Assembly (NCBI GenBank): GCA_902806355.1
Contig: CADCWI010000040.1
Location: 27,748 to 91,747 of the forward strand
DNA length: 64,000 nucleotides
Direction: 5' to 3'
Origin: an uncultured Thermomicrobiales bacterium
GTDB lineage: Bacteria; Chloroflexota; Chloroflexia; Thermomicrobiales; UBA6265
Below the pieces are notes generated by a model, which saw only the letters and a list, made by a program, of their open reading frames with translations, searched no databases and was not told the origin of the DNA. Position numbers and translations under genes: made by a program. Below are positions 1-64,000 of this stretch, in pieces (position 1 is the stretch's first letter; each line of letters starts with the position of its first letter).

Positions 1-1
1 T

Positions 2-100
2 TTTCTCCGCTCAGTGACGACGCTCGCCCAGGTCCGCCGCTTGCTGATTCCGGCCGTCCAGGTCAATATCGGCGAAAAACAGATCAACGTGGCGGGATGA
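2..100 (+). CDS. 3' end of an unidentified protein (partial)
   Basis: The window opens inside a reading frame that ends with TGA at 98-100. The last 32 codons include the residues LAQVRRLLIPAVQVNIGEKQ, and the final residues are INVAG. An ordinary amphipathic helix is followed by a short polar tail. The family is not recognised and the start lies outside the window. It may be genuine because codon use is natural and no stop occurs, but a 99-base frame is weak evidence. Confidence 0.35.
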   Translation, partial: FLRSVTTLAQVRRLLIPAVQVNIGEKQINVAG

Positions 101-1093
101 ACGTGGTGCTGGTTGTGAACCATCGGGGCGTCCCTATCGAAAGAGTGTCTGGAGTGTAGGGGTCGGGACATCGACTCTCAAACGCCTGAGGGGATAAGAG
201 ATAGACCTACCCGAAACCGGACCCCCCTCTGTTAGGCGAGCGGGATCCCTGGCTCCAAGCTCTTGGTTTCAGAGAAGGGAAACGGGTGATGACACGACCG
301 CAAGACTAACGCCGAGCGACGCGGTCGGCCTGTAGCAGGTCTTCCAGCGTGATCCGGAAAATCTCCCCCCGGCGAGCCATCGACCTACGCGAGACCGGCC
401 CACTCCTGCGAGCTTGGCGTAAAGGGTGCAGTCAATGAACGACTTGCATAACCTGTCGACCTGGTTTCGGGATCCGTACATGCTGCAAATTGGACCGTGA
501 CTGAGATTTGCCCGGCGGGAAAGCGCGTAGACTAGTAACACTAGATCTTGGGGAACTCGTAAATCGAGGAAAAGCTGGCCAGGGTGCGATGAGATAGAAG
601 ATAGATCCACCCGAAACCGGACCCCCTTGCGAGTGAGCACAAGGTCACCTGAACGGGTGCGTTTACCCTTTGCCCCCCGCCGTCGTCGAACGTGGAGGGG
701 TAGTAGTCCTCCGAGAACCGGACCCCTGTGGCACGGATGTGCTCAGCGGTGTCCGTGCAGGGTAGCTCCAAGCAGATGGGACTTGTGTTCGTACCGAGAC
801 GTCTGTCGAGAGCAGTTAGGGTGTACCAAAACAGCGTCTTCTGCCACGAGGGTGAATGGCAGTCCTCCGCGAAACACCATCCCAACAAGTGCAGCTTGTC
901 TGGTGGACCGCATCGCCGCTCCGGGAAAGTTGAGCGCGGCGCAGGCGAAGCGCACTATTGGAGCGGACCACCGCGGCAGTCTATGAATCATGAGCGAATT
1001 GCTGCCAATCTCGCCATTCTCTCAGCCGTCACGAGAGTCGGTTCCGCTCCACCCAGCTGAGCCATGTGGTCTGATGCTCAGTGTGCTCGTTCT
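101..1093. other. Intergenic stretch of decayed sequence with repeated motifs
   Basis: No convincing gene is seen on either strand over nearly 1 kb. Reading frames here are short and low in sense content. The stretch contains two similar copies of a motif built on CCCGAAACCGGACCCCC and a third diverged copy (see the repeat entry). It reads as worn-down mobile or duplicated sequence rather than a normal intergenic space. Confidence 0.5.
193..729. repeat. Three direct copies of a CCGAAACCGGACCCC motif
   Basis: Copy 1 spans about 193-227 and copy 2 about 591-632. Both have the order GATA-rich lead, then ACCCGAAACCGGACCCCC, in the same orientation about 394 bases apart. A diverged third copy (CCGAGAACCGGACCCC) is at 711-726. 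Between copies 2 and 3 lies a related-looking TTTACCCTTTGCCCCCC at 661-677. Spaced, short, non-identical repeats of this sort occur at the ends of IS21-family elements, but no transposase is seen, so this assignment is only a guess. Confidence 0.4.
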
Positions 1094-1240
1094 CCGGACC
1101 CGCTGATTGGCCGCGAGCAGGCGTCGGTAACGGTGCATGCGCTGCTGCGGCGAAATGACGTCCCGCTGGTGACGCTAACTGACCGAGGTGGTCAGCAACA
1201 CGCGGTTCGCTCTGGCTGCCTCTACTTACAGCCCCATGCT
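1094..1240 (+). pseudogene. N-terminal fragment of an ATPase-LuxR regulator, frameshifted at the P-loop
   Basis: In the + frame from 1064 the residues PLIGREQASVTVHALLRRND are followed by VPLVTLTDRGG. This matches the start of the NB-ARC-type ATPase of LuxR regulators, as in the intact regulator encoded at 12231-14636 ([20 protein letters not shown], then [11 protein letters not shown]). Near base 1188 the frame slips by one: the next frame continues as VSNTRFALAAS, where VGKTRLALAAA would be expected. The Walker A lysine is lost and similarity stops near 1240. The matching C-terminal half lies at 6180-7553 on the same strand, so this may be one gene torn apart. Confidence 0.6.
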
Positions 1241-2926
1241 GCTCCGGTACTGCCAAACTGACATCACCGCCGTTGCCCCCTCGCCGACTGCGGTCGCCAC
1301 GCGTTTGCCGGATCCCAACCGGACATCGCCGGCGGCAAAGACGCCGGGAACGCTGGTCTCCATGAGATATGGATCGCGGTCGAGTGACCAGCCTTTAGCA
1401 CCGCCGTTGGCGAGCATGCCTGGCCCGGCCAGAATGAACCCCTTCTCGTCGCGCGCGATCTTCCCATTGAGCCAGTCAGTCCTCGGGGCGGCCCCAATGA
1501 AGACAAAGAGCGCGCTTGCCTCTTCGGTCTGCCGTTCCCCGCTGTCCGTATCCCGGAAGACAACCTGCTCGAGGTGCTCGCTGCCGCAGACCTCATCCAC
1601 GGTGGAGTGATACCTGATGTTGATATTCGGTGTTGCTTGGATTCGTTCGGCGAGGTAATGCGACATACCCGCCGACAGGGTGTTGCCGCGGACCAACATC
1701 GTCACGCTCTTTGTGACGGTGGCGAAATGGATGGCCGCCTGACCAGCGGAGTTCGCCGCGCCGACAATGTGGATGTCCTCGCCGCGCACCGAGGATGTCT
1801 CGGATACGGAGGCGCCGTAGTACACACCCTTTCCGGTCAGCGCATCCGCGCCCGGCACCTGGAGACGCCGATAGTCCACACCGGTCGAGATGATCACGGA
1901 ATGGGCTCGCAGCTCCGTGCCATCCTTCAAAGTAAGGCCGATCACTCCAGCATGGTTCTCAATCGAGACGACCTCATGAGTCAGCAGGAACTCCGCGCCG
2001 AAGCGCCGAGCCTGAGTCACTGCCCGGCGAGACAGCTCGGCTCCGGAAAGTCCACTCGGGAATCCTAGATAGTTCTCGATGCGCGTGCTCTGCCCGGCTT
2101 GGCCACCAGTTGCATCACGCTCGATGATGAGCGTGCTGAGTCCTTCCGATGCACCATAGACGGCGGCGGCAAGACCGGAGGGCCCGGCTCCGATGATGAT
2201 GAGATCGTACAGCGGCACTTCCGCATGCCCTCGGATGCCAGCCTTCTCCGCAATCTGTTGTGGCGTCGGCTTCTCAAGGATTTGCCCATCTGGGAAGATG
2301 ACCACGGGGCAATTGTCAGCAGTGATGCCTGTTATCTCCAGCAACTGGGTAGCCTCAGGATCCGTGGCGAGATCCATCCACTTGTATGGAACCTGGTTTC
2401 GGGCGAGAAAATCCCTTGCGATGTGGGACTCCTGCGACCAGCGGTGGCCGATGACGCGGATTCCCTTGAACTCAGGCGGATGAGCGGCCATCCAGTCGTC
2501 CAGCATGTCGTCGAGCATGGGGAACAGGCGTTGCTCTGGCGGATCCCACGGCTTGACCAGATAGTGATCGAGGCGGACCTCATTGATCGCCGTGATGGCG
2601 GCATCGGTATCGGCGTAGGCAGTGAGCAGCGCCTTCTTGGAATCGGGAAACAACCGCTTGGCCTGGATGAGCAGATCGATGCCTGTAAGCCCAGGCATCC
2701 GTTGATCCACCAGCATCAGTGCCACGGATTCATTTGCAAGTCTCAGCTGCTTGAGAACATCGAGGGCCCGGTCGCCGGATTCCGCCCGGATCACCCGGAA
2801 ATGCTCCCCGAACCCATGGCGAACATCGCGCGCGATGGCCTGAAGCACCTCGGTGTCGTCATCAACAGTCAGAATGATCGGCTTGTCGGCCACGTGGTGC
2901 CTCCAGATATCCGCAGCAGTGCTCAT
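1226..2926 (-). CDS. Response regulator fused to a thioredoxin-reductase-like FAD oxidoreductase
   Basis: A 566-aa protein with three parts. Residues 16-135 are a receiver domain with the acidic triad D22-D24, phospho-acceptor D74 (LVDQRMPG) and K125 (LVKPW). Residues about 155-225 are a thioredoxin/glutaredoxin-like segment. From 240 there is a pyridine-nucleotide flavoprotein with FAD motif IIIGAGPSGLAAA and C-terminal GVFAAGDVR. The redox CxxC of true thioredoxin reductases is absent; the site reads HIVGAANSAGQ, which serves as the NAD-binding loop. It is therefore not a classical TrxB. The start at 2926 has AGGCGGAG six bases upstream; a start 13 codons earlier lacks one. It is divergent from the histidine kinase at 3081, the expected partner. 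Probably a redox- or signal-controlled oxidoreductase. Confidence 0.9.
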   Translation of the reverse strand: MSTAADIWRHHVADKPIILTVDDDTEVLQAIARDVRHGFGEHFRVIRAESGDRALDVLKQLRLANESVALMLVDQRMPGLTGIDLLIQAKRLFPDSKKALLTAYADTDAAITAINEVRLDHYLVKPWDPPEQRLFPMLDDMLDDWMAAHPPEFKGIRVIGHRWSQESHIARDFLARNQVPYKWMDLATDPEATQLLEITGITADNCPVVIFPDGQILEKPTPQQIAEKAGIRGHAEVPLYDLIIIGAGPSGLAAAVYGASEGLSTLIIERDATGGQAGQSTRIENYLGFPSGLSGAELSRRAVTQARRFGAEFLLTHEVVSIENHAGVIGLTLKDGTELRAHSVIISTGVDYRRLQVPGADALTGKGVYYGASVSETSSVRGEDIHIVGAANSAGQAAIHFATVTKSVTMLVRGNTLSAGMSHYLAERIQATPNINIRYHSTVDEVCGSEHLEQVVFRDTDSGERQTEEASALFVFIGAAPRTDWLNGKIARDEKGFILAGPGMLANGGAKGWSLDRDPYLMETSVPGVFAAGDVRLGSGKRVATAVGEGATAVMSVWQYRSSMGL

Positions 2927-3080
2927 CCTGTGCTCCGCCTGATGCGTGGAGGGGCGGTAACACATAGCGGGGTGCCAACTCTCGACTTGTGAGGGACCCA
3001 GTGAAATAATACTGCCAACTGGGCCCCCGTAAAACGACTATTCCATCCATCCTGCGGCTGATGCGGGCCGCTCACTCCAC

Positions 3081-4538
3081 ATGGAGACCGTCGTGATTGA
3101 TGAAGACTCTGCGGCACCCGATCTCCGGCTCCTCGAGAGCGAGCAGCGCTACCAAGCAGTCATTGAGAACGCCTCGGACATGATCCAGAGTGTGCGCTCC
3201 GATGGTACCTTCGAGTTCGTCAACCGGGCGTGGACCAGCGCGCTTGGCTATACCGTGGACGATCTCGCCACCATGACGATCTGGGACATCATCCATGAGG
3301 ATTCGATCGAGCACTGCCAGACCGAATTCATGCGGGTGATGCAAGGCGACCCGATCGACTTCTTCCAAGCGACCTTCGTCTCCAAGGATGGACGGGCGGT
3401 GCCGGTGGAGGGCAGCGCCACGTCGCGATTTCTTGGGGAGGAGGTCGTCGCCACGCATGGGTTTTTCCGCGACATCACGGAGCGGCTCCATGCCCGGGAG
3501 CTCGAGGAGCGCACCGCACAGCTGGAGCGTGAGGAGCAAGCACGATACCTGGAGAAGATGGCCGCGCTGGGCAAGCTCTCCGCCGGTCTCGCGCATGAGC
3601 TGAACAACCCGGCCGCTGCGGTGCAGCGCGCGAACGCTGGCTTCAGGGAGACGCTCAAGCGGCGCGATGACGCATTGCATCAGCTTGCCGATGCCGGCCT
3701 CAATGCAGCGTGCTGGGACGCGATGGAGGCTGTGGTCGAACGGGTGCGGCTGGCACGGTTGGACCAGGGGCGACTGGACCCGATCGCCATCAGTGATGCC
3801 GAAGAGGTGATTGAATCTTGGTTGGAGGACCATGGGGTCAAGCGGCCGTGGACGTTTGCGCCGTCGCTGGCGGAAGCCGGCTTCAGCACGGAGGACCTCG
3901 CATCGATCGCGACAAGCGTTCCGGAGACCGCACTCACTGAGGCCATCACGTGGGTCACCGAGACGTTGATCCTGGGCGAGTCGATGGAGATCATTGCCCA
4001 GAGCAGCCGGCGCATCAATGAATTGGTGCAGGCGATCAAGGGCTATTCGCACATGGACCGTGCCACGGAGCATGACGCGGACATCCATGAGGGAATAGAG
4101 AACACACTGATCATCCTCGCGCACCGCTTGGGCAATGCCGAGGTCGTTCGCGACTTCAATCACTCCCTCCCGCCCATCCGCATGTATGGCAACACGATGA
4201 ACCAGGTCTGGACCAACATCCTCGACAACGCAATCGATGCGACAGATGGGCACGGACGGATCATTATTCGGACGCTGTTCGAAGGCGATCGTGTGGTCGT
4301 CGAGATTGAGGACAACGGCATGGGTATTCCGCCGGATGCACTTCACCGGATCTTTGAACCGTTCTACACGTCGAAGCCTCAAGGGCAAGGTACCGGCCTT
4401 GGACTGGACACCGCCTGGCGCATCGTCACTAGGGAGCATGGCGGCACAATCACAGCAACCTCTGAACCGGGGCAGACGACTTTCCGCATCTCCCTGCCGA
4501 TCACGCCAGCATCAGCAAGCGAGTTAGTAGCTGTATAG
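3081..4538 (+). CDS. PAS-domain sensor histidine kinase, partner of the fused regulator
   Basis: A 485-aa soluble kinase with no membrane segment. A PAS domain spans residues about 22-135, followed by a coiled linker. The H-box is LSAGLAHELNNPAAA with phosphorylatable H172. The HATPase domain has N-box NILDNAIDA (about 379-387), G1 DNGMGIP (411-417) and G2 GQGTGLGL (435-442). Unusually, about 130 residues separate the H-box from the second helix (SRRINELVQAIKGYSHMD), so the dimerisation domain carries a large insertion. It lies 154 bases from the divergently transcribed response regulator-flavoprotein, so the pair probably forms one cytoplasmic two-component system. The stimulus cannot be read from sequence. 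Confidence 0.9.
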   Translation: METVVIDEDSAAPDLRLLESEQRYQAVIENASDMIQSVRSDGTFEFVNRAWTSALGYTVDDLATMTIWDIIHEDSIEHCQTEFMRVMQGDPIDFFQATFVSKDGRAVPVEGSATSRFLGEEVVATHGFFRDITERLHARELEERTAQLEREEQARYLEKMAALGKLSAGLAHELNNPAAAVQRANAGFRETLKRRDDALHQLADAGLNAACWDAMEAVVERVRLARLDQGRLDPIAISDAEEVIESWLEDHGVKRPWTFAPSLAEAGFSTEDLASIATSVPETALTEAITWVTETLILGESMEIIAQSSRRINELVQAIKGYSHMDRATEHDADIHEGIENTLIILAHRLGNAEVVRDFNHSLPPIRMYGNTMNQVWTNILDNAIDATDGHGRIIIRTLFEGDRVVVEIEDNGMGIPPDALHRIFEPFYTSKPQGQGTGLGLDTAWRIVTREHGGTITATSEPGQTTFRISLPITPASASELVAV

Positions 4539-4807
4539 AAAAGCACCGGCCAGCGGGGCGGTACCGAGAGCTTGCCCGGCGTCGTGGCCTTCTTGTCGAC
4601 TCTTGTCGTTCTGGGACGGCTTTGGGGTTGTGCGCTTCTGCGGGGACATCATCTCGGTTGTTGGTTTCGGCAGTCACACTTGCTCGCTTCATCACTAGCG
4701 CATGATTTGCGCTGGTAGGAACCTTTCTTCTGCACTGTCCACTGCTGCACGGTGGTACAGCGCTTCTCAAGCGCTTGCCAAGTCTGCGATGGATCAATCC
4801 CTAATGC

Positions 4808-5032
4808 TCAGAACTCCTGGAGTTTCGCTCTCCCCGCATCGCCAAACGACCCGGACTTGACCTGCTGGAGCTCCGGCAGGCAATCATTGCAAAAGTGACG
4901 TGTCAGCTCTGAGAGGGAAATCCCGCAGTCACGACACGCCGCTGATGCCTCTGGTTTCTGCGGCGTCTCCTCACGCATTTCTGTCGTCCGCACCCGATCA
5001 CGTCCCGCCCTCCGGTTCGCCGCCGTCAACAA
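4808..5032 (-). CDS. Small zinc-ribbon-like protein, probably a remnant
   Basis: A 74-aa frame containing CRDCGISLSELTRHFCNDC, two CxxC pairs set as a zinc ribbon, then PELQQV and a stop at KLQEF. From memory, related longer proteins in Actinobacteria and Chloroflexota continue well past this point, so the C-terminus seems cut off. Basic and disordered residues precede the ribbon. It follows the 224-aa HTH-like protein on the same strand, and such a pairing is plausible for a mobile-element module. Function unknown; it could be a degraded gene. Confidence 0.45.
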   Translation of the reverse strand: MLTAANRRAGRDRVRTTEMREETPQKPEASAACRDCGISLSELTRHFCNDCLPELQQVKSGSFGDAGRAKLQEF

Positions 5033-5365
5033 TGTCGGCCCGAGGTCAACGGTGGTCTCATGGGCGACAGCGTAGACACTCAGCGCCCTGGCCCTTGTAG
5101 CGAGACCGACTTCGTCGTAATGAGCTTGTCGATGTGGGGCACGCCAGTGGTCCGACTTGACTACCTGCGGAGGCGCGGTGATTGTTGCGGCGACTCGGCA
5201 ATCTGGTGGAGGTCGAACCCATCTTTACCTTTGGCGGATGGGCGGCATGACAGTGCCGGTCGGGACGGTGGTAGGTGAATGAAGTCTGAGTGTACGCGGT
5301 CGACACCGGGACAACACTCGTCGCCCTCGTAGTTGGCACCAGCGCCACCCCACCGGCAGACGACG
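5033..5365. other. Gap without a supported gene
   Basis: Several overlapping frames are open here on the minus strand, but none has recognisable motifs or a clear ribosome-binding site. One frame contains scattered cysteines (DVVCRW, DECCPG), which may be a further scrap of the same decayed mobile module as its two neighbours. Confidence 0.4.
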
Positions 5366-6040
5366 TCAACCCCGACGCGCGCGTCTGGAACGAGTAGATT
5401 GGGTTTGCGTCTCGGGAAGCGGTGGCAAGCCGTCCGCTCCTTCAGTAGTTGTCGGGTTGAGCAGCGCAGCGCAGCAAGTGAGGTCGTCTGCCGGGGACGG
5501 GATGCCGAACTCCCGCAGTCGCTCGCGGGCAAAAACGGCCACGGCATGGACAAGCGCCTGCTGGTTCCGGCCGTGTGGTTTCGTGTGTCCGTTACGAGTC
5601 GCCTTGACCGTGCTCATTGCCAGTCCTGTCTCATTGACAAGCCGTTTCGCCGGCATCTGCTTCAACACTGGTAACAGCAGCGTTCGCCACGGATCCCGCC
5701 CGGGATCCGCGAACTCTGTCCACAGCTCCTCCGGATTGTGCTCAATGCCCGACTCGACCTCCTCGAGCCGGTTCGACTCCTTGCCGACGTGGGTTGTCAA
5801 CTCCCGGATGGAGCGCACCACCCGCCGCCCCAACTGCCCCACCGTTGGCCGGTCACATGGCCGTCCCTCCAGTCCGGCGCTCCTGGCCTCGGGATGATGG
5901 AGAAAGTCCACGAGCACGTCCCGGTAGTTCTGAATCCGGGCCACGTTCGCACCTCCCGTCTCACGCTCCGTCGTGATCCGATAGGGCTTTCCCGAGGTGC
6001 GGTCAATCCACTGCAGCCGCATCCACGTAGAGACTGCCAA
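5366..6040 (-). CDS. HTH-like protein of mobile-element type, N-terminally shortened
   Basis: A 224-aa protein. The middle contains HVGKESNRLEEVESGI and WTEFADPGRDPWRTLLLPVL, followed by a helix-turn-helix-like segment (KRLVNETGLAMSTVKATRNG, then HTKPHGRNQQAL) and a low-complexity C-terminus. I recall this arrangement in uncharacterised actinobacterial and chloroflexal proteins that are much longer at the N-terminus, so the present start may be inside the original gene. The segment KQMPAKRLVNETGLAMSTVK resembles DNA-binding domains that recognise plasmid or phage sites. The zinc-ribbon frame follows 333 bases downstream. Role unknown; probably a leftover of a mobile element. Confidence 0.5.
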   Translation of the reverse strand: MAVSTWMRLQWIDRTSGKPYRITTERETGGANVARIQNYRDVLVDFLHHPEARSAGLEGRPCDRPTVGQLGRRVVRSIRELTTHVGKESNRLEEVESGIEHNPEELWTEFADPGRDPWRTLLLPVLKQMPAKRLVNETGLAMSTVKATRNGHTKPHGRNQQALVHAVAVFARERLREFGIPSPADDLTCCAALLNPTTTEGADGLPPLPETQTQSTRSRRARRG

Positions 6041-6085
6041 GCACTAGCGCAGGCGGGCCGAACGCTGTAGGACGACCATCCTCGA

Positions 6086-6190
6086 TCACATGCCTACGAA
6101 CTCTCGCCTGCGGCGTGGTGCTGCGGTTATCCGACCCTCGATCAGGAAGGTCATCTCACCGTCGAGGACGTAGAACAAGTTGATCCATCT
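6086..6190 (-). pseudogene. Cupin-domain fragment
   Basis: The minus frame reads NLFYVLDGEMTFLIEGR, which closely matches the first conserved strand pair of small cupins (FYVLEGEMTFLIDG). The metal-binding histidines expected before and after are absent, and the frame stops after about 30 residues. It abuts, on the opposite strand, the broken 5' end of the LuxR fragment at 6180, so this spot is a rearrangement junction. Confidence 0.45.
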
Positions 6191-7553
6191 CCGGTACACG
6201 ATGCTGGAAACGATCCGCACGTTCGGCCAGGAGCAACTGGGGGACGAGGCGGAATCGCTGCGCGGCGCCCACGCTCGGTGGTGCCATAACCTGCTCACGT
6301 GGGTGCACCCCCACTGGTTCACGGCCACCCAGACCCAGTGGGGCGACCTGATCGAGCAAGAACAGGCGAACGTGCGAGCGGCCCTCGCCTGGCTGTATGC
6401 CGGGAACCGACAAACCGACCTGATCGCGATGGTCGGTCTGATGTGGCCGTTCTGGTTCGTGCGGCATCATTGGCTGGAAGGGATGGCGTGGCTGGAACGG
6501 GCGCTCGAGGCAAGCGACGGCCAGCACACCCTTGCCCGCATCCGGGTCCTGGTCGGAGCCGGCTGCCTGTGGCTCATGCGCGGCGACGAGCCCACGGCGA
6601 GGGCGTACAACGAGGAGGCACGTGCGATCTGCCACGAGCTCAGGGACGTGGGTCCGAGCGATAGTTCGCTGAACGGACTCGCGATCTGTGCCAATGCCCG
6701 CGGCGACTTCGACGAGGGCCGGCGGCTCAACCTCGAGGCCCTGGCCATGCTGCGGGCCCAGGCTGAGACACATCCAAGCGCCCTGCCGATGGCAAGCGTC
6801 ATCCTCTGCAATATGGCCTGGACGCTGTTCTCCCAGGGACAGGTTGACGAGGCTGCCCCCCTCGCCCGCGAGGCGCTCGAAATGCAACGCGACCTCAACT
6901 TTGACTGGGCCGCTGCAGACACCCTGTTCCTCCACGCCCGGATCGCCGAAGCCAGAGGTCAGCACAAGCGTGCGACAGCCTGCTATCACAAGAGTCTGCG
7001 GTTGGCGGTGAAAACCCGGGACCTCCAGATCACCGTGAACACCCTTGACCGGGTCGCTCAGTTTCTGGCTGAGGTGGGCGATGACGAGCGGGTCGCGCTA
7101 CTGCTCGGAGCCAGCGCGCGGCTCCACGAAATGATCGCCGATGTGCCGAGTGACGAGCGACAAGCCGAACTTTCGCACCTCGCGGCCCGGGCGCGGGTGC
7201 GCCTTGGAGATGATGGATTCGACCGACTTTACCGGCACGGACGGGCGATGCCGCTCGAGGGGATCATGTTGGTCGCTCTGGAGGCCTCGGTGCCATCCTC
7301 ACCACGCCCCGTCCCAGCGGCGGCGGCACGCCGGGGCATCACGCGTCGCGAGCTCGATGTCCTCGGTCTCCTGGCCCAGGGCCTGACCGACCAGGAGATC
7401 GCGGACGCCCTCTTCGTCGGCCTGCGCACCGTCCACACCCACGTCAGCCGCCTGCTTGCCAAGCTCGGCGGCGCCAACCGGAGAGAAGTGGTTGCCCGCG
7501 CTTGTGCCGAGCACCTTCTGGACGATCTCTTTCTCGCATCCACCCGCTCCTGA
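6180..7553 (+). pseudogene. C-terminal two-thirds of an ATPase-LuxR regulator (5'-truncated)
   Basis: The 457-aa frame opens straight after a TAG at 6171 and starts with RYTMLETIRTFGQEQL, which in intact homologues follows the NB-ARC ATPase (compare [14 protein letters not shown] inside the regulator at 12231-14636). It then has TPR-like helical repeats (about 60-340) and a C-terminal LuxR HTH: ITRRELDVLGLLAQGLTDQE, then IADALFVGLRTVHTHVSRLLAKLG. The ATPase with its P-loop is missing and no ribosome-binding site precedes the TTG at 6180. The rest of the frame is clean, so the loss may be recent or the short protein may still be made from an outside promoter. A fragment of a similar N-terminus lies at 1094-1240. 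Confidence 0.75.
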
Positions 7554-7665
7554 CCCGTGAAATCCGTAATAGATACGGACGCGGTACCCGACGTTCTCCA
7601 ATAGGCTGGGAAGCAGTCTCCGGGGCCACGATCGTTACCGCTATCGTTATGGAGGAGCATCGCAC

Positions 7666-8253
7666 ATGACGTCGCATGCATCGCATCAGCAGGTCAACCG
7701 CCGGTCCACGATCGCCGCTCTGGCCGGGGCAAGTGTGGGCATGGCCTTGGCGACCACCAGGACCGTGGGCGCGCAAGACACGGCGCTCGCCGACCACCCC
7801 ATAGTTGGCACCTGGCTCGTCCGCGTGCCAGACGGATCGCTCGGCGTCAACTACGTTTTGCCCGACGGCAAATGGATGCACATCGGTTCTCCACTGGGCA
7901 TGCCCGCCCCGGATGGCACGACCATCTATCAATCCGGCCAAGTCGGAGTCTGGGAACCGGACCCGGAGAACGAACAGGGCATCCACTTCGTCTCGATCCA
8001 AGCCCTGTTCGACACGGCGGGCGCCTACACCGGCACTTTCATCGTCGATGGCTACCCAAGCGTGAGCGAGGACGGGCAAACGCAGGGCGACGACTGGTCC
8101 CGATCGTACATCACCATCCGGGACGTCAACGACGAGGTGGTCAACGTCATCCGGGATGACGGGACGACCCCGCCGATCGTCGGAGTCCGCCTGACGCCCG
8201 GGGAGATCATCTTCCCACCGCTCCACGCGCCGGCCGCAACCCCCGAAAGCTAA
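7666..8253 (+). CDS. Tat-exported protein of unknown function
   Basis: A 195-aa protein with a twin-arginine-type signal (NRRSTIAALAGASVGMALA, then an alanine-rich stretch ending at TVGAQ). The mature part has the pattern HPIVGTWLVRVPDG and repeated short strands, suggesting a beta-barrel or lipocalin-like fold. Similar short secreted proteins with IxGTW starts are common in Thermomicrobia; their function is unknown. GGAGG at 7651-7655 precedes the start with a longish spacer. It ends with a Pro/Ala/Thr tail. It stands alone, downstream of the truncated LuxR gene. Confidence 0.75.
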   Translation: MTSHASHQQVNRRSTIAALAGASVGMALATTRTVGAQDTALADHPIVGTWLVRVPDGSLGVNYVLPDGKWMHIGSPLGMPAPDGTTIYQSGQVGVWEPDPENEQGIHFVSIQALFDTAGAYTGTFIVDGYPSVSEDGQTQGDDWSRSYITIRDVNDEVVNVIRDDGTTPPIVGVRLTPGEIIFPPLHAPAATPES

Positions 8254-8506
8254 CGTGCGACCGAGGCGTATCGCACCTGCGGTCGGCTGGGGACTCTGGA
8301 GTCTGCAGTCGACCGCACCCCCTTGGTGACGAACGTGTAGTGGCACCTCGCCAGATCACGCACTACCACACGTGCCTCGCCGGTGGCTGAGCACGGAGGC
8401 GCGGTCAGAATCCGTCGTAAAGCGTGATGCGGTCAGCACAGAGGCGTACGGTGTCCAGGGCCAAGCCATAGAGTGCCGGCAATGACGTAGGTGAGACCGG
8501 CGTTGG
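8254..8506. other. Gap with possible remnant of a small-domain protein
   Basis: No intact gene. On the minus strand, just after the stop of the 58-aa frame, two frames joined by a slip would read TYVIAGTL then YGLALDTVRLCADRITLYDGF, which resembles the last strands of a SnoaL-like domain. This may be the lost 3' part of the gene that starts at 8683. Confidence 0.25.
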
Positions 8507-8683
8507 TTAGCCCCGGTAATAAGCGATGGCGTCATCCTGGATGACCGCCCGGGTTCCGACCAGGGTGACGAGGCGGTCATCGGCGTGCGCGCTCCCATTC
8601 TGCTGGCGCTCGGGAGCGAGGCGGGCGACGGTGCGGTGGGAGGCGAATCGCTGTGCGATCGCGTCGAATCTGGATGCGGCCAT
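8507..8683 (-). pseudogene. Short 58-aa gene with strong start, probably truncated
   Basis: ATG at 8683 is preceded by GAGGAGGAGG with good spacing. The product begins MAASRFDAIAQRFASHRTVA, the same opening as the serine hydrolase at 10484-11734 (MDASRFDAVSKLFAQRSLTR) and other Tat-exported proteins of this lineage. The signal peptide's hydrophobic core is missing and the frame ends at YYRG. It lies 85 bases downstream of the serine hydrolase gene in the same direction. Probably a broken exported-protein gene; a small functional peptide is less likely. Confidence 0.5.
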
Positions 8684-8768
8684 CGTGGTCCTCCTCCTCG
8701 GGGTCATGAGCCATGGCGCGCTGGGGTCGTGTGACCGGCGCGCCGCCGGGGATAGCTCCTGGTCCGTC

Positions 8769-10322
8769 TCAGGCCTGCACGCGATTGAACCGTCCGAGGC
8801 TGTCGTTCTCGAACCCGACCGCAATGCCGTCCGGTCCGAGCACAAACGTCGTGGGCTCCGGGATTGAGGTCACGCTTCCCCAGTCCAGCAGGTAGGTATC
8901 GCGACTGAGGTGCTTCAGGGTGGCCGGCCACCCGGCGGGTCCGGCCTCGAGCTGCAGTGTGCCGGCATCGTACCAGACCACGACCCGGCCATAGAGCTCG
9001 TTCTCGTACGCACCGGTCAGCGCATCGAGGGGCACGGTCACCGGGATCGCGTCTCCCTCGGGCGGGGGTGCGGCAAAAACCGCGTTGATGGCAGCCTCCG
9101 CCGACGCAATCTCCTCCTGGGTGCCAGAATCATCGGTCCCCAGCAGCGCTTCCAGCGCGAAGGCGCGCACCGCCTCCGGGAGAAACGTGAGGTTCCGGTT
9201 GGCGACGACGGCAATGCCGTAGCCAAGTTCCGGCACGAGGTTCACTACCGTGCGCACCCCGGCCAACGCGCCGCCCTTCTCCAGCACGGTGTAGCCCCGC
9301 GTGTGGAACGTGCCCCACCCGAGACCGTAGCTGAACCCGCTCTCGTCGCTGATTGGTGGCGTTTCCGTGAAGGAGATTTCCGATACCATGCTTGGTGCGA
9401 ACATCTCCTCCACGCGCTCCGGCTTCACCACCTGGCGGCCATCAACGGCGCCCTGGTCGAGCAGCATCTGCATCCAGCGCGCCAGGTCGTTTGCCGTGGA
9501 GTAGGCTGAGCCGGCCGCGCCGTGTACCCCATGGAGGTCGCGCTCCACCACCACCATCTCGCCGTCGATCTCGGCGTGCGGCAACGCCGCGTTGTCGTCC
9601 GCGAGCTCGCCAATCGCCGGTCCGCTCCGGATCATGTCCACCGGCTCGAACAGGCGTCCGCGCATGGCCTCCTCCCATCTTGCGCCCGTCAGCCGATCGA
9701 TTACTTCGCCGGCGATGAAGTAGCCGAGGTTGGAGTAGGCGGCGACCTCGCGGAAGCTGCTTCCAGGCGCGACAAAGCGCAGGCGGTACAGCATCTCGGC
9801 CCGGTCGTACCCAAGAGTGCCGAGCAGGTCACCGGTGAACGCGGGCAGGCCCGAGCGGTGGGCGAGGACATCGCGCAGCGTGAGATACCGGGTAGCGTAG
9901 CTGTCCATCAGCTCCAGCTCGGGCAGCACATCGATGATCGGGGTATCCCATCCGATCAAACCATCATCGACGAGGGTCGCGAGGGTGAACGCTGTCATCG
10001 GCTTGGTGTTAGACGCCAGTTGGAAGATGGTATCCGCGTCGACCGGCGTGCTGGTGCCCACCTCGCGGACTCCGTACCCCCTGATCAGCACGGGAGCGCC
10101 GTTGTGCACCACCGCGACCGCGGCGCCGGGTACGTCGTAGCGCTCCACCGCCTGTGCGATGAAGGCGTCAAGGTCCGCTGCGCTGGCGCCATGATCGGGC
10201 ACCGGAGTCGCGCTCTGACCGCTACTGGCCCGGACACCAGCCATGCCGGCTGCCAGCGTGCCAGCGATGCTGCCAATTACTGTGCGCCGGGAAATGCGCG
10301 GGTCTCGCTGTGTCTGTTCCAT
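8769..10322 (-). CDS. Tat-exported beta-lactamase-family serine hydrolase
   Basis: A 517-aa protein of the class C beta-lactamase / penicillin-binding-protein-like family. The signal is SRRTVIGSIAGTLAAGMAGV. The catalytic motifs are S104-N-T-K107 (QLASNTKPM), Y196-S-N198 (AYSNLGYF) and a late KGG (EKGGALAGVRTVV). A long C-terminal extension of about 150 residues forms a second, beta-rich domain as in D-aminopeptidase- or esterase-like members. ATG at 10322 has AGGAGA seven bases upstream; an in-frame ATG 30 codons earlier has no signal. The substrate cannot be told; D-amino peptides, beta-lactams or esters are all known in the family. It is the second of two tandem hydrolases. Confidence 0.88.
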   Translation of the reverse strand: MEQTQRDPRISRRTVIGSIAGTLAAGMAGVRASSGQSATPVPDHGASAADLDAFIAQAVERYDVPGAAVAVVHNGAPVLIRGYGVREVGTSTPVDADTIFQLASNTKPMTAFTLATLVDDGLIGWDTPIIDVLPELELMDSYATRYLTLRDVLAHRSGLPAFTGDLLGTLGYDRAEMLYRLRFVAPGSSFREVAAYSNLGYFIAGEVIDRLTGARWEEAMRGRLFEPVDMIRSGPAIGELADDNAALPHAEIDGEMVVVERDLHGVHGAAGSAYSTANDLARWMQMLLDQGAVDGRQVVKPERVEEMFAPSMVSEISFTETPPISDESGFSYGLGWGTFHTRGYTVLEKGGALAGVRTVVNLVPELGYGIAVVANRNLTFLPEAVRAFALEALLGTDDSGTQEEIASAEAAINAVFAAPPPEGDAIPVTVPLDALTGAYENELYGRVVVWYDAGTLQLEAGPAGWPATLKHLSRDTYLLDWGSVTSIPEPTTFVLGPDGIAVGFENDSLGRFNRVQA

Positions 10323-10483
10323 CGTTCCGTCTCCTGCTGTAAGCAATTTCAGAGGCGTCGACGCCCGTGCTCCCGGGTCGATCACGCAAGCGTGGGTGCG
10401 CCACTCAGGCACACTCGTCGCGAGTTCGGCAGGTCTTCAGTGGACCGAATCCGTCTTCAGCGCAATCACTCAGCTGACCTTCC

Positions 10484-11734
10484 TCAGTGACTTGCCAATG
10501 CCTCGATGAGCACGCGAGCGATCTCGTTGGCGGTCAGCTTCCCGGCCGGCGAGGCCGTCAGGTTGGTGAAGACGATCAGGGTGGTGCCAGTGTCCGGATC
10601 GTGCCCCATGAACGACTGGTAGCCAGGCAGGGATCCATCGTGCCCGATCATCGGGCCAAATTTGGCCAGGGCCAACCCATATGCGGCGGTGCCGATCGGC
10701 TTGAGGCTCGCGATGCGCGTGGCCTGGAGTTCGAGACTCAGGTATTCCCCCGCCACCAGTGCCTCCACATACCGGGCGAGGTCGCCCGCCGTGGCAATCC
10801 CCGCACCTGCCGCCCACCCCCACGATGGGTTCAGGTGCGTGATGTCGGTCGGCACCAGGTCGCCGGCCTCGGCCGCCGCCTGGTCGTCCGCCGAGAGGAC
10901 CGACGTTTCGATCGTCGAGACATTCGTGCCGTACCAGTACCCATTGGGATGCGGATCGGGAATGGAGCTGCCCGTGATCTCAGGAAGGACGATCTGGGTC
11001 AGGCCAAGGGGCCGGAAGAGTCGCTCCTCGAACAGGACCGAGAGGGGCTGGCCGGTAAGCTGTTCGGCGATCAGGCCGGCCAGAACGGTGTTTGTGTTGG
11101 AATAGACGAAGCCCTCACCGGGCGGGAAGTAGACCGGCTCGGCCAACCCGATCGCCACCAGTTCCTCTGGCTTCCACACCCGGGCCGGGTTGGCGTCCAT
11201 CACCTGGTTCAGGGCAAACACCGAGGTGTAGCTGAACAGGCCGGTCGACATGTCTAGGAGTTGGGAAACTCGCATGTTCTCGCCATTGGGAACATCCGGA
11301 CGAAAGCGCGACACAGGATCGTCGAGCGCAATAAGCCCCTCGTCGACGAGCTGTAGGACTACCGTGCCGGTCATCGTCTTCGTGTTGGAGCCAATCCGGA
11401 AGTAGTCGCCGGTCGTGACCGGCACGTCCTCACCCAGCACCCGCGTGCCGAACGCCTCGAAGAATTCGCTCTGCTGAGTTCGAGCCAGCACCACGGCCCC
11501 GGGGACGAGGAGCGCATCCATCGTTTCTTCGATCAGTGGACGGAGCAGGGGGTCGAGGTCACCGGACGCAGGTGTCGACATGGGCGCGGCGTCCTGGGCG
11601 GTGGCCATCGAGAGGCTGGCACCGGCGATCGCCCCGGCGGCGAGGCCGGCGGTCGCCCCCTTCAGGGCCTCGCGACGGGTGAGGCTGCGCTGGGCAAAGA
11701 GCTTGGAGACGGCGTCGAAGCGGCTGGCGTCCAT
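10484..11734 (-). CDS. Tat-exported beta-lactamase-family serine hydrolase (paralogue)
   Basis: A 416-aa protein. The export signal is TRREALKGATAGLAAGAIAG with a following alanine-rich core. The motifs are S116-N-T-K119 (IGSNTKTM), Y211-S-N213 (VYSNTNTVLAG) and H-D-G (GHDGSLPGYQSF), a complete active site of the serine beta-lactamase-like / D-alanyl-D-alanine carboxypeptidase family. GGAGGAGAT lies just upstream of the ATG at 11734, which decides this start over longer ones. It lacks the C-terminal extension of the neighbouring hydrolase. It follows the ABM-like gene by 67 bases and precedes the other hydrolase by 161 bases, so the three may form one transcription unit. Confidence 0.88.
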   Translation of the reverse strand: MDASRFDAVSKLFAQRSLTRREALKGATAGLAAGAIAGASLSMATAQDAAPMSTPASGDLDPLLRPLIEETMDALLVPGAVVLARTQQSEFFEAFGTRVLGEDVPVTTGDYFRIGSNTKTMTGTVVLQLVDEGLIALDDPVSRFRPDVPNGENMRVSQLLDMSTGLFSYTSVFALNQVMDANPARVWKPEELVAIGLAEPVYFPPGEGFVYSNTNTVLAGLIAEQLTGQPLSVLFEERLFRPLGLTQIVLPEITGSSIPDPHPNGYWYGTNVSTIETSVLSADDQAAAEAGDLVPTDITHLNPSWGWAAGAGIATAGDLARYVEALVAGEYLSLELQATRIASLKPIGTAAYGLALAKFGPMIGHDGSLPGYQSFMGHDPDTGTTLIVFTNLTASPAGKLTANEIARVLIEALASH

Positions 11735-11801
11735 GAATGCATCTCCTCCGGTTGGTACCTTGTCAGCCGGCCATTCGCGTTGAGCCGCGGCAATCGGTGC
11801 A

Positions 11802-12086
11802 TCAGCCTCGTGGACTATCGGGCTCCTCCAGGTACCAGTAGTCCGGGCGGTCGGTGACCCCTGCACGTTCCATGAGGTCCAGCAGGTCGTCGGACCGGGT
11901 GAAGAGCCGGGCACGCGCCAGGTCGTCCCACGCCATCAGCAGCCAGATCTCGCACGGATCCGAGTCACTGCGGAAGACACGTGCGCTCTCCGAGCCGTTG
12001 GCACGACGCAGTTCGGCGTCGTCGTCGAAGACCCGCTTCCACGTGTCGTAGTCCGCCACCTTGTGCCGAATAAGCAAGGACCGCAC
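11802..12086 (-). CDS. ABM-like dimeric alpha/beta-barrel protein
   Basis: A 94-aa protein with the pattern of the antibiotic-biosynthesis-monooxygenase / cyclase-like superfamily: RHKVADYDTWKRVFDDDAEL at the start, ESARVFRSDSDPCEIWLLMAW in the middle, and a C-terminal helix and strand ending DYWYLEEPD. Such proteins form small ferredoxin-like dimers and have varied or no enzymatic roles. A second family member occurs at 63609-63893 next to a haloperoxidase. It is first in a row of minus-strand genes leading to the two serine hydrolases. A perfect 18-bp palindrome lies 79 bases upstream and may be its operator. Confidence 0.75.
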   Translation of the reverse strand: MRSLLIRHKVADYDTWKRVFDDDAELRRANGSESARVFRSDSDPCEIWLLMAWDDLARARLFTRSDDLLDLMERAGVTDRPDYWYLEEPDSPRG

Positions 12087-12164
12087 GGACCACCCCCTTA
12101 GATCGCGAATCCCGTCGGAACGATCGGATTGATTCGACTGTAGTAGTCGGGGAGGGAGGAAACT

Positions 12165-12182
12165 ACACGTACCGGTACGTGT
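12165..12182. promoter_or_regulatory. Perfect 18-bp palindrome, candidate operator
   Basis: ACACGTACCGGTACGTGT is a perfect inverted repeat without a loop, so a protein-binding site is more likely than a terminator. It lies between the 3' end of the LuxR regulator and the start of the ABM-like gene, upstream of the latter. A related GTAC-containing half-site follows at 12187-12194. The regulator is unknown; the adjacent ATPase-LuxR protein or an absent TetR-like protein are candidates. Confidence 0.5.
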
Positions 12183-12230
12183 TCGAGTACGTATTTCCCA
12201 GTGGGCAGGGTACGCGGTCTCGCGATCGGC

Positions 12231-14636
12231 TCAGTCCCGTGGCAGGGCGAGGCCCGCGGCGAAGGCGGCTTCGGCGGCGGCCGCGCGGGTGGCGACACCG
12301 AACTTCGCGAGGATTCGGGCGACGTGGCCCTCGGCGGTACGGACGCTGATGAAAAGCACCGCGGCGATCTCGCGGTCGGTTCGGCCGTCGATGAGCAGGC
12401 GAGCAACCTCTGCCTCTCGCGGCGAAAGTCTGATCCCCGGAGAACCGATGGCGTCCTGGACGGCGGCTGGCGGCTTCAGAGCCTGCACTTCGCTGATCGC
12501 GGCCGCCAGCGGTAGGTCCCGTCCCACCAACCATGCGGTGCGAAGGCCTTGATCCCCGAGCGCGGCGCGGGCGCCCGCCTTTGCCCGGGCGTGCGCCGCC
12601 CGCTCGGTCGGCAGGTCCACTCCGACGCGGAACTGTTCACGTTCCGCCTCCGCTGCGCCCAGCAGCCGCGCAGCACGCTCCGGTTGCCCCCACGCTGCGG
12701 CGACCAGAGCCGACCCGGCCAGCGCGTTGACGACGACGCGCGGATATCCTTGGTCGCCCAGCAGAGCGAGGCATTCGTGGAAGCAGGCTACCGCCTCTGC
12801 GTAATGTGACTGGTCGGCGGCGATACTGCCCAAGTCGCACAGCGAGTGGATGGTTCCAACGACATCGCCAAGAGCGCGCCGGATGCGCAATGCCTCCTCG
12901 TGTCTCGCGCGGGCGGCCTCCACGTCGCCCCGCTCGTGCGCGACCACGCCGAGATTCGCCAGCACCCTCCCTGTCGCGGAGTCGGCGACCAGCTGTTCCG
13001 GGATGGTTGCGGCCAGGCCAAGTGCCTCCGCGAGCACGAGGTCGGCCTCGTCGTAGTCCCCGTGGTGGATGGCGGTCCACCCCTTCCAAATGAGAGCGTC
13101 TACGAGCCCCACGATGTCGCCATGCTCGCGAAGGACAGGAATGCTCTCGCTGAGAAATGCTTCGTCTCGCACTCGATCCCCTTGGACGTACCGAAGCAGA
13201 TCAAGCGCGACGAGCGCCTGTGCCCGAGCGAGTGGGGCGATGCCTACGGGCCGGTTCAACGCCCGTTCGAGCCAGCGTCGGCCCTCCTCGAAGTGGCCGT
13301 GCGCGTACCAAAACCGCCCCAGCGCGGCAGCCAGGCGCAGCAGTCGATCGCGGTCACTTCGCCGCGCGAGCCAATCGAGAGCGGCCCGCAGGTTGGCGTG
13401 CTCAGCCTCCAATCGCCGCAACTCTTGCTCGCCGCCTGGTCTCAAGGTGGCCAGACTGCTTTCTTCCGCCACGCTCAGACACCAGTCCGCATGGGCGCTC
13501 CGGATCACGTCGTCCTCGCCATTCCCGACCAACTGCTCCAGCGCGAACCCGCGGAAGGTCTCGAGCATCGAGCATCGAGGCTCATGCTCCCACGGTTCCG
13601 GCTGAAGGAGGCTCCTGTCCACCAACGAGGCGAGCACGTCGAACGCCCACTCGGCGGGATCGAGCGGCGAGGCAGGAGCCTGTTCGTGCGCTCGAGGCTC
13701 GCTCCTCAGCACTCGACTTACATACTCCACTGCGCTGAGGCCGAAGCCGCCGACGAACACGCCGAGACTGCGGAACAGGTGCTGCTGCTCGGCTGGCAGC
13801 AGGTCGTAGCTCCAGGCAACGGTATCGCGGACCGTGCGCAAGCGAGCCGGCGCGTCGCGCGGGCCCGTGAACGGCAGTGGGAGGTGCGCTTGGATTCGGG
13901 CCAGCAACGGGGCCGGCGGGAGGACGCTGCTCTGCGCGGCGGCCAGCTCGATGGCGAGCGGCAGCCCGTCCAGGTGCCGGCAGATCTCGGCCACAAGGGG
14001 CGCAGTGTCCTCGGTGAGGTGGAAGGCCGGATCGGTGGCCTGTGCGCGGCCTACGAAGAGCCGCACCGCCGCCGATCGTGACAGGGAATCGTACGACTGG
14101 CCCGCCTGGGGGGCCGGCAGATCCAGCGGTGGCACCGGGAGGGCTTGCTCCCCCGATACCCGCAGCAACGTCCGGCTTGTTGCCAGAGCCTTGAGTCGCG
14201 GGCAACTGGCAAGCAGGTCGGTCACGAAGGGAGCCGCGGCCAGAACGTGCTCGAAGTTGTCCAGCACCAGGAGCAACTCCGTGTCGTGGAGAGCTGCCGC
14301 GAGGGCACTTCCCACGGTGGTGTCGTCCACGTCCACAAGACCGAGGGCGCGCGCAATGGTCGTCGCAACCAATCCGGCGTCCTGCACGGGAGCCAAGGGC
14401 ACAAACCGAACTCCACCGGCGAAGGCGTCGACGAGGTCCTCCGCGACCCTAGTGGCGAGGCGGGTTTTGCCGACGCCGCCGGGGCCGGTTAGCGTCAGCA
14501 GGCGGATGTCGTCACGGCGCAGGAGCGAGACGGCCAGGGCCACCTCATGCTCCCGTCCGACAAGTGACGTCAGGGGCGTCGGCAACACGGACCGCGGTGA
14601 TTCGTTCTGAGAGCGAAAGCGAGGCGTGCTCAGCAT
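12231..14636 (-). CDS. ATPase-TPR-LuxR transcriptional regulator (intact)
   Basis: An 801-aa regulator. The N-terminal NB-ARC/AAA-like ATPase has Walker [12 protein letters not shown] and Walker B-like [12 protein letters not shown] winged-helix region follows, with [14 protein letters not shown] marking its end, then TPR-like repeats rich in [14 protein letters not shown] helices. The LuxR HTH ([20 protein letters not shown], then [18 protein letters not shown]) is at the C-terminus. Such proteins probably oligomerise when ATP and an inducer bind and then activate nearby promoters. Start chosen at ATG 14636, close to the conserved [12 protein letters not shown]; a TTG 39 codons earlier is possible. 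No strong ribosome-binding site is visible for either. It may control the hydrolase genes downstream. Confidence 0.88.
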
Positions 14637-14982
14637 TGGACGGCTTGTCCCATGGCGTGGCAGACGTACGCTCGACGATGCCGGAGCCAACGTGCGCCCG
14701 CAACCCGCCGCGTTGTGCCTCTTAAGATATCCGAGAGTCTCAGAAGATGACAATTTTTTGAGACCTTGAAGAGCAATTTGCTTGAGGATCTAGTTGGGCG
14801 GGCGTTACAAAGCCATACCTTGGCCGCGGATCAACGTAACCATACTCGGGTCTTCCGCCAGTTCTGATCTCACCGACGCTGGAGGCAGGCTGCCGGTATG
14901 CCTGAGGCGGATCGCTGCTTAGCCGACGCCCCTGTCGCAAGGGGTTCAGCGGGTGCCGCGGCCGGCCGCGGCCCTTTAGGTT
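14637..14982. other. Intergenic stretch
   Basis: No gene is supported. A GTCTCA...TGAGAC inverted repeat spans 14737-14764 around a TTTTTT run. It lies upstream of the LuxR regulator and could be a regulatory site. Otherwise nothing recognisable. Confidence 0.4.
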
Positions 14983-15255
14983 ATGGCCGAGACCCAGGCG
15001 ACCTGTCTGGAGGACGGTGCCTGTCCTGAACCACTGGATATGCCCGACGACCTCGACGACTTTCTTGAAGACGTGGAGGGGACTGACCAGACTGACGACG
15101 TCACACCGGAGGCGGACGACAGCGACCGCCTCAAGCGAGTCAAGGATACGCCCGAGGCCGATGATGAGCTTGAGGCGGATGGAACGCCAGACGCACGCGA
15201 TAATCGCAACCCGACTCCGGAAGCGGATGAGACCCCGGCGGCAGGCAATGACTGA
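14983..15255 (+). CDS. Small acidic low-complexity protein with TPEAD repeats
   Basis: A 90-aa frame, very rich in Asp and Glu, with three TPEAD units (TPEADDSD, TPEADDEL-like, TPEADETP) and no hydrophobic segment, so probably disordered. The upstream sequence has only a weak ribosome-binding site. The opposite strand is also open because of the skewed composition, so coding status is uncertain. If real, it may be an acidic binding or storage-type protein. It is followed by the secreted protein at 15388. Confidence 0.4.
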   Translation: MAETQATCLEDGACPEPLDMPDDLDDFLEDVEGTDQTDDVTPEADDSDRLKRVKDTPEADDELEADGTPDARDNRNPTPEADETPAAGND

Positions 15256-15387
15256 TCACCAAGCTGACGCACTCCATGCTTCACTGGCGAGAGCGGCCTC
15301 AGAGGGCGATCGTGGCCGCCACCCGTGAGATAAGCGAGTTCATTGGCGTAGCAAGCGCCTCACGTACCGTCGAACTGGAGGTACCTC

Positions 15388-16584
15388 ATGCGGCGGCGCT
15401 CATTTCTCACTCTGGCAGCCTCGCTGGTGCTGATCCCCGTTCGGGAATCCGCCCTGGCGGCACAGACGCCTGTTGCCGTCGACGGCGGGACCGGCTTGAT
15501 GGATGTGCTGCGCCTGCTGCCCGACGACCCAGTCGACGAGGGGGGCGTGCGCTACGCCGATTACGCGGCCCAGCGGGCCGCCCTCGGCATCGAGGAGACG
15601 GGTGTCGACATCGATCCGGACCGATGGTCCACCGCGATGCGCGTTGCGTTGATGGTTCCGAGCTCGATGTTGGAGCCAATGGATCCCATCTGCAGAGAGG
15701 GACTCGGGTTCGACCTGCGTGACGTCGCCCAGATGGCGGAGGTCGGACCCTCCGACCAGAGCATCCTCGTCCTGCGCAGGCAGTTCGACGCGCCGAGCCT
15801 GACGGCGGCATGGGAGGCAGGCGGGTACGCTCCGGTCGAGCGCGGCAGCACGACCTGGTACACCCTCGACGACGACAATGTACTCTTCGACCCGGAGATC
15901 CCGCTGAGCGACTACCACCTGGGAATGCTCAGCCACCTGGCGCTGGTCGACGATGGCATGATCGTCGGCACGGCGCAACGGGCGGACATGGAGCGCGTGC
16001 TGGCGCGGCAGGAGGGCGAGGGGCGATCCTTCGCCGATGGCTCAGGCGCGACGGTGGTCGCCGCGGCACTGGACGATCTTGCGGTCGGCTGGATCGTGGC
16101 CGGGGCGGCGCTGATGCCCATCGGGGATCCGCTGATGGCGATCGCGAGCAATCCCAACGTGCCGGCCGACGTGCAGGAGCGGCTGGCGACCGAGGCCACC
16201 GAGCTGGCCGAGGCAACCCCGCAGATGCCGCCGATCACGCTGGCGCTGGTCAGCGCGACAGCGGGGGCGCTCGATCCTGACGCTGGCGCGAGCTTCCCGA
16301 ATGCGCCGCGGGGCCATGCGGTCGCCGTGGTGGTGCCGGAGGAAGACGCGGATGCCGAAACAGTGGCGGAAACGGTGACGCGGCGGCTCGCGACCCAGTC
16401 GGCCCCCGTCGGTGAGGATCCCGCCGGTCGTCCCTACACGGAGCTCTTCGCAGACGTGGTGGTGGAGACGGCGCCGAACGGTGCCGTGGTCGTGGATCTC
16501 ACGCCCGGGAGCGGTGTGAACTCGTCGCTGCTGATCCACCTGCTCGGCCAACGGCGGCTGTCGTTCCTCGACTGGGGCCTGTGA
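15388..16584 (+). CDS. Secreted protein of unknown function
   Basis: A 398-aa protein with an N-terminal export signal (MRRRSFLTLAASLVLIPV, cleavage near ALA-AQT). GGAGGT stands six bases before the ATG. The mature chain is acidic with many hydrophobic strands (for example STAMRVALMVPSSML and GWIVAGAALMPIGDPLMAI), but no catalytic motif is seen and there is no later membrane segment. It may be a surface or periplasm-equivalent binding protein of a lineage-specific family. It ends 21 bases before the McrC-like frame, with which it shares direction only. Confidence 0.75.
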   Translation: MRRRSFLTLAASLVLIPVRESALAAQTPVAVDGGTGLMDVLRLLPDDPVDEGGVRYADYAAQRAALGIEETGVDIDPDRWSTAMRVALMVPSSMLEPMDPICREGLGFDLRDVAQMAEVGPSDQSILVLRRQFDAPSLTAAWEAGGYAPVERGSTTWYTLDDDNVLFDPEIPLSDYHLGMLSHLALVDDGMIVGTAQRADMERVLARQEGEGRSFADGSGATVVAAALDDLAVGWIVAGAALMPIGDPLMAIASNPNVPADVQERLATEATELAEATPQMPPITLALVSATAGALDPDAGASFPNAPRGHAVAVVVPEEDADAETVAETVTRRLATQSAPVGEDPAGRPYTELFADVVVETAPNGAVVVDLTPGSGVNSSLLIHLLGQRRLSFLDWGL

Positions 16585-16605
16585 TCGGTCGCCTCAGGAC
16601 ATCAA

Positions 16606-17286
16606 ATGGGCGATCTGGATCTCGAACGACCGGAGCTGCGCCTGCGCCACAACGACGCCACCCTCGCGGAAGTGACGCCCACGAATTTGCCGGCCAGCGC
16701 GATCGGCCGCTTTGCCTATCACGGCCTCAATGATGACTATCAGCCCATCCATCGACTCTGCCGGCTCTTTCTCGAGGGGGCGTCGCTGTCCGAGGACGAG
16801 GGTCCGTTCGACTTTCGAGCCTTCCTCGTGGATATGAACCGGCTCTTCGAGGCCTTTATCACCGAGATCCTACGTGAGCGGGGCCCAACGGGGACGGAAA
16901 TCCGGTCACAGTCTCAGCTGTTTCTGGGACAGCAGAAACGGGTCGAGATGAGACCCGATCTCATGGTCGATGTCGACGGGCGGACTGTGCTCGTAGCGGA
17001 TTGCAAATACAAGCGGCTGGAACCCGACCAATTCCGTCACCACGACGTCTACCAGTTGCTCGCCTACTGCACGGCCTCGGACGTGGTGCGGGGGCTGTTG
17101 ATCTACCCCACGCATGAGGTGGCCGTGAAGGATGAGATCCGTATTCGCAACGCGCCAATTGCGATCCGGCAGACGACCCTCGACCTCGGGGGACAGGGTG
17201 AGCTACTGGAGCGAGCATGTGACCGACTTGCCGGCGAGGTGTTCGGCTGGATGGACTCGACACCGGGCAGCGCTCTTGGCAACTGA
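16606..17286 (+). pseudogene. mcrC: Orphan C-terminal nuclease domain of McrC
   Basis: A 226-aa frame. It matches the C-terminal half of McrC, the nuclease partner of the McrBC modified-DNA restriction system. The PD-(D/E)xK site is visible as MRPDLMVDVDG followed by VADCKYKRL. The segment FLVDMNRLFEAFITEILRER is typical of the family just before the nuclease core. Family members are usually 350-450 aa; the N-terminal half that docks on McrB is missing, and no McrB GTPase is in the window. The product may be an inactive remnant, though the nuclease core itself is intact. It probably marks the edge of a degraded defence island that continues into the recombinase region. Confidence 0.75.
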
Positions 17287-17392
17287 CCTAGGTATGGACT
17301 GCGGGAGGCGTGCAGGAGTCGTCTCCCGATGACGCTTTACCATGGAACTTCGATAGTAGCGGTCACTCTGAAGCGCATGACGTTCTCTGGGA

Positions 17393-17831
17393 GTGGGTGG
17401 GCCGGATCGCGACTGTCGGGCATTGAACGGAAGATCGTGGAATGGGTCACGTGACGGTGGCATCCTGAAACATTTCAGAGCGCTGGAAGTGGTGGCGAGC
17501 CACGTCGCGCCTCTTCCGACGGTGCTGATCGAAGCGCACAGGTTCGACGCTGTCGACCGCGACGCGTACTGGTCAGGCGATGATAGCGTCCTGACGCGCT
17601 ACGGAGCCCGTGACGGGCTCGAATCCACATCGGGGAACCTGCATACCCTCGTGATTAGCATCCATCCTGAATTGCGGGAAAGTTGGCTCGTGTCGCGGGA
17701 TATGGGATAAGAATGACGACGAACTGGAGGCGGCGAAAGAGCAGCGACCCCGTGCGATCGTCGAGTACGACAGGGAAGGTCAACCGGTCTACGACGATAA
17801 CCCGCATATGACGGCGAACTGGTCAGAATAA
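17393..17831 (+). pseudogene. Frameshifted gene of unknown function
   Basis: One frame runs to 17710 with sensible content (RALEVVASHVAPLPTVLIEA, then HRFDAVDRDAYW). A second frame takes over without a gap at 17706 (DKNDDELEAAKEQRPRAIVE, then GQPVYDDNPHMTANWSE) and ends at 17831. The two together look like a single protein broken by one frameshift near 17705. The family is not recognised. It is the first gene of the accessory island leading to the serine recombinase. Confidence 0.4.
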
Positions 17832-17846
17832 TGTCTGGTCAGTTGG

Positions 17847-18239
17847 CTATTTTCGCGTTCTATCCGAGAAATCAGGCGGGGCAATGCCATAGGCGTCTGC
17901 GACTTCTTGCGTCCTCTTGCGTGAGGACTCGACCGCCAGCTCCCTTTGCCTTTGTAGACCGTCTTCTTCAGCAATCAGGGCTTCAAGATTCGCTCCGCCC
18001 GTCGTCATGATGTCCTCTGCCTTCCGAGCTTCAAGGTCAATCGTCCTATAGATTACGTCGTTTTGAGTCTGCATGCTCGGAAGCGGAACGATCTCTTCTC
18101 GCTGCTCATCTGCCAGTTTTCGGAGTCTGGTGTAGCAGTCAACGACTTGATCCATCTTCGGATTGTCGCGACTAACAATGGCTTGTAAGCGCTCCATGAT
18201 CTGGGCGGTGTTCTCCAGTCGGCGTCTGTAGCGCGCCAT
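17847..18239 (-). CDS. Helical protein of unknown function in the accessory island
   Basis: A 130-aa protein predicted to be nearly all helix, with long charged stretches (LENTAQIMERLQAIVSRDN, ALIAEEDGLQRQRELAVESS) suggesting coiled coils. No signal peptide or motif. The start at 18239 has no clear ribosome-binding site. Codon use is less GC-biased than that of its chromosomal neighbours, fitting acquired DNA. Family not recognised. Confidence 0.5.
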   Translation of the reverse strand: MARYRRRLENTAQIMERLQAIVSRDNPKMDQVVDCYTRLRKLADEQREEIVPLPSMQTQNDVIYRTIDLEARKAEDIMTTGGANLEALIAEEDGLQRQRELAVESSRKRTQEVADAYGIAPPDFSDRTRK

Positions 18240-18415
18240 GTACTGGCCGGTTTCATCACCTATGGACGGTCTCTTCTTTGATCAGAAAGGCACTATGAGG
18301 CCCCTTCCCGCGTTGCTCGCCTGTTGGATTCAATGTTAGTGACCCGAGCTTATCACAGTTCACTGCGATTCAAATGTGATGTGCAGAGGTAGGGCGAAGT
18401 CCGGCCCGCCTGCAT

Positions 18416-18490
18416 CTAGCGACGATAGCGGGCAGCACGGTCACAGGCAGCAGCGATGGTCTCGAAGGGGACGGACTCGGGGGTGGACAT
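18416..18490 (-). other. 24-aa frame with good ribosome-binding site
   Basis: ATG at 18490 is preceded by GGAG with eight-base spacing. The product starts MSTPESVPFETIAAACDRAA and ends at RYRR. It resembles the first residues of a longer cytoplasmic protein, so it is likely a truncated gene start next to the palindromic operator. It is too short to assign. Confidence 0.25.
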
Positions 18491-18531
18491 GTGAGCACTC
18501 CGGAACATGCGCGGACATTAGTGTCCAGTAC

Positions 18532-18543
18532 GTGAGCGCTCAC
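18532..18543. promoter_or_regulatory. LacI/TetR-type palindromic operator
   Basis: GTGAGCGCTCAC is a perfect 12-bp palindrome matching the core typical of LacI-family and some TetR-family operators. An imperfect copy, GTGAGCACTCCG, lies at 18491-18502, 41 bases away, a spacing of about four helical turns. No LacI or TetR gene is present in the window. Confidence 0.45.
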
Positions 18544-18635
18544 AAGGGAGGGAGTAGATCATATGATCGAATCAGGGCGGCGTCAAGCAATCCGTGACGT
18601 ACACTCTGACCGGTGAGAGGTCTGAGGATTGCTCA

Positions 18636-19418
18636 TCACGCACTGGAGTCATCTGGTTGCAAGAGCGGCGGCACTCCACGAGCTTCGTCAGACGGCAAAT
18701 CGGAATCATCCCCTAGAAAATCCGGACGAGGCAAGCCGGTGACTTTGCCGTCATTGATTTTGAAGTGATCAATAACGTGGCCATCTGCACGGGTCACATA
18801 GACATAGGATTCGACTCCGATTCGCACGTTGATCGTGTATTGCACTCCCGGTGCTGGATGGTCTACTGCACCAACGTGTACGCCCCGCGAAAAGGATTCG
18901 ACTCGAAGGGCAGGATGTCTTTTGGGGTCGTAATAGGAGCTATGCGCATGGTAGAGGCACATCGATTCGAGGGTCCGAATACCCGAGTACATGTAGGCAC
19001 GCCCCCAGGGATCAGCACCTTCGTCCACTGCTTCGTCGCGAGCCTTACGCGTCCGGAAGAACTGAATCAGGAGATCGCCCATGCTGATGTACGCGTCGAC
19101 CGTCTGCACAATAGTGTCGACATCTCCAGCGAGAGTGACTACGAAGTCAATATAGGGACCCGAATCGGGTGGGACCTGATATAAATTTGATTTGATTTCC
19201 AGAGAATCCTTGCCGGCAAGGATCGGCCCTAGTATTTCGGTCACGTCGTCTTCGAAGGTCTTCATATAAGCGGCAAAGCCCTCACGATTTTTTATCCCAT
19301 ACAGTTCGTCAACGTACGGAGTGGGAATTCGGCGCATGAACACAAGCGCGTCAGTTAGGTCATGGTCTGACCACGTAATCGCCCGTCCCGTGTCAAATGA
19401 ATCCGAACCATTTGTCAC
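18636..19418 (-). CDS. Protein of unknown function in the accessory island
   Basis: A 260-aa cytoplasmic protein with no signal or membrane segment. GTG start at 19418 with GGGAGG six bases upstream. The first half is helical and acidic (AYMKTFEDDVTEILGPILAG), followed by short strands. The second half contains SGIRTLESMCLYHAHSSYYD and TINVRIGVESYVYVTRADGH. There is no recognised motif. It is divergent from the XRE regulator at 19546 and could be cargo controlled by it. Lower GC than the surroundings supports horizontal origin. Confidence 0.6.
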   Translation of the reverse strand: MTNGSDSFDTGRAITWSDHDLTDALVFMRRIPTPYVDELYGIKNREGFAAYMKTFEDDVTEILGPILAGKDSLEIKSNLYQVPPDSGPYIDFVVTLAGDVDTIVQTVDAYISMGDLLIQFFRTRKARDEAVDEGADPWGRAYMYSGIRTLESMCLYHAHSSYYDPKRHPALRVESFSRGVHVGAVDHPAPGVQYTINVRIGVESYVYVTRADGHVIDHFKINDGKVTGLPRPDFLGDDSDLPSDEARGVPPLLQPDDSSA

Positions 19419-19516
19419 GCCCCGCCTCCCTGTCTGATCTGTTTTACCGATTATATGGAATCTGACCGGAGTCTAGCAGTCGATGGCAAAACAGACTCTC
19501 TAGCGATCACTTATGA

Positions 19517-19522
19517 TATAAT
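19517..19522 (+). promoter_or_regulatory. -10 element upstream of the XRE-recombinase operon
   Basis: A perfect TATAAT lies 23 bases before the XRE start codon in an AT-rich patch. A good -35 is not seen at 16-18 bp (GACTCT is the nearest). The weak -35 would suit autoregulation by the XRE protein. Confidence 0.45.
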
Positions 19523-19545
19523 GTAGATAAAGGAAAGGAACTGGA

Positions 19546-19932
19546 ATGACGAACATGGGCGACAGTTTCGGGTCACGGCTTCGATTCGTGCGGAAGAGAT
19601 GGTACCTGACGCAACCCCAGTTGGCGGACATTTCAGGTGTTGGAGTCGCGACCGTGCGCCGTGCGGAGAATGGCTACTTCGAACCCCGCCTCGAATCCGC
19701 CCGTCGTCTTGCTGACGCCCTCCATGTTCGGGTCGAATGGCTCTTGACCGGAGACAGTGGCGTCATGGTCCTCCCTTCGCACATGACGGTCGATGAACAG
19801 ATGCAAATGCGTCCATCGGCAGATAGCGAGCATCCGGACACCGTCCTAATCGTCGGACCGGGGCCGTGGTACCGGGACGCCGACGGAGAATGGCAGGTCG
19901 ACGTGGCAGCGGAGAGAATGAATCAGGGATGA
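19546..19932 (+). CDS. XRE-family HTH regulator
   Basis: A 128-aa protein. Residues 8-68 form a Cro/C1-type helix-turn-helix: LRFVRKRWYLTQPQLADISG followed by VGVATVRRAENGYFEPR. The C-terminal half is short and has no peptidase motif. AAAGGAAC lies just before the start. Its TGA overlaps the ATG of the serine recombinase (ATGA), so the two are translationally coupled and the regulator probably controls recombinase expression. It is divergent from the unknown 260-aa gene, so the shared intergenic space could hold its operator. Confidence 0.8.
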   Translation: MTNMGDSFGSRLRFVRKRWYLTQPQLADISGVGVATVRRAENGYFEPRLESARRLADALHVRVEWLLTGDSGVMVLPSHMTVDEQMQMRPSADSEHPDTVLIVGPGPWYRDADGEWQVDVAAERMNQG

Positions 19933-21473
19933 CGACATCAGCGAAACGGGCGGCGATCTATGTCCGCGTCTCCAGCGAAGAACAGGTTCAGGGCTACAGC
20001 CTTTCCGCTCAGGAGCGGGCAGCCGAAGCCTATTGTCAGTCGCACGGCTGGGAGATTGTGAAGACCTATCGGGACGAAGGCCGCAGTGCCCGCACCGACA
20101 ACCTCACCAAGCGTCCTGCATTCGAGGAGATGCTCGACGATGCTGAGCAAGGCCAGTTTGACATCCTGATCGTCCACAAACTCGACCGGTTTGCCCGCAA
20201 CCTGCGCATGACGCTGGAAATGCTCGATCGGCTCGAAACAGCAAGGGTCGGATTCGTCTCGATCTCCGAACAGATGGACTTCACATCCCCCATCGGCAAA
20301 GTGATCCTGGCGACGCTCGCCGCATTCGCGCAGTACTATTCCGACAATCTCAGCACCGAAACGAAAAAAGGTAAAGCCGAGCGCAAGGCCCAGGGCTTGT
20401 ACAACGGGATGCTGCCCTTTGGCATCAAGAAGAACTCGTCCGGGATCCCGGTTCCCGACCCGGAAACCTACGCGGGTCTCCTGCTCGCGTTTCAGCTGGC
20501 AGCCGCTGGGAAAAGTGACCGGGAAGTCGCCCAAGCGCTCAACGCAGCCGGCTATCGCACTACTGGAAACCGCGGGCGCAATCCCTTTACAAAGGACACC
20601 GTCTGTCGCCTGCTCCAGAACCGGTTCTTTTTAGGGGAACTGCCCGACGGGAGTGGTGACTGGATCATGGGGGCTCACGAGCCTGTTCTCGATGATGCGC
20701 TCTTCGACCGAGCCCAAGAGGCGCGGAGGGAGAACCGCACAGCCCCTGGTCCGCGCAGCGTCCCGTCTACCCGACGAACGCATTCACTGTCCGGTCTGGG
20801 CGTGTGCGGCTACTGCGGTGGACGCTTGCATATCCAGACCGATCGTCATGGACGGGCCCGGATCTACTGCTATCGGGGGAGCCAGGGACCCGCTTGCCCA
20901 CAGCGTTCCGTGAAGATCGACGGGATCGAAGCCCAGGTCAGGCAGTATCTGGCGACCTTCCACCTACCAGACGAAACGGTGACCGAGATTATCGACCTGT
21001 ACGACCGAGCGAGCGACCAGCGGGATCACTCTGAGGACCGAAGGCGAGAAATCGCAAATCGGCTCGAGCGGATACGCGAACTCTACAAATGGGGAGACCT
21101 CACAAGGGAGGCATATGCGGCAGAACGGGATCAACTTGGGACGGACCTGAGCACGCTGACCGGAACTACCGATCGAGCCAACATCATGGCACAGGCGGCG
21201 GCGTTCCTGCGCGATTTGCCAGCGGCGTGGGACGCGGCAACGCCGAACGAGCGCAACGCCCTCGCCCGTCTCGTGTTTCAGTCAGTGGAGATCACGGATG
21301 CTCGAGTCGTCGCCGTAGTCCCTCAGCCCGACTTCACCCCGTTTTTCGTAGCCCGAGCAGAAGCGGATGAAATGCTCGTGAGCAACAAAAACGGCCCCGA
21401 GGAGTCGGAGCCGTCAAGTGAGGTATTGAACGGGCGGAAGCGACGGGATTCGAACCCGCGATCTCAGCCTTGA
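19929..21473 (+). CDS. Large serine recombinase (site-specific integrase)
   Basis: A 514-aa recombinase. Residues 7-150 are the resolvase catalytic domain with the nucleophile in YVRVSSEEQ (S15) and HKLDRFARN later. A Recombinase domain follows (QGLYNGMLPFGIKK region), then a zinc ribbon with CGYCGGRLHI and CYRGSQGPACPQ, and a coiled coil about 380-430. It catalyses unidirectional integration of an element between short attachment sites. Start at 19929 overlaps the XRE stop. The last 25 or so residues (from about NGPEESEPSS to RRDSNPRSQP) are encoded by the antisense of the tRNA-Asp terminator and the tRNA gene, so the native C-terminus has probably been replaced on integration. Confidence 0.92.
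   Translation: MTTSAKRAAIYVRVSSEEQVQGYSLSAQERAAEAYCQSHGWEIVKTYRDEGRSARTDNLTKRPAFEEMLDDAEQGQFDILIVHKLDRFARNLRMTLEMLDRLETARVGFVSISEQMDFTSPIGKVILATLAAFAQYYSDNLSTETKKGKAERKAQGLYNGMLPFGIKKNSSGIPVPDPETYAGLLLAFQLAAAGKSDREVAQALNAAGYRTTGNRGRNPFTKDTVCRLLQNRFFLGELPDGSGDWIMGAHEPVLDDALFDRAQEARRENRTAPGPRSVPSTRRTHSLSGLGVCGYCGGRLHIQTDRHGRARIYCYRGSQGPACPQRSVKIDGIEAQVRQYLATFHLPDETVTEIIDLYDRASDQRDHSEDRRREIANRLERIRELYKWGDLTREAYAAERDQLGTDLSTLTGTTDRANIMAQAAAFLRDLPAAWDAATPNERNALARLVFQSVEITDARVVAVVPQPDFTPFFVARAEADEMLVSNKNGPEESEPSSEVLNGRKRRDSNPRSQP
21386..21414 (-). terminator. Rho-independent terminator of tRNA-Asp
   Basis: On the minus strand, ACGGCTCCGA and TCGGGGCCGT form a 10-bp stem with loop CTCC, followed by TTTTTG. 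It lies 21 bases downstream of the tRNA-Asp 3' end. It also lies inside the 3' coding end of the serine recombinase on the other strand. Confidence 0.8.
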
Positions 21474-21508
21474 CAGGGCTGCATGTTAGGCCACTACACC
21501 ACGCCTCC
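21435..21508 (-). tRNA. tRNA-Asp (anticodon GTC)
   Basis: The reverse strand folds as a complete cloverleaf. The acceptor stem is GGAGGCG with CGCTTCC, the anticodon stem CAGCC/GGCTG with loop CTGTCAA giving anticodon GTC, and the T arm GCGGGTTCGAATCCCGT. The discriminator is G; CCA is not encoded. The end of the serine recombinase frame overlaps it on the opposite strand. Confidence 0.95.
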
Positions 21509-21569
21509 AGAAGTGACGAGCCGAAGCGTACCACGCTCCTTCTCAGGGCGTCAACACCGTGCGCTCGCC

Positions 21570-22580
<1,011 letters not shown>

Positions 22581-22635
22581 GACAGCCCCATCCTTCCGAC
22601 GACCAGAGCATGTGCCTTGTGCAGCGACTCTACCT

Positions 22636-22809
22636 CTACGACGATTGCGTCATCATAACGATAGCCCAGATCACCACGAGCAAAAGGTTGAACAACCCGA
22701 ACGCGGCCGCGATCAGGACGATCTGCACCTTGGGAGACGGTGGCCAGAGCCGCCACCCGGCCTGATCCCGAGCGGGCTCTTCCCGATGTGTTGTCTCGTC
22801 ACTCCTCAT
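22636..22809 (-). CDS. 57-aa single-span membrane protein
   Basis: ATG at 22809 follows the TGA of the glycosyltransferase gene directly (TGAATG), so translation is probably coupled. The N-terminal 25 residues are charged (MRSDETTHREEPARDQ), followed by one membrane span (IVLIAAAFGLFNLLLVVIW) and a short tail ending at TQSS. There is no signal-cleavage site. Its place between a glycosyltransferase and MoxR in a tight operon argues for a real gene. It could be a small subunit or anchor of the polysaccharide machinery. Confidence 0.65.
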   Translation of the reverse strand: MRSDETTHREEPARDQAGWRLWPPSPKVQIVLIAAAFGLFNLLLVVIWAIVMMTQSS

Positions 22810-23943
22810 TCATGTTCTCCGGACCATGCTTTCGAATACCGTGGCGAGCCGCGCCGCCGGTTCATGCCAGGAGAACGACCGTGCGCGCGAGATCCGCTCT
22901 ACAGCGCCGTTCTCCTGAACGCTCCCCGTGACGTGCGACGCGATGGCCGCCGCGATGGCCGACGTGTCCGCCGGGTCGACGAACGTTGCGAGATCGCCAG
23001 CCACTTCCCGCAGCGCCGGGGCCGTTCCCGTGATCACTGGTGCTCCAGCGGCGAACGCCTCGAGGATCGGCAGGCCGAATCCCTCCGTCCACGACGGATA
23101 GAGCACGACCGCCGCGCTAGCGTACAAGGATGGCAGCACGGCTTCCGGCACGTAATCGAGCAGATGGACGAGTCCATCAGCCTCCATCCGCCGCGCCAAG
23201 GCCACCGTCTCCTCATAGCCCCAGCCCGGGCGGCCGGCGATTACCAGCGGCAGACGATCACTCGCCGGCATGGTCTGTAGCGCACGGAGCACGCCGAGGT
23301 GGTTCTTGCGCGGCTCGATCGTGCCAACCATTAAGAGGAATCGTTCCGGGACGCCGAGTGCTTCACGGTCCTGAGCACGGAGTATGGGGGCTTCGAAAAA
23401 CCGCGGTTCGATGCCGTTGCGGATGACGACGACCCTGGCTTCCGGCACGCGGAGCCGCTCGATCACGTCACACTTGGTCGCTTCCGACACGACCGCGACC
23501 ACATCGGCCCGGGCGACCTGTCGCGGCACGACCCCCGAAAGATACGACCGCAGTGCGGGAGTCGTCTGCTCGGGATGAGTCAGAAACGCGAGGTCGTGAA
23601 CCGTCACGATCCGTGGCACCCGGATCGCCGGCGGTGCGGTGAAATCGGGGGAGTAGAGCACGTTCCCACGGCCGGTGAGGAACTGGATATCCATGGGTGC
23701 CCGGACCCTGAACCAGAGTCGATCGGCTCGCCGCCGGGAAATCGGAAGGCGGACGACCTTGCCATTGAAGGGCGGCAACCAGGATCGTTCAGCGTCTTTC
23801 GCGGACGGGCCCGCCGGTGCGTGCAGGAGGCGCCACTCCCAGTCCGGGAGCATCGGTATCACCGTGCCGAGGATGTTGCGACTGTATCGCCCAATCCCTG
23901 CCGTCTGGTCGAATGCCGCGCTTGCCTCTACGAGCGCCCGCAT
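22810..23943 (-). CDS. GT4-family glycosyltransferase
   Basis: A 377-aa GT-B enzyme. The N-terminal domain has GIGRYSRNILG and VTVHDLAFLTHPE. The C-terminal nucleotide-sugar domain has LLMVGTIEPRKNHLGVLRAL and the E-x7-E motif in EGFGLPILEAFAAGAPVI. It resembles mannosyl- or rhamnosyl-transferases of surface polysaccharides. Start chosen at 23943, with GGGGAAGG upstream; an ATG five codons earlier is less well placed. It is preceded by the flippase-like gene by 27 bases and followed without gap by the small membrane protein. Confidence 0.9.
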   Translation of the reverse strand: MRALVEASAAFDQTAGIGRYSRNILGTVIPMLPDWEWRLLHAPAGPSAKDAERSWLPPFNGKVVRLPISRRRADRLWFRVRAPMDIQFLTGRGNVLYSPDFTAPPAIRVPRIVTVHDLAFLTHPEQTTPALRSYLSGVVPRQVARADVVAVVSEATKCDVIERLRVPEARVVVIRNGIEPRFFEAPILRAQDREALGVPERFLLMVGTIEPRKNHLGVLRALQTMPASDRLPLVIAGRPGWGYEETVALARRMEADGLVHLLDYVPEAVLPSLYASAAVVLYPSWTEGFGLPILEAFAAGAPVITGTAPALREVAGDLATFVDPADTSAIAAAIASHVTGSVQENGAVERISRARSFSWHEPAARLATVFESMVRRT

Positions 23944-23970
23944 TGACCTTCCCCGCATACCGTCACGCGG

Positions 23971-25113
23971 CTATGCATCATCGGACTTGATCTCCTTGCG
24001 GAAGTTGATGAAGTAGAGCGGCAACCCGATCAGGATCAGGCTCCAGTAGGTCGCAAGCCGATCGAGAATCGCGATCGCGGCCGCGGATCCCCCATTGACG
24101 TTCAATTCCTTGAGGAGCCAGATCATGAACGCCTCGACGTAGCCAAGCCCTGCCGGCGTGAAGGGCACGATCGTCACGAGTGCACTCAGCAGAGAGACCA
24201 CGCTCGACTCGGGAATGCTCAGGTTTACCCCGAGGGATTTGGCGACGAGATACACCCGCAGGCCGTCGCCGATCCAGATCAGTACCCCGATCCCCCCGTA
24301 CGCAAAGGGATTGCGAAGAATCTCGAAGATTCCCGTATGCAGCTTCTGGAAGTGATGCGTGAACCGGTCGGGGATAATCCGCTCGAGCCGTTCGCGAAGC
24401 AGGAACAGCATCAAGGCGCCGACGACGCCAACGACCACGACCACTCCTCCGAGCAACACCGCCTGCTCGGCACGAGCTGGCGCATGGGTGCCGAAGACGA
24501 GAATGCCAGCACCGAGCACCATCATGACCATCACCACGAGGTCGATCAGGCGCTCAGCGAGAATCGTTCCCAATCCGACACCGAAGGAGGTTTTCGAATG
24601 CTGTTTGAGCAGGTAGCTCCGGTAGGCATCACCGAGGCGGGCAGGCACGACGCAGTTCGCGAACCAGGAGAGAATGAAGATCTTCACCATCCCCGGCAAT
24701 GACGGCAACGGGTGTCCGTGCTCCGCGTCGATCCCCACCCGCTCCAGCATCATCTTCCAGCGAATCGCCCGGATGACGAATGTTGAATAGAACGTGACCA
24801 CGGCCAGGGCGAACAAAAGGGGATTCGCTCGTCTCAGCCTCGACCACACATCAGCCGGATCGATCTCCAGCCGATCGAAGACGAAGTAGACGATCAGCGC
24901 CGCGAACGCGAACGATGCCAGCGTGCGGGGTTCCCTGAAGCGGCGTCCGAGTGACCCGGGGTCCTGGCCTTCGGGTTGACTCCGGAGCTCGGGAGTCGCT
25001 GTCTCGACATCGGATCGCCGACTGACGGGTTGAACGACTCGCCGCCGCTTTCCCGCATCGTCATTCGAAGCCGGAACTGCGGGATGCTCCGTCGATGTGA
25101 TGTCAGTCGTCAT
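23971..25113 (-). CDS. Flippase-like membrane protein (LPG synthase TM family)
   Basis: A 380-aa membrane protein with a soluble N-terminal 65 residues, then about eight membrane spans. The pattern LSWFANCVVPARLGDAYRSY, then GLGTILAERLIDLVVMV, is the hallmark of the lysylphosphatidylglycerol synthase / YbhN / AglD-like family. The C-terminal VTIVPFTPAGLGYVEAF also fits. Members move or modify lipid-linked molecules; there is no C-terminal aminoacyl-transferase domain here. Its ATG overlaps the TGA of the upstream gene (ATGA). It is probably an accessory for lipid-linked glycans. Confidence 0.85.
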   Translation of the reverse strand: MTTDITSTEHPAVPASNDDAGKRRRVVQPVSRRSDVETATPELRSQPEGQDPGSLGRRFREPRTLASFAFAALIVYFVFDRLEIDPADVWSRLRRANPLLFALAVVTFYSTFVIRAIRWKMMLERVGIDAEHGHPLPSLPGMVKIFILSWFANCVVPARLGDAYRSYLLKQHSKTSFGVGLGTILAERLIDLVVMVMMVLGAGILVFGTHAPARAEQAVLLGGVVVVVGVVGALMLFLLRERLERIIPDRFTHHFQKLHTGIFEILRNPFAYGGIGVLIWIGDGLRVYLVAKSLGVNLSIPESSVVSLLSALVTIVPFTPAGLGYVEAFMIWLLKELNVNGGSAAAIAILDRLATYWSLILIGLPLYFINFRKEIKSDDA

Positions 25114-26552
25114 GAATGCCGAGCCGCCAACTGTGTGCCCACATTCAGGCCCTTTCCGTCAGATTCAACGCGTTCCGTCGAGAAACGAGCCATACCGATG
25201 GCTATCACCAACGCGAGCTGGATGCCAAGGCTCAGCACGTTCAGATAGTCAACCATGCTATGGACCATGAATGCCACAAACGTCGCCCCAGCACCTGTTG
25301 TCAACGCCAACCCGAAGGGAGACTTCGGTCGCGACCTTCCGTTCCCTAGTGCGGAAAGCACCAGGCCACACCAGGCAATAAACGACACCAGACCAGGAAG
25401 CCCGCTCTCCGCACCCAACTGCAAGTAGCCATTATGGGCGTGCCCACGGCTCCGTCGAAAACGCCACTCAGGAGTGTACTCCCGGAACTCACGATCGAAA
25501 TCCCCGGCCCCGACTCCACTGAACGGATTGTCGGCGAGCATCCGGGTCGCGGCACCCCAGTGCGCGCGACGTTCCTCCGTTGCCCAATTCGCCGGAGTCA
25601 CGTGCACCCGCCCCCCGAACGACTCGAACGCTGCTATCCCCCGTTCCCACGCCCCATTGCCCACGGGAGTCTGCATCAGGACGAGGCACGCACACAGCCC
25701 CAGGCCGAAACAGGCGAGCCGTGTGCGAGCGGGCAACAAGAAGGGGATCACCAGAAGAGCAGCCCCGAAACCGAGCCAGCCGCCGCGGGACTGGGTCAGA
25801 AGGAGCGTGATCGTGCCTATGGACACGGCCGCCAGCAACAACGCCAGCATGCCCGGCGTGATCTGAGACCGGAGTGGTGCAGAAAGGGCAACAGCAAGGA
25901 CCGCCAGCAGGAGGGGAACCGAGAGCTCAAGATAAGCGGCGAGCGGGTTTGGCTCACCGAACGTTCCGTAGGCTCTCAGCACGCCGTTGACGAAGAACGA
26001 CGCCGGCCCGTCCTCCGCGACTACCTGCGCAATCGCGTAGGTCGACACTCCAATCACGGCCACAGCCATCGATCCAAGGACGATCAGTACCTGATGGACC
26101 GATCTGAGCTCGGTGCGCGCCACAAGGTACGCGAACAGGGCAACACTCCACTGATATACGACCGACGCCCAACGCATGCCGTCTTCCGCCGCGACGACTG
26201 AACCGACAAGTGCGATCAACACGCTGGCATAACCCCACGTCACACGGTCGAGGGGAACATGCCTCCGCACGGCACGCGGCAACCAGCCCACTGCCAGGCA
26301 GATGACCGCCATTTTGGTCACCGTGACTGTCGTCCCATGCATTTCAAAGACGAAGGCGGTCTGCACCGGCACACTCACGGCCAGCAGACCAAGCATGATC
26401 TCCGTTCTCCTGAACGCCAGAAGAGAACCGGCGACAATGACCGCAGCGAGGGATGCCCATGGCACCAGCGGGCTCAGCGTCACCGCAAGGGCAATCGTGG
26501 CTAGGGCAAGGAGGGGCATTGAGGGGTCAGGGATGGTGAGGACCCGCTTCAT
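25110..26552 (-). CDS. O-antigen ligase/polymerase-like membrane protein
   Basis: A 480-aa protein with about ten to twelve membrane spans and the large external loop of the Wzy_C / WaaL family, including GVGAGDFDREFREY and RGHAHNGYLQLGAESGLPG, where the His and Arg residues are conserved. It polymerises or ligates polysaccharide repeats on undecaprenyl carriers. The start at 26552 overlaps the previous stop (ATGA), which decides against a start 100 codons earlier. The next gene also starts within its stop. It is the second of two such proteins in tandem. Confidence 0.85.
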   Translation of the reverse strand: MKRVLTIPDPSMPLLALATIALAVTLSPLVPWASLAAVIVAGSLLAFRRTEIMLGLLAVSVPVQTAFVFEMHGTTVTVTKMAVICLAVGWLPRAVRRHVPLDRVTWGYASVLIALVGSVVAAEDGMRWASVVYQWSVALFAYLVARTELRSVHQVLIVLGSMAVAVIGVSTYAIAQVVAEDGPASFFVNGVLRAYGTFGEPNPLAAYLELSVPLLLAVLAVALSAPLRSQITPGMLALLLAAVSIGTITLLLTQSRGGWLGFGAALLVIPFLLPARTRLACFGLGLCACLVLMQTPVGNGAWERGIAAFESFGGRVHVTPANWATEERRAHWGAATRMLADNPFSGVGAGDFDREFREYTPEWRFRRSRGHAHNGYLQLGAESGLPGLVSFIAWCGLVLSALGNGRSRPKSPFGLALTTGAGATFVAFMVHSMVDYLNVLSLGIQLALVIAIGMARFSTERVESDGKGLNVGTQLAARHS

Positions 26553-28036
26553 TTCGGGGCCGTCAGAGGATCGCTCCTGGCTGTCAGGATGAATGCAACG
26601 GCGAGCCATGTCAGCACCGCCAGATCCGGCAGGAAGTATCCGTTGTCGATCATCCCATGGGCGAGGCCACCAACCAGCGCCGCCACGCCACCGATGGCGG
26701 CTGCATCCGCTCGAATCGAGGTCAGCCACCTGGCGCACCAGGCAACGAGCCCCGCGGCGATGCCGGTAAAACACGCGAGACCCGCGACGCCGAGTCGCAG
26801 CCAGACATCGAGGGCCAGGTTGTGGGGATGGGAGGTATAGCGCTCCAGCCACGCCGCCGGTTCGATGTATCTCCTGCTGTACTGGTAGAGAAACTGGTCA
26901 GGACCAACCCCGAACAGCGGGTGGTCGAGCGCCATACGGAATGCGGAGCGCCAGATCGCGAATCGCGTCGGTTCCGAACCGAACCCGCCAGCATCGAAAA
27001 GCCGCTCCCGCGCGGTCGCCACCAGAACGAGAGCACCCGCGAGGGAGAGCCCCGCAAACCAGATCAGCGCTCGCCGCATGCGCAGCAACAGCAATGCGGA
27101 CACGGTTCCGATCACTACGGCGATCAGGGCTCCACGGGAAAACGTCGCGAGCACTCCCACGGCCTGGAACGCGATACAGACCCAGAGCAGCGATGATGAT
27201 CTTGGCAGTCGCAAGCCGAACGGAAGCGTGATCAGCAATGTTCGTTCAAGAAACAATGCGAGATTGTTGGGATGGGAATATGTCGCGGTCGCGCGCCTGA
27301 TTGCCCCGTCAATGACACCGCCGGTGCCAGTGTAAAGCTCGAGACAAGCGACCGCTCCGACAACGGCGCCAACAGCAACGACACAGCGCCAGACGTAGGT
27401 TCTTGCCGACCGTTCGCGGAAGACCACCAGCGCGCACCACAACAGCAGCAGCGGTTCCACTATGACAAGACGGAGCTCCCGCAGCGCCTCGGCGCGATAG
27501 GCGGTCTCGGGCATCGTCCAGAACGCAAGGAATCCGGTCGGTAACAGCAGGAGCGCCGGGAATACCACTTCTATTGGGCTGGCTACCGCCACAATGGCCG
27601 TCCGGATGACCGTCCAGCCGGACAACACTGTTCGCAGAGCCAGTCCCGCGGCAGACGTCAGGATGCCGATTTCCAGCAAGCTGAACGATCCGACGGAGAG
27701 TGGATGGATCTCGAATGCGGTGGGAACCGCAAGCACAACCCCGCCCAAGGCTCCACAGGGAGAGACTGATGCAAGCGCGATCAGTATCCCCACCATCGCG
27801 AAAGCCAGGATCGGTAGCTCGCCGGTGTCGTTCCAGATCGCCACGCCGATGGCCACGTAAGCCGCGGTGACGAGGCAGGCGACACGCAGCCCTCCGCTCG
27901 CACTGGCGAGCATGGCAGAAACGACATCGGTTTGCGGCTCGTGGATCGTGACATCACGACCGACGCTTCGCTTTCGCTCCGGGGCTTCGTGACCCGCAAG
28001 TGGCAGTGCTGAGCCCTTGATGCGCTGCTCAGGCAC
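26549..28036 (-). CDS. O-antigen ligase/polymerase-like membrane protein (tandem paralogue)
   Basis: About 495 aa with ten or more membrane spans. The Wzy_C loop holds GVGPDQFLYQYSRRYIEPAA and HPHNLALDVWLRLGVAG, the typical H-N-x6-W-x2-L-G pattern. It is diverged from the gene downstream but has the same architecture, so polymerase and ligase functions may be shared between the two. The start is uncertain: GTG at 28036 overlaps the upstream gene by eight bases, whereas ATG at 28096 would overlap by 68 and has no better ribosome-binding site. Its TGA overlaps the next ATG. Confidence 0.82.
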   Translation of the reverse strand: MPEQRIKGSALPLAGHEAPERKRSVGRDVTIHEPQTDVVSAMLASASGGLRVACLVTAAYVAIGVAIWNDTGELPILAFAMVGILIALASVSPCGALGGVVLAVPTAFEIHPLSVGSFSLLEIGILTSAAGLALRTVLSGWTVIRTAIVAVASPIEVVFPALLLLPTGFLAFWTMPETAYRAEALRELRLVIVEPLLLLWCALVVFRERSARTYVWRCVVAVGAVVGAVACLELYTGTGGVIDGAIRRATATYSHPNNLALFLERTLLITLPFGLRLPRSSSLLWVCIAFQAVGVLATFSRGALIAVVIGTVSALLLLRMRRALIWFAGLSLAGALVLVATARERLFDAGGFGSEPTRFAIWRSAFRMALDHPLFGVGPDQFLYQYSRRYIEPAAWLERYTSHPHNLALDVWLRLGVAGLACFTGIAAGLVAWCARWLTSIRADAAAIGGVAALVGGLAHGMIDNGYFLPDLAVLTWLAVAFILTARSDPLTAPK

Positions 28037-29753
28037 GTCGGCTCGGCTGCCAATTTGGCATTGTGGGCAACCGGGGCGCCAAACCGTCGTCTTCATGGCG
28101 TCGCAGGTGCCTCGCACGAATCGCCACGAGATACGCAAAGGAGCGAAACGCGAAGAAGAGCAGAATCAACGCACCGACCGTCATGAGGATGACGGGCCAC
28201 ACGAATGGGGCATCCCGCTCAACGACCATGCCGCCGAGCGTAAGCTCGCCCGGCGAGACGAGCGAGATCGTGATGGTGTGCCGCTCGTCCTCGAGCCCGG
28301 TCACGAGCTCGCGCGGCAGGTCGCTGGTAAGCGCGAAGAAGGAAAGATTCCATTCGTCGCCAGACTCACCTGCGCCGCCGGGAACCGGTTCGCCATCGAC
28401 AGTGACCAGGAAATTCCCGACTTCGGGACCGGACCGGATGAACGCGATCACTCCCGTGCCCTGAAACTCCATCGACGCCGCGGATTGCCCTTGACGCGAT
28501 GTCTTGAACGTCCTCCCTTCGAGATGCTGGTCCTGCCAATTGCCGGTGAACGATATGGAATGAGAATCCATCGGCGCAAAACCGGTGTTGGCGATCATGG
28601 CTCGGTCTTTCATCGCCGATGAGGACAGTCGCCTGTAGAGAGGTGTTGCCGATCCTTCAGGCAACACGACAGCGTACGAAGCTCCAGGTGATTCCGCCGC
28701 TGACAGGAATGACCATTGCACTGTCAGTCCCATCCATGGCCACTCCGACCAGCTTCGCTCCATTCCCCGGATCACGAACTCGGCTTGTTCTTCCCTGCCG
28801 AGCACATCGGACACCGCCCACCCATACGACGTCGCCCAGACCGGACTGCTCTGATCCCCATGGTTGAGCATCAGGTCCCGGAACAGGATTGCCCGAGAGA
28901 AGTTGAGCCGGGCAGAACTGACGCGACGGTCGTCCGGCGAGTACGCCCCACCGTCCAGCTGGATTCCTAGCACGTCGAAGAATGCGTCGCCCCCAGCGAG
29001 ATAGAGGTCATGAAGGAAGGCCAGGTCACCGGAGCCATTCGGGAGATCGGACGATACCGCCAGCTCAGGCGTCAGGATCCGCACTTCCGGATTTCCGGCC
29101 CGAGCCCCGTTGAACCCTGCCGTCAGCAGGGAGGAAAAGGCCGTCCCGCTCGCCGCTGTGCCACCCCAGTGTCTGGCAAGGTTCGGGTAATTCCAGATCT
29201 GGACGAATGGAATCGATCCGCCATATCGCTTGGTGAACGCTTGGGTGAATGTCTGGAATGACCTAGGGTCTGCGGGCGGTGCATCGACCGTGTCGAGAGA
29301 ATCAGGGTCTCGTGCCCACCCGGGAGCACCGCTCACCACGGCGATGATCCCGATATCGCGTCGGCGAAGCTGTTCGACGATCCCATCGTACACCGACCAG
29401 TTATAACTGCCTTGGCGCGCTTCGATCTCCGACCAGGCGAACGGCTGTCGCACATAGCGGAAGCCACTTTCGCTCAACGCATCGGCGACGGTCTCGAGCT
29501 CTGATTCCGGAAAGATGCGGAGATCGACATTGGTCGCCAAATCCTTCCCGGTCGGTTGCACAACGTACGGTCGCTCGCCCCCTGACTCGACACCACGATG
29601 GAGGTAGCCGTCGATCTCCGCTGCTGATGTGGCGAGACCGAGACCGAGGATGAGCAACAAGACCCCGGTCATCGCCTGCCAGAGGTCGAGATGCTGCCGT
29701 CGCCAGTCGGTCACATCGAGCAGCCAGCGCGCGGTCGCACTCGCCGCACGCAT
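28029..29753 (-). CDS. Membrane-anchored glycosidase-like protein
   Basis: A 574-aa protein. N-terminal membrane span (MTGVLLLILGLGLATSAA), an external TIM-barrel-like region starting near SGFRYVRQPFAWSEIEARQG, with PFVQIWNYPNLARHW and SSPVWATSYGWAV as in GH5/GH39-like folds, then a beta-sandwich domain, and a C-terminal membrane span (VILMTVGALILLFFAFRSF). The usual NEP acid motif reads as NYP, so catalysis is uncertain. It heads the polysaccharide cluster and probably acts on the exported glycan. Start chosen at ATG 29753, before the first hydrophobic segment. Confidence 0.75.
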   Translation of the reverse strand: MRAASATARWLLDVTDWRRQHLDLWQAMTGVLLLILGLGLATSAAEIDGYLHRGVESGGERPYVVQPTGKDLATNVDLRIFPESELETVADALSESGFRYVRQPFAWSEIEARQGSYNWSVYDGIVEQLRRRDIGIIAVVSGAPGWARDPDSLDTVDAPPADPRSFQTFTQAFTKRYGGSIPFVQIWNYPNLARHWGGTAASGTAFSSLLTAGFNGARAGNPEVRILTPELAVSSDLPNGSGDLAFLHDLYLAGGDAFFDVLGIQLDGGAYSPDDRRVSSARLNFSRAILFRDLMLNHGDQSSPVWATSYGWAVSDVLGREEQAEFVIRGMERSWSEWPWMGLTVQWSFLSAAESPGASYAVVLPEGSATPLYRRLSSSAMKDRAMIANTGFAPMDSHSISFTGNWQDQHLEGRTFKTSRQGQSAASMEFQGTGVIAFIRSGPEVGNFLVTVDGEPVPGGAGESGDEWNLSFFALTSDLPRELVTGLEDERHTITISLVSPGELTLGGMVVERDAPFVWPVILMTVGALILLFFAFRSFAYLVAIRARHLRRHEDDGLAPRLPTMPNWQPSRRA

Positions 29754-30276
29754 GGCGAGACTGTCATCCGCGAGCCATCCGCCAGGATGCGTTAAGTTGC
29801 GACTATGTGTAGTTTGGGATGGATCGAGTGGGTATCTTCGAGACACCGGCCTGGTCGTCTCCCGTATTCCATGAGGATCATATATAGAGTGGACAGCGTT
29901 GCCGGTACCAGGTTTCGGACATCGGGTCAGAGCTTTGGGAAGCGCGTCCAGCGCATCTCCGGGCCACACCGTGAAACCGGTTCACCGGGCAACAGGTCCA
30001 ACGGCCGCCCGGTGGTGGCACCATCTGGATTGATTCTGGAGCCGCAGCGGACACATCCCCTCGTCGGTGAGTGAACGTGTCGGCATCACAGGGGCGACAC
30101 AGACATTGATCGAATCGAAGGCCGACCTCGTATCCAGCGTAGTATAGGGGACTTGCGGCGGCATTCGTGGCAGGGCTCCACGAACATTGAGCCGACTCGT
30201 GCCCTCGGGTATTCTGCCGTCACTCGATCAGATTCGATCGAGCTGGACGCGCTTCACCAAGGACGATATCCGACAC
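29754..30276. other. Intergenic region between divergent genes
   Basis: About 520 bases between divergently transcribed genes. Promoters for both must lie here, but no clear -35/-10 pair is seen apart from an AT-rich TATATA patch near 29881. A minus frame at 29982-30164 has no support. Confidence 0.4.
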
Positions 30277-32373
30277 ATGCCTGCATCAGAATCCGCAAAG
30301 CGAACGCTGACCGCGGAAGATCTCTTCACGATCGAGATCGTGAGCGATCCCCACGCCGCTCCGGACGGCTCTCGCATCGCATGGGTGCGGACCGTTATGG
30401 ACAAGGAGAGCGATTCCTATCGGTCCTCCATCATGGTGTCACGCCCTGACGGTCAGGAGACGATCACGGTGACATCGGGCGCGTATCGTGACACCGCGCC
30501 TCGCTGGTCGCCCGATGGCACGATGCTGGTCTTCGAGTCCAACCGGCCGCCAATGTACGCTCCCGCGGATACCAAAGTTTCCGACGATACGGCAAACGAG
30601 GAGAGATCCTCGAAACGGACTGGGAAAGCGGACGACGACCAGAAGGCGAAGAAGCCATCGACGCAGATATGGACGATTCGCATCGACGGCGGGGAGGCCA
30701 CCCAACTCACCCAGCATCCCGCCGGCGCGGGAAGTGCGGCCTGGTCCCCGGACGGAACCCATATCGTTTTCGTCGCCTCGGACGAATTGGCTCGGGACGC
30801 CAGCGAACAACCGCCGATGCGCAACGGGGATATCGCGGACGAGCGGATCATCAATCGCATGCACTTTCGGGCGGATGGGCGAGGTTTCATCGACAAGGTG
30901 CCACATCTCTGGTCGATTCGTCTCCAAGATCGCCAGGCGCGCCAGCTCACCTTCGATGATGCCGGCGCGAGCGATCCCTCCTGGTCGCCCGATGCAACGC
31001 GCATCGCCTTCGTCAGCAACCGTGATGCCGAACGACACCGGTACTGGAACCGCAACGCGATTCACATTCTGGATGTCGACAGTGGTGACATCTCGATCAT
31101 CACCGCCGAAGATGCGCAGTTCGGTTCGCCCCGCTGGTCTCCGGCCGGCGATCGCATCGCCTTTACCGGGCACCTCGACGCGGCACGCGGCGGCGCCCTC
31201 AACGACCGCATCTGGACCGTGCGAGCTGATGGATCGGACCTGCGCAATCACACGGAGGGCTGGGACGTATCCGTGGAGAGCACCGGCATGAGCGACCTTG
31301 CGAATGCCAGCGAGGGCGGTCCGGTCTGGCTGGACGACCAGCATATCCTGACCGTTGTGGCGGTACGCGGAGCAGCCCGTGTCTTCAGTATCCCGCTCGA
31401 GGGTGGAACGCCCACTCCCCTGACCACCGGCCCGCACGTAGTCAGCGGGTTCACGGTCGCCAGCGATCGCCTCGTGTATGTTCAGGGCTCGATCGATCGC
31501 CCGGCCGCGCTCCATTCCTCCGCGCTCGATGGTAGCGATGTGCAGTCTTGGCCCGATCCCAACCAGGATTTTCTGGATGAGGTGGCGCTCTCCCTGGCGA
31601 TCGACCTCTCTCTGACATCCCATGACGGGCTCGAGATCCAGGGCTGGCTCCTCACCCCGGCAGGATTCTCGGAAGCGGCCGAGGTGAAACATCCCTTGAT
31701 CGTCCAGATCCACGGTGGCCCGCACTCGATGTACGGCTATGCGATGTTCCATGAGATGCAGCTCATGGCGGCCCGAGGCTATGCCGTCCTGTTCACGAAT
31801 CCGAGGGGGTCAGGCGGATACGGTGAAGCGTTCACCGGATCGACCAGAGGCCAGTGGGGCGAAGCCGACATGCCAGACGTCATCGCGGCGGTGGACCACG
31901 TTTCCGCCTTGCCCTGGATCGACACGGACCGGATCGGCATTACCGGCGGGTCGTACGGCGGGTATATGACCAACTGGATCATCGGACACGACACCAGGTT
32001 CAAGGCTGCGGTGACCCAGCGCTGCGTATCGAATTTTCATTCGTTCTTCGGCACGAGCGACATCGGCAGCACTTTCGGCGCATTCGAATTCGACGGTGTG
32101 CCATGGAAAGATGCCGAGAAGCTGCTGCGGTACTCACCCGTCAGCTATGTCGAATCCATCACCACGCCACTCCTGATCCTCCACAGCGAGCAAGATCATC
32201 GCTGCCCGATCGAGCAGGCGGAGCAGATGTACACCGCGTTGATGTACCTCGGACGTGAGGTAAGGTTCATCCGGTTTCCAGAAGAAGGTCATGAGCTTTC
32301 CCGCTCTGGCACTCCGAGCCGTCGCCTCGCTCGCTTGCATCACCTGATCGGCTGGTTCGAGTCACACCTGTAA
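30277..32373 (+). CDS. S9-family serine peptidase (prolyl oligopeptidase-like)
   Basis: A 698-aa cytoplasmic peptidase. Residues about 25-430 form a beta-propeller with TolB/PD40-type blades (DTAPRWSPDGTMLVFESN, DPSWSPDATRIAFVSN, SPRWSPAGDRIAFTG). The C-terminal alpha/beta hydrolase has the nucleophile in GITGGSYGGYMTNW, the Asp in HSEQDHRCPIEQAEQ and the His in PEEGHELSRSG. It cleaves short peptides, probably as an acylaminoacyl- or dipeptidyl-type enzyme. Start set at ATG 30277; upstream in-frame codons look non-coding. The kinase gene follows after 35 bases in the same direction. Confidence 0.92.
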   Translation: MPASESAKRTLTAEDLFTIEIVSDPHAAPDGSRIAWVRTVMDKESDSYRSSIMVSRPDGQETITVTSGAYRDTAPRWSPDGTMLVFESNRPPMYAPADTKVSDDTANEERSSKRTGKADDDQKAKKPSTQIWTIRIDGGEATQLTQHPAGAGSAAWSPDGTHIVFVASDELARDASEQPPMRNGDIADERIINRMHFRADGRGFIDKVPHLWSIRLQDRQARQLTFDDAGASDPSWSPDATRIAFVSNRDAERHRYWNRNAIHILDVDSGDISIITAEDAQFGSPRWSPAGDRIAFTGHLDAARGGALNDRIWTVRADGSDLRNHTEGWDVSVESTGMSDLANASEGGPVWLDDQHILTVVAVRGAARVFSIPLEGGTPTPLTTGPHVVSGFTVASDRLVYVQGSIDRPAALHSSALDGSDVQSWPDPNQDFLDEVALSLAIDLSLTSHDGLEIQGWLLTPAGFSEAAEVKHPLIVQIHGGPHSMYGYAMFHEMQLMAARGYAVLFTNPRGSGGYGEAFTGSTRGQWGEADMPDVIAAVDHVSALPWIDTDRIGITGGSYGGYMTNWIIGHDTRFKAAVTQRCVSNFHSFFGTSDIGSTFGAFEFDGVPWKDAEKLLRYSPVSYVESITTPLLILHSEQDHRCPIEQAEQMYTALMYLGREVRFIRFPEEGHELSRSGTPSRRLARLHHLIGWFESHL

Positions 32374-32408
32374 CGCGTCCTGAGTATGGTTCGGGAGAGC
32401 CCAGCACC

Positions 32409-34400
32409 ATGCCGAGCAATGTCCCGCTGCAGAGCCTCGCTGAACAATTGGAATCCAGGGTCTGTTCCGCCTACGATCCGGAGTCGGGCAAGTCCCTCAG
32501 TGGCGGGCAACCACTGGTGGATGCGTTCAGCGAGTTCGGGGAGCGGGCCGCGCAGCAGGGAATCCCACTCGAAGACGTCATGGCGGCCGGTGTCGACACG
32601 CTGCAGGCGATATTCGAACGGCTGGGGGGCTCGGTCTCGGATCCCGGAACCATGATGGCGGCGGGGGTAGCCCTCTCAGCGGCGGCGCGTTCGCACATCG
32701 AGGGCAAGTCCCCGAGCGAGCGCACCGCTCCGGGCGCAGCGGGAGAGCTACCGACGCAGGTGGCTCGCCTGGCGGCGCTACACAAGATCAATCGTGCCGC
32801 GACCGCGGACCTCAAGCTCTCGGAAACGCTCCAGACGATCGTCAGCGTCGTCGCCGACACCACCGCGAGCGATGCGTGCAACGTCTTTCTCTATGACGAC
32901 ACGACCGGTCTCCTCGTCCTTCGTGCCGCTGTGGGTCTCAATCCCGCCTCGATCAACGCCGTGACGATTCGTCTTGGAAGTGGCATCACCGGGTCTGCCG
33001 CGCTCGAAGGGCGATTGATCTCCGCGCCTGACGCGCATCAGCACGAGAACTTCCTCAGTCACCCCGGTGTCGGCGACGAGATCTACACGTCGCAGGTCGC
33101 CGTGCCGATCCTGCTCCAAGGTCAAAACCGGCTCGTTGGCATCCTCAACATCCATTCAATCAGTCGTCGCGAGTTCGATCGCGATGATCTCGAGTTCCTG
33201 CAAACGGTGGCCGGCGAGCTCGCGATCAGCATCGAAAACGCCCGTCAATACAGCAGCACGGATGAACGCTTGCGGCAGAAACTGACGGAGCTTGGCACAC
33301 TGCAACGGGTGTCCAGGATGCTCGCCTCGACGCTCGATCTGCCCGCTGTCCTGAGACTTATCAGCGAGCAGGCAATCGAGCTCGTCCACGCCGAAGCGGC
33401 AGCCATCTTTCGCTTGCCAACGCTGCCCTGGCGCGCGACCAGCGACACCCAGCCGATCATCGAGTATCGGGCCGGGACCATTCGGGAAATCGTCAATCCT
33501 GCTGATCGGGACGATGTGGTCGCGGATGTGATCCGCACCGGAACGCTGCGGCGATCGAACCTCGAGTACACGGACGGGACAAGCACCCTGTTCTGCCTTC
33601 CCCTGCGGACCGCCCGTGAGACGGTTGGCGCACTCTGCCTGCGGCTGCGATCCGGTCTCGAGCTCGACGACGACACCGTCGATCTGCTCCAGGCGTTCTC
33701 CGATTCTGCCGCGATGGCGATCGAGAACGCGCAGCTCTACCAGGACGCGATGCACAGCATCCAAACGCAGTCAGCGCTCGTTCAGGAGATGCACCACCGG
33801 GTCCGGAACAATCTCCAGACGGTCGCCGCCCTTCTCTCGCTCCAGTTGAGGACGGCCGAGGACGCGCCGTGGGCGACGGAGATTCGCGAGGCGATCTCTC
33901 GCATCCAGTCCATCGCCGCCGTTCACGATCTGCTCAGCGATGAGGAGAGACTCGCTGGCACGACCGTCGATGTGATCGCCCGGATGGTCGCGGAAGATGC
34001 CCACAGCACGCTCATCCCCCCGGGGCTCAACGTCCAGTTCGACATTCACGAAAGTAGCCTGACCGTTCCCTCCCGCCAGGCAACGATCATCTCGTTGCTC
34101 ATCAACGAGCTCACGGCCAACGCGATCAGTCACGGGTTTCAAGGTCGGGACACGGGAACGGTCCGGATCCGAGCCTGGGAAGCATCGGGCATGGCGCATA
34201 TCGAGGTGTTCAACGATGGCCGAGGGGTGCCGGACGGCTTCGACCCTGCCAGCAGCAGCGGACTCGGGATGCGGATCACGCAGCGTCTCGTGACATCCGA
34301 CCTCAAGGGAACGTTCCGGATCGCGTCGGACGATCAGGGAACAAGCGCCCTGATCACCTTCCCCCTTGCCGGGTGGGACACGAACGAGATACCCGCTTGA
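32409..34400 (+). CDS. GAF-domain HisKA_2 sensor histidine kinase
   Basis: A 663-aa soluble kinase. Residues 1-100 are a helical region of unknown role, 120-285 a GAF domain, and 295-450 a second, more diverged GAF. The HisKA_2 box is QEMHHRVRNNLQTVAALLSL with His462 or 463 as phospho-acceptor. The HATPase has NELTANAISHGF, VFNDGRGVPDGF and SSGLGMRITQRL. Kinases of this subfamily often respond to light, redox or small ligands through GAF. No response regulator is adjacent. It ends one base before the stop of the convergent glcF gene. Confidence 0.9.
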   Translation: MPSNVPLQSLAEQLESRVCSAYDPESGKSLSGGQPLVDAFSEFGERAAQQGIPLEDVMAAGVDTLQAIFERLGGSVSDPGTMMAAGVALSAAARSHIEGKSPSERTAPGAAGELPTQVARLAALHKINRAATADLKLSETLQTIVSVVADTTASDACNVFLYDDTTGLLVLRAAVGLNPASINAVTIRLGSGITGSAALEGRLISAPDAHQHENFLSHPGVGDEIYTSQVAVPILLQGQNRLVGILNIHSISRREFDRDDLEFLQTVAGELAISIENARQYSSTDERLRQKLTELGTLQRVSRMLASTLDLPAVLRLISEQAIELVHAEAAAIFRLPTLPWRATSDTQPIIEYRAGTIREIVNPADRDDVVADVIRTGTLRRSNLEYTDGTSTLFCLPLRTARETVGALCLRLRSGLELDDDTVDLLQAFSDSAAMAIENAQLYQDAMHSIQTQSALVQEMHHRVRNNLQTVAALLSLQLRTAEDAPWATEIREAISRIQSIAAVHDLLSDEERLAGTTVDVIARMVAEDAHSTLIPPGLNVQFDIHESSLTVPSRQATIISLLINELTANAISHGFQGRDTGTVRIRAWEASGMAHIEVFNDGRGVPDGFDPASSSGLGMRITQRLVTSDLKGTFRIASDDQGTSALITFPLAGWDTNEIPA

Positions 34401-35762
34401 TCAGGGCCGTGTGGCTCCGTCCTGGAAAGCCCACCGACCCTCTTTGGCCTCCGCCTCCCCGCCATACGCATCGTCGAGAATCTCGACGATGTGCCGGACC
34501 GGCAGCGTCGATCCGTTCCGGCGCAACGAGGTCCTGAGCTGCATCGCGCATCCCGGATTGGCGGTCACCACATTCTCGGCACCGGTTGCAAGCACATGTT
34601 TCACCTTGCGGTCACCCAGATCATCCGCCATCTCCTTCCGGATGATGTTGTAGATGCCCGCGCTTCCACAGCAGAGTGAGGATTCGTTCATCTCCTCGAG
34701 ACGCAATCCGGGCACCTGGGCCAGCAGCGCTCGCGGTTGCCGCGTGATTCGCTGCGCATGTGCCAGATGGCAGGGCTCCTGATACGTCACTGTCGTATCG
34801 ACCGCGTGCGTTGGCGGAACGAGGTCTCGTTCCCCGAGAAACTCGGTCACATCGCGGACGCGTTCGCTGAAGCGTGCCGCCCGATCGGCATACACCGGAT
34901 CGTCCTTGAGCAGGAAGCTATATTCCTTCAACGCCGCTCCGCATCCGGCTGCCGTGACGATGATGGGTTCGCCGCTCTCCTCGAACGCATCGATGTTCGT
35001 CCTTGCCAGCGTCCGTGCCTCCTCCATCATCCCCGCGTGGACGTGGAGCGCCCCGCAGCACTGCTGTGATGCGGGAGGCTCGACCGCCAGCCCGTTATGC
35101 GCCATCACGCGAGCGGCGGAACGGTTGACGTTCGCGAAGACCGTGCTCATCACGCAACCGTTGAAGAGGGCCACCCGTCCAACCGGTGATGGCGGGGTCC
35201 AACGTTCCTCACCGGAGATCAGTGGAAGCTCCGTAATCGGCGGCAGCATCGCTTCCAATGTTTCGAGTCGCAGAACGCGCAGCACGCCGGTTCGCCGCAG
35301 GAGCACTCCGAGGTGGGAACGCTGGTACACGCGCAACACGTTCACCATGAAGCGCATCCGTTCGATCCGCGCGAACGGCAGGTCCAGCCCAACCTTGCGG
35401 GCGGCCCGCTGCCAGACCGGACGCGGCCGATGCTGCTCCAGCTGGCTCCTCGCCGCCTCGACCAGCGGACCATAGTGGACACCGGAAGGGCAGACTGCTT
35501 CGCAGGCACGACAGTTCAGGCACTGGTACATCTGCTCGTCGAACTCGGGGTCGAGCAGATCGAGACGACCATCCGCGACCGCCCTCATCATCCACAGCCG
35601 CCCACGGGGGGACGACGCTTCTTCTCCCGTAAGGCGGTACGTGGGGCACGTCGGCAGACACATCCCGCAATGGACGCAGGCCCGGAGCAGATCATCGTCC
35701 GGTACGTCGGGTCCGCTATACCCGTGAGGTGCCTCGATCAGTTCGCGCAACGATACCGCCAT
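34401..35762 (-). CDS. glcF: Glycolate oxidase iron-sulfur subunit
   Basis: A 453-aa protein. Two 4Fe-4S clusters are bound near the N-terminus (CVHCGMCLPTCPTYRL and CLNCRACEAVCPSG), and two CCG domains follow (CCGALHVHAG and CCGSAGIYN) as in GlcF and heterodisulfide-reductase-like subunits. It passes electrons from the FAD subunits of glycolate/lactate dehydrogenase to the membrane. It is the third gene of a glcD-glcE-glcF row with 47-51-base gaps. It converges with the histidine kinase gene with no bases to spare. Confidence 0.93.
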   Translation of the reverse strand: MAVSLRELIEAPHGYSGPDVPDDDLLRACVHCGMCLPTCPTYRLTGEEASSPRGRLWMMRAVADGRLDLLDPEFDEQMYQCLNCRACEAVCPSGVHYGPLVEAARSQLEQHRPRPVWQRAARKVGLDLPFARIERMRFMVNVLRVYQRSHLGVLLRRTGVLRVLRLETLEAMLPPITELPLISGEERWTPPSPVGRVALFNGCVMSTVFANVNRSAARVMAHNGLAVEPPASQQCCGALHVHAGMMEEARTLARTNIDAFEESGEPIIVTAAGCGAALKEYSFLLKDDPVYADRAARFSERVRDVTEFLGERDLVPPTHAVDTTVTYQEPCHLAHAQRITRQPRALLAQVPGLRLEEMNESSLCCGSAGIYNIIRKEMADDLGDRKVKHVLATGAENVVTANPGCAMQLRTSLRRNGSTLPVRHIVEILDDAYGGEAEAKEGRWAFQDGATRP

Positions 35763-35809
35763 GCCGTCTCTCTCACTTCACGCCGCCCACATCCGATGTG
35801 CGACATCGC

Positions 35810-37030
35810 CTAGATGAACAGTCGTCCCCGGTTGAGGACGTTCGCCGGATCGAATTGCTGCTTGATCGCGACCATCACCGCATGACCCTGTGGACGCGGT
35901 CCCCATGGGTCTGTGGCCAGCCTGAGTGACTCGGAGCCAGCTTCGAGAACGCCGCTCACCCGGTCCGGTAATCCCAGCAACGTCGACAGCGGCCAAACAG
36001 TTGTGCCAGCGTTGACGGCACTCGAGCGGATCCTGATCGATCCGAGTCCCGGCGCGATCGACAGGTCGGTCCGTTCATGATCCTTCCCAATCACTTCCTG
36101 GATCGAAGCCACGACCGTCGCGACATCACGGGGTCGTGCGCCGATCACGACCTGCGTCCCGCCGTCCGGTGGGGTCCACCTGTCGACAAGGTCTTGCCAG
36201 AACTCGCGGCTCGCGTCGTCCTCGACAACACTCACGTCACGGTCCAGCAGGGTGGTGATCGTCGAAACCATGGACGCCACAGCCTCCTGGCGCCCCATGA
36301 CCCGGCACGATGTCGAGATCCGGCCGCCGGTCACGTCAACCGCGCTCGCGGCCAGCGAGGGCAACTGGCGTCCCAGCTCGTGCATGCCCGCGATCGCGTC
36401 CACTACGCTCTCCCAGGAAGCGTGTACCGTCGCTTCCGATCGCGGCCTGGGTGAGACCTTGAGGTTGATCGTCGTCAGCAGGGCGAGTGCGCCCCAGGAC
36501 CCATGGAGGAATCGCGGAATCTCGAACCCGCTGACATTCTTGACCACCATGCCGCCGGCCTTCGCGATCAGGCCGTCGCCTCGAACATACTGGCAGCCGA
36601 TGATGGCATCCTTGAGGCTTCCCGACAGGAGTTTTCGCGGGCCGGCGAACCCGGTCGCCGCCAGGCCACCGATCGTCGTCCTCTCCGGGAACGGCACATC
36701 GATCGGAAGCTCCTGCCCCTTCTCTCCCAGAACCGCGGAAATCTCGGACATCGTGGTGCCCGCTTGAACCGAGAGCGTCAGGTCAGCCGGGTGATACTCG
36801 ATCACGCCGGAGAGCGATCTCATGTCGATGCCCACATCGAAACTGGGAACGACGCGACCGGTACGGATGCTGCCACCGCCACCGAATGGCAGGACGCTTC
36901 GCGATGAAGCACTGCAGCCTGTCAGCAGGTCACCGAGCTCCTCGACCGACTCGGGCCGAGCGAGCGTCTCGATCACATGTCCGGGCTCTGCATCCCGCTG
37001 GCACTGCGAAATCGAAGTCGTGATCTTCAC
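35810..37030 (-). CDS. glcE: Glycolate oxidase FAD-binding subunit
   Basis: A 406-aa protein of the FAD_binding_4 (PCMH) family. Typical features are LPFGGGGSIRTG, VEYHPADLTLSVQAGTTM-like sequence, PERTTIGGLAATGFAGPRKL and GGMVVKNVSGFEIPRFLHGS, which mark GlcE. GTG start at 37030. The length fits GlcE, which is shorter than GlcD. It works with GlcD and GlcF in oxidation of glycolate to glyoxylate. Gene order D-E-F is conserved. Confidence 0.92.
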   Translation of the reverse strand: MKITTSISQCQRDAEPGHVIETLARPESVEELGDLLTGCSASSRSVLPFGGGGSIRTGRVVPSFDVGIDMRSLSGVIEYHPADLTLSVQAGTTMSEISAVLGEKGQELPIDVPFPERTTIGGLAATGFAGPRKLLSGSLKDAIIGCQYVRGDGLIAKAGGMVVKNVSGFEIPRFLHGSWGALALLTTINLKVSPRPRSEATVHASWESVVDAIAGMHELGRQLPSLAASAVDVTGGRISTSCRVMGRQEAVASMVSTITTLLDRDVSVVEDDASREFWQDLVDRWTPPDGGTQVVIGARPRDVATVVASIQEVIGKDHERTDLSIAPGLGSIRIRSSAVNAGTTVWPLSTLLGLPDRVSGVLEAGSESLRLATDPWGPRPQGHAVMVAIKQQFDPANVLNRGRLFI

Positions 37031-37081
37031 GGGGCCGTTCCCGTTCCCGCCTGCAGACGGCGCTTCGGCCAGAGTTCCGAC

Positions 37082-38542
37082 CTAGACCGGGACGATGCCA
37101 TGCCGCTGCTCCATCGCCTGGATATGTAACGAACGAACCTCACCACACATGTATCCTCTTGGGAACACCTTTCCAGGATTGAACGTCGCTTCGGGATCGA
37201 ATGCCTGCTTGAGCCCAGCCATCGCCCGCAGGTCGTTCTCGGTGAACACCAGCGTCATGTAGTCTCGCTTCTCGGTGCCGATCCCATGCTCGCCGCTCAG
37301 GGCGCCGCCGACCGCCACACAGGCATTGATCAGCGCGTGACTCGCCTCCAGGATGCGCTCGACATCGCCGTTGCGGCGACGGTCGAAGAGCATCAGCGGG
37401 TGCAGGTTTCCATCGCCGGCGTGGAAGACATTGGCGATCCGCAAATCGAATGTCCGGGAAATCTCGTTCACCGAGCGCAGGGTGTCGTTGAGCCGGGATC
37501 GCGGTACCACGGTATCGTGCAAATAATAGTTCGGGGCGAGTCGTCCCATCGCCGCCAGGGCCATTTTCCGCCCCTTCCAGAGCAGGTCCCGTTCGGCTTG
37601 CGTATCCGCCTGCCGAAACGATGTCGCTCCGGACGCAGCACACAGGACCTGGATATCACGTGCCGCCGCGGTTACCTCGGACGTTGGACCATCGACCTCG
37701 ATCAACAGCACCCCTGCCGCGTCCAGTGGATAGCCGGCGTGATATGCGGGCTCGACGGCCTGGATCGTCAGGTTGTCCATCATCTCGAGGGAGGCGGGCA
37801 GGTTTCCCTCGGCGATGATCCTGGTGACGGCGTGTGAGGCATCATCCAGTGAGCCGAATGCCGCGAGCATCACCGTTGTCGCCTCGGGAATCGGCGTCAG
37901 CTTGACCAGAGCTCGCGTCACAATTCCGAACATGCCTTCGGAGCCGACGAGGACCGATGTCAGATCGAGCCCGCCGAAGCCATCGTGGGCAACATCGGTC
38001 CAGATCACGTCCCCATCCGGCAGCACGATCTCCAGTCCGAGGATGTGATTGGTCGTGACGCCATACTTCAGGCAATGCGGACCGCCGGAGTTCTCGGCGA
38101 CATTGCCGCCGATCGTGCATGCCTTCTGGCTGGAGGGGTCTGGCGCGAAGAAGAAGCCGTCACCTCGCACTAGTTCCGACAACTCGAGGTTGATCACTCC
38201 TGGCTCGACGAGAGCTGTGCGATCGATCGGATCGACGTCGAGGACGCGCGTCATCCGTGTCAGCGAGATGATGATGCCCCCCGCCTGGGCCACGGCACCG
38301 CCGGACAGCCCGGTTCCCGCCCCCCGAGCAACGACTGGCAACCCGGCACGACGCGCCAGCTTGACGACCGCGGCGACCTGCTCCGTGGTCCGGGGCAGCA
38401 CCACGGCCGCGGGCGCCGCGGTATCGACGGCCCCATCGACCGAGCCGTCGTACTCGTACACCAGCAGATCGACCGGGCGGTGCCGAACCGCGCCGTCCCC
38501 GACGATGCGTTGCAGTTCATCCAGCAGGTGCTGTCGTTCCAT
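37082..38542 (-). CDS. glcD: Glycolate oxidase catalytic FAD subunit
   Basis: A 486-aa FAD-linked oxidase. The PCMH FAD domain has PVVARGAGTGLSGGAVAQAG, PDPSSQKACTIGGNVAENSG and GPHCLKYGVTTNH. The C-terminal domain has NVFHAGDGNLHPL and GALSGEHGIGTEKRDYM, conserved active-site motifs of GlcD and D-lactate dehydrogenases. It oxidises glycolate or D-lactate; the adjoining glcE and glcF favour glycolate. It is the first gene of the operon; the tmRNA terminator lies upstream. Confidence 0.94.
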   Translation of the reverse strand: MERQHLLDELQRIVGDGAVRHRPVDLLVYEYDGSVDGAVDTAAPAAVVLPRTTEQVAAVVKLARRAGLPVVARGAGTGLSGGAVAQAGGIIISLTRMTRVLDVDPIDRTALVEPGVINLELSELVRGDGFFFAPDPSSQKACTIGGNVAENSGGPHCLKYGVTTNHILGLEIVLPDGDVIWTDVAHDGFGGLDLTSVLVGSEGMFGIVTRALVKLTPIPEATTVMLAAFGSLDDASHAVTRIIAEGNLPASLEMMDNLTIQAVEPAYHAGYPLDAAGVLLIEVDGPTSEVTAAARDIQVLCAASGATSFRQADTQAERDLLWKGRKMALAAMGRLAPNYYLHDTVVPRSRLNDTLRSVNEISRTFDLRIANVFHAGDGNLHPLMLFDRRRNGDVERILEASHALINACVAVGGALSGEHGIGTEKRDYMTLVFTENDLRAMAGLKQAFDPEATFNPGKVFPRGYMCGEVRSLHIQAMEQRHGIVPV

Positions 38543-38661
38543 GCCGTGCCCTTCTCCATGGTGATCGTATGGTGCAGCGCCAGTATCCCCGCCATCAGAT
38601 CGCGCCGCAACCGCCTCATTGAACAGGGTGACGCGAGCCAGCTAGACTGACTTTCAGGAAA

Positions 38662-38697
38662 CGCGTGAGGCCCCCGAGCATTCGGGGGCCTCACGCG
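38662..38697 (-). terminator. Strong hairpin terminator after tmRNA
   Basis: CGCGTGAGGCCCCCGA and TCGGGGGCCTCACGCG pair perfectly over 16 bp around loop GCAT. It lies seven bases beyond the 3' end of ssrA. The following T-run on the minus strand is weak (TTCCTG), but the stem is very stable. It insulates ssrA from glcD. Confidence 0.75.
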
Positions 38698-38703
38698 ATA
38701 CGG

Positions 38704-39065
38704 TGGAGATGGGGGGAATCGAACCCCCGTCCAGAACCTTCAACCGGACATATGCTACACGTTTAGTCGGTGTTTTATCTGCCGTTGATCACTCCCGCCG
38801 ACAGGATTGATCATTGGTGAGTTGGACTGTCTTAGGCGATCGCGCACCAACGGACTTGACCGCCGCACTTCATCTTGGTGACGCCCAGATTCCGATCCGA
38901 CGAAGCGAGATCCGGCTGGACGCGTTGCCTAGAGGTCGGGTGACTTAGGCAGCGTAGGCGAGCTGTGGTTTGTTCGCAGCTACAGTGTTGCCCGTTTTAA
39001 CGAGGCCTCGGGCACCTCGACGTGCAATGGCCTGGCATCCGACCCTGTCGAAACCGGACATCCCC
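38704..39065 (-). ncRNA. ssrA: tmRNA (transfer-messenger RNA)
   Basis: The 5' end GGGGATGTCCGGTTTCGAC and the 3' end GGGGGTTCGATTCCCCC-CATCTCC make the tRNA-like half: the acceptor stem GGGGATG pairs with CATCTCC, and the T arm is complete. Length about 362 nt. The tag reading frame, at 38945-38980 on the minus strand, encodes AANKPQLAYAA then TAA, ending in the AA required by ClpXP-type proteases. CCA is not encoded. It rescues stalled ribosomes with SmpB, whose gene lies 103 bases upstream on the same strand. A TATAAT at 39098-39103 may be its promoter. Confidence 0.95.
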
Positions 39066-39167
39066 AGAACCGTTCGACATCCCTGCCGAACATGAAAATT
39101 ATACCACGCTACTAGGCCAAAAGCGCACAAATGAGCTATGACGTCCCACGAAAGGTTCTACCCAAGG

Positions 39168-39665
39168 TTATTCCCGGGAGCGCTCCCTCATCGCTCGCTC
39201 GATCGAACGCTTGGCGTCGCGCTCGGCAACCGCCTGCCGCTTGTCGTACAGCTTCTTCCCGCGAGCGATGCCGACATCGATCTTGGCGCGTCCATTGCGC
39301 AGCCGAATCCTGAGCGGCACCAGGGTCATCCCCTTGCGCTCGGTCTCCTCCTGGAGCTCCTCGATCTGTCGTCGATGGACCAGAAGCTTTCGAGGTCGGC
39401 CAGGATCGTGATTCGCGTATGCCCCGTGGCTGTATGGTGTCACGTTGGCGCCAATCAGCCAGAGCTCGCCGTTGTTGACACGGACGTACGCTTCACCGAT
39501 CGTCACCTTGCCGTCACGGATCGACTTGATCTCCGACCCGGTCAGCGCGAGACCGGCTTCGAGCGTCTCGTCGATGAAGTAGTCGTGGTAGGCTCTTCTG
39601 TTCTGCGTCACCACCCGGTCTCCGGATGGGGATGCGGTCGTTGCACCAGATCGTTGCTTCGCCAT
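39168..39665 (-). CDS. smpB: SsrA-binding protein SmpB
   Basis: A 165-aa OB-fold protein. The conserved motifs are NRRAYHDYFIDETLEAGLAL, TGSEIKSIRDGK and PRKLLVHRRQIEELQ. The basic C-terminal tail (KKLYDKRQAVAERDAKRSIE) enters the ribosomal mRNA channel. It binds tmRNA and guides it to stalled ribosomes. The start at ATG 39665 gives the usual length, with an N-terminal serine/threonine-rich lead; a start ten codons earlier cannot be excluded. It lies directly before ssrA on the same strand. Confidence 0.96.
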   Translation of the reverse strand: MAKQRSGATTASPSGDRVVTQNRRAYHDYFIDETLEAGLALTGSEIKSIRDGKVTIGEAYVRVNNGELWLIGANVTPYSHGAYANHDPGRPRKLLVHRRQIEELQEETERKGMTLVPLRIRLRNGRAKIDVGIARGKKLYDKRQAVAERDAKRSIERAMRERSRE

Positions 39666-39753
39666 TCCCTGACTATAGGCGGGCACTTCCACCATCGTCA
39701 ACGGTACCCGGCGCGACCCCGCGCCAACCCACGACGTCGGAGTTCTTTCTGCC

Positions 39754-40593
39754 ATGACCGCGGATCCTTATGCCCCTATTGCCGAACTCTACGATCTCGA
39801 ACATGCCGGGTTTCGAGACGACATCGACCTGCTGCTCAGCTTTGCCGATATCGTCGGTGACCCGATCCTCGAGATGGGATGCGGCTCGGGTCGGATCCTG
39901 CTTCCACTGGCCGAGGCAGGATATGATGTCACCGGTATCGATCGATCTGCCGCCATGCTCGATCGGGCACGAGCGGGAAGCAGCGAGCGCTCACTCGATG
40001 GCTCGATCCAGTTCATGCATGGTTCGATCCTGGACGCCGACGCGGCTCCGGGAGGCCCGTTCGGTCTCGTGATATTCTCGCTCAACGCCCTTATGCACCT
40101 GCCGACGGCGACAGAGCAGCGAGCCGCACTCGAATCGGCTCTGCGAGCGCTCGATCCCAAGGGTCAGCTCATCATCGATCTCATGAATCCCACACCCGAT
40201 CACCTGACCACGCTTGGCTCGGCACCCATTCTCGAAGGCTCGTGGGCCTTTCCCGATGGCGCGTCTGTAGACAAGTGGGCGCACCGGCGTGTTCACCCTA
40301 CGACCCAGGTCATCGACACGCTCCTCTGGTACGACAGGGTCGGACCAGATGGCACCTTCCACCGGACCAGATCTCGATTTCCGCTACGGTACATCCATCC
40401 GGCAGAGCTCGACTTGATGCTGGAGTTGGCCGGGTTCACCGAAGTCAGGATGTACGGATCCTACGAGATGGACCCGCTCGACGACGATTCGGAACGGCTG
40501 TTCGTGACCGCTGAAGTCATCCCGTCCCGCGCACTTGTCGTAGACACAGAAGATGCCGAACTCCGGACAGATGACCTGCATGAGACGAACTGA
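39754..40593 (+). CDS. SAM-dependent methyltransferase
   Basis: A 279-aa class I methyltransferase. Motif I is ILEMGCGSGRILLPLA, motif II VTGIDRSAAMLDRAR, and motif IV LVIFSLNALMHLP. The N-terminal PYAPIAELYDLEHAGFRDD is typical of small-molecule methyltransferases. The substrate is unknown. It is divergent from smpB and is followed after 17 bases by a small membrane protein, but the three genes here share no clear function. Confidence 0.85.
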   Translation: MTADPYAPIAELYDLEHAGFRDDIDLLLSFADIVGDPILEMGCGSGRILLPLAEAGYDVTGIDRSAAMLDRARAGSSERSLDGSIQFMHGSILDADAAPGGPFGLVIFSLNALMHLPTATEQRAALESALRALDPKGQLIIDLMNPTPDHLTTLGSAPILEGSWAFPDGASVDKWAHRRVHPTTQVIDTLLWYDRVGPDGTFHRTRSRFPLRYIHPAELDLMLELAGFTEVRMYGSYEMDPLDDDSERLFVTAEVIPSRALVVDTEDAELRTDDLHETN

Positions 40594-40610
40594 ATAACGG
40601 AGACCTGCTT

Positions 40611-40820
40611 GTGCGACGCCTTAACATTGCATCCTACGCACTCACGGCCATTGGCATCCTCATGGTGCTGGCCGCATCGATCCTTAGCCTTGACGCCTGG
40701 ATCATCCTGGCCGGCGTGCTCCTTGCCTGGGCAGGCATTGTCAAGATCGCCGTTGTCCTGATCTGGACCAGGGTCGCAGGCATGGAGACCAGCGACCACA
40801 AGCCAATCAGCGACGCCTGA
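40611..40820 (+). CDS. Two-span small membrane protein
   Basis: A 69-aa protein with two hydrophobic segments (IASYALTAIGILMVLAASI and WIILAGVLLAWAGIVKIAVV) and a short polar tail. GTG start at 40611 with CGGAG nearby. The first segment is preceded by RR, giving an inside N-terminus. Function unknown; short proteins like this are frequent in Thermomicrobia. Confidence 0.65.
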   Translation: MRRLNIASYALTAIGILMVLAASILSLDAWIILAGVLLAWAGIVKIAVVLIWTRVAGMETSDHKPISDA

Positions 40821-40879
40821 CAAGCCTCGGCAGCGACGTCCGCGACCAGAACAGGACAGCGACCTGACAGGGTAGACAC

Positions 40880-41143
40880 ATGGAAAACGACGACGACCGG
40901 CGAACGCGGATACGACAGTCGCGGCAGGTGCTCGCCGGCGATACCATCCGGCCATCACCAGACCCGTGGGTCGCAGGGGGCGGAATGCTGGGCATGAGCC
41001 CCCTCCAGCGCAACTACCTGATCATGCTTGTAGTACTCCTTGTCCTGGGGCTGATCATCGCCTATGTCCTTGGAATCGGCGTGGCGAGTGTCATCCTCTT
41101 CGTGCTCGCTCTCGGCCTGATTGCCGCCTGGCTCGTGTTCTGA
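40880..41143 (+). CDS. Small membrane protein
   Basis: An 87-aa protein. The first 40 residues are charged (MENDDDRRTRIRQSRQVLAG), followed by two closely spaced spans (LIMLVVLLVLGLIIAYVLGI and VASVILFVLALGLIAAWLVF) reaching the C-terminus. Function unknown. It ends seven bases before the stop of the convergent nitroreductase gene. Confidence 0.65.
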   Translation: MENDDDRRTRIRQSRQVLAGDTIRPSPDPWVAGGGMLGMSPLQRNYLIMLVVLLVLGLIIAYVLGIGVASVILFVLALGLIAAWLVF

Positions 41144-41149
41144 CCCTGC

Positions 41150-41782
41150 TCAGTGCCATCGGACTATCAACTCGTCGACGTTCCTGCGCTGGCGTCGGCG
41201 TGGCGAAGCGGCCGCCCTGCCAACCGGAAACAGTGCCTGCGGCTCCAGTTCCGTGCCGAGATCGAGCGCGGAACACACGACCTCCGGCGCGAACAGCGGG
41301 GCACACATCCACCCGGCATCGAGTCCTTGCGCGTGAATCGCGAGCAGGAAGTTTTGCGCTGCCGCCCCAAGGCTCTGGATCGCCATGATAGTCTCGGCGT
41401 CCTGCCGGCCGCGATCGGGGTACGTGTCACTGTCACCGAGATAGAGGCACATCACCACAAGCAGGGGAGCCTGTTGCAGTCGCTCCTTGCTTCGGAGGAG
41501 ACGCCGCTCGACAATATGCTCATCCTGGCCGTCGAGACGGAGCTGCTCTCGCCAGGTCTCCGCCATGGCGTCCGCCAGTCGAAAACGCTCGGCTCGAGAT
41601 TCGACGATCGCAAACCGCCATGGCTGCGTTCCGTGCGGTGATGGCGCCCACCCTGCCGCCTCGATCGCGCGCCGGATCGCCCGGGGATCGACCGGCGATG
41701 TCTTGAATGCCCGCACCGAGGACCGTTCCTGAATGACGCTCCAGAGATCATCGGCCCGTTCGTCTGACCGCGGCTCAGTCAT
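41150..41782 (-). CDS. Nitroreductase-family protein similar to the FbiB C-terminal domain
   Basis: A 210-aa FMN-binding nitroreductase fold. The pattern ERSSVRAFKTSPVDPRAIRR, GWAPSPHGTQPWRFAIVES, YPDRGRQDAETIMAIQSLG and GLDAGWMCAPLFAPEVV matches, from memory, the C-terminal domain of FbiB, which reduces dehydro-F420-0 with FMNH2. Free-standing forms are known in Thermomicrobia, so the same role is plausible; a general flavin-dependent reductase is the alternative. It is the last gene of the FMN-riboswitch operon: its ATG follows the stop of the solute-binding protein gene directly. Flavin use by the enzyme fits riboswitch control. Confidence 0.8.
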   Translation of the reverse strand: MTEPRSDERADDLWSVIQERSSVRAFKTSPVDPRAIRRAIEAAGWAPSPHGTQPWRFAIVESRAERFRLADAMAETWREQLRLDGQDEHIVERRLLRSKERLQQAPLLVVMCLYLGDSDTYPDRGRQDAETIMAIQSLGAAAQNFLLAIHAQGLDAGWMCAPLFAPEVVCSALDLGTELEPQALFPVGRAAASPRRRQRRNVDELIVRWH

Positions 41783-43354
41783 TCAGGATCCGGTACCGTC
41801 GCCGACGACGGTCGGGATGACGTACTCGTCACCGCGCGGCTGCCAACTCGAGACGTCCGGCGCAACTCCATACGCCGATATCATGTTCCAGAGGAAGATC
41901 GCCGCGGCATCATCGTGCAGGATGCGTCCCAACTCCCGATACGTGGCGTAACGAACCGTCTGGTCGCTCACGCTGGCGCCACGCTCGATCAGCCGATCGA
42001 CCTCGCTGTTGCCATACCGGGAAAGGAATCCTTCGCTGGCGTAGACCAGACTCAGCAACGTGTGGGGGTCGTAGAGCGGCACCCACGTCGACATGCGGAG
42101 GGCAGGGCGCGTGGCATCGGCCCACCCGGCATTGAACGTGGCATCGTCCGACGTGACGATGGCGAGCTCGATCCCCACATCCCGGAGCTGGGCCGCGATC
42201 GCTTCGGCGACATCGGCTCGCGACGTGGAGGTCATCTCCAGCGCAAGGGCGAAGCCGTCACCCAGCCCTGCCTCGTCAAGTAGGGATCGCGCCAGCTCGG
42301 GATCGTACGCATACGGCTGCAGCTCGGGATCGTATCCCAAGGCCCGCTCGTCCGGGTACAACGAGCCCAGTCGGCGTGCATCCGCGGAAACGAGAGACGT
42401 CGCGATTGCCTGCACGTCGATTGCATGATTGAGTGCGCGGCGCACGCGAAGATCGTCGAGCGGTGCCACATCTGTTGCGATCCGGATCCAGGCAGAGCCG
42501 ACGATCGGTACGTCGATCGCCGACTGTCCGGAATCTTCGACCCTCGCCAACTGGTCCACCGGCAGGTCGGTCACGATATTCGCCGCGCCGGAAGCCAGGT
42601 CGGCGATTCGGGTGCCCGATTCCGGAACGAATCGATACCGGACTCGCTCCGCCATTGGTACGCCTTTGGGGCTCCCCCAGGTGTACGACTCGTTCCGTTC
42701 CAGAACGATCTCGTCACCCGCCACCAAGGAGGCGAACCTGAAGGGTCCGGAGCCCACCGGAGCCGTTGCCGCCAGTTCAGTCGTGTACCCCTCCGGAACG
42801 AGCAGCAGCCACACCGCCATCTGGGCCGGAAGCCACGGCGAGGGCCGGTCGCAGATGATCCGTGCGGTTCTGGCATCGACCACCTCGACACCGGTGATGC
42901 CTCGAAACAGATCGACCGCGAACGATTCCGACTCCTGGAGGTAGGCAACCGAGCGCGCGACCGCGGCAGCATCTACTGGTGAACCGTCGTGGAAGAGAAG
43001 ACCCCGTCGCAACACCACCTCGAATGTGCGGTCGTCACTGGCGGTGAACGATTCCGCCGCGAGCGGGACAAGCCGACCATCCGCGTCGAATCCGATCAGC
43101 GCGTCGTAGATCGAATGGACGATCGACCAGTCACGCGGTGCGTACGCGAGCGCCGGATCGATCGACTCCGGTGTTCCGGAAAGGTCGATCACCACCTCGT
43201 CCAGAAGCGCCTCCTGGCGCAGCGTGCCAGCGTTCAAGGGAAGCTGTCCAAAGCCGGATCGCGCCGTCACCAATCCGCTGCCGGCACCAATGAAGGCCGT
43301 CAGCAGAGAACGCCTGGACACGCCGGATGTCGAAGGTCGAAGTCGTCTGGTCAC
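41783..43354 (-). CDS. Family-5 ABC solute-binding protein (second of tandem)
   Basis: A 523-aa exported protein of the SBP_bac_5 (dipeptide/nickel/oligopeptide) family. The signal is SRRSLLTAFIGAGSGLV. The family signature is SIDPALAYAPRDWSIVHSIY, FEVVLRRGLLFHDGSPVDAA and VRRALNHAIDVQAIA. GTG at 43354 is preceded by GAGG at eight bases and lies just past the upstream stop, so the start is secure. It is close to its neighbour in sequence, so the pair arose by duplication. The two may bind related ligands. It belongs to the FMN-riboswitch operon, so a flavin-related ligand is inferred. Confidence 0.88.
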   Translation of the reverse strand: MTRRLRPSTSGVSRRSLLTAFIGAGSGLVTARSGFGQLPLNAGTLRQEALLDEVVIDLSGTPESIDPALAYAPRDWSIVHSIYDALIGFDADGRLVPLAAESFTASDDRTFEVVLRRGLLFHDGSPVDAAAVARSVAYLQESESFAVDLFRGITGVEVVDARTARIICDRPSPWLPAQMAVWLLLVPEGYTTELAATAPVGSGPFRFASLVAGDEIVLERNESYTWGSPKGVPMAERVRYRFVPESGTRIADLASGAANIVTDLPVDQLARVEDSGQSAIDVPIVGSAWIRIATDVAPLDDLRVRRALNHAIDVQAIATSLVSADARRLGSLYPDERALGYDPELQPYAYDPELARSLLDEAGLGDGFALALEMTSTSRADVAEAIAAQLRDVGIELAIVTSDDATFNAGWADATRPALRMSTWVPLYDPHTLLSLVYASEGFLSRYGNSEVDRLIERGASVSDQTVRYATYRELGRILHDDAAAIFLWNMISAYGVAPDVSSWQPRGDEYVIPTVVGDGTGS

Positions 43355-43356
43355 TT

Positions 43357-44904
43357 TTACTGCCTCTCGGTACGAGTCGGTATCACGTAATCGTCGCCCC
43401 GTGGCGACCATCCCGTTCCAAAATTCCGAACGCCATAGATCGACGTCAGGTTCCAAAGAAAGACGGCCGGTGGTGCGTCCTGGAAGTGCTGTCCTAGCTC
43501 CCGATACAGCCCCGCCCGGCCCGCAGGATCCGGTTCCTTCCCGGCTGCCCCAATCAGCTCGTCGGCCCGTGGATCGCGGTGCCGGGTCAATGGTCCGGTA
43601 CTCGCGAACATGAGGCTGAGCAACGTGTGTGGATCGTAGACCGGTCGCCAGCTCACGAGACGAACCGGTGCCGAGTCGGGTTCCGTCCACGTCCCGTTGA
43701 AGGTGGCGAGATCGACGCTTTCGATGGAAACGTTGATCCCGACATCAGCCATGTTCGCGGCAATCGCCTCAACGATGTCCCCCCGCTCTCCCACGACATG
43801 TTCGAGCCGAACATCGAATCCGTCAGCGTATCCCGCCTCGGCCAGGAGTCTCCTCGCTGCCTCCGGATCGAACGCAAACGGCGTAAGATCCGGGTCGAAG
43901 CCGATGGACCGTGCATCCGGATACAGCGAGGCCAGCCTTCGGGATTCGGTGCCGACCAGGGCGGTCGCGATCGTCGACACATCGACGGCATGGTTGAGCG
44001 CCTGACAAACTTTCGGATCATCGAACGGCGGCGTGTCGGTCGCAATTCGCAGGAACATCGTGCCGAGGATGGCCGCTTCCTCCACCGTGCCACCGCTTTG
44101 CTCGACCGCGTCCCGCTGCTCCTCCGGAACGCTGACGATCAGGTTCGCTGCCCCGGTGGCGAGATCGGCGACCCGCGTCGACGAATCCGGCACGACACGG
44201 ACCCGGACCCGTTCGGCCAGCGGGATTCCCTTTGGGCTCTGCCACGTGTACCCGAAATTCCGACGGAGGACGATCTCGCTGCCCGCCTGCAGGGATTCGA
44301 AGCGGAACGGCCCTGAACCGACCGGCGCCGTCTGGAAGAGATCAGTCGTCATTCCGTCGGGAAACAGCACCGCCCATACCGCGAGCTGGGAAGGAAGCCA
44401 TGGGGCAGGTTCCGCGGTCACGATCCGCGCCGTCAGGTCATCGATCACGTCGACGCTCGTGACTGCGGCGAAGTTCCGAGCGGCCGGTCCTTCGGATTGC
44501 TGCACGTGGGAGATCGAGCGTGCGATCGCCTCGGACGTGACAGGCGAACCGTCATGGAACGTCAGCCCGGGCCGAAGCACCGCTTCGTAAGTCAGGTCAT
44601 CGATTGCCTCAAAGCGCTCAGCGGCGAGCGGCACGAGGTCTCCCGCTGGACCCATCTCGATCAGCGCATCATAGATCGAGTGCAGGATCGTCCAGTCGCG
44701 ACTCGATCGCGTAAGCGCGGGGTCGAGATTGTCGGGGCCGCCAGCGACATCGATCACCAGTTCATCGGCAAGCTCAGGCGTCGCCTGCCTGGCATGCGCG
44801 GTCTGGAGCCCGAGATACCCGCGTGGAAGCAGTGAGCCGGCAATGCCGGACAGACCCGCCTGCATCATGAATCGTCTGGTAAGGGCTGTTACGCGGTTGG
44901 GCAT
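43357..44904 (-). CDS. Family-5 ABC solute-binding protein (first of tandem)
   Basis: A 515-aa SBP_bac_5 protein with signal RRFMMQAGLSGIAGSLL. Conserved blocks are NLDPALTRSSRDWTILHSIY, YEAVLRPGLTFHDGSPV, VCQALNHAVDVSTIATAL and RLLSWRPVYDPHTLLSLMF-type sequence. It aligns along its full length with the following gene. It comes after the two permease genes, with a 63-base gap. No ATPase gene is in the operon, so a shared or distant ATPase must energise it. The ligand is unknown; the riboswitch context suggests a flavin or deazaflavin. Confidence 0.88.
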   Translation of the reverse strand: MPNRVTALTRRFMMQAGLSGIAGSLLPRGYLGLQTAHARQATPELADELVIDVAGGPDNLDPALTRSSRDWTILHSIYDALIEMGPAGDLVPLAAERFEAIDDLTYEAVLRPGLTFHDGSPVTSEAIARSISHVQQSEGPAARNFAAVTSVDVIDDLTARIVTAEPAPWLPSQLAVWAVLFPDGMTTDLFQTAPVGSGPFRFESLQAGSEIVLRRNFGYTWQSPKGIPLAERVRVRVVPDSSTRVADLATGAANLIVSVPEEQRDAVEQSGGTVEEAAILGTMFLRIATDTPPFDDPKVCQALNHAVDVSTIATALVGTESRRLASLYPDARSIGFDPDLTPFAFDPEAARRLLAEAGYADGFDVRLEHVVGERGDIVEAIAANMADVGINVSIESVDLATFNGTWTEPDSAPVRLVSWRPVYDPHTLLSLMFASTGPLTRHRDPRADELIGAAGKEPDPAGRAGLYRELGQHFQDAPPAVFLWNLTSIYGVRNFGTGWSPRGDDYVIPTRTERQ

Positions 44905-44967
44905 CGGTGAACTCCATGATGGCGGGCCCCTCGGCCCGGGATAAAGAACGGAATCAGGAAAGGCTTT

Positions 44968-45897
44968 TCACGAGATCTTTCCGCTATGCCGCCGGGCCGG
45001 GTCGAGCCGTTCCTGAAGCCAATCCGCGAGCATATTGAACCCAAGCACGGCAAGCACGATCATCGTGCCGGGCAGCACGCTTACCCACCATCCGGTGAAG
45101 ATCGCATCCTGGCCATCCCGGATCATCCCGCCGAGGGAGATCCGGTCGACCGGCAGGCCGACGCCGAGGTAGGTGAGCGATGCCTCCCACAACATGACCG
45201 CCGCGATTTGCTGGCACAACAACACCAGCAGCAGCGGCAGGACATTGGGCAGAAGGTGATGGCGTATCACCCATCGCCGTCGTGCCCCGATTGCGATCGA
45301 CGCCCGGACGAAGTCCGAGCCGAGCAGTTGGCGGCTCTGCAGGCGGAGAATCCGCGCGTAGGAGATCCAGCCAAACAGCGTCAGGATGATCAGCAGGTTG
45401 GGAAGGCTCTGTCCGATCATCGTGGTCAGCACAATCCCGACGACGATCGTGGGGACGGACAGCAGCACCTCCACGATGGTGGTCAGGACGCCATCGACGA
45501 TTCCCCGGTTGGCGGCCGCAACGAGCCCGGCGGCCGTTCCGATCACGGCCGAGCCCCCCGCCGCGATCAGCCCGATCACGAGCGAGAGCCGGGCACCATG
45601 CATGACCCGTGCAAGGATGTCCCGGCCCAGGCCATCGGTGCCCAGCGGAGCCTCCCAGGAGCCTCCGATCCAGACGGGAGGAGCAAGGCGGTTCGGCAGA
45701 TCCTGCGTCTGCGGGTCCCGCCCGAGCAACGGACCAACCAACGCGATCATCAGGAACGTCACGATCGGGAGGAGCGGCAACATCGACATCCGGTTCGCAC
45801 CATGCCCGCCACGCCGGCGAGGAGCGGTCGCGCGCCTCGGCACGTCCTGGAAGCGCCTCGGGAACGATGGTGCGGGCAGCGCCTGAGGATCACCCAT
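44968..45897 (-). CDS. DppC-type ABC transporter permease
   Basis: A 309-aa permease with an N-terminal span then five spans of the BPD_transp_1 fold. The lead LGTDGLGRDILARVMHGARL is the hallmark of DppC/OppC, and the EAA loop is ASIAIGARRRWVIRHHLLPN. The start codon overlaps the previous stop by eight bases (ATGGGTGA), so the two permeases are translated together. It forms the membrane channel with the DppB-type protein. Confidence 0.92.
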   Translation of the reverse strand: MGDPQALPAPSFPRRFQDVPRRATAPRRRGGHGANRMSMLPLLPIVTFLMIALVGPLLGRDPQTQDLPNRLAPPVWIGGSWEAPLGTDGLGRDILARVMHGARLSLVIGLIAAGGSAVIGTAAGLVAAANRGIVDGVLTTIVEVLLSVPTIVVGIVLTTMIGQSLPNLLIILTLFGWISYARILRLQSRQLLGSDFVRASIAIGARRRWVIRHHLLPNVLPLLLVLLCQQIAAVMLWEASLTYLGVGLPVDRISLGGMIRDGQDAIFTGWWVSVLPGTMIVLAVLGFNMLADWLQERLDPARRHSGKIS

Positions 45898-46831
45898 AGG
45901 ACATCGACAGGGATGTGCCGGACCGTTGCCGGGGGTCGAGGGCGATGGCCACAAGGTCGACGGTGAGATTGATGGCGGCGACCAGCACGACGGTAACGAT
46001 CACGAACGCGTGGACAACCGGCACGTCTCGATCCATGGTCGCCTGCAGCGCCAGACGTCCCACGCCCGGATACGCGAACACCGACTCGATGACGATCGCT
46101 CCCCCTACCAGCAAGCTCGCCTGAAGTCCGATATACGCAAGCGCCGGAATGATCGCGTTCGGGAGGGTGTGCCGCAGCCACACGTACTGCCGCGAGAGGC
46201 CCTTGCCATGGGCGACCGCGACGTACGACGAAGAGCTTGCCTCCAGCAGGGCACTTTGGAGGAGCCGGGCAATCATCGACCCAGGATGGGCGGCGAGCGT
46301 GAACGCGGGCAAGACCAGCGAAAGCACTTCATCGCTTCCGGAAGACGGCAACCACTGGAGCCGCACCGCGAACAGGATGATCCCGATCGTGCCAAGCCAG
46401 AATGCCGGGATCGCCTGACCGCCCATCGCGAAGATCCGGACGGACGCCCGAAGGATGCCCGGGGGCAACATCGCGGAGACAATGCCCAGCGCGGTGCCGC
46501 CAATGATGGCGATTGTGGCGGCGGCAATACCCAACAGCAGCGTTGCAGGCAGGCGATCGAGGACGGCCCCAAGCGCTGGTTGCCGATCCCGCCAGGACGA
46601 CCCGAAATCACCGGTCAATGCGTCGGCCAGGAACCTGACGTACTGCTCGGCGAGCGGTCGATCTAGCCCCAACCGGACGCGGACGGCATCCCGGACCTCC
46701 TCGGAAGAGCCGGGGGCAAGAAACCCGGTCGTCGGATCGCCCGAAAGGTGGATCAACACGAAGATGGTAGTAGACGCTGCCGCGGTGGTGATCAGCAACT
46801 GGATCACGCGGCGAATCGCGAAGGCGACCAT
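45890..46831 (-). CDS. DppB-type ABC transporter permease
   Basis: A 313-aa permease with six spans. The start IRRVIQLLITTAAASTTIFV and the text LIHLSGDPTTGFLAPG are typical of DppB/OppB, and the EAA loop is YVAVAHGKGLSRQYVWLRHT. ATG 46831 fits the family start; GTG 46849 is an alternative. It is the first gene behind the FMN riboswitch, 211 bases downstream of the aptamer, and so the direct target of control. Confidence 0.92.
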   Translation of the reverse strand: MVAFAIRRVIQLLITTAAASTTIFVLIHLSGDPTTGFLAPGSSEEVRDAVRVRLGLDRPLAEQYVRFLADALTGDFGSSWRDRQPALGAVLDRLPATLLLGIAAATIAIIGGTALGIVSAMLPPGILRASVRIFAMGGQAIPAFWLGTIGIILFAVRLQWLPSSGSDEVLSLVLPAFTLAAHPGSMIARLLQSALLEASSSSYVAVAHGKGLSRQYVWLRHTLPNAIIPALAYIGLQASLLVGGAIVIESVFAYPGVGRLALQATMDRDVPVVHAFVIVTVVLVAAINLTVDLVAIALDPRQRSGTSLSMSYG

Positions 46832-46955
46832 GAATGCCCTGGCGGGCACTTCCCAACGACAACTCGACCTTTCCGGCGCCCGCCGCCATACATGGCGACG
46901 CGACGCGCAAAGGCTCCGTTGTCCTCACCAAGTGCCCCCGATCGTTGACCCGGGC

Positions 46956-46992
46956 ACACAAACACCCGGGACCGGAGGCCTACGGGTGTGGA
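46956..46992 (-). other. Possible expression-platform hairpin of the FMN riboswitch
   Basis: An inverted repeat (ACACCCG at 46961-46967 and CGGGTGT at 46982-46988) lies about 55 bases downstream of the aptamer on the minus strand. An overlapping CCCGGG pair offers an alternative fold. No run of U follows, so a classical terminator is doubtful; Rho- or start-site-based control are alternatives. Confidence 0.3.
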
Positions 46993-47042
46993 ATGTTGCG
47001 GAGCGGCAGAGGCCGACCAGCAAAGCTGGACGACTTCCAAAT

Positions 47043-47182
47043 GCCTTCTCCCATCCGGACTTTACCGTCGGCCCCGGAGTTTCACCGGATCGTGCGTTCG
47101 TGCTCCCACGTTCGCTTGCGGGCTGTACCGCCGGTCAGGACTTGATCGTCATAGTTCGACGACCTCACCAAACCCCGAAGGC
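47043..47182 (-). promoter_or_regulatory. FMN riboswitch (RFN element)
   Basis: The minus strand shows all conserved RFN blocks in order: CCTTCGGGG at the 5' side, GACCGGCGGTACAGCCCGC, ATCCGGTGAAACTCCGG, GGCCGACGGTAAAGTCCGGA and TGGGAGAAGG closing the P1 stem with CCTTC. The P2 hairpin is enlarged by a small extra stem (TCGTC/GACGA). The aptamer binds FMN and usually shuts off riboflavin synthesis or uptake genes. Here it points at the Dpp-type permease operon, not at rib genes. The dnaJ stop lies 72 bases upstream, so the transcript probably starts in that gap. Confidence 0.93.
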
Positions 47183-47253
47183 TCAATTGCAGTTGACTCT
47201 AACGGGACGAGGTCCGTTCGTCAATGCCGGACCTCGCCATCCTTCCAGGACTC

Positions 47254-48384
47254 CTATGCTCCAAGCGCGTCTTTGACACGGTCGAAGAAGCTCCGGTTGT
47301 TCGGCTGGTGCGTCACTTCATTGCCGAGACTGGTGGCCAACTGCTCGAAGAGGTCCCGCTGGTCATCAGACAGCTTTTTCGGAATGACTACCTGAATGGT
47401 TACCAACTGGTCGCCACGGTCTCCGCCGCGAATGTCTGGCACGCCCTTGCCCCTGAGCCGGAACTGCTGCCCGGACTGGGTGCCAGCCGGGATCGTGAAC
47501 ACCACCGGTCCGTCGACCGTGTCGATCTCGATTTCATCACCGAGGGCAGCCTGGGCGATGTTGACACCGACCTGGCTGTTGATCGTTTTGCCGTGTCGCT
47601 CGAAGTGGGTGTGTGGCTGAACCCGAACCTTCACATAGAGGTTTCCCGGAACGCCGTTGGCGGGACCGTCTTCGCCCTGCCCGGAGAGGCGAAGCGTTGC
47701 ATTGTCATCGACGCCGGCTGGGATCGTGACCGTAATCGTGCGGTAGTGCCGCGTCCTTCCGCGGCCCCGGCAAACGTCACACGGATCGGTGATCATCACC
47801 CCTTCCCCGTGACAGGTGGCGCATGGTCCGGAGGTCATGAACTGGCCGAGGATCGTCTGCTGGACCCGCCGCACCTCACCGGTCCCGTTGCACGTGGTGC
47901 ACGTCGGCGGAGTCTTGCCATCCTTCATGCGGGTGCCGTTGCAAGCTTCGCACGTCTCGAGCCGGTCGACCTCGACATCCTTCTCGGTGCCGAACACGGC
48001 CTCCTCGAAGGTCAGGTCGACCGAAATCTGGATGTCCTGCCCACGCGGCGGTGCTGAGCTTCGCCGGGACGATCCCGCCTGCGCACCACCGAAGAAGGTC
48101 TCGAAGATATCGGTGAACGGCGATCCCCCAAAGCCGAACGGATCACCGCTGGGTCCGCCGTTGGCCGCGGCGTGCCCGAACCGATCGTACGCCGCGCGAC
48201 GATCGGAATTGGTAAGGACTTCCTGCGCTTCGTTGAGTTCCTTGAAGCGATCCTCGGCGTCCGAGTCCTTGTTGATGTCAGGATGATATTTCCGCGCGAG
48301 GGTGCGGTACGCGCGCTTGATCTCCTGCTCGGTGGCGGTTCGTGACACACCGAGGACCTCGTAGTAGTCGCGTTTTTCAGCCAT
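47254..48384 (-). CDS. dnaJ: Chaperone DnaJ
   Basis: A 376-aa type I Hsp40. The J domain (1-70) has the HPD motif in [11 protein letters not shown] Gly/Phe-rich linker ([17 protein letters not shown]) follows, then a zinc domain with four CxxCxGxG-type repeats ([31 protein letters not shown]) and the C-terminal client-binding domain. It hands unfolded proteins to DnaK and stimulates its ATPase. ATG 48384 is the family start. A CIRCE-like operator lies 138 bases upstream, suggesting HrcA heat-shock control. No dnaK or grpE is in the window. Confidence 0.95.
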
Positions 48385-48495
48385 GGCCCAACTTACTTGC
48401 GGGTCGGAGCCCCGCACAATTGCATCAGATCAACGGAGGAGGAAGTGGAAGGACAGGTTACCATCGGGCGATGGCCGCAGTCCTCGCCGCTCATC

Positions 48496-48501
48496 ATTAT
48501 A
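48496..48501 (-). promoter_or_regulatory. -10 element of the dnaJ promoter
   Basis: TATAAT preceded by GGG on the minus strand, between the CIRCE-like repeat and dnaJ. The -35 region at 17 bp (TATTCC) overlaps the CIRCE left arm, the position from which a bound HrcA would block the polymerase. Confidence 0.5.
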
Positions 48502-48521
48502 CCCGCCAGCGCTTGCCCGGA

Positions 48522-48548
48522 ATAGCAGTCACTACCGGAGAGTGCTAT
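48522..48548. promoter_or_regulatory. CIRCE-like HrcA operator upstream of dnaJ
   Basis: ATAGCAGTC-N9-GAGTGCTAT reproduces the CIRCE layout (TTAGCACTC-N9-GAGTGCTAA), with exact 9-base spacing. The arms pair fully except for one position. HrcA binding to CIRCE represses heat-shock chaperone genes. It lies between the stop of the ADP-ribosylglycohydrolase gene and dnaJ. Confidence 0.75.
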
Positions 48549-48561
48549 GGATTTTACGACG

Positions 48562-49467
48562 CTACTCGATGAGTCGCAGATCGATCACCGTTCCCGCCCG
48601 GCGCATCGCCGTCCGGAAGAACCATGGCGCGGCCAACGACACGTAGATCCGTGCATCGAGACCATCGATCAGCTCCTGGGGGATTCCACTCGCTCCGAAC
48701 CGCGCGCCAGCGACCGCGCCCGCGAGAGCGCCCGTCGCGTCGGCGTCTCCGCCGTTGGCGACCGTGGCCAGGACCGAATCCTCGAAGATGCCCGAGGCTT
48801 CGACAGCGAAGATGATGTCGAGGACTGCCGGGCCCGTCTCGTCATCGCCGGGCGGAATTGGACCCAGGATATCGGCCCAGCGGTCAGTCTCATTACCGAA
48901 CCGGGCAGCCGCGCACACGGCGCGAGCAACCGTGGCGGTCAGGTCTCGCTGCGCGTCACCGCCGTGCGTGAGGCGGGACACCTCGGCCGATTCTCGAAGC
49001 AGGGTCTCTCCATCGAATCCGCCGACGGCGTGCAGCAGTCCAACTGACACACCGCGCAGGGCAACCGCAATCTCAGGCGCACTTGCCCGATCCGCGGGAA
49101 CCAGGCCATCCGCCTCGAACGCCGCCTCGATTCCGGACACCGTGGTGGCCGACATCCCGTCACGCGAAGGACCACGAACGAGAAACGACAACCGTGTGTT
49201 GATATTGACCGGGTCGATCAATCCGTCATTGGTGGTCAGGGACTCGACCAGTGCCAGCACCACTTCGGTCTTGTCGGATATTTCGCCGGGCGGTTGATCT
49301 CCGGAAAGCTCCGCGTCCCGTATATACGCCGTGACTTCGCCGTGCCGTCGCCGTATGTCATCTCGCGTCAGGCCACGCAGGGGCCGCCCCAGCGCGTCTC
49401 CGATCGCCATCCCGAGCAGACTCCCGAGGAATTGGTCCTCGGTGGCCTGATGCCGTGACAGGTCCAT
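48562..49467 (-). CDS. ADP-ribosylglycohydrolase family protein
   Basis: A 301-aa helical enzyme of the DraG/ARH family. N-terminal GSLLGMAIGDALGRPLRGL and C-terminal ANGGDADATGALAGAVAGA are the two metal-binding signatures. The usual TDDT acid motif reads ISDKTEV, so one metal ligand may have changed. It removes ADP-ribose from proteins or small molecules. It lies three bases after the stop of the M14 peptidase gene and just before the CIRCE element. Confidence 0.85.
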   Translation of the reverse strand: MDLSRHQATEDQFLGSLLGMAIGDALGRPLRGLTRDDIRRRHGEVTAYIRDAELSGDQPPGEISDKTEVVLALVESLTTNDGLIDPVNINTRLSFLVRGPSRDGMSATTVSGIEAAFEADGLVPADRASAPEIAVALRGVSVGLLHAVGGFDGETLLRESAEVSRLTHGGDAQRDLTATVARAVCAAARFGNETDRWADILGPIPPGDDETGPAVLDIIFAVEASGIFEDSVLATVANGGDADATGALAGAVAGARFGASGIPQELIDGLDARIYVSLAAPWFFRTAMRRAGTVIDLRLIE

Positions 49468-49470
49468 GAT

Positions 49471-51204
49471 TCAGGCCGCTCCATCAGTTGCGTGAGGAAG
49501 GGATATCTCGACCGATTGCGACCCGCCCTTTGTCGACGTCGCTCGCACGGTGACCGTGGAGCCCGGCGCCTGCCGGACGATCCACTCCGCTCGGGCCCGG
49601 CTCGTGTTGCCGTAACCCGCCATGTAGGTCATCGCTTCGTACTGGGAGGAACGACCCGAGAGGTGCCCGAGGTCCTGCTCCGGTTTCCCGGAGACGAGAT
49701 TATCGACCGCGCTCAGCGTGATCTCGGCTTTCACCGGTTTCGCGACCCCGGAGCCCTTGGCCTTCTCGCTGACGTTCGTCGGCAGGAACCCGGTGTTCTG
49801 CACGATCACCGTGACCCTGAAGAGTCCCCCGCCGATTGACTCGGCCTGTGGCTGTTCGATCACGATCCTTGGCGCAGTCCCCATAGCGCGGAGGACGAAT
49901 CTGGCGTTGCCCGACGTGACCTCCTCGAGCAGCGGCCCGGGCGGGTTCTGCCAGGTAAAGGTATAGTCCCAGCCACCGATCTCGACCGCGCCGAGCTGCG
50001 GGTGCTCGAAGGCTTCCCAGGGCTTGTAGCCTGCGCCTTCCACGTGATCATCCAGAACCTTGAGCATGGCGACGTCGACTGAATCCTCTCGCTCACGCAT
50101 GAACCCTATGAAATCCGTCACCTCAATGCCTGCCTTCTGTGGCAGGCTCCAGAGCTCGGTCGAGAATGGGAAGGCACCGGTGTGCTCGTACACCCAGTCC
50201 ATCGCCACCCCGCGGATCGGCTTCTTCTTGTCGTAGGCGAAGTCCTGAAACACCGAGATGCACGGGTAGCCGGTTTCCTCGGTACCGAGCTTGCCGATCG
50301 CCTTGAACACGTTGAGATCGGGCTTCGGCATGTCATCATCGGCATACTTGGCGGACGGCCGCAGGATTGCCGCCGACCATGTATGGAAGTGTTGGGAACC
50401 GTGAATGTTCGGATGCGCCAGCAGGAAATCGGCCAGGGCCCGGGTTTCAGACTCGGACAGCGGATAGGCCCCCGACCCGGGCTGGTCCCAATGCGGCGCC
50501 CAGTCGAGCGGGAAATTGCGATTGACATCCAGCCCCATCAGGTCCGGTGCTAGTGGAATCGCGCCACCGTCCCAGCCCTGGATCTTGCCCTCCGGAAGCA
50601 CGAAGTAATAGTCGCCACCCGTCTCATCCGGACCGCGCCGCACCATCAGCCGGCCATCTTCGCTGGAAATCTTCCACGGACCATTCGGATCCGCTATCCG
50701 CATGTGCGAGACGAGCCCGTCACCGTCCAGATCCTCGCGGACCAGACCATCCTCCTGTTCCGGATCGGGAAAGGGTCGCACCGACGACCGGATGCGGCTC
50801 GACGTCCCGCCGAGGATCCGTTCCATGCCATCGATACTCAGGGCCGGCACGACGTACAGCGTGGTCTCGCGCAGGAGCCTTCGGATCGTGTCGTCCCCCT
50901 GATTCGTCAGCAGATGATTGACGAGCCAGAGCACTGTCGCGCAACCGGTCACCTCACCCGCGTGAATGTTGGCATCGACGAAGTACGCCGGCTTTGTGTC
51001 GTGGGATCCCGTCGTTCCATCGGTGATCGTCAGGGACCAGATGTCGCGACCCTCGAACGTCACGCCAATGCTCCCCATGGTCACCAGGCCGGGGTGATTG
51101 GACTCCCAGCTCCTCAACAGCACGGTGACCTGATCGTACCTGTAGTATCGATCGGGTCGATACGTCGCATCCTCCGCGATCCAGCGTTGAGGCGAGTAGG
51201 TCAT
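49471..51204 (-). CDS. M14-family zinc carboxypeptidase
   Basis: A 577-aa cytoplasmic metallopeptidase. The zinc ligands H81 and E84 lie in DANIHAGEVTG, and the third His is in HPNIHGSQHFHTW. The catalytic Glu is probably in FPFSTELWSLPQKAG. A C-terminal beta domain of about 150 residues follows. No signal peptide is seen. ATG 51204 is preceded by GGGAGGATCAGG. It trims C-terminal residues of peptides. It is divergent from the PLP-enzyme operon. The ADP-ribosylglycohydrolase follows in the same direction. Confidence 0.9.
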   Translation of the reverse strand: MTYSPQRWIAEDATYRPDRYYRYDQVTVLLRSWESNHPGLVTMGSIGVTFEGRDIWSLTITDGTTGSHDTKPAYFVDANIHAGEVTGCATVLWLVNHLLTNQGDDTIRRLLRETTLYVVPALSIDGMERILGGTSSRIRSSVRPFPDPEQEDGLVREDLDGDGLVSHMRIADPNGPWKISSEDGRLMVRRGPDETGGDYYFVLPEGKIQGWDGGAIPLAPDLMGLDVNRNFPLDWAPHWDQPGSGAYPLSESETRALADFLLAHPNIHGSQHFHTWSAAILRPSAKYADDDMPKPDLNVFKAIGKLGTEETGYPCISVFQDFAYDKKKPIRGVAMDWVYEHTGAFPFSTELWSLPQKAGIEVTDFIGFMREREDSVDVAMLKVLDDHVEGAGYKPWEAFEHPQLGAVEIGGWDYTFTWQNPPGPLLEEVTSGNARFVLRAMGTAPRIVIEQPQAESIGGGLFRVTVIVQNTGFLPTNVSEKAKGSGVAKPVKAEITLSAVDNLVSGKPEQDLGHLSGRSSQYEAMTYMAGYGNTSRARAEWIVRQAPGSTVTVRATSTKGGSQSVEISLPHATDGAA

Positions 51205-51331
51205 TCGGTCCTGATCCTCCCCTGTTTCGAAACGTGCGATCACCTTGCCCGCGCGTCGGGGGGCCATCGTCCAGCAAACCGTAGGCCCCTGCCTGACGCG
51301 TGTCAAACGAGCGGAACGGGCCCGTCACGCA

Positions 51332-51360
51332 TTGACGGTCACCAACGTGACTCCTATATT
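51332..51360 (+). promoter_or_regulatory. Sigma-70-type promoter for the PLP-enzyme gene
   Basis: TTGACG at 51332-51337 and TATATT at 51355-51360 are 17 bases apart, a near-consensus housekeeping promoter. The start codon at 51427 is 66 bases beyond. No riboswitch is recognised in the leader. Confidence 0.7.
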
Positions 51361-51426
51361 CGCTGGGGCAAGCCACACCTGCCTACGCCCGACCCTCGCC
51401 ACCCGTCAGTACGAGCCGACCCGCTC

Positions 51427-52647
51427 ATGAAAGCAGCACCCATGTCCCTCACCAGGTCCGATCTCGATCAACTCAAGCCATCGACCCGAGCGGTGCACGC
51501 CGGTAAGGATGTTGACTCTGGCGAAGCCCGGCCGACGGCCTCGCCGATTCACGTTGCCACCGCGTTCAGCTACGACGAATCCCGAACGCTTGATGATGTC
51601 TTCGAGGACAACTCAAAGGGATATGTCTATTCAAGATACGGCAACCCGACGGTCCGCTCCCTGGAGCATGCCATCGCCGTCATCGAACAGTGCGACGAAG
51701 CGATCGCCTTCGCCTCGGGCATGGCGGCGATCCACGCCGCCATCATCGGTGTGGCGGAGCCCGGTTCCCGGATCCTCGCCTCTCAGGATCTCTACGGTGC
51801 GACACACGCACTGCTTCGGACCCATTTCGCCAGCATCGGGATGGAAACCACCTTCGTCGATATCCTCGATCTCGACGCCGTGCGCGCCGCTGCGGAGGAG
51901 ACGGCTCCGGCCGTCATCCTCGCCGAGTCGATCTCCAACCCTCTTATTCGCGTCACGGATATCGCCGCCATCGCCGCCATTGCCCATGACGCCGGCGCAA
52001 CGCTCATCATCGACAGCACCTTTGCGTCGCCCATCGTCATCCAGCCGGCGACGATCGGCGCCGACATCGTCGTCCACTCGACCACCAAGTTCATCGCCGG
52101 ACACGGCGACACCACCGGTGGCGTGATCGCGACATCATCGCCGATCGCACAAGGGATCCGGGAACAGGCAAAGCTGTTCGGCGCGATCGCCGGGCCGTTC
52201 GATGCGTTCCTGGCGATGCGAGGTCTGAAGACGCTCGACCTGCGTGTGCGTCAGCAAAGCTGTAATGCCAGGGCAGTTGCTGAAGCGCTCTCCTGTGATC
52301 CGAGGATCGAGCGGGTCAACTATCCTGGCCTGACCATGCCCGTCCCAGATGCGCTGTTCGTGTCCGATCTTCGAGGCGCACTCCTCTCCTTCGAGATCGC
52401 TGGAGCCGGCCGGTCGCAGGCATTCGCGTTCATGGACGCACTGTCACTGTGCGTTCCGGCCACCACACTGGGCGATGTCTGCTCGCTCGTGCTCTATCCC
52501 GCGATGTCGTCGCACCGGAGCCTGTCACCGGCACAGCGCCAGGCGATCGGGATTCGTGACAATCTGGTCCGGATGTCGGTTGGCATCGAGGATGCCGGCG
52601 ATATCATGGCGGATGTCCGGAAGGCGCTCGCGGCCGCGCTCGGGTAA
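51427..52647 (+). CDS. Cys/Met-metabolism PLP-dependent enzyme
   Basis: A 406-aa enzyme of the cystathionine gamma-synthase / methionine gamma-lyase family. The PLP lysine lies in VVHSTTKFIAGHGDTTGG. YSRYGNPTVRSLEHAIAVIE and SGMAAIHAAIIG are also family marks. It catalyses a trans-sulfuration or C-S lyase step. The start is uncertain between 51427 and 51442, as neither has a clear ribosome-binding site. It heads a plus-strand run of genes through 57525. Confidence 0.9.
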   Translation: MKAAPMSLTRSDLDQLKPSTRAVHAGKDVDSGEARPTASPIHVATAFSYDESRTLDDVFEDNSKGYVYSRYGNPTVRSLEHAIAVIEQCDEAIAFASGMAAIHAAIIGVAEPGSRILASQDLYGATHALLRTHFASIGMETTFVDILDLDAVRAAAEETAPAVILAESISNPLIRVTDIAAIAAIAHDAGATLIIDSTFASPIVIQPATIGADIVVHSTTKFIAGHGDTTGGVIATSSPIAQGIREQAKLFGAIAGPFDAFLAMRGLKTLDLRVRQQSCNARAVAEALSCDPRIERVNYPGLTMPVPDALFVSDLRGALLSFEIAGAGRSQAFAFMDALSLCVPATTLGDVCSLVLYPAMSSHRSLSPAQRQAIGIRDNLVRMSVGIEDAGDIMADVRKALAAALG

Positions 52648-52684
52648 CATCCCGCAGGACGGCATTCGAGGTTACCTGCTGCAA

Positions 52685-53890
52685 ATGGGTGGAGCGGAGA
52701 ACGACGACGTGGCAACCACAGCAGAGCTGGAAAAAGTGCACCGTCTTCGAGAGCAGCTTCCGGCGGTGCACACCACCGGCTACTTCAACTCGGGAACAAA
52801 CGGTCCCCTGCCCCGGAGCGTTCACGAGACGATCGTGAGCACCGCCGAGGAAGAGTTTCGGCGTGGCAGGATCATTCCTGGCGTCTTCCAGGGGCACGAA
52901 GCCCGGAACGATCGAGCCCGAGCTCTGCTGTCACAGTTGCTGGGCGGCAGCCCGTCCGAATACGCGCTCACCCAAAGCACCAACGACGGCCTCAACATCG
53001 CCTTCAACGGCCTCGATTGGCAGAGGGGCGACGAGATCATCACGACCTCGCTGGAGCACCCGACGATGTTCATGCCGATGGCTCTGCTCAGCCACCGGCA
53101 AGGGGTCAGGATTCGCGTTGCCGATCTCGGTGACGGCGGTGGTGACGTCGTCGCGACGTTGAGGGGCATGATCAACCAGCGGACTCGCGTGATCGCGCTT
53201 TCTCATGTCCTCTGGTCATCCGGGGTGATCCTCGACCTCGCGGCGATCTGCACGATGGCACACGAGCATGGGGCCCTCGTAATCGTCGACGGTGCCCAGT
53301 CCATCGGGCAGACGGCTGTCGACATCCCCGCGACCGGAGCCGATGCCTACACCGTCTCCGGCCAGAAATGGCTGTGTGGCCCGGAAGGAACAGGGGCGCT
53401 CTTCATTCGCGCCGACCGGCAGGCGGAGTTCGCGCCTTCATCCGTGCGCTACGGTCAGTTCGACCCTGCCGGATTCTTCATCCCGCCGGCCGGCGGCCGC
53501 CGCTACGAGATGGGCGAGAACAACCCCGCCGCGGTCGAGGGATTCTGCGCCGCACTGACGTTCAATCTGGAGGAGGTCGGGTTGGAATGGGGAGCCGCCA
53601 GAGCCAAGGCCCTCGGAACCCGCTTCCACGGCGCAGTTTCCCGGGTCCCAGGGGTCACGGTGGCGACTCCACAGAACAAGCACGGCGGGCTGGTCTGCTT
53701 CAATATTGACCACATGGACCCGGCGGGTGTCTCTGACGCGCTCTATGCCAAGGGGTTCACGATTCGCTACGTTACCTCCCCGCCGGGCCCCCAGGTCGCC
53801 CGGGCTTCGATCGGTTGGTGGAACACCGAAGAGGAGGTGGATGCCCTTGTCGAAGCGATCGGCAGCCTTGCGTCCGAGACTTCCGCATGA
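52685..53890 (+). CDS. Class V aminotransferase-family PLP enzyme
   Basis: A 401-aa enzyme related to isopenicillin-N epimerase and cysteine desulfurase-like proteins. The substrate loop is GYFNSGTNGPLP. The PLP Asp lies in VIVDGAQSIGQTAVD and the Lys in YTVSGQKWLCGPEGTGALF. It lacks the cysteine loop of desulfurases, so a lyase or epimerase role is likely. ATG 52685 or GTG 52709 could be the start. It follows the trans-sulfuration enzyme after 37 bases, so the two may work on sulfur-containing amino acids. Confidence 0.88.
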   Translation: MGGAENDDVATTAELEKVHRLREQLPAVHTTGYFNSGTNGPLPRSVHETIVSTAEEEFRRGRIIPGVFQGHEARNDRARALLSQLLGGSPSEYALTQSTNDGLNIAFNGLDWQRGDEIITTSLEHPTMFMPMALLSHRQGVRIRVADLGDGGGDVVATLRGMINQRTRVIALSHVLWSSGVILDLAAICTMAHEHGALVIVDGAQSIGQTAVDIPATGADAYTVSGQKWLCGPEGTGALFIRADRQAEFAPSSVRYGQFDPAGFFIPPAGGRRYEMGENNPAAVEGFCAALTFNLEEVGLEWGAARAKALGTRFHGAVSRVPGVTVATPQNKHGGLVCFNIDHMDPAGVSDALYAKGFTIRYVTSPPGPQVARASIGWWNTEEEVDALVEAIGSLASETSA

Positions 53891-53926
53891 ACGCGGTAAC
53901 GGCCATTTCCACGAAAGGCCCTGAAT

Positions 53927-54730
53927 TTGACTGATTCCGGCTCTCAACTGAAAGCCTCCTGGCCCGCCGAACATCGGGCCGCGCTCTCGATCGTCGTCAA
54001 TGTCGGAGCGCAATTTCATAATCCGGACAGCTCAGGCTTTGATGTCGGGATCGATTACACCGCCGATGGTCTCACCAGGCTGCTCGCCATGTTCGAGGAT
54101 CTCGACATCGCGGTCACGACAGCGTGGAGCTCCGCCGCGCTGTCGACCTTTCCGCAGATGGCCAGAAGCGCTCAGGACCGGGGCCATGAGCTTGCACTCA
54201 GCACCGTTGATTCGGCAGGTACCTCTAGCGGCCCGGTCGATCCTGCCGGTCGCATCTCCGACCTTCCGATCGTTGGGCTTCTCGCCAATCTTCCTCTCTC
54301 GACCTCCCCGCATGACACTTCTCGTGATGATGAAACGATCGCTGCTCCCCGATGGTTGATCGACGGGTCCGGCGGTGATGTCCCGCGACTCCAGCCAGCC
54401 TCTGTCTCCTCCAGTGCCACTGCCGATGCTGCTCCGACTGTAATCCTGCCGGTGGCCCCATACTGGATCGATCGGCAGTGGTGGCAACCGGACAGACCCT
54501 CGCCGCCTTCCTTGCTGCTCGAGTCCTGGTCAGCCGGGCTTGCGTCGGTCCGCACGTTCGGCGGACTGATGACGATCATCCTCCATCCACACCTCAGCGG
54601 CCGGCCGGGACATGCCGAGACCATCGTCCGGTTTGTCGACGAGGCGATCGCGAGCGCGGACGTCTGGATTGCGCGGGCTGACCAGATCGCTTCCTGGTGG
54701 ACGGAGACGACCGAAACCCGCCAGTCCTGA
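53927..54730 (+). CDS. NodB-like polysaccharide deacetylase homologue without catalytic residues
   Basis: A 267-aa protein. The end (MTIILHPHLSGRPGHAETIV and VDEAIASADVWIARADQIAS) matches the PuuE/allantoinase branch of the NodB family. The first strand, where DVD or DDG metal ligands are expected, reads LSIVVNVGAQF, so the catalytic Asp is lost and the central His motif is unclear. It is probably not a deacetylase. TTG start at 53927 with AAAGG upstream. The neighbours are PLP enzymes and an amidohydrolase, so a catabolic accessory role is likely. Confidence 0.6.
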   Translation: MTDSGSQLKASWPAEHRAALSIVVNVGAQFHNPDSSGFDVGIDYTADGLTRLLAMFEDLDIAVTTAWSSAALSTFPQMARSAQDRGHELALSTVDSAGTSSGPVDPAGRISDLPIVGLLANLPLSTSPHDTSRDDETIAAPRWLIDGSGGDVPRLQPASVSSSATADAAPTVILPVAPYWIDRQWWQPDRPSPPSLLLESWSAGLASVRTFGGLMTIILHPHLSGRPGHAETIVRFVDEAIASADVWIARADQIASWWTETTETRQS

Positions 54731-54758
54731 CGGAGATCCTTTCAGGGAGAGCTACTCG

Positions 54759-56357
54759 ATGATTCGATCGTTGCTGGTCCACGGGGGGCCGATCCTGACG
54801 ATGAACCCCGATCAGCCACTGGCCGATGCCGTGCTGATCCAGGGCGGTGTTGTTCGCGCGGTCGGCGGATTCAAGGACGTGGCGCCATTGGCTGGATCGT
54901 CCGCGGACACGCTTGACTTGCGGGGCCGGCTTGCCTGCCCCGGCCTGGACGACGCGCACGCGCACATCATGGGTATCGGGTTCGCGCTGTCGCAGGTCGA
55001 CGTCTCGTCGGAATCCGTCGCCTCGATCAAGGATATTCGCACCGCGATCGCCGGTCGCGATCGGCAATCGCCCGGTGACTCCTGGATCATCGGCCAGGGG
55101 TATGACCAGGCGACGCTCGTGGAGCAGCGACATCCGACGCGCCAGGATCTCGATGCCGTGGTCGGGCATCGACCGGTCCTTGTCTGGCGGAGCTGCCATC
55201 ACATCGCGGTCGCCAACTCCGCCGCGCTCGCGCTCGCAGGCGTCGACGGCAGCACTCCGGATTCCAGCGACGGGACGTTCGATCGGGATCAGCATGGTGA
55301 GCTCACCGGAGTGCTTCGCGAATCGGCGGCAACCAGGGTGGCGTCCGCCCAGCCGGCCGCGACAGAAGGTGAGATCCTGGAAGCGCTCAGGCTTGGCGGG
55401 CTCGAGTGTCGTCGCCATGGTATCACCAGCGCCACCGAGGCGGGGATTCGTACGGCCGCGGAGTTCCGCGCCTATCAGCGACTCTGGGCTGCCGGCGAAC
55501 TGCCCCTGCGGTCCTACCTGATGATGATCATCGATGACACGCTTGATGAGCTCATGTCGCTTGGCATCACCACCGGCTTCGGCGATGACTGGTTGAGGAT
55601 CGGCCCCGCGAAGCTCTTCTCTGACGGTTCGATTGGCGGGCGGACCGCTCGCCTTCGAGAGCCGTATAGTGGAGAGGCGGATAACGTGGGGATCTGGATG
55701 CTGCCGCCGGGCGAAATACACGAGCGCGTGCTCCGCGCCCACACCGCTGGGTTCCAGATCGGAATCCATGCCATCGGTGATGCGGCGATCGAGCTCATCC
55801 TGGACGCCTACGCGGCCGCCCAGCATGCACACCCTCGCGCCAATACGCGGCACAGGATCGAGCACTGCTCCCTTCCCGACGTTGCGTTGCTGGATCGGAT
55901 CGCAAGCCAGGGCGTCATCCCGATCCCGGGAACGTCGTTCCTCCACTACATGCGGGAAGCATACCTTCAGAACCTGGGCGAGGAGCGCACGCGGTACGCC
56001 TACGCCATGCGAACCTTCGCCGAGCGCGGGATACGCGCCGCCGCGAGCAGCGATGCACCGGTCGTCCCCGTCGACCCCTTGCTTGGGGTGCAGACCATGG
56101 TCTCCCGCAGGGACCGTCTCGGGAACGCGATCTGGCCCGAGGAAGCGATCACCGTGGAGGATGCGCTCCGTGCATATACGTCCGACGCGGCCTTCGCGAC
56201 TTTCTCCGAGACCCGCAAAGGGTCCCTGTGTGAGGGATTTCTGGGTGACATGACGATCTTTGGCAGCGACCTTCGCGACATCGCTCCGACCGACCTGGCA
56301 CGGCAATCGGTCGATTACACGATCGCCGCCGGGGAAGTCGTCCACCAGCGGAGCTGA
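54759..56357 (+). CDS. Amidohydrolase family protein (YtcJ-like)
   Basis: A 532-aa TIM-barrel metal hydrolase. The metal-binding HxH is H67-A-H69 in LDDAHAHIMG. A later His lies in FQIGIHAIGDAAIELIL, another in RIEHCSLPD, and the Asp in AAASSDAPVVPVDPLLGVQT, as in the YtcJ/Amidohydro_3 group. It hydrolyses amide or similar bonds of small molecules; the substrate is unknown. AGGGAGAG eight bases before ATG 54759 sets the start. It is in the plus-strand run of catabolic genes. Confidence 0.9.
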   Translation: MIRSLLVHGGPILTMNPDQPLADAVLIQGGVVRAVGGFKDVAPLAGSSADTLDLRGRLACPGLDDAHAHIMGIGFALSQVDVSSESVASIKDIRTAIAGRDRQSPGDSWIIGQGYDQATLVEQRHPTRQDLDAVVGHRPVLVWRSCHHIAVANSAALALAGVDGSTPDSSDGTFDRDQHGELTGVLRESAATRVASAQPAATEGEILEALRLGGLECRRHGITSATEAGIRTAAEFRAYQRLWAAGELPLRSYLMMIIDDTLDELMSLGITTGFGDDWLRIGPAKLFSDGSIGGRTARLREPYSGEADNVGIWMLPPGEIHERVLRAHTAGFQIGIHAIGDAAIELILDAYAAAQHAHPRANTRHRIEHCSLPDVALLDRIASQGVIPIPGTSFLHYMREAYLQNLGEERTRYAYAMRTFAERGIRAAASSDAPVVPVDPLLGVQTMVSRRDRLGNAIWPEEAITVEDALRAYTSDAAFATFSETRKGSLCEGFLGDMTIFGSDLRDIAPTDLARQSVDYTIAAGEVVHQRS

Positions 56358-56451
56358 CGCCAGGCTCAGTGCTCGGCATACCGCATGCGGTGCCTGTCTT
56401 CAGTCGTACCACGTACGCCACCACACCCCGCACGCAAATGAGGGAATGTCC

Positions 56452-57147
56452 ATGCCATTGAAGATCACCTATCTCGGTCACTCGGGATTCGCTCTGGAGT
56501 CCGACGGAATCACCGTCCTCATCGACCCTTACCTCACCGGCAACGACATGGCGCCGGCCAAACCCGAAGATTTCTCGCCAACGACGATCATCCTCTCGCA
56601 CGCGCACAACGATCATGTTGGAAACACCGTGGACATCGCCACGCGTGCGGGCTCCACCGTGATCGCGACCTTTGAGCTGGCCACATGGCTGCAGCAGCAA
56701 GGCGTCGACAACGCCGTGCCCGCCAATCACGGAGGCACCGTTCACTTCGAAGGGGGTTCGACCAAGCTTACACCCGCCTGGCATACGTCGTCGTACCAGA
56801 CCGACAGGGGATTTGTCGCACCGGGTCTTCCCGCCGGTCATGTCGTGCGGTTCGGTGGCAAGACGATCTACTTCGCCGGCGATACCAGCCTGTTCCTCGA
56901 TATGCAGCTTATCGCCGACGAAGAGTTGGACATCGCGGTCCTGCCGATCGGGGACCATTTCACGATGGGTCCGAAAGATGCCGTCAAGGCAGCGGCGATG
57001 CTACGCGCTGATACGATCATCCCCTGTCACTACAACACGTTCCCGCCGATCGAGCAGGATCCGCAGGCGTTCAAGGCAGAGGTGGAAGAGTCGACGGCGT
57101 CCAAGGTCGTCGTGCTCGCTCCCGGCGAATCGCTGGATATGGGCTGA
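56452..57147 (+). CDS. Metallo-beta-lactamase-fold hydrolase (UPF0173-like)
   Basis: A 231-aa protein. The motif HAHNDH (H50-x-H52-x-D54-H55) binds two metals, with later GDTSLFLDM and PCHYNTFPPI. This short MBL form with GHSGFALE at the start is the UPF0173 / L-ascorbate-6-phosphate-lactonase-like group. ATG 56452 has AGGGA at six bases. Function in the cell unknown. A small gene starts immediately after its stop. Confidence 0.88.
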   Translation: MPLKITYLGHSGFALESDGITVLIDPYLTGNDMAPAKPEDFSPTTIILSHAHNDHVGNTVDIATRAGSTVIATFELATWLQQQGVDNAVPANHGGTVHFEGGSTKLTPAWHTSSYQTDRGFVAPGLPAGHVVRFGGKTIYFAGDTSLFLDMQLIADEELDIAVLPIGDHFTMGPKDAVKAAAMLRADTIIPCHYNTFPPIEQDPQAFKAEVEESTASKVVVLAPGESLDMG

Positions 57148-57525
57148 GTGGTGAGCGAAACGCCAGTGCCTCCTCCCTCCCGATCCGAAATCGAAGCCGA
57201 GATGAAACGCACGGCCTTCCAGAAGAAGGCTGTTTCCCGGATGCCCGCGGTCGACGTTCTGGATCTCGCCATATCGTTCTTCAAGGAACAAGGATATCGC
57301 TCGGGGAAGACCGGTCGGCCGAACCAGGTCTTCATCATGGGCGGACGCGAAGGGATTCTGCCACGCGTCACCGGCGAGATCAGTGCCCGCGCCGACGTCG
57401 GCCGGCCCGGGGTTACCTTGGTCACGATCGACGGGTTTGGCGAACGACTCGGGCCGGCCATGCACGCTTTCACGGCAGAACTGAGGAGCCGCAGGAAGCA
57501 GGCTCCACCCGCGCCGACGCCCTGA
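57148..57525 (+). CDS. Small protein of unknown function
   Basis: A 125-aa basic protein starting at GTG 57148 (or 57151), directly after the upstream TGA, so probably co-translated. The middle is conserved-looking (VDVLDLAISFFKEQGYRSG and PRVTGEISARADVGRPGVTL), with a Pro-rich tail. It has alternating strands and helices but no recognised motif. It ends 12 bases before the stop of the convergent DUF4385 gene. Confidence 0.65.
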   Translation: MVSETPVPPPSRSEIEAEMKRTAFQKKAVSRMPAVDVLDLAISFFKEQGYRSGKTGRPNQVFIMGGREGILPRVTGEISARADVGRPGVTLVTIDGFGERLGPAMHAFTAELRSRRKQAPPAPTP

Positions 57526-57536
57526 TTGCGACCAAC

Positions 57537-58043
57537 TCATGGATCATCCTCGTTCGGATATGCGGCCAGATGGGCGGCCCTGAACTCGATGTACCGGGGA
57601 TCCTCGGCTGCCTTCCGGTAGTAGGCGTAAAAAATTCTTGCGGACTCGGCCTTGATTGGGTCGACATCGGGAGGCAGCACCTCCGACCGATCCGGGGACC
57701 ATTTGCGACCGCTCTTATGATTGGCATACCGGCGTGCCCGCGTAAACCCCATCTGGAGGAACTTGCGTGCCATGTCCATGCCGACGAAGTCCCCGGCAGC
57801 CCTGTAACGTTCAAAGCGATCATAGAGATGTTCGGCTGATTCCCTGGCGATCTCCGGAGTCCGGAATCGCCAAAGCGGCAGCAACTCCGATTTGTACGGT
57901 TCGACCAGCAACACGCCCTGCTCGCCTTTGCCGATGCGATACAGCTCGGGGTGTTCCCGAAAATCGGTGGCATCGAAATCGAGACTGTAATCGAAGGCTG
58001 GCTGGCGTGATCTCCTCTTGCCAGGACCAGTGCGAGTTCCCAT
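57537..58043 (-). CDS. DUF4385 family protein
   Basis: A 168-aa protein. PAFDYSLDFDATDFREHPEL, RIGKGEQGVLLVEPYKSELL and FVGMDMARKFLQMGFTRARR are the clear marks of the DUF4385 family, for which no function is known. ATG 58043 puts a short basic lead before the conserved core. It is divergent from the UV endonuclease gene, with 58 bases between the starts. Confidence 0.88.
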   Translation of the reverse strand: MGTRTGPGKRRSRQPAFDYSLDFDATDFREHPELYRIGKGEQGVLLVEPYKSELLPLWRFRTPEIARESAEHLYDRFERYRAAGDFVGMDMARKFLQMGFTRARRYANHKSGRKWSPDRSEVLPPDVDPIKAESARIFYAYYRKAAEDPRYIEFRAAHLAAYPNEDDP

Positions 58044-58101
58044 CCCATTACTCCACTTACCGCTCGTCGTACCATACCGACCCGTCGGAAAGGCCGCAAT
58101 C

Positions 58102-59007
58102 ATGCGTCTTGGGTATCCCTGCTCCAACCTTACGCTGCAAATCTCCGCCACCCGCACGTTCAGGCTGGCCTCCTACTCGGAGGAACGCCTAATCGCAACG
58201 GTCACCGAAAACCTGAATGCGCTTCAGGCGATTTTGGAATGGAACCGCGACCATCGCATCGGGTTCTTTCGCATCTCGTCTACCACTGTCCCGTTCGCGT
58301 CCCACCCGGTTATGTCACTGAACTGGCAGCAGCACTTCGCGGACCACTTCGCGCGCATCGGGCAATTCATCAAAGATCACGACATGCGGATCAACGTCCA
58401 TCCTGGTCAGTACATCCTGCTCAATTCGCCGCGAGAGGATGTCGTGGAGCGCAGCGTCGCGGAGCTTGCCTACCATGCGGACTTGCTCGACCTGATGGAA
58501 CTGGACACGACGCACAAGATCCAGATCCACACTGGAGGCGTTTACGGGGATCGCGATACGGCAAGCAATCGATTCATCGAACGCTACCGCGTCTTGCCCG
58601 ATCCGATCCGCTCGCGCCTCGTGATCGAGAACGACGAGCGACAGTTCGCCTTGGCCGACAACACGCGCATCCATGAAGCGACGGGCATTCCGCTTCTGTT
58701 CGATATTTTCCACCACCGTTTGTTCAATCATGGCGAATCGCTCGAACAGGCACTGTCGATGGCCATGTCGACCTGGGACGGCCACGGAGCACCGATGATC
58801 GACTACAGTTCGCAGCACCGTGAGCGGCAACCGGGCGCGCACACGATGTCGATCGAACTGGAGGACTTCGCAACGGTTGCCGAGCTGCTGCACGACCGAG
58901 ACGTCGATGTCATGCTGGAGATCAAGGACAAGGAGACCAGCGTGCTGAAGGCGATGGCGTATCTCGCGAGCGATACAGCATCATCGGTGATGGCGGGCGT
59001 GGACTAA
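58102..59007 (+). CDS. uvsE: UV damage endonuclease UvsE/UVDE
   Basis: A 301-aa TIM-barrel nuclease. The start MRLGYPC, then FFRISSTTVPFASHP, RINVHPGQYILLNSP, IQIHTGGVYGDR, LVIENDERQFALAD and DIFHHRLFNHGE, are the metal-binding blocks of UVDE. It nicks DNA 5' of UV photoproducts and other lesions. GGAAAGG before ATG 58102 sets the start. It overlaps the end of the convergent gene by four bases. Confidence 0.94.
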   Translation: MRLGYPCSNLTLQISATRTFRLASYSEERLIATVTENLNALQAILEWNRDHRIGFFRISSTTVPFASHPVMSLNWQQHFADHFARIGQFIKDHDMRINVHPGQYILLNSPREDVVERSVAELAYHADLLDLMELDTTHKIQIHTGGVYGDRDTASNRFIERYRVLPDPIRSRLVIENDERQFALADNTRIHEATGIPLLFDIFHHRLFNHGESLEQALSMAMSTWDGHGAPMIDYSSQHRERQPGAHTMSIELEDFATVAELLHDRDVDVMLEIKDKETSVLKAMAYLASDTASSVMAGVD

Positions 59008-59816
59008 GCGATCAGGACCATCCTGGCGGAAGGCGCCTGGTCCTCATCGAGCGTGTGAAAGATGACATCCCCGTTGTACGAGATGCTCTGCAGCAGGCGA
59101 TGGTAATGCGCCCATGGAACGATTCCCGTACCGGCGGCACAGAACGAACCGTTCCCGTCGAGATCCTTGGCGTGGGCAAGGACGATGTGACCGCCAACGA
59201 GGTCGAAGGCGTGGTCGAGTGCAGCTTCGGGCGAGCGATCAGGATCACCAGCCAGGATATTGGCCGGGTCGAGCACGACCTTGAGCCGGGGATCGGCCAT
59301 CTCTTCCAGGAGCTTGATGGCTCGGTCGGCATTGCTCACGACGTTGGCGGGTTCGGGCTCGATCACCAGGCGCACGTCATGCCGGTCAGCGATCGCGAGA
59401 GCCCGCTCCATCGTCTCCGAGAGATCGGTCCAGGCGTCCGGCGAGCCGTTGTCTGGATGCAGACGCCACATGCTTTCGGCGTCACGAGTCCCGGTGCAGA
59501 GCGTGACGATGTCCGTCTGCAGCGTCGAACAGGCCGCCGCAATCGCCTCCAGGCTCATCAGCCCACGCTCTCGGACGCTACGGTCCGGATGGATCATGTT
59601 GAACGTACCGGACACCGAGGCAATGCGAATACCAGCGCGGAGAGCGTCCTCGCTGACCCGTTGGGCGATGCCTTCAGGGATGACTTCTGGCTGACTGCCG
59701 ATCCCAGCCGATGCGAAATCGAACTGGACACTTGAGAATCCCGCGTCATCAACGGCCCGGAACGTTTCGATCAGGGTTGACCTCATGAACACGGTCTCGA
59801 AGATTCCCAGCTCCAT
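59004..59816 (-). CDS. Xylose-isomerase-like TIM-barrel protein (sugar isomerase/epimerase family)
   Basis: A 270-aa AP_endonuc_2-fold protein. The metal ligands are in VRLVIEPEPANVVS, LKVVLDPANILAG and VLAHAKDLDGNG. The family includes ketose 3-epimerases, inosose dehydratases and IolE. Substrate unknown. AGGAG before the ATG at 59816. It converges on the UV endonuclease gene with a four-base overlap. Confidence 0.85.
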   Translation of the reverse strand: MELGIFETVFMRSTLIETFRAVDDAGFSSVQFDFASAGIGSQPEVIPEGIAQRVSEDALRAGIRIASVSGTFNMIHPDRSVRERGLMSLEAIAAACSTLQTDIVTLCTGTRDAESMWRLHPDNGSPDAWTDLSETMERALAIADRHDVRLVIEPEPANVVSNADRAIKLLEEMADPRLKVVLDPANILAGDPDRSPEAALDHAFDLVGGHIVLAHAKDLDGNGSFCAAGTGIVPWAHYHRLLQSISYNGDVIFHTLDEDQAPSARMVLIA

Positions 59817-59980
59817 CTCCAGCTCCTGACACGCGTCCAGAACAACGAATTGTCACTGGCCTTCGGCATCGTCATCCACGACGAAACGACCGGCAGGTGA
59901 AAGCGTGTTGCGCCCTTCTGCCGGTCTTATCGACCTCGTCAACATCGTAGAGTGAGGATTGTGGGGCGAACGACGAACCG

Positions 59981-60118
59981 CTAGATTCGTCTACGGCGCC
60001 CGCCTCTGGCCCCTCTTCCGCCTCCACCGCCTTGCTGACGCCCACGCAGCCAGCCCATTGCCTTGCCGAGTGCCCATCCTTGCAGGATACGGCGCAGGAA
60101 CATCGGTATACATCCCAT
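59981..60118 (-). CDS. 45-aa Gly/Arg-rich small protein
   Basis: ATG at 60118 is preceded by GTGGGGGT at suitable spacing. The product starts MGCIPMFLRRILQ, with an amphipathic helix (MFLRRILQGWALGKAMGWL), then a Gly-rich and Arg-rich tail. The composition suggests nucleic-acid or membrane binding. It is too short for a family call; another frame of the same stretch is also open, so it is tentative. Confidence 0.45.
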   Translation of the reverse strand: MGCIPMFLRRILQGWALGKAMGWLRGRQQGGGGGRGARGGRRRRI

Positions 60119-60444
60119 GAAACTACCCCCACGTTAGTGATTTAACGATCGAATCGCTCTCGAGACATCACGAGGCAGAAAGACAAGCAGAGATATCGCT
60201 ACCCGTCCCGCATCGGAGAGTTCGCACTTCACTCTATTGCAGGGTACATGCCGCAGTAGTCTCGGTGCTTTCCTGCAGGAGGTGCAGGGCAGATGGCTTG
60301 AGCGGTGGTTCCGTGTCGATGACTCTTGGGAGATGTTTTCTCCTATCTGGCCCATGGTGCCTGATATACTGCCTCGTCGAAGCCGATCGGGTGACGCCAG
60401 GCACTCGCAGACACGACGACAAGGACACCCATACCAGGTCCCTT
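60119..60444. other. Intergenic region before tRNA-Arg
   Basis: No gene is supported. It must hold the promoter of tRNA-Arg, and ATACTG at 60364-60369 is an AT-richer patch, but no clear promoter is seen. Confidence 0.4.
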
Positions 60445-60520
60445 GCCCCAGTAGCTCAGCGGATAGAGCACCCGCCTTCTAAGCGGTAGGTCGCAGGTTC
60501 GATTCCTGCCTGGGGTACCA
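60445..60520 (+). tRNA. tRNA-Arg (anticodon TCT)
   Basis: A cloverleaf with acceptor GCCCCAG/CTGGGGT, D arm GCTC/GAGC, anticodon loop CTTCTAA giving TCT, T arm GCAGGTTCGATTCCTGC, discriminator A, and CCA encoded. Base pair 27-43 is mismatched. A truncated integrase gene follows 198 bases downstream, as for an element inserted at the tRNA 3' end. Confidence 0.95.
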
Positions 60521-60717
60521 CCTCCGGAATTCAGCAAAATGCCCATGGCTGTGGATCTAACACCCGGTTTAGACCACCTGTCTCCTGCGTTTTTGGACGG
60601 TAGGTCCAGCCAGATTACGGCGGTAGGTCTGGCTCCGGTCCACTGGACGCTCACCAGGAGTCATACGCTATGCCATCCTCGACCCATCGGTTATCTCGAA
60701 CCGCGAGGAGGAAACCC

Positions 60718-61386
60718 GTGAAACCTACCCCATTGCTCGAAGCACTGATCGCAGAGTACCTCGCGCACCATACCGCCTACGGTCGGTCATCCAAAACCAT
60801 TTCGCATTACCAGGATACGTTCAAAGTCTTTCACTGTTTTCTCATCGAAAGCGGCATGCATCCCGATCAGAGAGTCCTTCCCGCCGCCACCCTTCGCGCG
60901 TTCGCGACCTGGCTCAGAGCCACCCCCCTGCAGCGAACCCGCCGCGGTTACAGCCAACGTTCTGAGACCGGCGTCCACGGAGTGATGAGGGACCTGCGGG
61001 CTTTCGTGCGCTGGTCGTATAAGGAAGGACTAATCGATCATCCCATTGACGTGTCGGAGCCAAAGGTGCCACAGCAGCTCTTCCCGGTTCTGACGAATCA
61101 GCAAATAGCCTCGGTCTGGAACAGTTCCTATATGATCGGGCGCAGCTCGATGGCCGTTCGTAACCGCGCGCTGCTGGGACTTAGGCTCGACACCGGCATT
61201 CGACGGGCGGAGGTCTGCCGACTCACGCTCGAGGACATCGATTTTGATCAGAGTCACCCCATCGTCATGGGCAAGGTTAACAAGCATAGGGTCGTTCCCT
61301 TTGTGGCCAACGGCAAACACCTGCTTCTGGAATGGGTGGCGTTTCGAGGTCATTCCAACGCGCCTGCCCCGTCACCGGCGAAATAG
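60718..61386 (+). pseudogene. Tyrosine recombinase, C-terminally truncated
   Basis: A 222-aa frame. Residues about 1-95 are the SAM-like core-binding domain (LLEALIAEYLAHHTAYGRSS). The catalytic domain begins near 110 and has the first catalytic Arg in LDTGIRRAEVCRLTLEDIDF and the beta-hairpin Lys in VMGKVNKHRVVPF. The later HxxR, H/W and Tyr motifs are absent: the frame ends at PAPSPAK, with frameshifted traces (ARHRRN, then LSSRPNPAPVSS) after 61380. It cannot be active. GGAGGAAAC precedes GTG 60718. It lies just downstream of tRNA-Arg, marking the end of an integrated element. Confidence 0.8.
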
Positions 61387-61674
61387 TTGCTGCGCCCTCT
61401 CGTCACGGCCCAACCCAGCTCCGGTGTCTTCAAGCCACTAGAAAGCGCGACACGCGACCGACCTTAACGAGACCGTTCACCCTGCAATACTTTGCCGATT
61501 CGTCAAAAAAATAGGTGTTAATACTCAGGTGAACCAATGGCCCCGCCCCTAAACTAGGGTCATCGTCCACTGGGGCCACACCGTTTTCGTGCCGCCGCCG
61601 GTTTGTGACAGCTCGCCCGCCGCCGACCGATCCTCGTCTAAGTAATCGATTGGCGGCACGAAAGGGGTTACGCC
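61387..61674. other. Gap between the broken recombinase and the haloperoxidase
   Basis: Contains the decayed 3' part of the recombinase up to about 61440, then no gene. The AT-rich stretch around 61490-61530 may hold the haloperoxidase promoter, but no convincing -35/-10 pair is seen. Confidence 0.4.
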
Positions 61675-63564
61675 ATGCCATGCGAGGTCGGCCCACTCAA
61701 GGGGCTACCCCGAGCCCGTGCTGCGAGAAGAGTGCGCCGAAAGGCGGCGCAGGTCGAATTCAACACGGGAGTGCGCCAGCACCCATGCAATAACGATGAG
61801 ACCACGTTCGCAACCCAAAACTACATCGGCAGTTTCACCAAAGGCCTGCGTCACAATGCCCTCGGTGAAGTCGTCCCCTCGGCTTACGACGCGCTGTTGG
61901 CCGCCCTAAGCTCGGGGAATCCCGCGGATTTCGATGCCCTCGATCCGCACTTGGGCTGTCGCGATTCCGGCAACATGGTGGACCGCGCTCGCCAGCGCTT
62001 GTTCGAGAACCCCCAGGCCGGGTACGCGTTCGAACTTGAGGGTGTGGACCCCCACCAGGCCGGGCCTCTCGCGGCCACGTGCGGGCTCGATACGTTTCCG
62101 GCCCCGCCGGAATTCTCGAGCTCTGATGAGATTGGGGAAATGGCTGAGCTCTACTGGATGGCCCTAGCGCGTGACGTGCCTTTCACCGAGTACCCCACGA
62201 ACCCACTGATCGCCGACGCGGCCAGCGACCTCAACACGTTTGACCTGTTCGCCGGCTTGACGCCCGCGACCGTCTTCCGCGGCTCTGCCGATGGCGACTT
62301 TGGCCACCCAGATCCGCCCGACTTCATTGGCCCCTACGTCTCGCAGTTCCTCTTGCAGGACGTGCCGTACGGAGCTCAGCTGATTCCGGCTCGCATCCGC
62401 ACACTGCTCCCGAACGTCGACTACCTGACCGTCTACGAGGACTGGCTGAACATTCAGAACGGCTGCGACGCTAACCAGATGGCGTGCGATCCGACGCTGC
62501 GCCTCATCCGCAACGGGCGCGATTTGGGTCAGTTCGTCCACATCGACACGGTCTTCCAGGCGTTCTTCAACGCCTGTCTGATCCTGTTGATGGGGCGTGA
62601 GACGAGGCGCTGCGAGGCGGCCGCTGGCATGGGCGTCCCGTTTGGGGAGCAACTGCCGTACGTCAATCCCTTCGCCCCCCGCGCGGAGGAGCCGGCGAAC
62701 AAATCTTCCACGGAGATCGGCATTGCCACCTTCGGTCCCCAGCACATCCAAACCCTCGTGGTGGAGGTGACGACGCGGGCCATGAAGGCCGCCTGGTACC
62801 AGAAGTGGCTCGTGCACCGCCGCCTGCGCCCCGAGGAGTTCGGGGGCAGGATCCACAACCATGCCGTCGGCAAAGCGGTCTACCCTTTCCATACCAAGGA
62901 GTTCCCTAGGCTTGGACCGCCCACGGATGGGAAAGCGGCAACCAGGGTACTGAAGCGAATCTTCGAGCACAACCGACTCCAGAACGCAAACCGCCGGCGC
63001 AGCGATGGCGTGGCGGCGTCCTCCCTGAACCCGAACCCGAACCCTGCCGAGCCCACCTACCTCCTGCCGGTAGCCTACGCCGAGGGCAGCCCGCTCCACC
63101 CAGCCTACGCGGCTGGCCACGCCACCGTCTCCGGGGCCTGCGCCACCATCCTGAAAGCGTTCTTCGCAGAGGACCAGCGCATCATCAACCCTGTCGTCCC
63201 CAACCTCGAGGGTACGGCACTGGTGAGCTACACCGGCGGCGATGGGGGCGGTCTGACCGTCGGGGGTGAGCTCGACAAGCTGGCCTCCAACGTGTCGCTG
63301 GGCCGCAACTTCGCCGGCGTTCATTGGCGCTCGGACCACCGGGAGTCGATCCGGCTGGGCGAGGCGGTCGCCGTCCGGTTGCTCATTGACCAGGCGTTCA
63401 CCTACAACGAGGACTTCGAGCTGCGCTTCACGCGTTTCAACGGTCAGCCGATGGTCATCACCAAAACAAGCGCCATCATTGCTGGTGGCGGTAAGATCAC
63501 GACGGTCACATGCGGCGACGGCACGGGAGGCGGTACGAGCGTGGTCGGCTCCGTAGTCACCTAG
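61675..63564 (+). CDS. Vanadium-dependent haloperoxidase-like protein (PAP2 superfamily)
   Basis: A 629-aa protein. The vanadate/phosphate pocket is present: KWLVHRRLRPEEFGG (Lys and Arg), SPLHPAYAAGHATVSGACAT (His) and LGRNFAGVHWRSDHRESIRL (Arg and His), in the order seen in vanadium bromo-/chloroperoxidases. No signal peptide is seen; the N-terminal 30 residues are basic. It probably oxidises halide with peroxide or acts as a phosphatase relative. AAAGGGG lies eight bases before the ATG. It is followed after 44 bases by the ABM-like gene, so the pair may be co-transcribed. Confidence 0.88.
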   Translation: MPCEVGPLKGLPRARAARRVRRKAAQVEFNTGVRQHPCNNDETTFATQNYIGSFTKGLRHNALGEVVPSAYDALLAALSSGNPADFDALDPHLGCRDSGNMVDRARQRLFENPQAGYAFELEGVDPHQAGPLAATCGLDTFPAPPEFSSSDEIGEMAELYWMALARDVPFTEYPTNPLIADAASDLNTFDLFAGLTPATVFRGSADGDFGHPDPPDFIGPYVSQFLLQDVPYGAQLIPARIRTLLPNVDYLTVYEDWLNIQNGCDANQMACDPTLRLIRNGRDLGQFVHIDTVFQAFFNACLILLMGRETRRCEAAAGMGVPFGEQLPYVNPFAPRAEEPANKSSTEIGIATFGPQHIQTLVVEVTTRAMKAAWYQKWLVHRRLRPEEFGGRIHNHAVGKAVYPFHTKEFPRLGPPTDGKAATRVLKRIFEHNRLQNANRRRSDGVAASSLNPNPNPAEPTYLLPVAYAEGSPLHPAYAAGHATVSGACATILKAFFAEDQRIINPVVPNLEGTALVSYTGGDGGGLTVGGELDKLASNVSLGRNFAGVHWRSDHRESIRLGEAVAVRLLIDQAFTYNEDFELRFTRFNGQPMVITKTSAIIAGGGKITTVTCGDGTGGGTSVVGSVVT

Positions 63565-63608
63565 CTGGGTCCGCCCGCGCTGATCAAGCGTCTCAATAGG
63601 AGGCCACC

Positions 63609-63893
63609 ATGCCATACCTCCACGTCCGCCAAAAAACCGGAAATTACGATGCCTGGAAGCAGGTGTTCGACAAATCCGGGGACGCGCGCATCGACGCCGG
63701 ATCCAAGGGTGGTGAGGTCTTCCAAAGCGCCACTAACCCGAACGAGGTTGTCGTCCTCCTCGAATGGGACGAGGTGGATTTGGCCCAGACATTTGCCCAG
63801 TCAAAGGAATTCCAGCAGATGCTGCAGGGAGGCGGTGGGAAGGGGCAGCCCGATGTGCTCGTGCTGAACGAAACCGACGACCCGGTGACCTAG
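63609..63893 (+). CDS. ABM-like dimeric alpha/beta-barrel protein
   Basis: A 94-aa protein of the cyclase/monooxygenase-like dimeric fold: LHVRQKTGNYDAWKQVFDKS, FQSATNPNEVVVLLEWDEVD, then a Gly-rich loop and VLVLNETDD. It has the same layout as the protein at 11802-12086. AGGAGG five bases before the ATG is an ideal ribosome-binding site. It follows the haloperoxidase gene and may handle its product or be an unrelated stress protein. Confidence 0.8.
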   Translation: MPYLHVRQKTGNYDAWKQVFDKSGDARIDAGSKGGEVFQSATNPNEVVVLLEWDEVDLAQTFAQSKEFQQMLQGGGGKGQPDVLVLNETDDPVT

Positions 63894-63949
63894 CGTCGCG
63901 GGTGCTCTCGGCGTCCTCAGCCTCTGCCTAGTGATCTGTCAACCATCGT

Positions 63950-63985
63950 TTGTCATCCCGAGGTAACGTAGCGACGAGGGATCCC
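63950..63985. repeat. Intergenic repeat-like sequence
   Basis: TGTCATCCCGAGGTAACGTA, then GCGACGAGGGATCC, has the form of the short dispersed repeats (TGTCATCCCGAG...GAGGGATC) seen between genes in many genomes. Only one copy is in the window, so this is recognition by type. Confidence 0.4.
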
Positions 63986-64000
63986 CGCTGCCGCAGCGCC

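Follow-up and report, generated by a model that had tools for sequence, protein, structure and literature searches.

In the window, the whole 64,000-nucleotide stretch of DNA analysed here, an FMN riboswitch aptamer (RF00050; 47039..47186) heads a run of genes, all on the minus strand. These code for a DppB-type permease of 313 aa (45890..46831; PF00528, 101.6 bits; PF19300, 34.1 bits), a DppC-type permease of 309 aa whose gene overlaps dppB (44968..45897; PF00528, 107.6 bits), two family-5 solute-binding proteins, namely SBP1 of 515 aa (43357..44904; PF00496, 214.4 bits) and SBP2 of 523 aa (41783..43354, with a GTG start at 43354; PF00496, 214.5 bits), and an FbiE-like nitroreductase of 210 aa, a free-standing homologue of the FbiB C-domain (41150..41782; PF00881, 108.9 bits). 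The family scans for SBP2 and both permeases were run on longer open frames. There are 63 bases between dppC and SBP1 and 2 bases between the SBP1 stop and SBP2, and the nitroreductase gene begins on the next base past the SBP2 stop. The covariance and Pfam matches (two BPD_transp_1, two SBP_bac_5 and one Nitroreductase) confirm the one-strand layout proposed in a sequence-only reading of this DNA. That reading had also described the operon as devoid of an ATPase, which is borne out: every gene of the window from dnaJ through the nitroreductase was accounted for with no ATPase among them, and genes for DppD and DppF are missing from the operon. DppBC would hence be served by a shared ATPase encoded elsewhere.

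The aptamer and its leader

The covariance search of the whole window aligned the aptamer to model positions 1-138 of 138, scoring 88.9 bits where the gathering score is 66.2 (E-value 5.9e-19). This confirmed the aptamer recognized from the letters, along with its location and strand (47186-47039, minus), although the end first given for it was 4 bases short. Directly 5' of the aptamer, a consensus scan recovered a promoter-like site, TTGACG-17-TAGAGT (47196..47224, minus strand), one being found against a shuffle mean of 0.1, which alone is no proof of function.

A looser scan and the leader alignment further revealed a terminator-like hairpin, ACACCCG...CGGGTGT (46962..46989, minus strand; -14.4 kcal/mol), followed by a weak and interrupted U run; a stricter terminator scan of the window found no terminator between the aptamer and dppB. 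A promoter and terminator between the aptamer and the permease gene had been named beforehand as a possible refutation. A hairpin is indeed present, and it is better read as the probable expression platform of the FMN switch because it recurs: of 20 leaders, 15 have their best hairpin with a T-rich tail 47-62 nt from the aptamer, compared with 38 of 600 shuffled sequences (the G012 leader was excluded from the hairpin scans). The block is also visible in the leader alignment of 12 relatives. The top hairpin lies elsewhere in G001, G007, G014 and G016, yet their leaders have a similar block in the alignment; the match in the G009 leader is weak and shifted.

Recurrence of the operon

We surveyed 42 genomes of the order, 17 of them with the operon, and a wider set of 50 genomes with 25 operon carriers, eight of which entered solely as such. 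Other assemblies show the riboswitch-dppB-dppC-SBP order too, and the arrangement is therefore more than chance; most relatives with the operon also have the nitroreductase gene. The switch is found ahead of dppB in 20 of the 25 carriers (once at 66.0 bits, just below the cut-off), and the contigs of the remaining five stop too early to show it. Among the 31 other FMN sites in the 42 genomes, 23 precede rib genes and eight precede a transporter that we label RibXY-like by architecture alone, a single permease being paired with a binding protein of the NMT1/THI5 type. All gene-absence counts given below concern these surveyed relatives, mostly MAGs, and rest on one clade; they are not independent, since an unrooted tree groups together all 16 operon genomes for which it has a flavokinase row.

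Dpp/Nik/Gsi transporters are built from the same component families: Dpp, Opp and Nik importers likewise combine two BPD_transp_1 permeases with SBP_bac_5 binding proteins, and the solved structures that match the binding protein best include proteins that bind glutathione, opines, heme or nickel. The operon could accordingly be an ordinary importer of peptides, opines, glutathione or nickel that came under an FMN switch by chance. However, unlike those importers, it lacks DppD/DppF and stands under FMN-switch control, and its proteins fell short of every listed NCBIfam equivalog cut-off for Dpp/Nik/Gsi-type transporters. In DppA, Asp408 anchors the amino group of the bound peptide; this column holds Pro, beside a one-residue gap, in all 25 of the binding proteins compared (24 selected rows of the SBP1 alignment plus SBP2). 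The recurrent position of the switch before dppB also argues against an ordinary importer, as does the way the operon tracks the absence of RibE/RibH and CofH, described below. Thus, we regard this explanation as quite improbable. An AlphaFold2 model of SBP1 from the 24-row alignment was set aside, its mean pLDDT of 65.8 being too low for pocket or fold comparison.

Riboflavin synthesis and known flavin importers

Riboflavin synthase (RibE) and lumazine synthase (RibH) are missing from 14 of the 17 operon genomes in the set of 42. They are present in G016, G045 and G048, with the RibE, RibH and RibD matches of G016 broken into pieces. Among the genomes without the operon, 20 possess RibE/RibH and five lack them; four of these five instead carry an FMN-switch RibXY-like operon. 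Flavokinase is found in 40 of the 42 genomes, including 16 of the 17 with the operon, G013 giving no match. In the wider set, RibD is found in the operon genome G003.

A close known system is RibXY of Chloroflexi, which similarly features an FMN riboswitch and an ABC permease with a binding protein and no ATPase. RibXY, also without an ATPase, is reported to make up for the missing rib operon of Roseiflexus castenholzii (PMC3766115), and the Chloroflexus aurantiacus version complements an Escherichia coli riboflavin auxotroph (PMC4418817). The operon in the window differs from RibXY in its two Dpp-type permeases, its SBP_bac_5 proteins and, in most relatives, a gene for F420 maturation. RibU, RibM, RibN, ImpX, an RfuABCD homologue, RibZ and RibV are tabulated with FMN riboswitches, and none of these is given there as Dpp-type (PMC4418817), in agreement with the earlier statement that the known FMN-riboswitch transporters belong to other families. 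Our search of open-licence papers likewise recovered neither an FMN-riboswitch transporter of the Dpp type nor FO salvage.

The nitroreductase and the F420 pathway

The nitroreductase has the FbiB C-domain as its best NCBIfam match and, as its best solved-structure match, 4xom, annotated as coenzyme F420:L-glutamate ligase, i.e., FbiB. Its score with TIGR03553, 170.9 bits, lies below the equivalog cut-off of 249.55, which is reached in none of the 50 genomes, even where the gene adjoins cofD. FbiE-like matches of at least 140 bits never number more than one per genome across the 50 genomes, and of the 17 genomes with such a match and no operon, 13 have it 0.8-4 kb from cofD. Despite the sub-threshold score, these two regularities support the original FbiB-like reading, and we predict an FbiE-like dehydro-F420 reductase whose closest relative is the FbiB C-domain. 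A free-standing homologue, FbiE, reduces dehydro-F420 in Thermomicrobium roseum, according to a review (PMC8498797). Unlike the known FbiE or FbiB C-domain, the gene in the window belongs to an FMN-switch transporter operon. It is present in 20 of the 25 operon genomes and adjoins the operon's binding-protein gene in all 20; a match of at least 140 bits is absent from G003, G005, G009, G013 and G050. In G024 and G025, it trails RibXY-like genes under an FMN switch.

The FO synthase CofH reaches its cut-off in none of the 25 operon genomes of the wider set. Matches below the cut-off were scored as absent (19-33 bits in G023, G025, G028-G032 and G034; none in G033). CofD is over its cut-off in 19 of the 25, and 17 of the 25 have CofD but lack both CofH and a RibD match of at least 160 bits; therefore these 17 show no known route to FO. 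The RibD threshold excludes the fragmented matches of G016 and an edge fragment on the rib contig of G031; PF01872 alone is a poor RibD marker, matching 47 of the 50 genomes, mostly at or below about 100 bits. In six carriers (G009, G015, G016, G018, G047 and G048), cofD and cofE lie upstream of the switch and no more than about 1.3 kb from it, a distance that allows one further gene between, and in G049 they lie about 10 kb from it; in the other 18, cofE was not seen near the operon, in part owing to short contigs.

Alternatively, the operon might import riboflavin only, in place of synthesis, with the FbiE-like gene being there for another reason (e.g., a need for FMN) and FO being obtained in another way or F420 not being made. 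In favour of this, the aptamer senses FMN and RibE and RibH are missing from the 14 operon genomes; moreover, the operon and both binding proteins are kept without an FbiE-like match in G003, G013 and G050. While G013 retains CofD, G003 and G050 have none, and their gene content fits riboflavin-only import. CofD is also present in G019, G023 and G026, from which CofH and both importer kinds, dpp and RibXY-like, are missing; therefore another source of FO or assembly gaps must be possible. Against import of riboflavin alone stand the occurrence of the FbiE-like gene in two kinds of FMN-switch transporter operon, dpp and RibXY-like, the proximity of cofD and cofE to the switch in the six genomes, and the lack of CofH in six of the seven rib-positive genomes that carry an importer. 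We consider it rather unlikely that riboflavin is the sole ligand.

The retention of CofD, CofE and the FbiE-like enzyme without CofH or RibD in many carriers could also mean that the late F420 enzymes use riboflavin instead of FO, yielding a flavin-based F420 analogue and rendering FO import needless. An LLM-class enzyme beside cofE at one locus (L140) scores 339 bits with TIGR03885, described as FMN-dependent, although it does not reach the cut-off of 398.7. However, the same enzyme passes the cut-off of the F420-dependent subfamily TIGR03557 (304.8 versus 210.4), and CofD scores by genome with the F420 model are 285-339 bits without CofH versus 317-325 bits with it. We regard a flavin-based analogue as very improbable.

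A proposed salvage system for riboflavin and FO

The surveyed carriers mostly lack the vitamin B2 genes and all lack a gene for making the F420 core; because of this, the operon is probably an importer of both. The genome context supports the uptake hypothesis of the sequence-only reading, and a flavin or deazaflavin is very probably the ligand. Riboflavin is the most likely substrate and FO a less sure one, with the gene content tilting modestly towards the inclusion of both. Overall, we favour, with a probability of roughly 55%, an FMN-feedback-controlled salvage system for riboflavin and FO in which F420 is finished by FbiE.

The scheme that we infer from the computed features (the aptamer, the gene order, the conserved hairpin, the gene absences, the retention of flavokinase and late F420 genes in most carriers, and the placement of fbiE) assigns ligands, a direction of transport and a shared ATPase to the importer, and a direction of switching and an order of hairpin action to the leader. 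When FMN is scarce, the aptamer would be empty and the terminator-like hairpin disfavoured, so that dppB-dppC-SBP1-SBP2-fbiE would be transcribed. The exported binding proteins would pick up riboflavin as well as FO, its deaza analogue, for import through the DppBC permease with the help of the ATPase encoded elsewhere. RibF would then turn riboflavin into FMN/FAD, CofC, CofD and CofE would take FO to dehydro-F420, and the FbiE-like enzyme encoded by the last gene would convert this to F420.

If true, this would extend the FMN-riboswitch flavin importers by a new transporter family and reveal bacteria that use F420 yet depend on FO from others. FO is described as typical of the supernatants of F420 producers (PMC11917521). 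Cross-feeding of F420 precursors could then be tested directly by offering fluorescent ligands to both binding proteins in purified form. More tentatively, this Thermomicrobiales lineage may be auxotrophic for flavins and the F420 chromophore, with one Dpp-type importer scavenging the riboflavin and FO of its neighbours and the subclade of the window having split its binding proteins, one copy per ligand. SBP1 and SBP2 are 52% identical, and most relatives with a readable 3' part of the operon have a single binding protein; judging by these comparisons, a tandem duplication specific to the lineage produced the pair. Both proteins show twin-arginine-like motifs by pattern, TRRFM in SBP1 and SRRSL in SBP2.

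Architecture of the FMN-riboswitch operon

The FMN aptamer recognized in the sequence-only reading was confirmed by a full-length covariance match (RF00050, 88.9 bits against a gathering score of 66.2) at 47186-47039 on the minus strand, with a promoter-like site just 5' of it (47224-47196, minus strand). Downstream on the same strand follow dppB (46831-45890), dppC (45897-44968), two family-5 binding-protein genes, SBP1 (44904-43357) and SBP2 (43354-41783), and the gene for a 210-aa nitroreductase (41782-41150), while dnaJ is the upstream neighbor. The earlier description of overlapping or abutting single-strand genes thus stands for the strand and for every junction but one: the genes overlap or are at most 2 bases apart, except for 63 bases ahead of SBP1. 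The gene families also bear out the reported lack of an ATPase gene among the operon genes from dppB to the nitroreductase.

In an alignment of 12 leaders from related operons, a block ACCCG...CGGGT lies 3' of the aptamer and precedes a T-rich stretch. For 15 of 20 leaders, the best hairpin with a T-rich tail was placed 47-62 nt beyond the aptamer end, compared to 38 of 600 dinucleotide shuffles. Its counterpart in the window is a terminator-like hairpin (46989-46962, minus strand; -14.4 kcal/mol) with an interrupted T run, which a stricter terminator scan of the window did not report. Since such a hairpin recurs at the same distance from the aptamer across leaders, we infer that the operon is likely controlled by transcription attenuation, OFF with FMN.

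Spread of the operon among relatives

A 24-row SBP1 alignment gave 413 hits when run against a genome collection, and the 80 best hits were retained. Among these, loci L001-L018 (labelled Thermomicrobiales, Chloroflexia, Chloroflexi or Sphaerobacteraceae) each carry parts of the operon; in six lower-ranked loci examined (L019-L023 and L034), the binding-protein gene lies ahead of dppB and dppC. According to Rfam, 11 of loci L001-L020 (7/12 and 4/8) have an upstream FMN aptamer, and a later scan gave L009 an FMN site of 66.0 bits, just below the cut-off. As for the surroundings, the window has a tmRNA gene (38701-39065, minus strand) beside smpB (39168-39755, minus strand); smpB is also found 3' of the operon in L001, L003, L004 and L147, and tmRNA in L001 (cut), L003 and L004.

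We then surveyed 42 genomes belonging to a single order, with genome G013 as the entry point and completeness filtered at 80, and a set of 50 comprising these plus G001, G003-G008 and G012, which entered by virtue of carrying the operon. It is present in 17/42 and 25/50 genomes, respectively, the call in the 42 being a binding-protein match of at least 450 bits (16 genomes); G046 was added because a partial binding protein (285 bits) and then the nitroreductase gene lie on its contig. All 44 FMN sites of the 42 genomes could be placed: 13 at dpp operons, 8 at RibXY-like operons (named by architecture) and 23 at rib genes. The proposed riboswitch-dpp order recurs in relatives, with the aptamer ahead of dppB in 20 of the 25 operon genomes (just below the cut-off in G009); in G005, G010, G011, G045 and G046, the contig end is too near to show it.

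Riboflavin and F420 genes in operon genomes

Of the 42 genomes, 21 matched riboflavin synthase, 20 lumazine synthase, 20 DHBP synthase and 40 flavokinase. Riboflavin synthase and lumazine synthase are both missing from 14/17 operon genomes compared to 5/25 others (Fisher p 1e-4, without correction for kinship). Four of those five (G020, G024, G025, G027) have an FMN-switch RibXY-like operon, and no FMN site was found in the fifth, G022. Flavokinase is kept in 16/17 operon genomes, with no match in G013. In an unrooted flavokinase tree (midpoint root for drawing), these 16 fall into a single group (SH-aLRT 99), inside which rib genes occur at three separate places (G016, G045, G048). The operon was probably acquired once, with rib genes lost repeatedly or regained, and independent events are fewer than the genome counts suggest. 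On contig C65 of G016, RibE, RibH and RibD matches are each in pieces beside a whole DHBP synthase, reflecting either decay or assembly errors.

The F420 precursor FO is made from tyrosine and ribityldiaminouracil, the latter also a riboflavin intermediate (PMC8498797, available text). The FO synthase CofH scored above its cut-off in 10/50 genomes (479-496 bits), and none of the 25 operon genomes had a match at E 0.001. CofD is above its cut-off in 39/50 genomes, including 19/25 operon genomes, and CofE is present in 39/42. In 17/25 operon genomes, no known FO route is visible, because CofD occurs without CofH or a RibD match of 160 bits (G016 being counted despite its broken RibD pieces). Separately, G028, G029, G030 and G031 have no CofD above the cut-off and code for a protein of ~480-510 aa with a RibD_C match (161-169 bits), off the rib-gene contig.

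In G016, G018, G047 and G048, an upstream cluster made up of cofD, cofC, cofE and a gene for an LLM-class oxidoreductase comes to within ~0.1-0.4 kb of the switch. The gap is ~1.2 kb in G009, where cofC was not called; in G015, cofE ends ~1.2 kb before the switch, the intervening stretch not being resolved; in G049, the F420 cluster is ~10 kb away, and in G002, cofD-cofC-cofE-LLM lies on a different contig from the operon. FO is described as typical in supernatants of F420 producers, with three cited cultures containing 1.2-2.6 micromolar (PMC11917521, available text).

Taking lack of RibE/RibH as need for riboflavin and CofD without CofH as need for FO, a dpp or RibXY-like importer is present in 24/28 needing genomes versus 1/14 others. 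The main rival, that the operon imports riboflavin alone, appears less likely to us; CofH is missing from 6/7 rib-positive genomes with an importer. We prefer the reading, at a probability of roughly 0.55, that the operon would import both riboflavin and FO. Counting against the match of need and importer are G019, G023 and G026, which have CofD, no CofH and neither importer; they may have another FO source or gaps in their assemblies.

The binding proteins

The column of DppA Asp408, which we take to anchor the peptide amino group, holds Pro beside a one-residue gap in 25/25 aligned binding proteins (24 rows of the SBP1 alignment, not all known from such operons, and SBP2). In the window, both SBP1 and SBP2 start with twin-arginine-like motifs. 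A single duplication gave rise to the pair in the subclade that unites the window with G001, G002, G003, G013 and G050, all six having both copies (copy groups with SH-aLRT 90 and 99). G003 and G050 keep both without CofD or an FbiE-like gene, which argues against a copy dedicated to FO. This persistence without late F420 genes slightly lowers the standing of a dual auxotrophy with one copy for riboflavin and the other for FO, which we hold as a tentative, somewhat doubtful option.

The FbiE-like gene

The nitroreductase is FbiE-like, i.e., a free-standing homolog of the FbiB C-domain. It scores 170.9 bits against TIGR03553 (FbiB C-domain), short of the cut-off of 249.55, which was reached in 0/50 genomes. 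Among solved structures, it matches best 4xom, which carries the annotation coenzyme F420:L-glutamate ligase and is assigned to the FbiB C-domain via a review on its listed neighbors, entries 4XOO and 4XOQ (PMC8498797, available text). Exactly one FbiE-like match of at least 140 bits was found in 37/50 genomes. It adjoins the operon's binding-protein gene in all 20 operon genomes having one, and G002, whose nitroreductase is the closest among the genomes compared (66%), has its sole strong match in the dpp operon. Among 17 non-operon genomes having one, it is 0.8-4 kb from cofD in 13, 3' of RibXY-like genes in G024 and G025, and in neither setting in G020 and G027. The two RibXY-linked genes group in a tree with one linked to cofD (SH-aLRT 88), inside a 12-member group devoid of dpp-linked rows (SH-aLRT 99). 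This separation suggests that the gene entered FMN-switch operons on two separate occasions.

In L141, the last operon gene (10563-11669) fuses an FbiE-like domain behind a PPOX domain, which matches TIGR03668, a family named F420-dependent (142 bits against a cut-off of 119.15; NCBIfam scan of L141 only). The same fusion was read in L008, L010, L015 and homologs.

Relation to known transporters

Transporters with FMN riboswitches comprise RibU, RibM, RibN, ImpX, RibXY, an RfuABCD homolog, RibZ (a COG2814 protein) and RibV in the available text of PMC4418817. That known ones belong to other families agrees with this list, where, unlike the operon here, none is named Dpp-type. Like the window operon, RibXY is described as lacking an ATPase (PMC3766115, available text). 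We did not class the operon as a member of RibXY, DppABCDF or the TIGR03553 equivalog and file it as a new variant among FMN-switch flavin importers.

Other features of the window

A McrBC-component gene (16606-17286, plus strand) and a serine recombinase gene (19866-21473, plus strand), whose end overlaps a tRNA gene (21435-21508, minus strand), possibly mark an integrated element that carries a defence gene. The minus strand also codes for two adjacent PF00144 (Beta-lactamase) serine hydrolases (8769-10412 and 10484-11914) and for a response-regulator receiver domain fused to a pyridine nucleotide-disulphide oxidoreductase domain (1226-2965).
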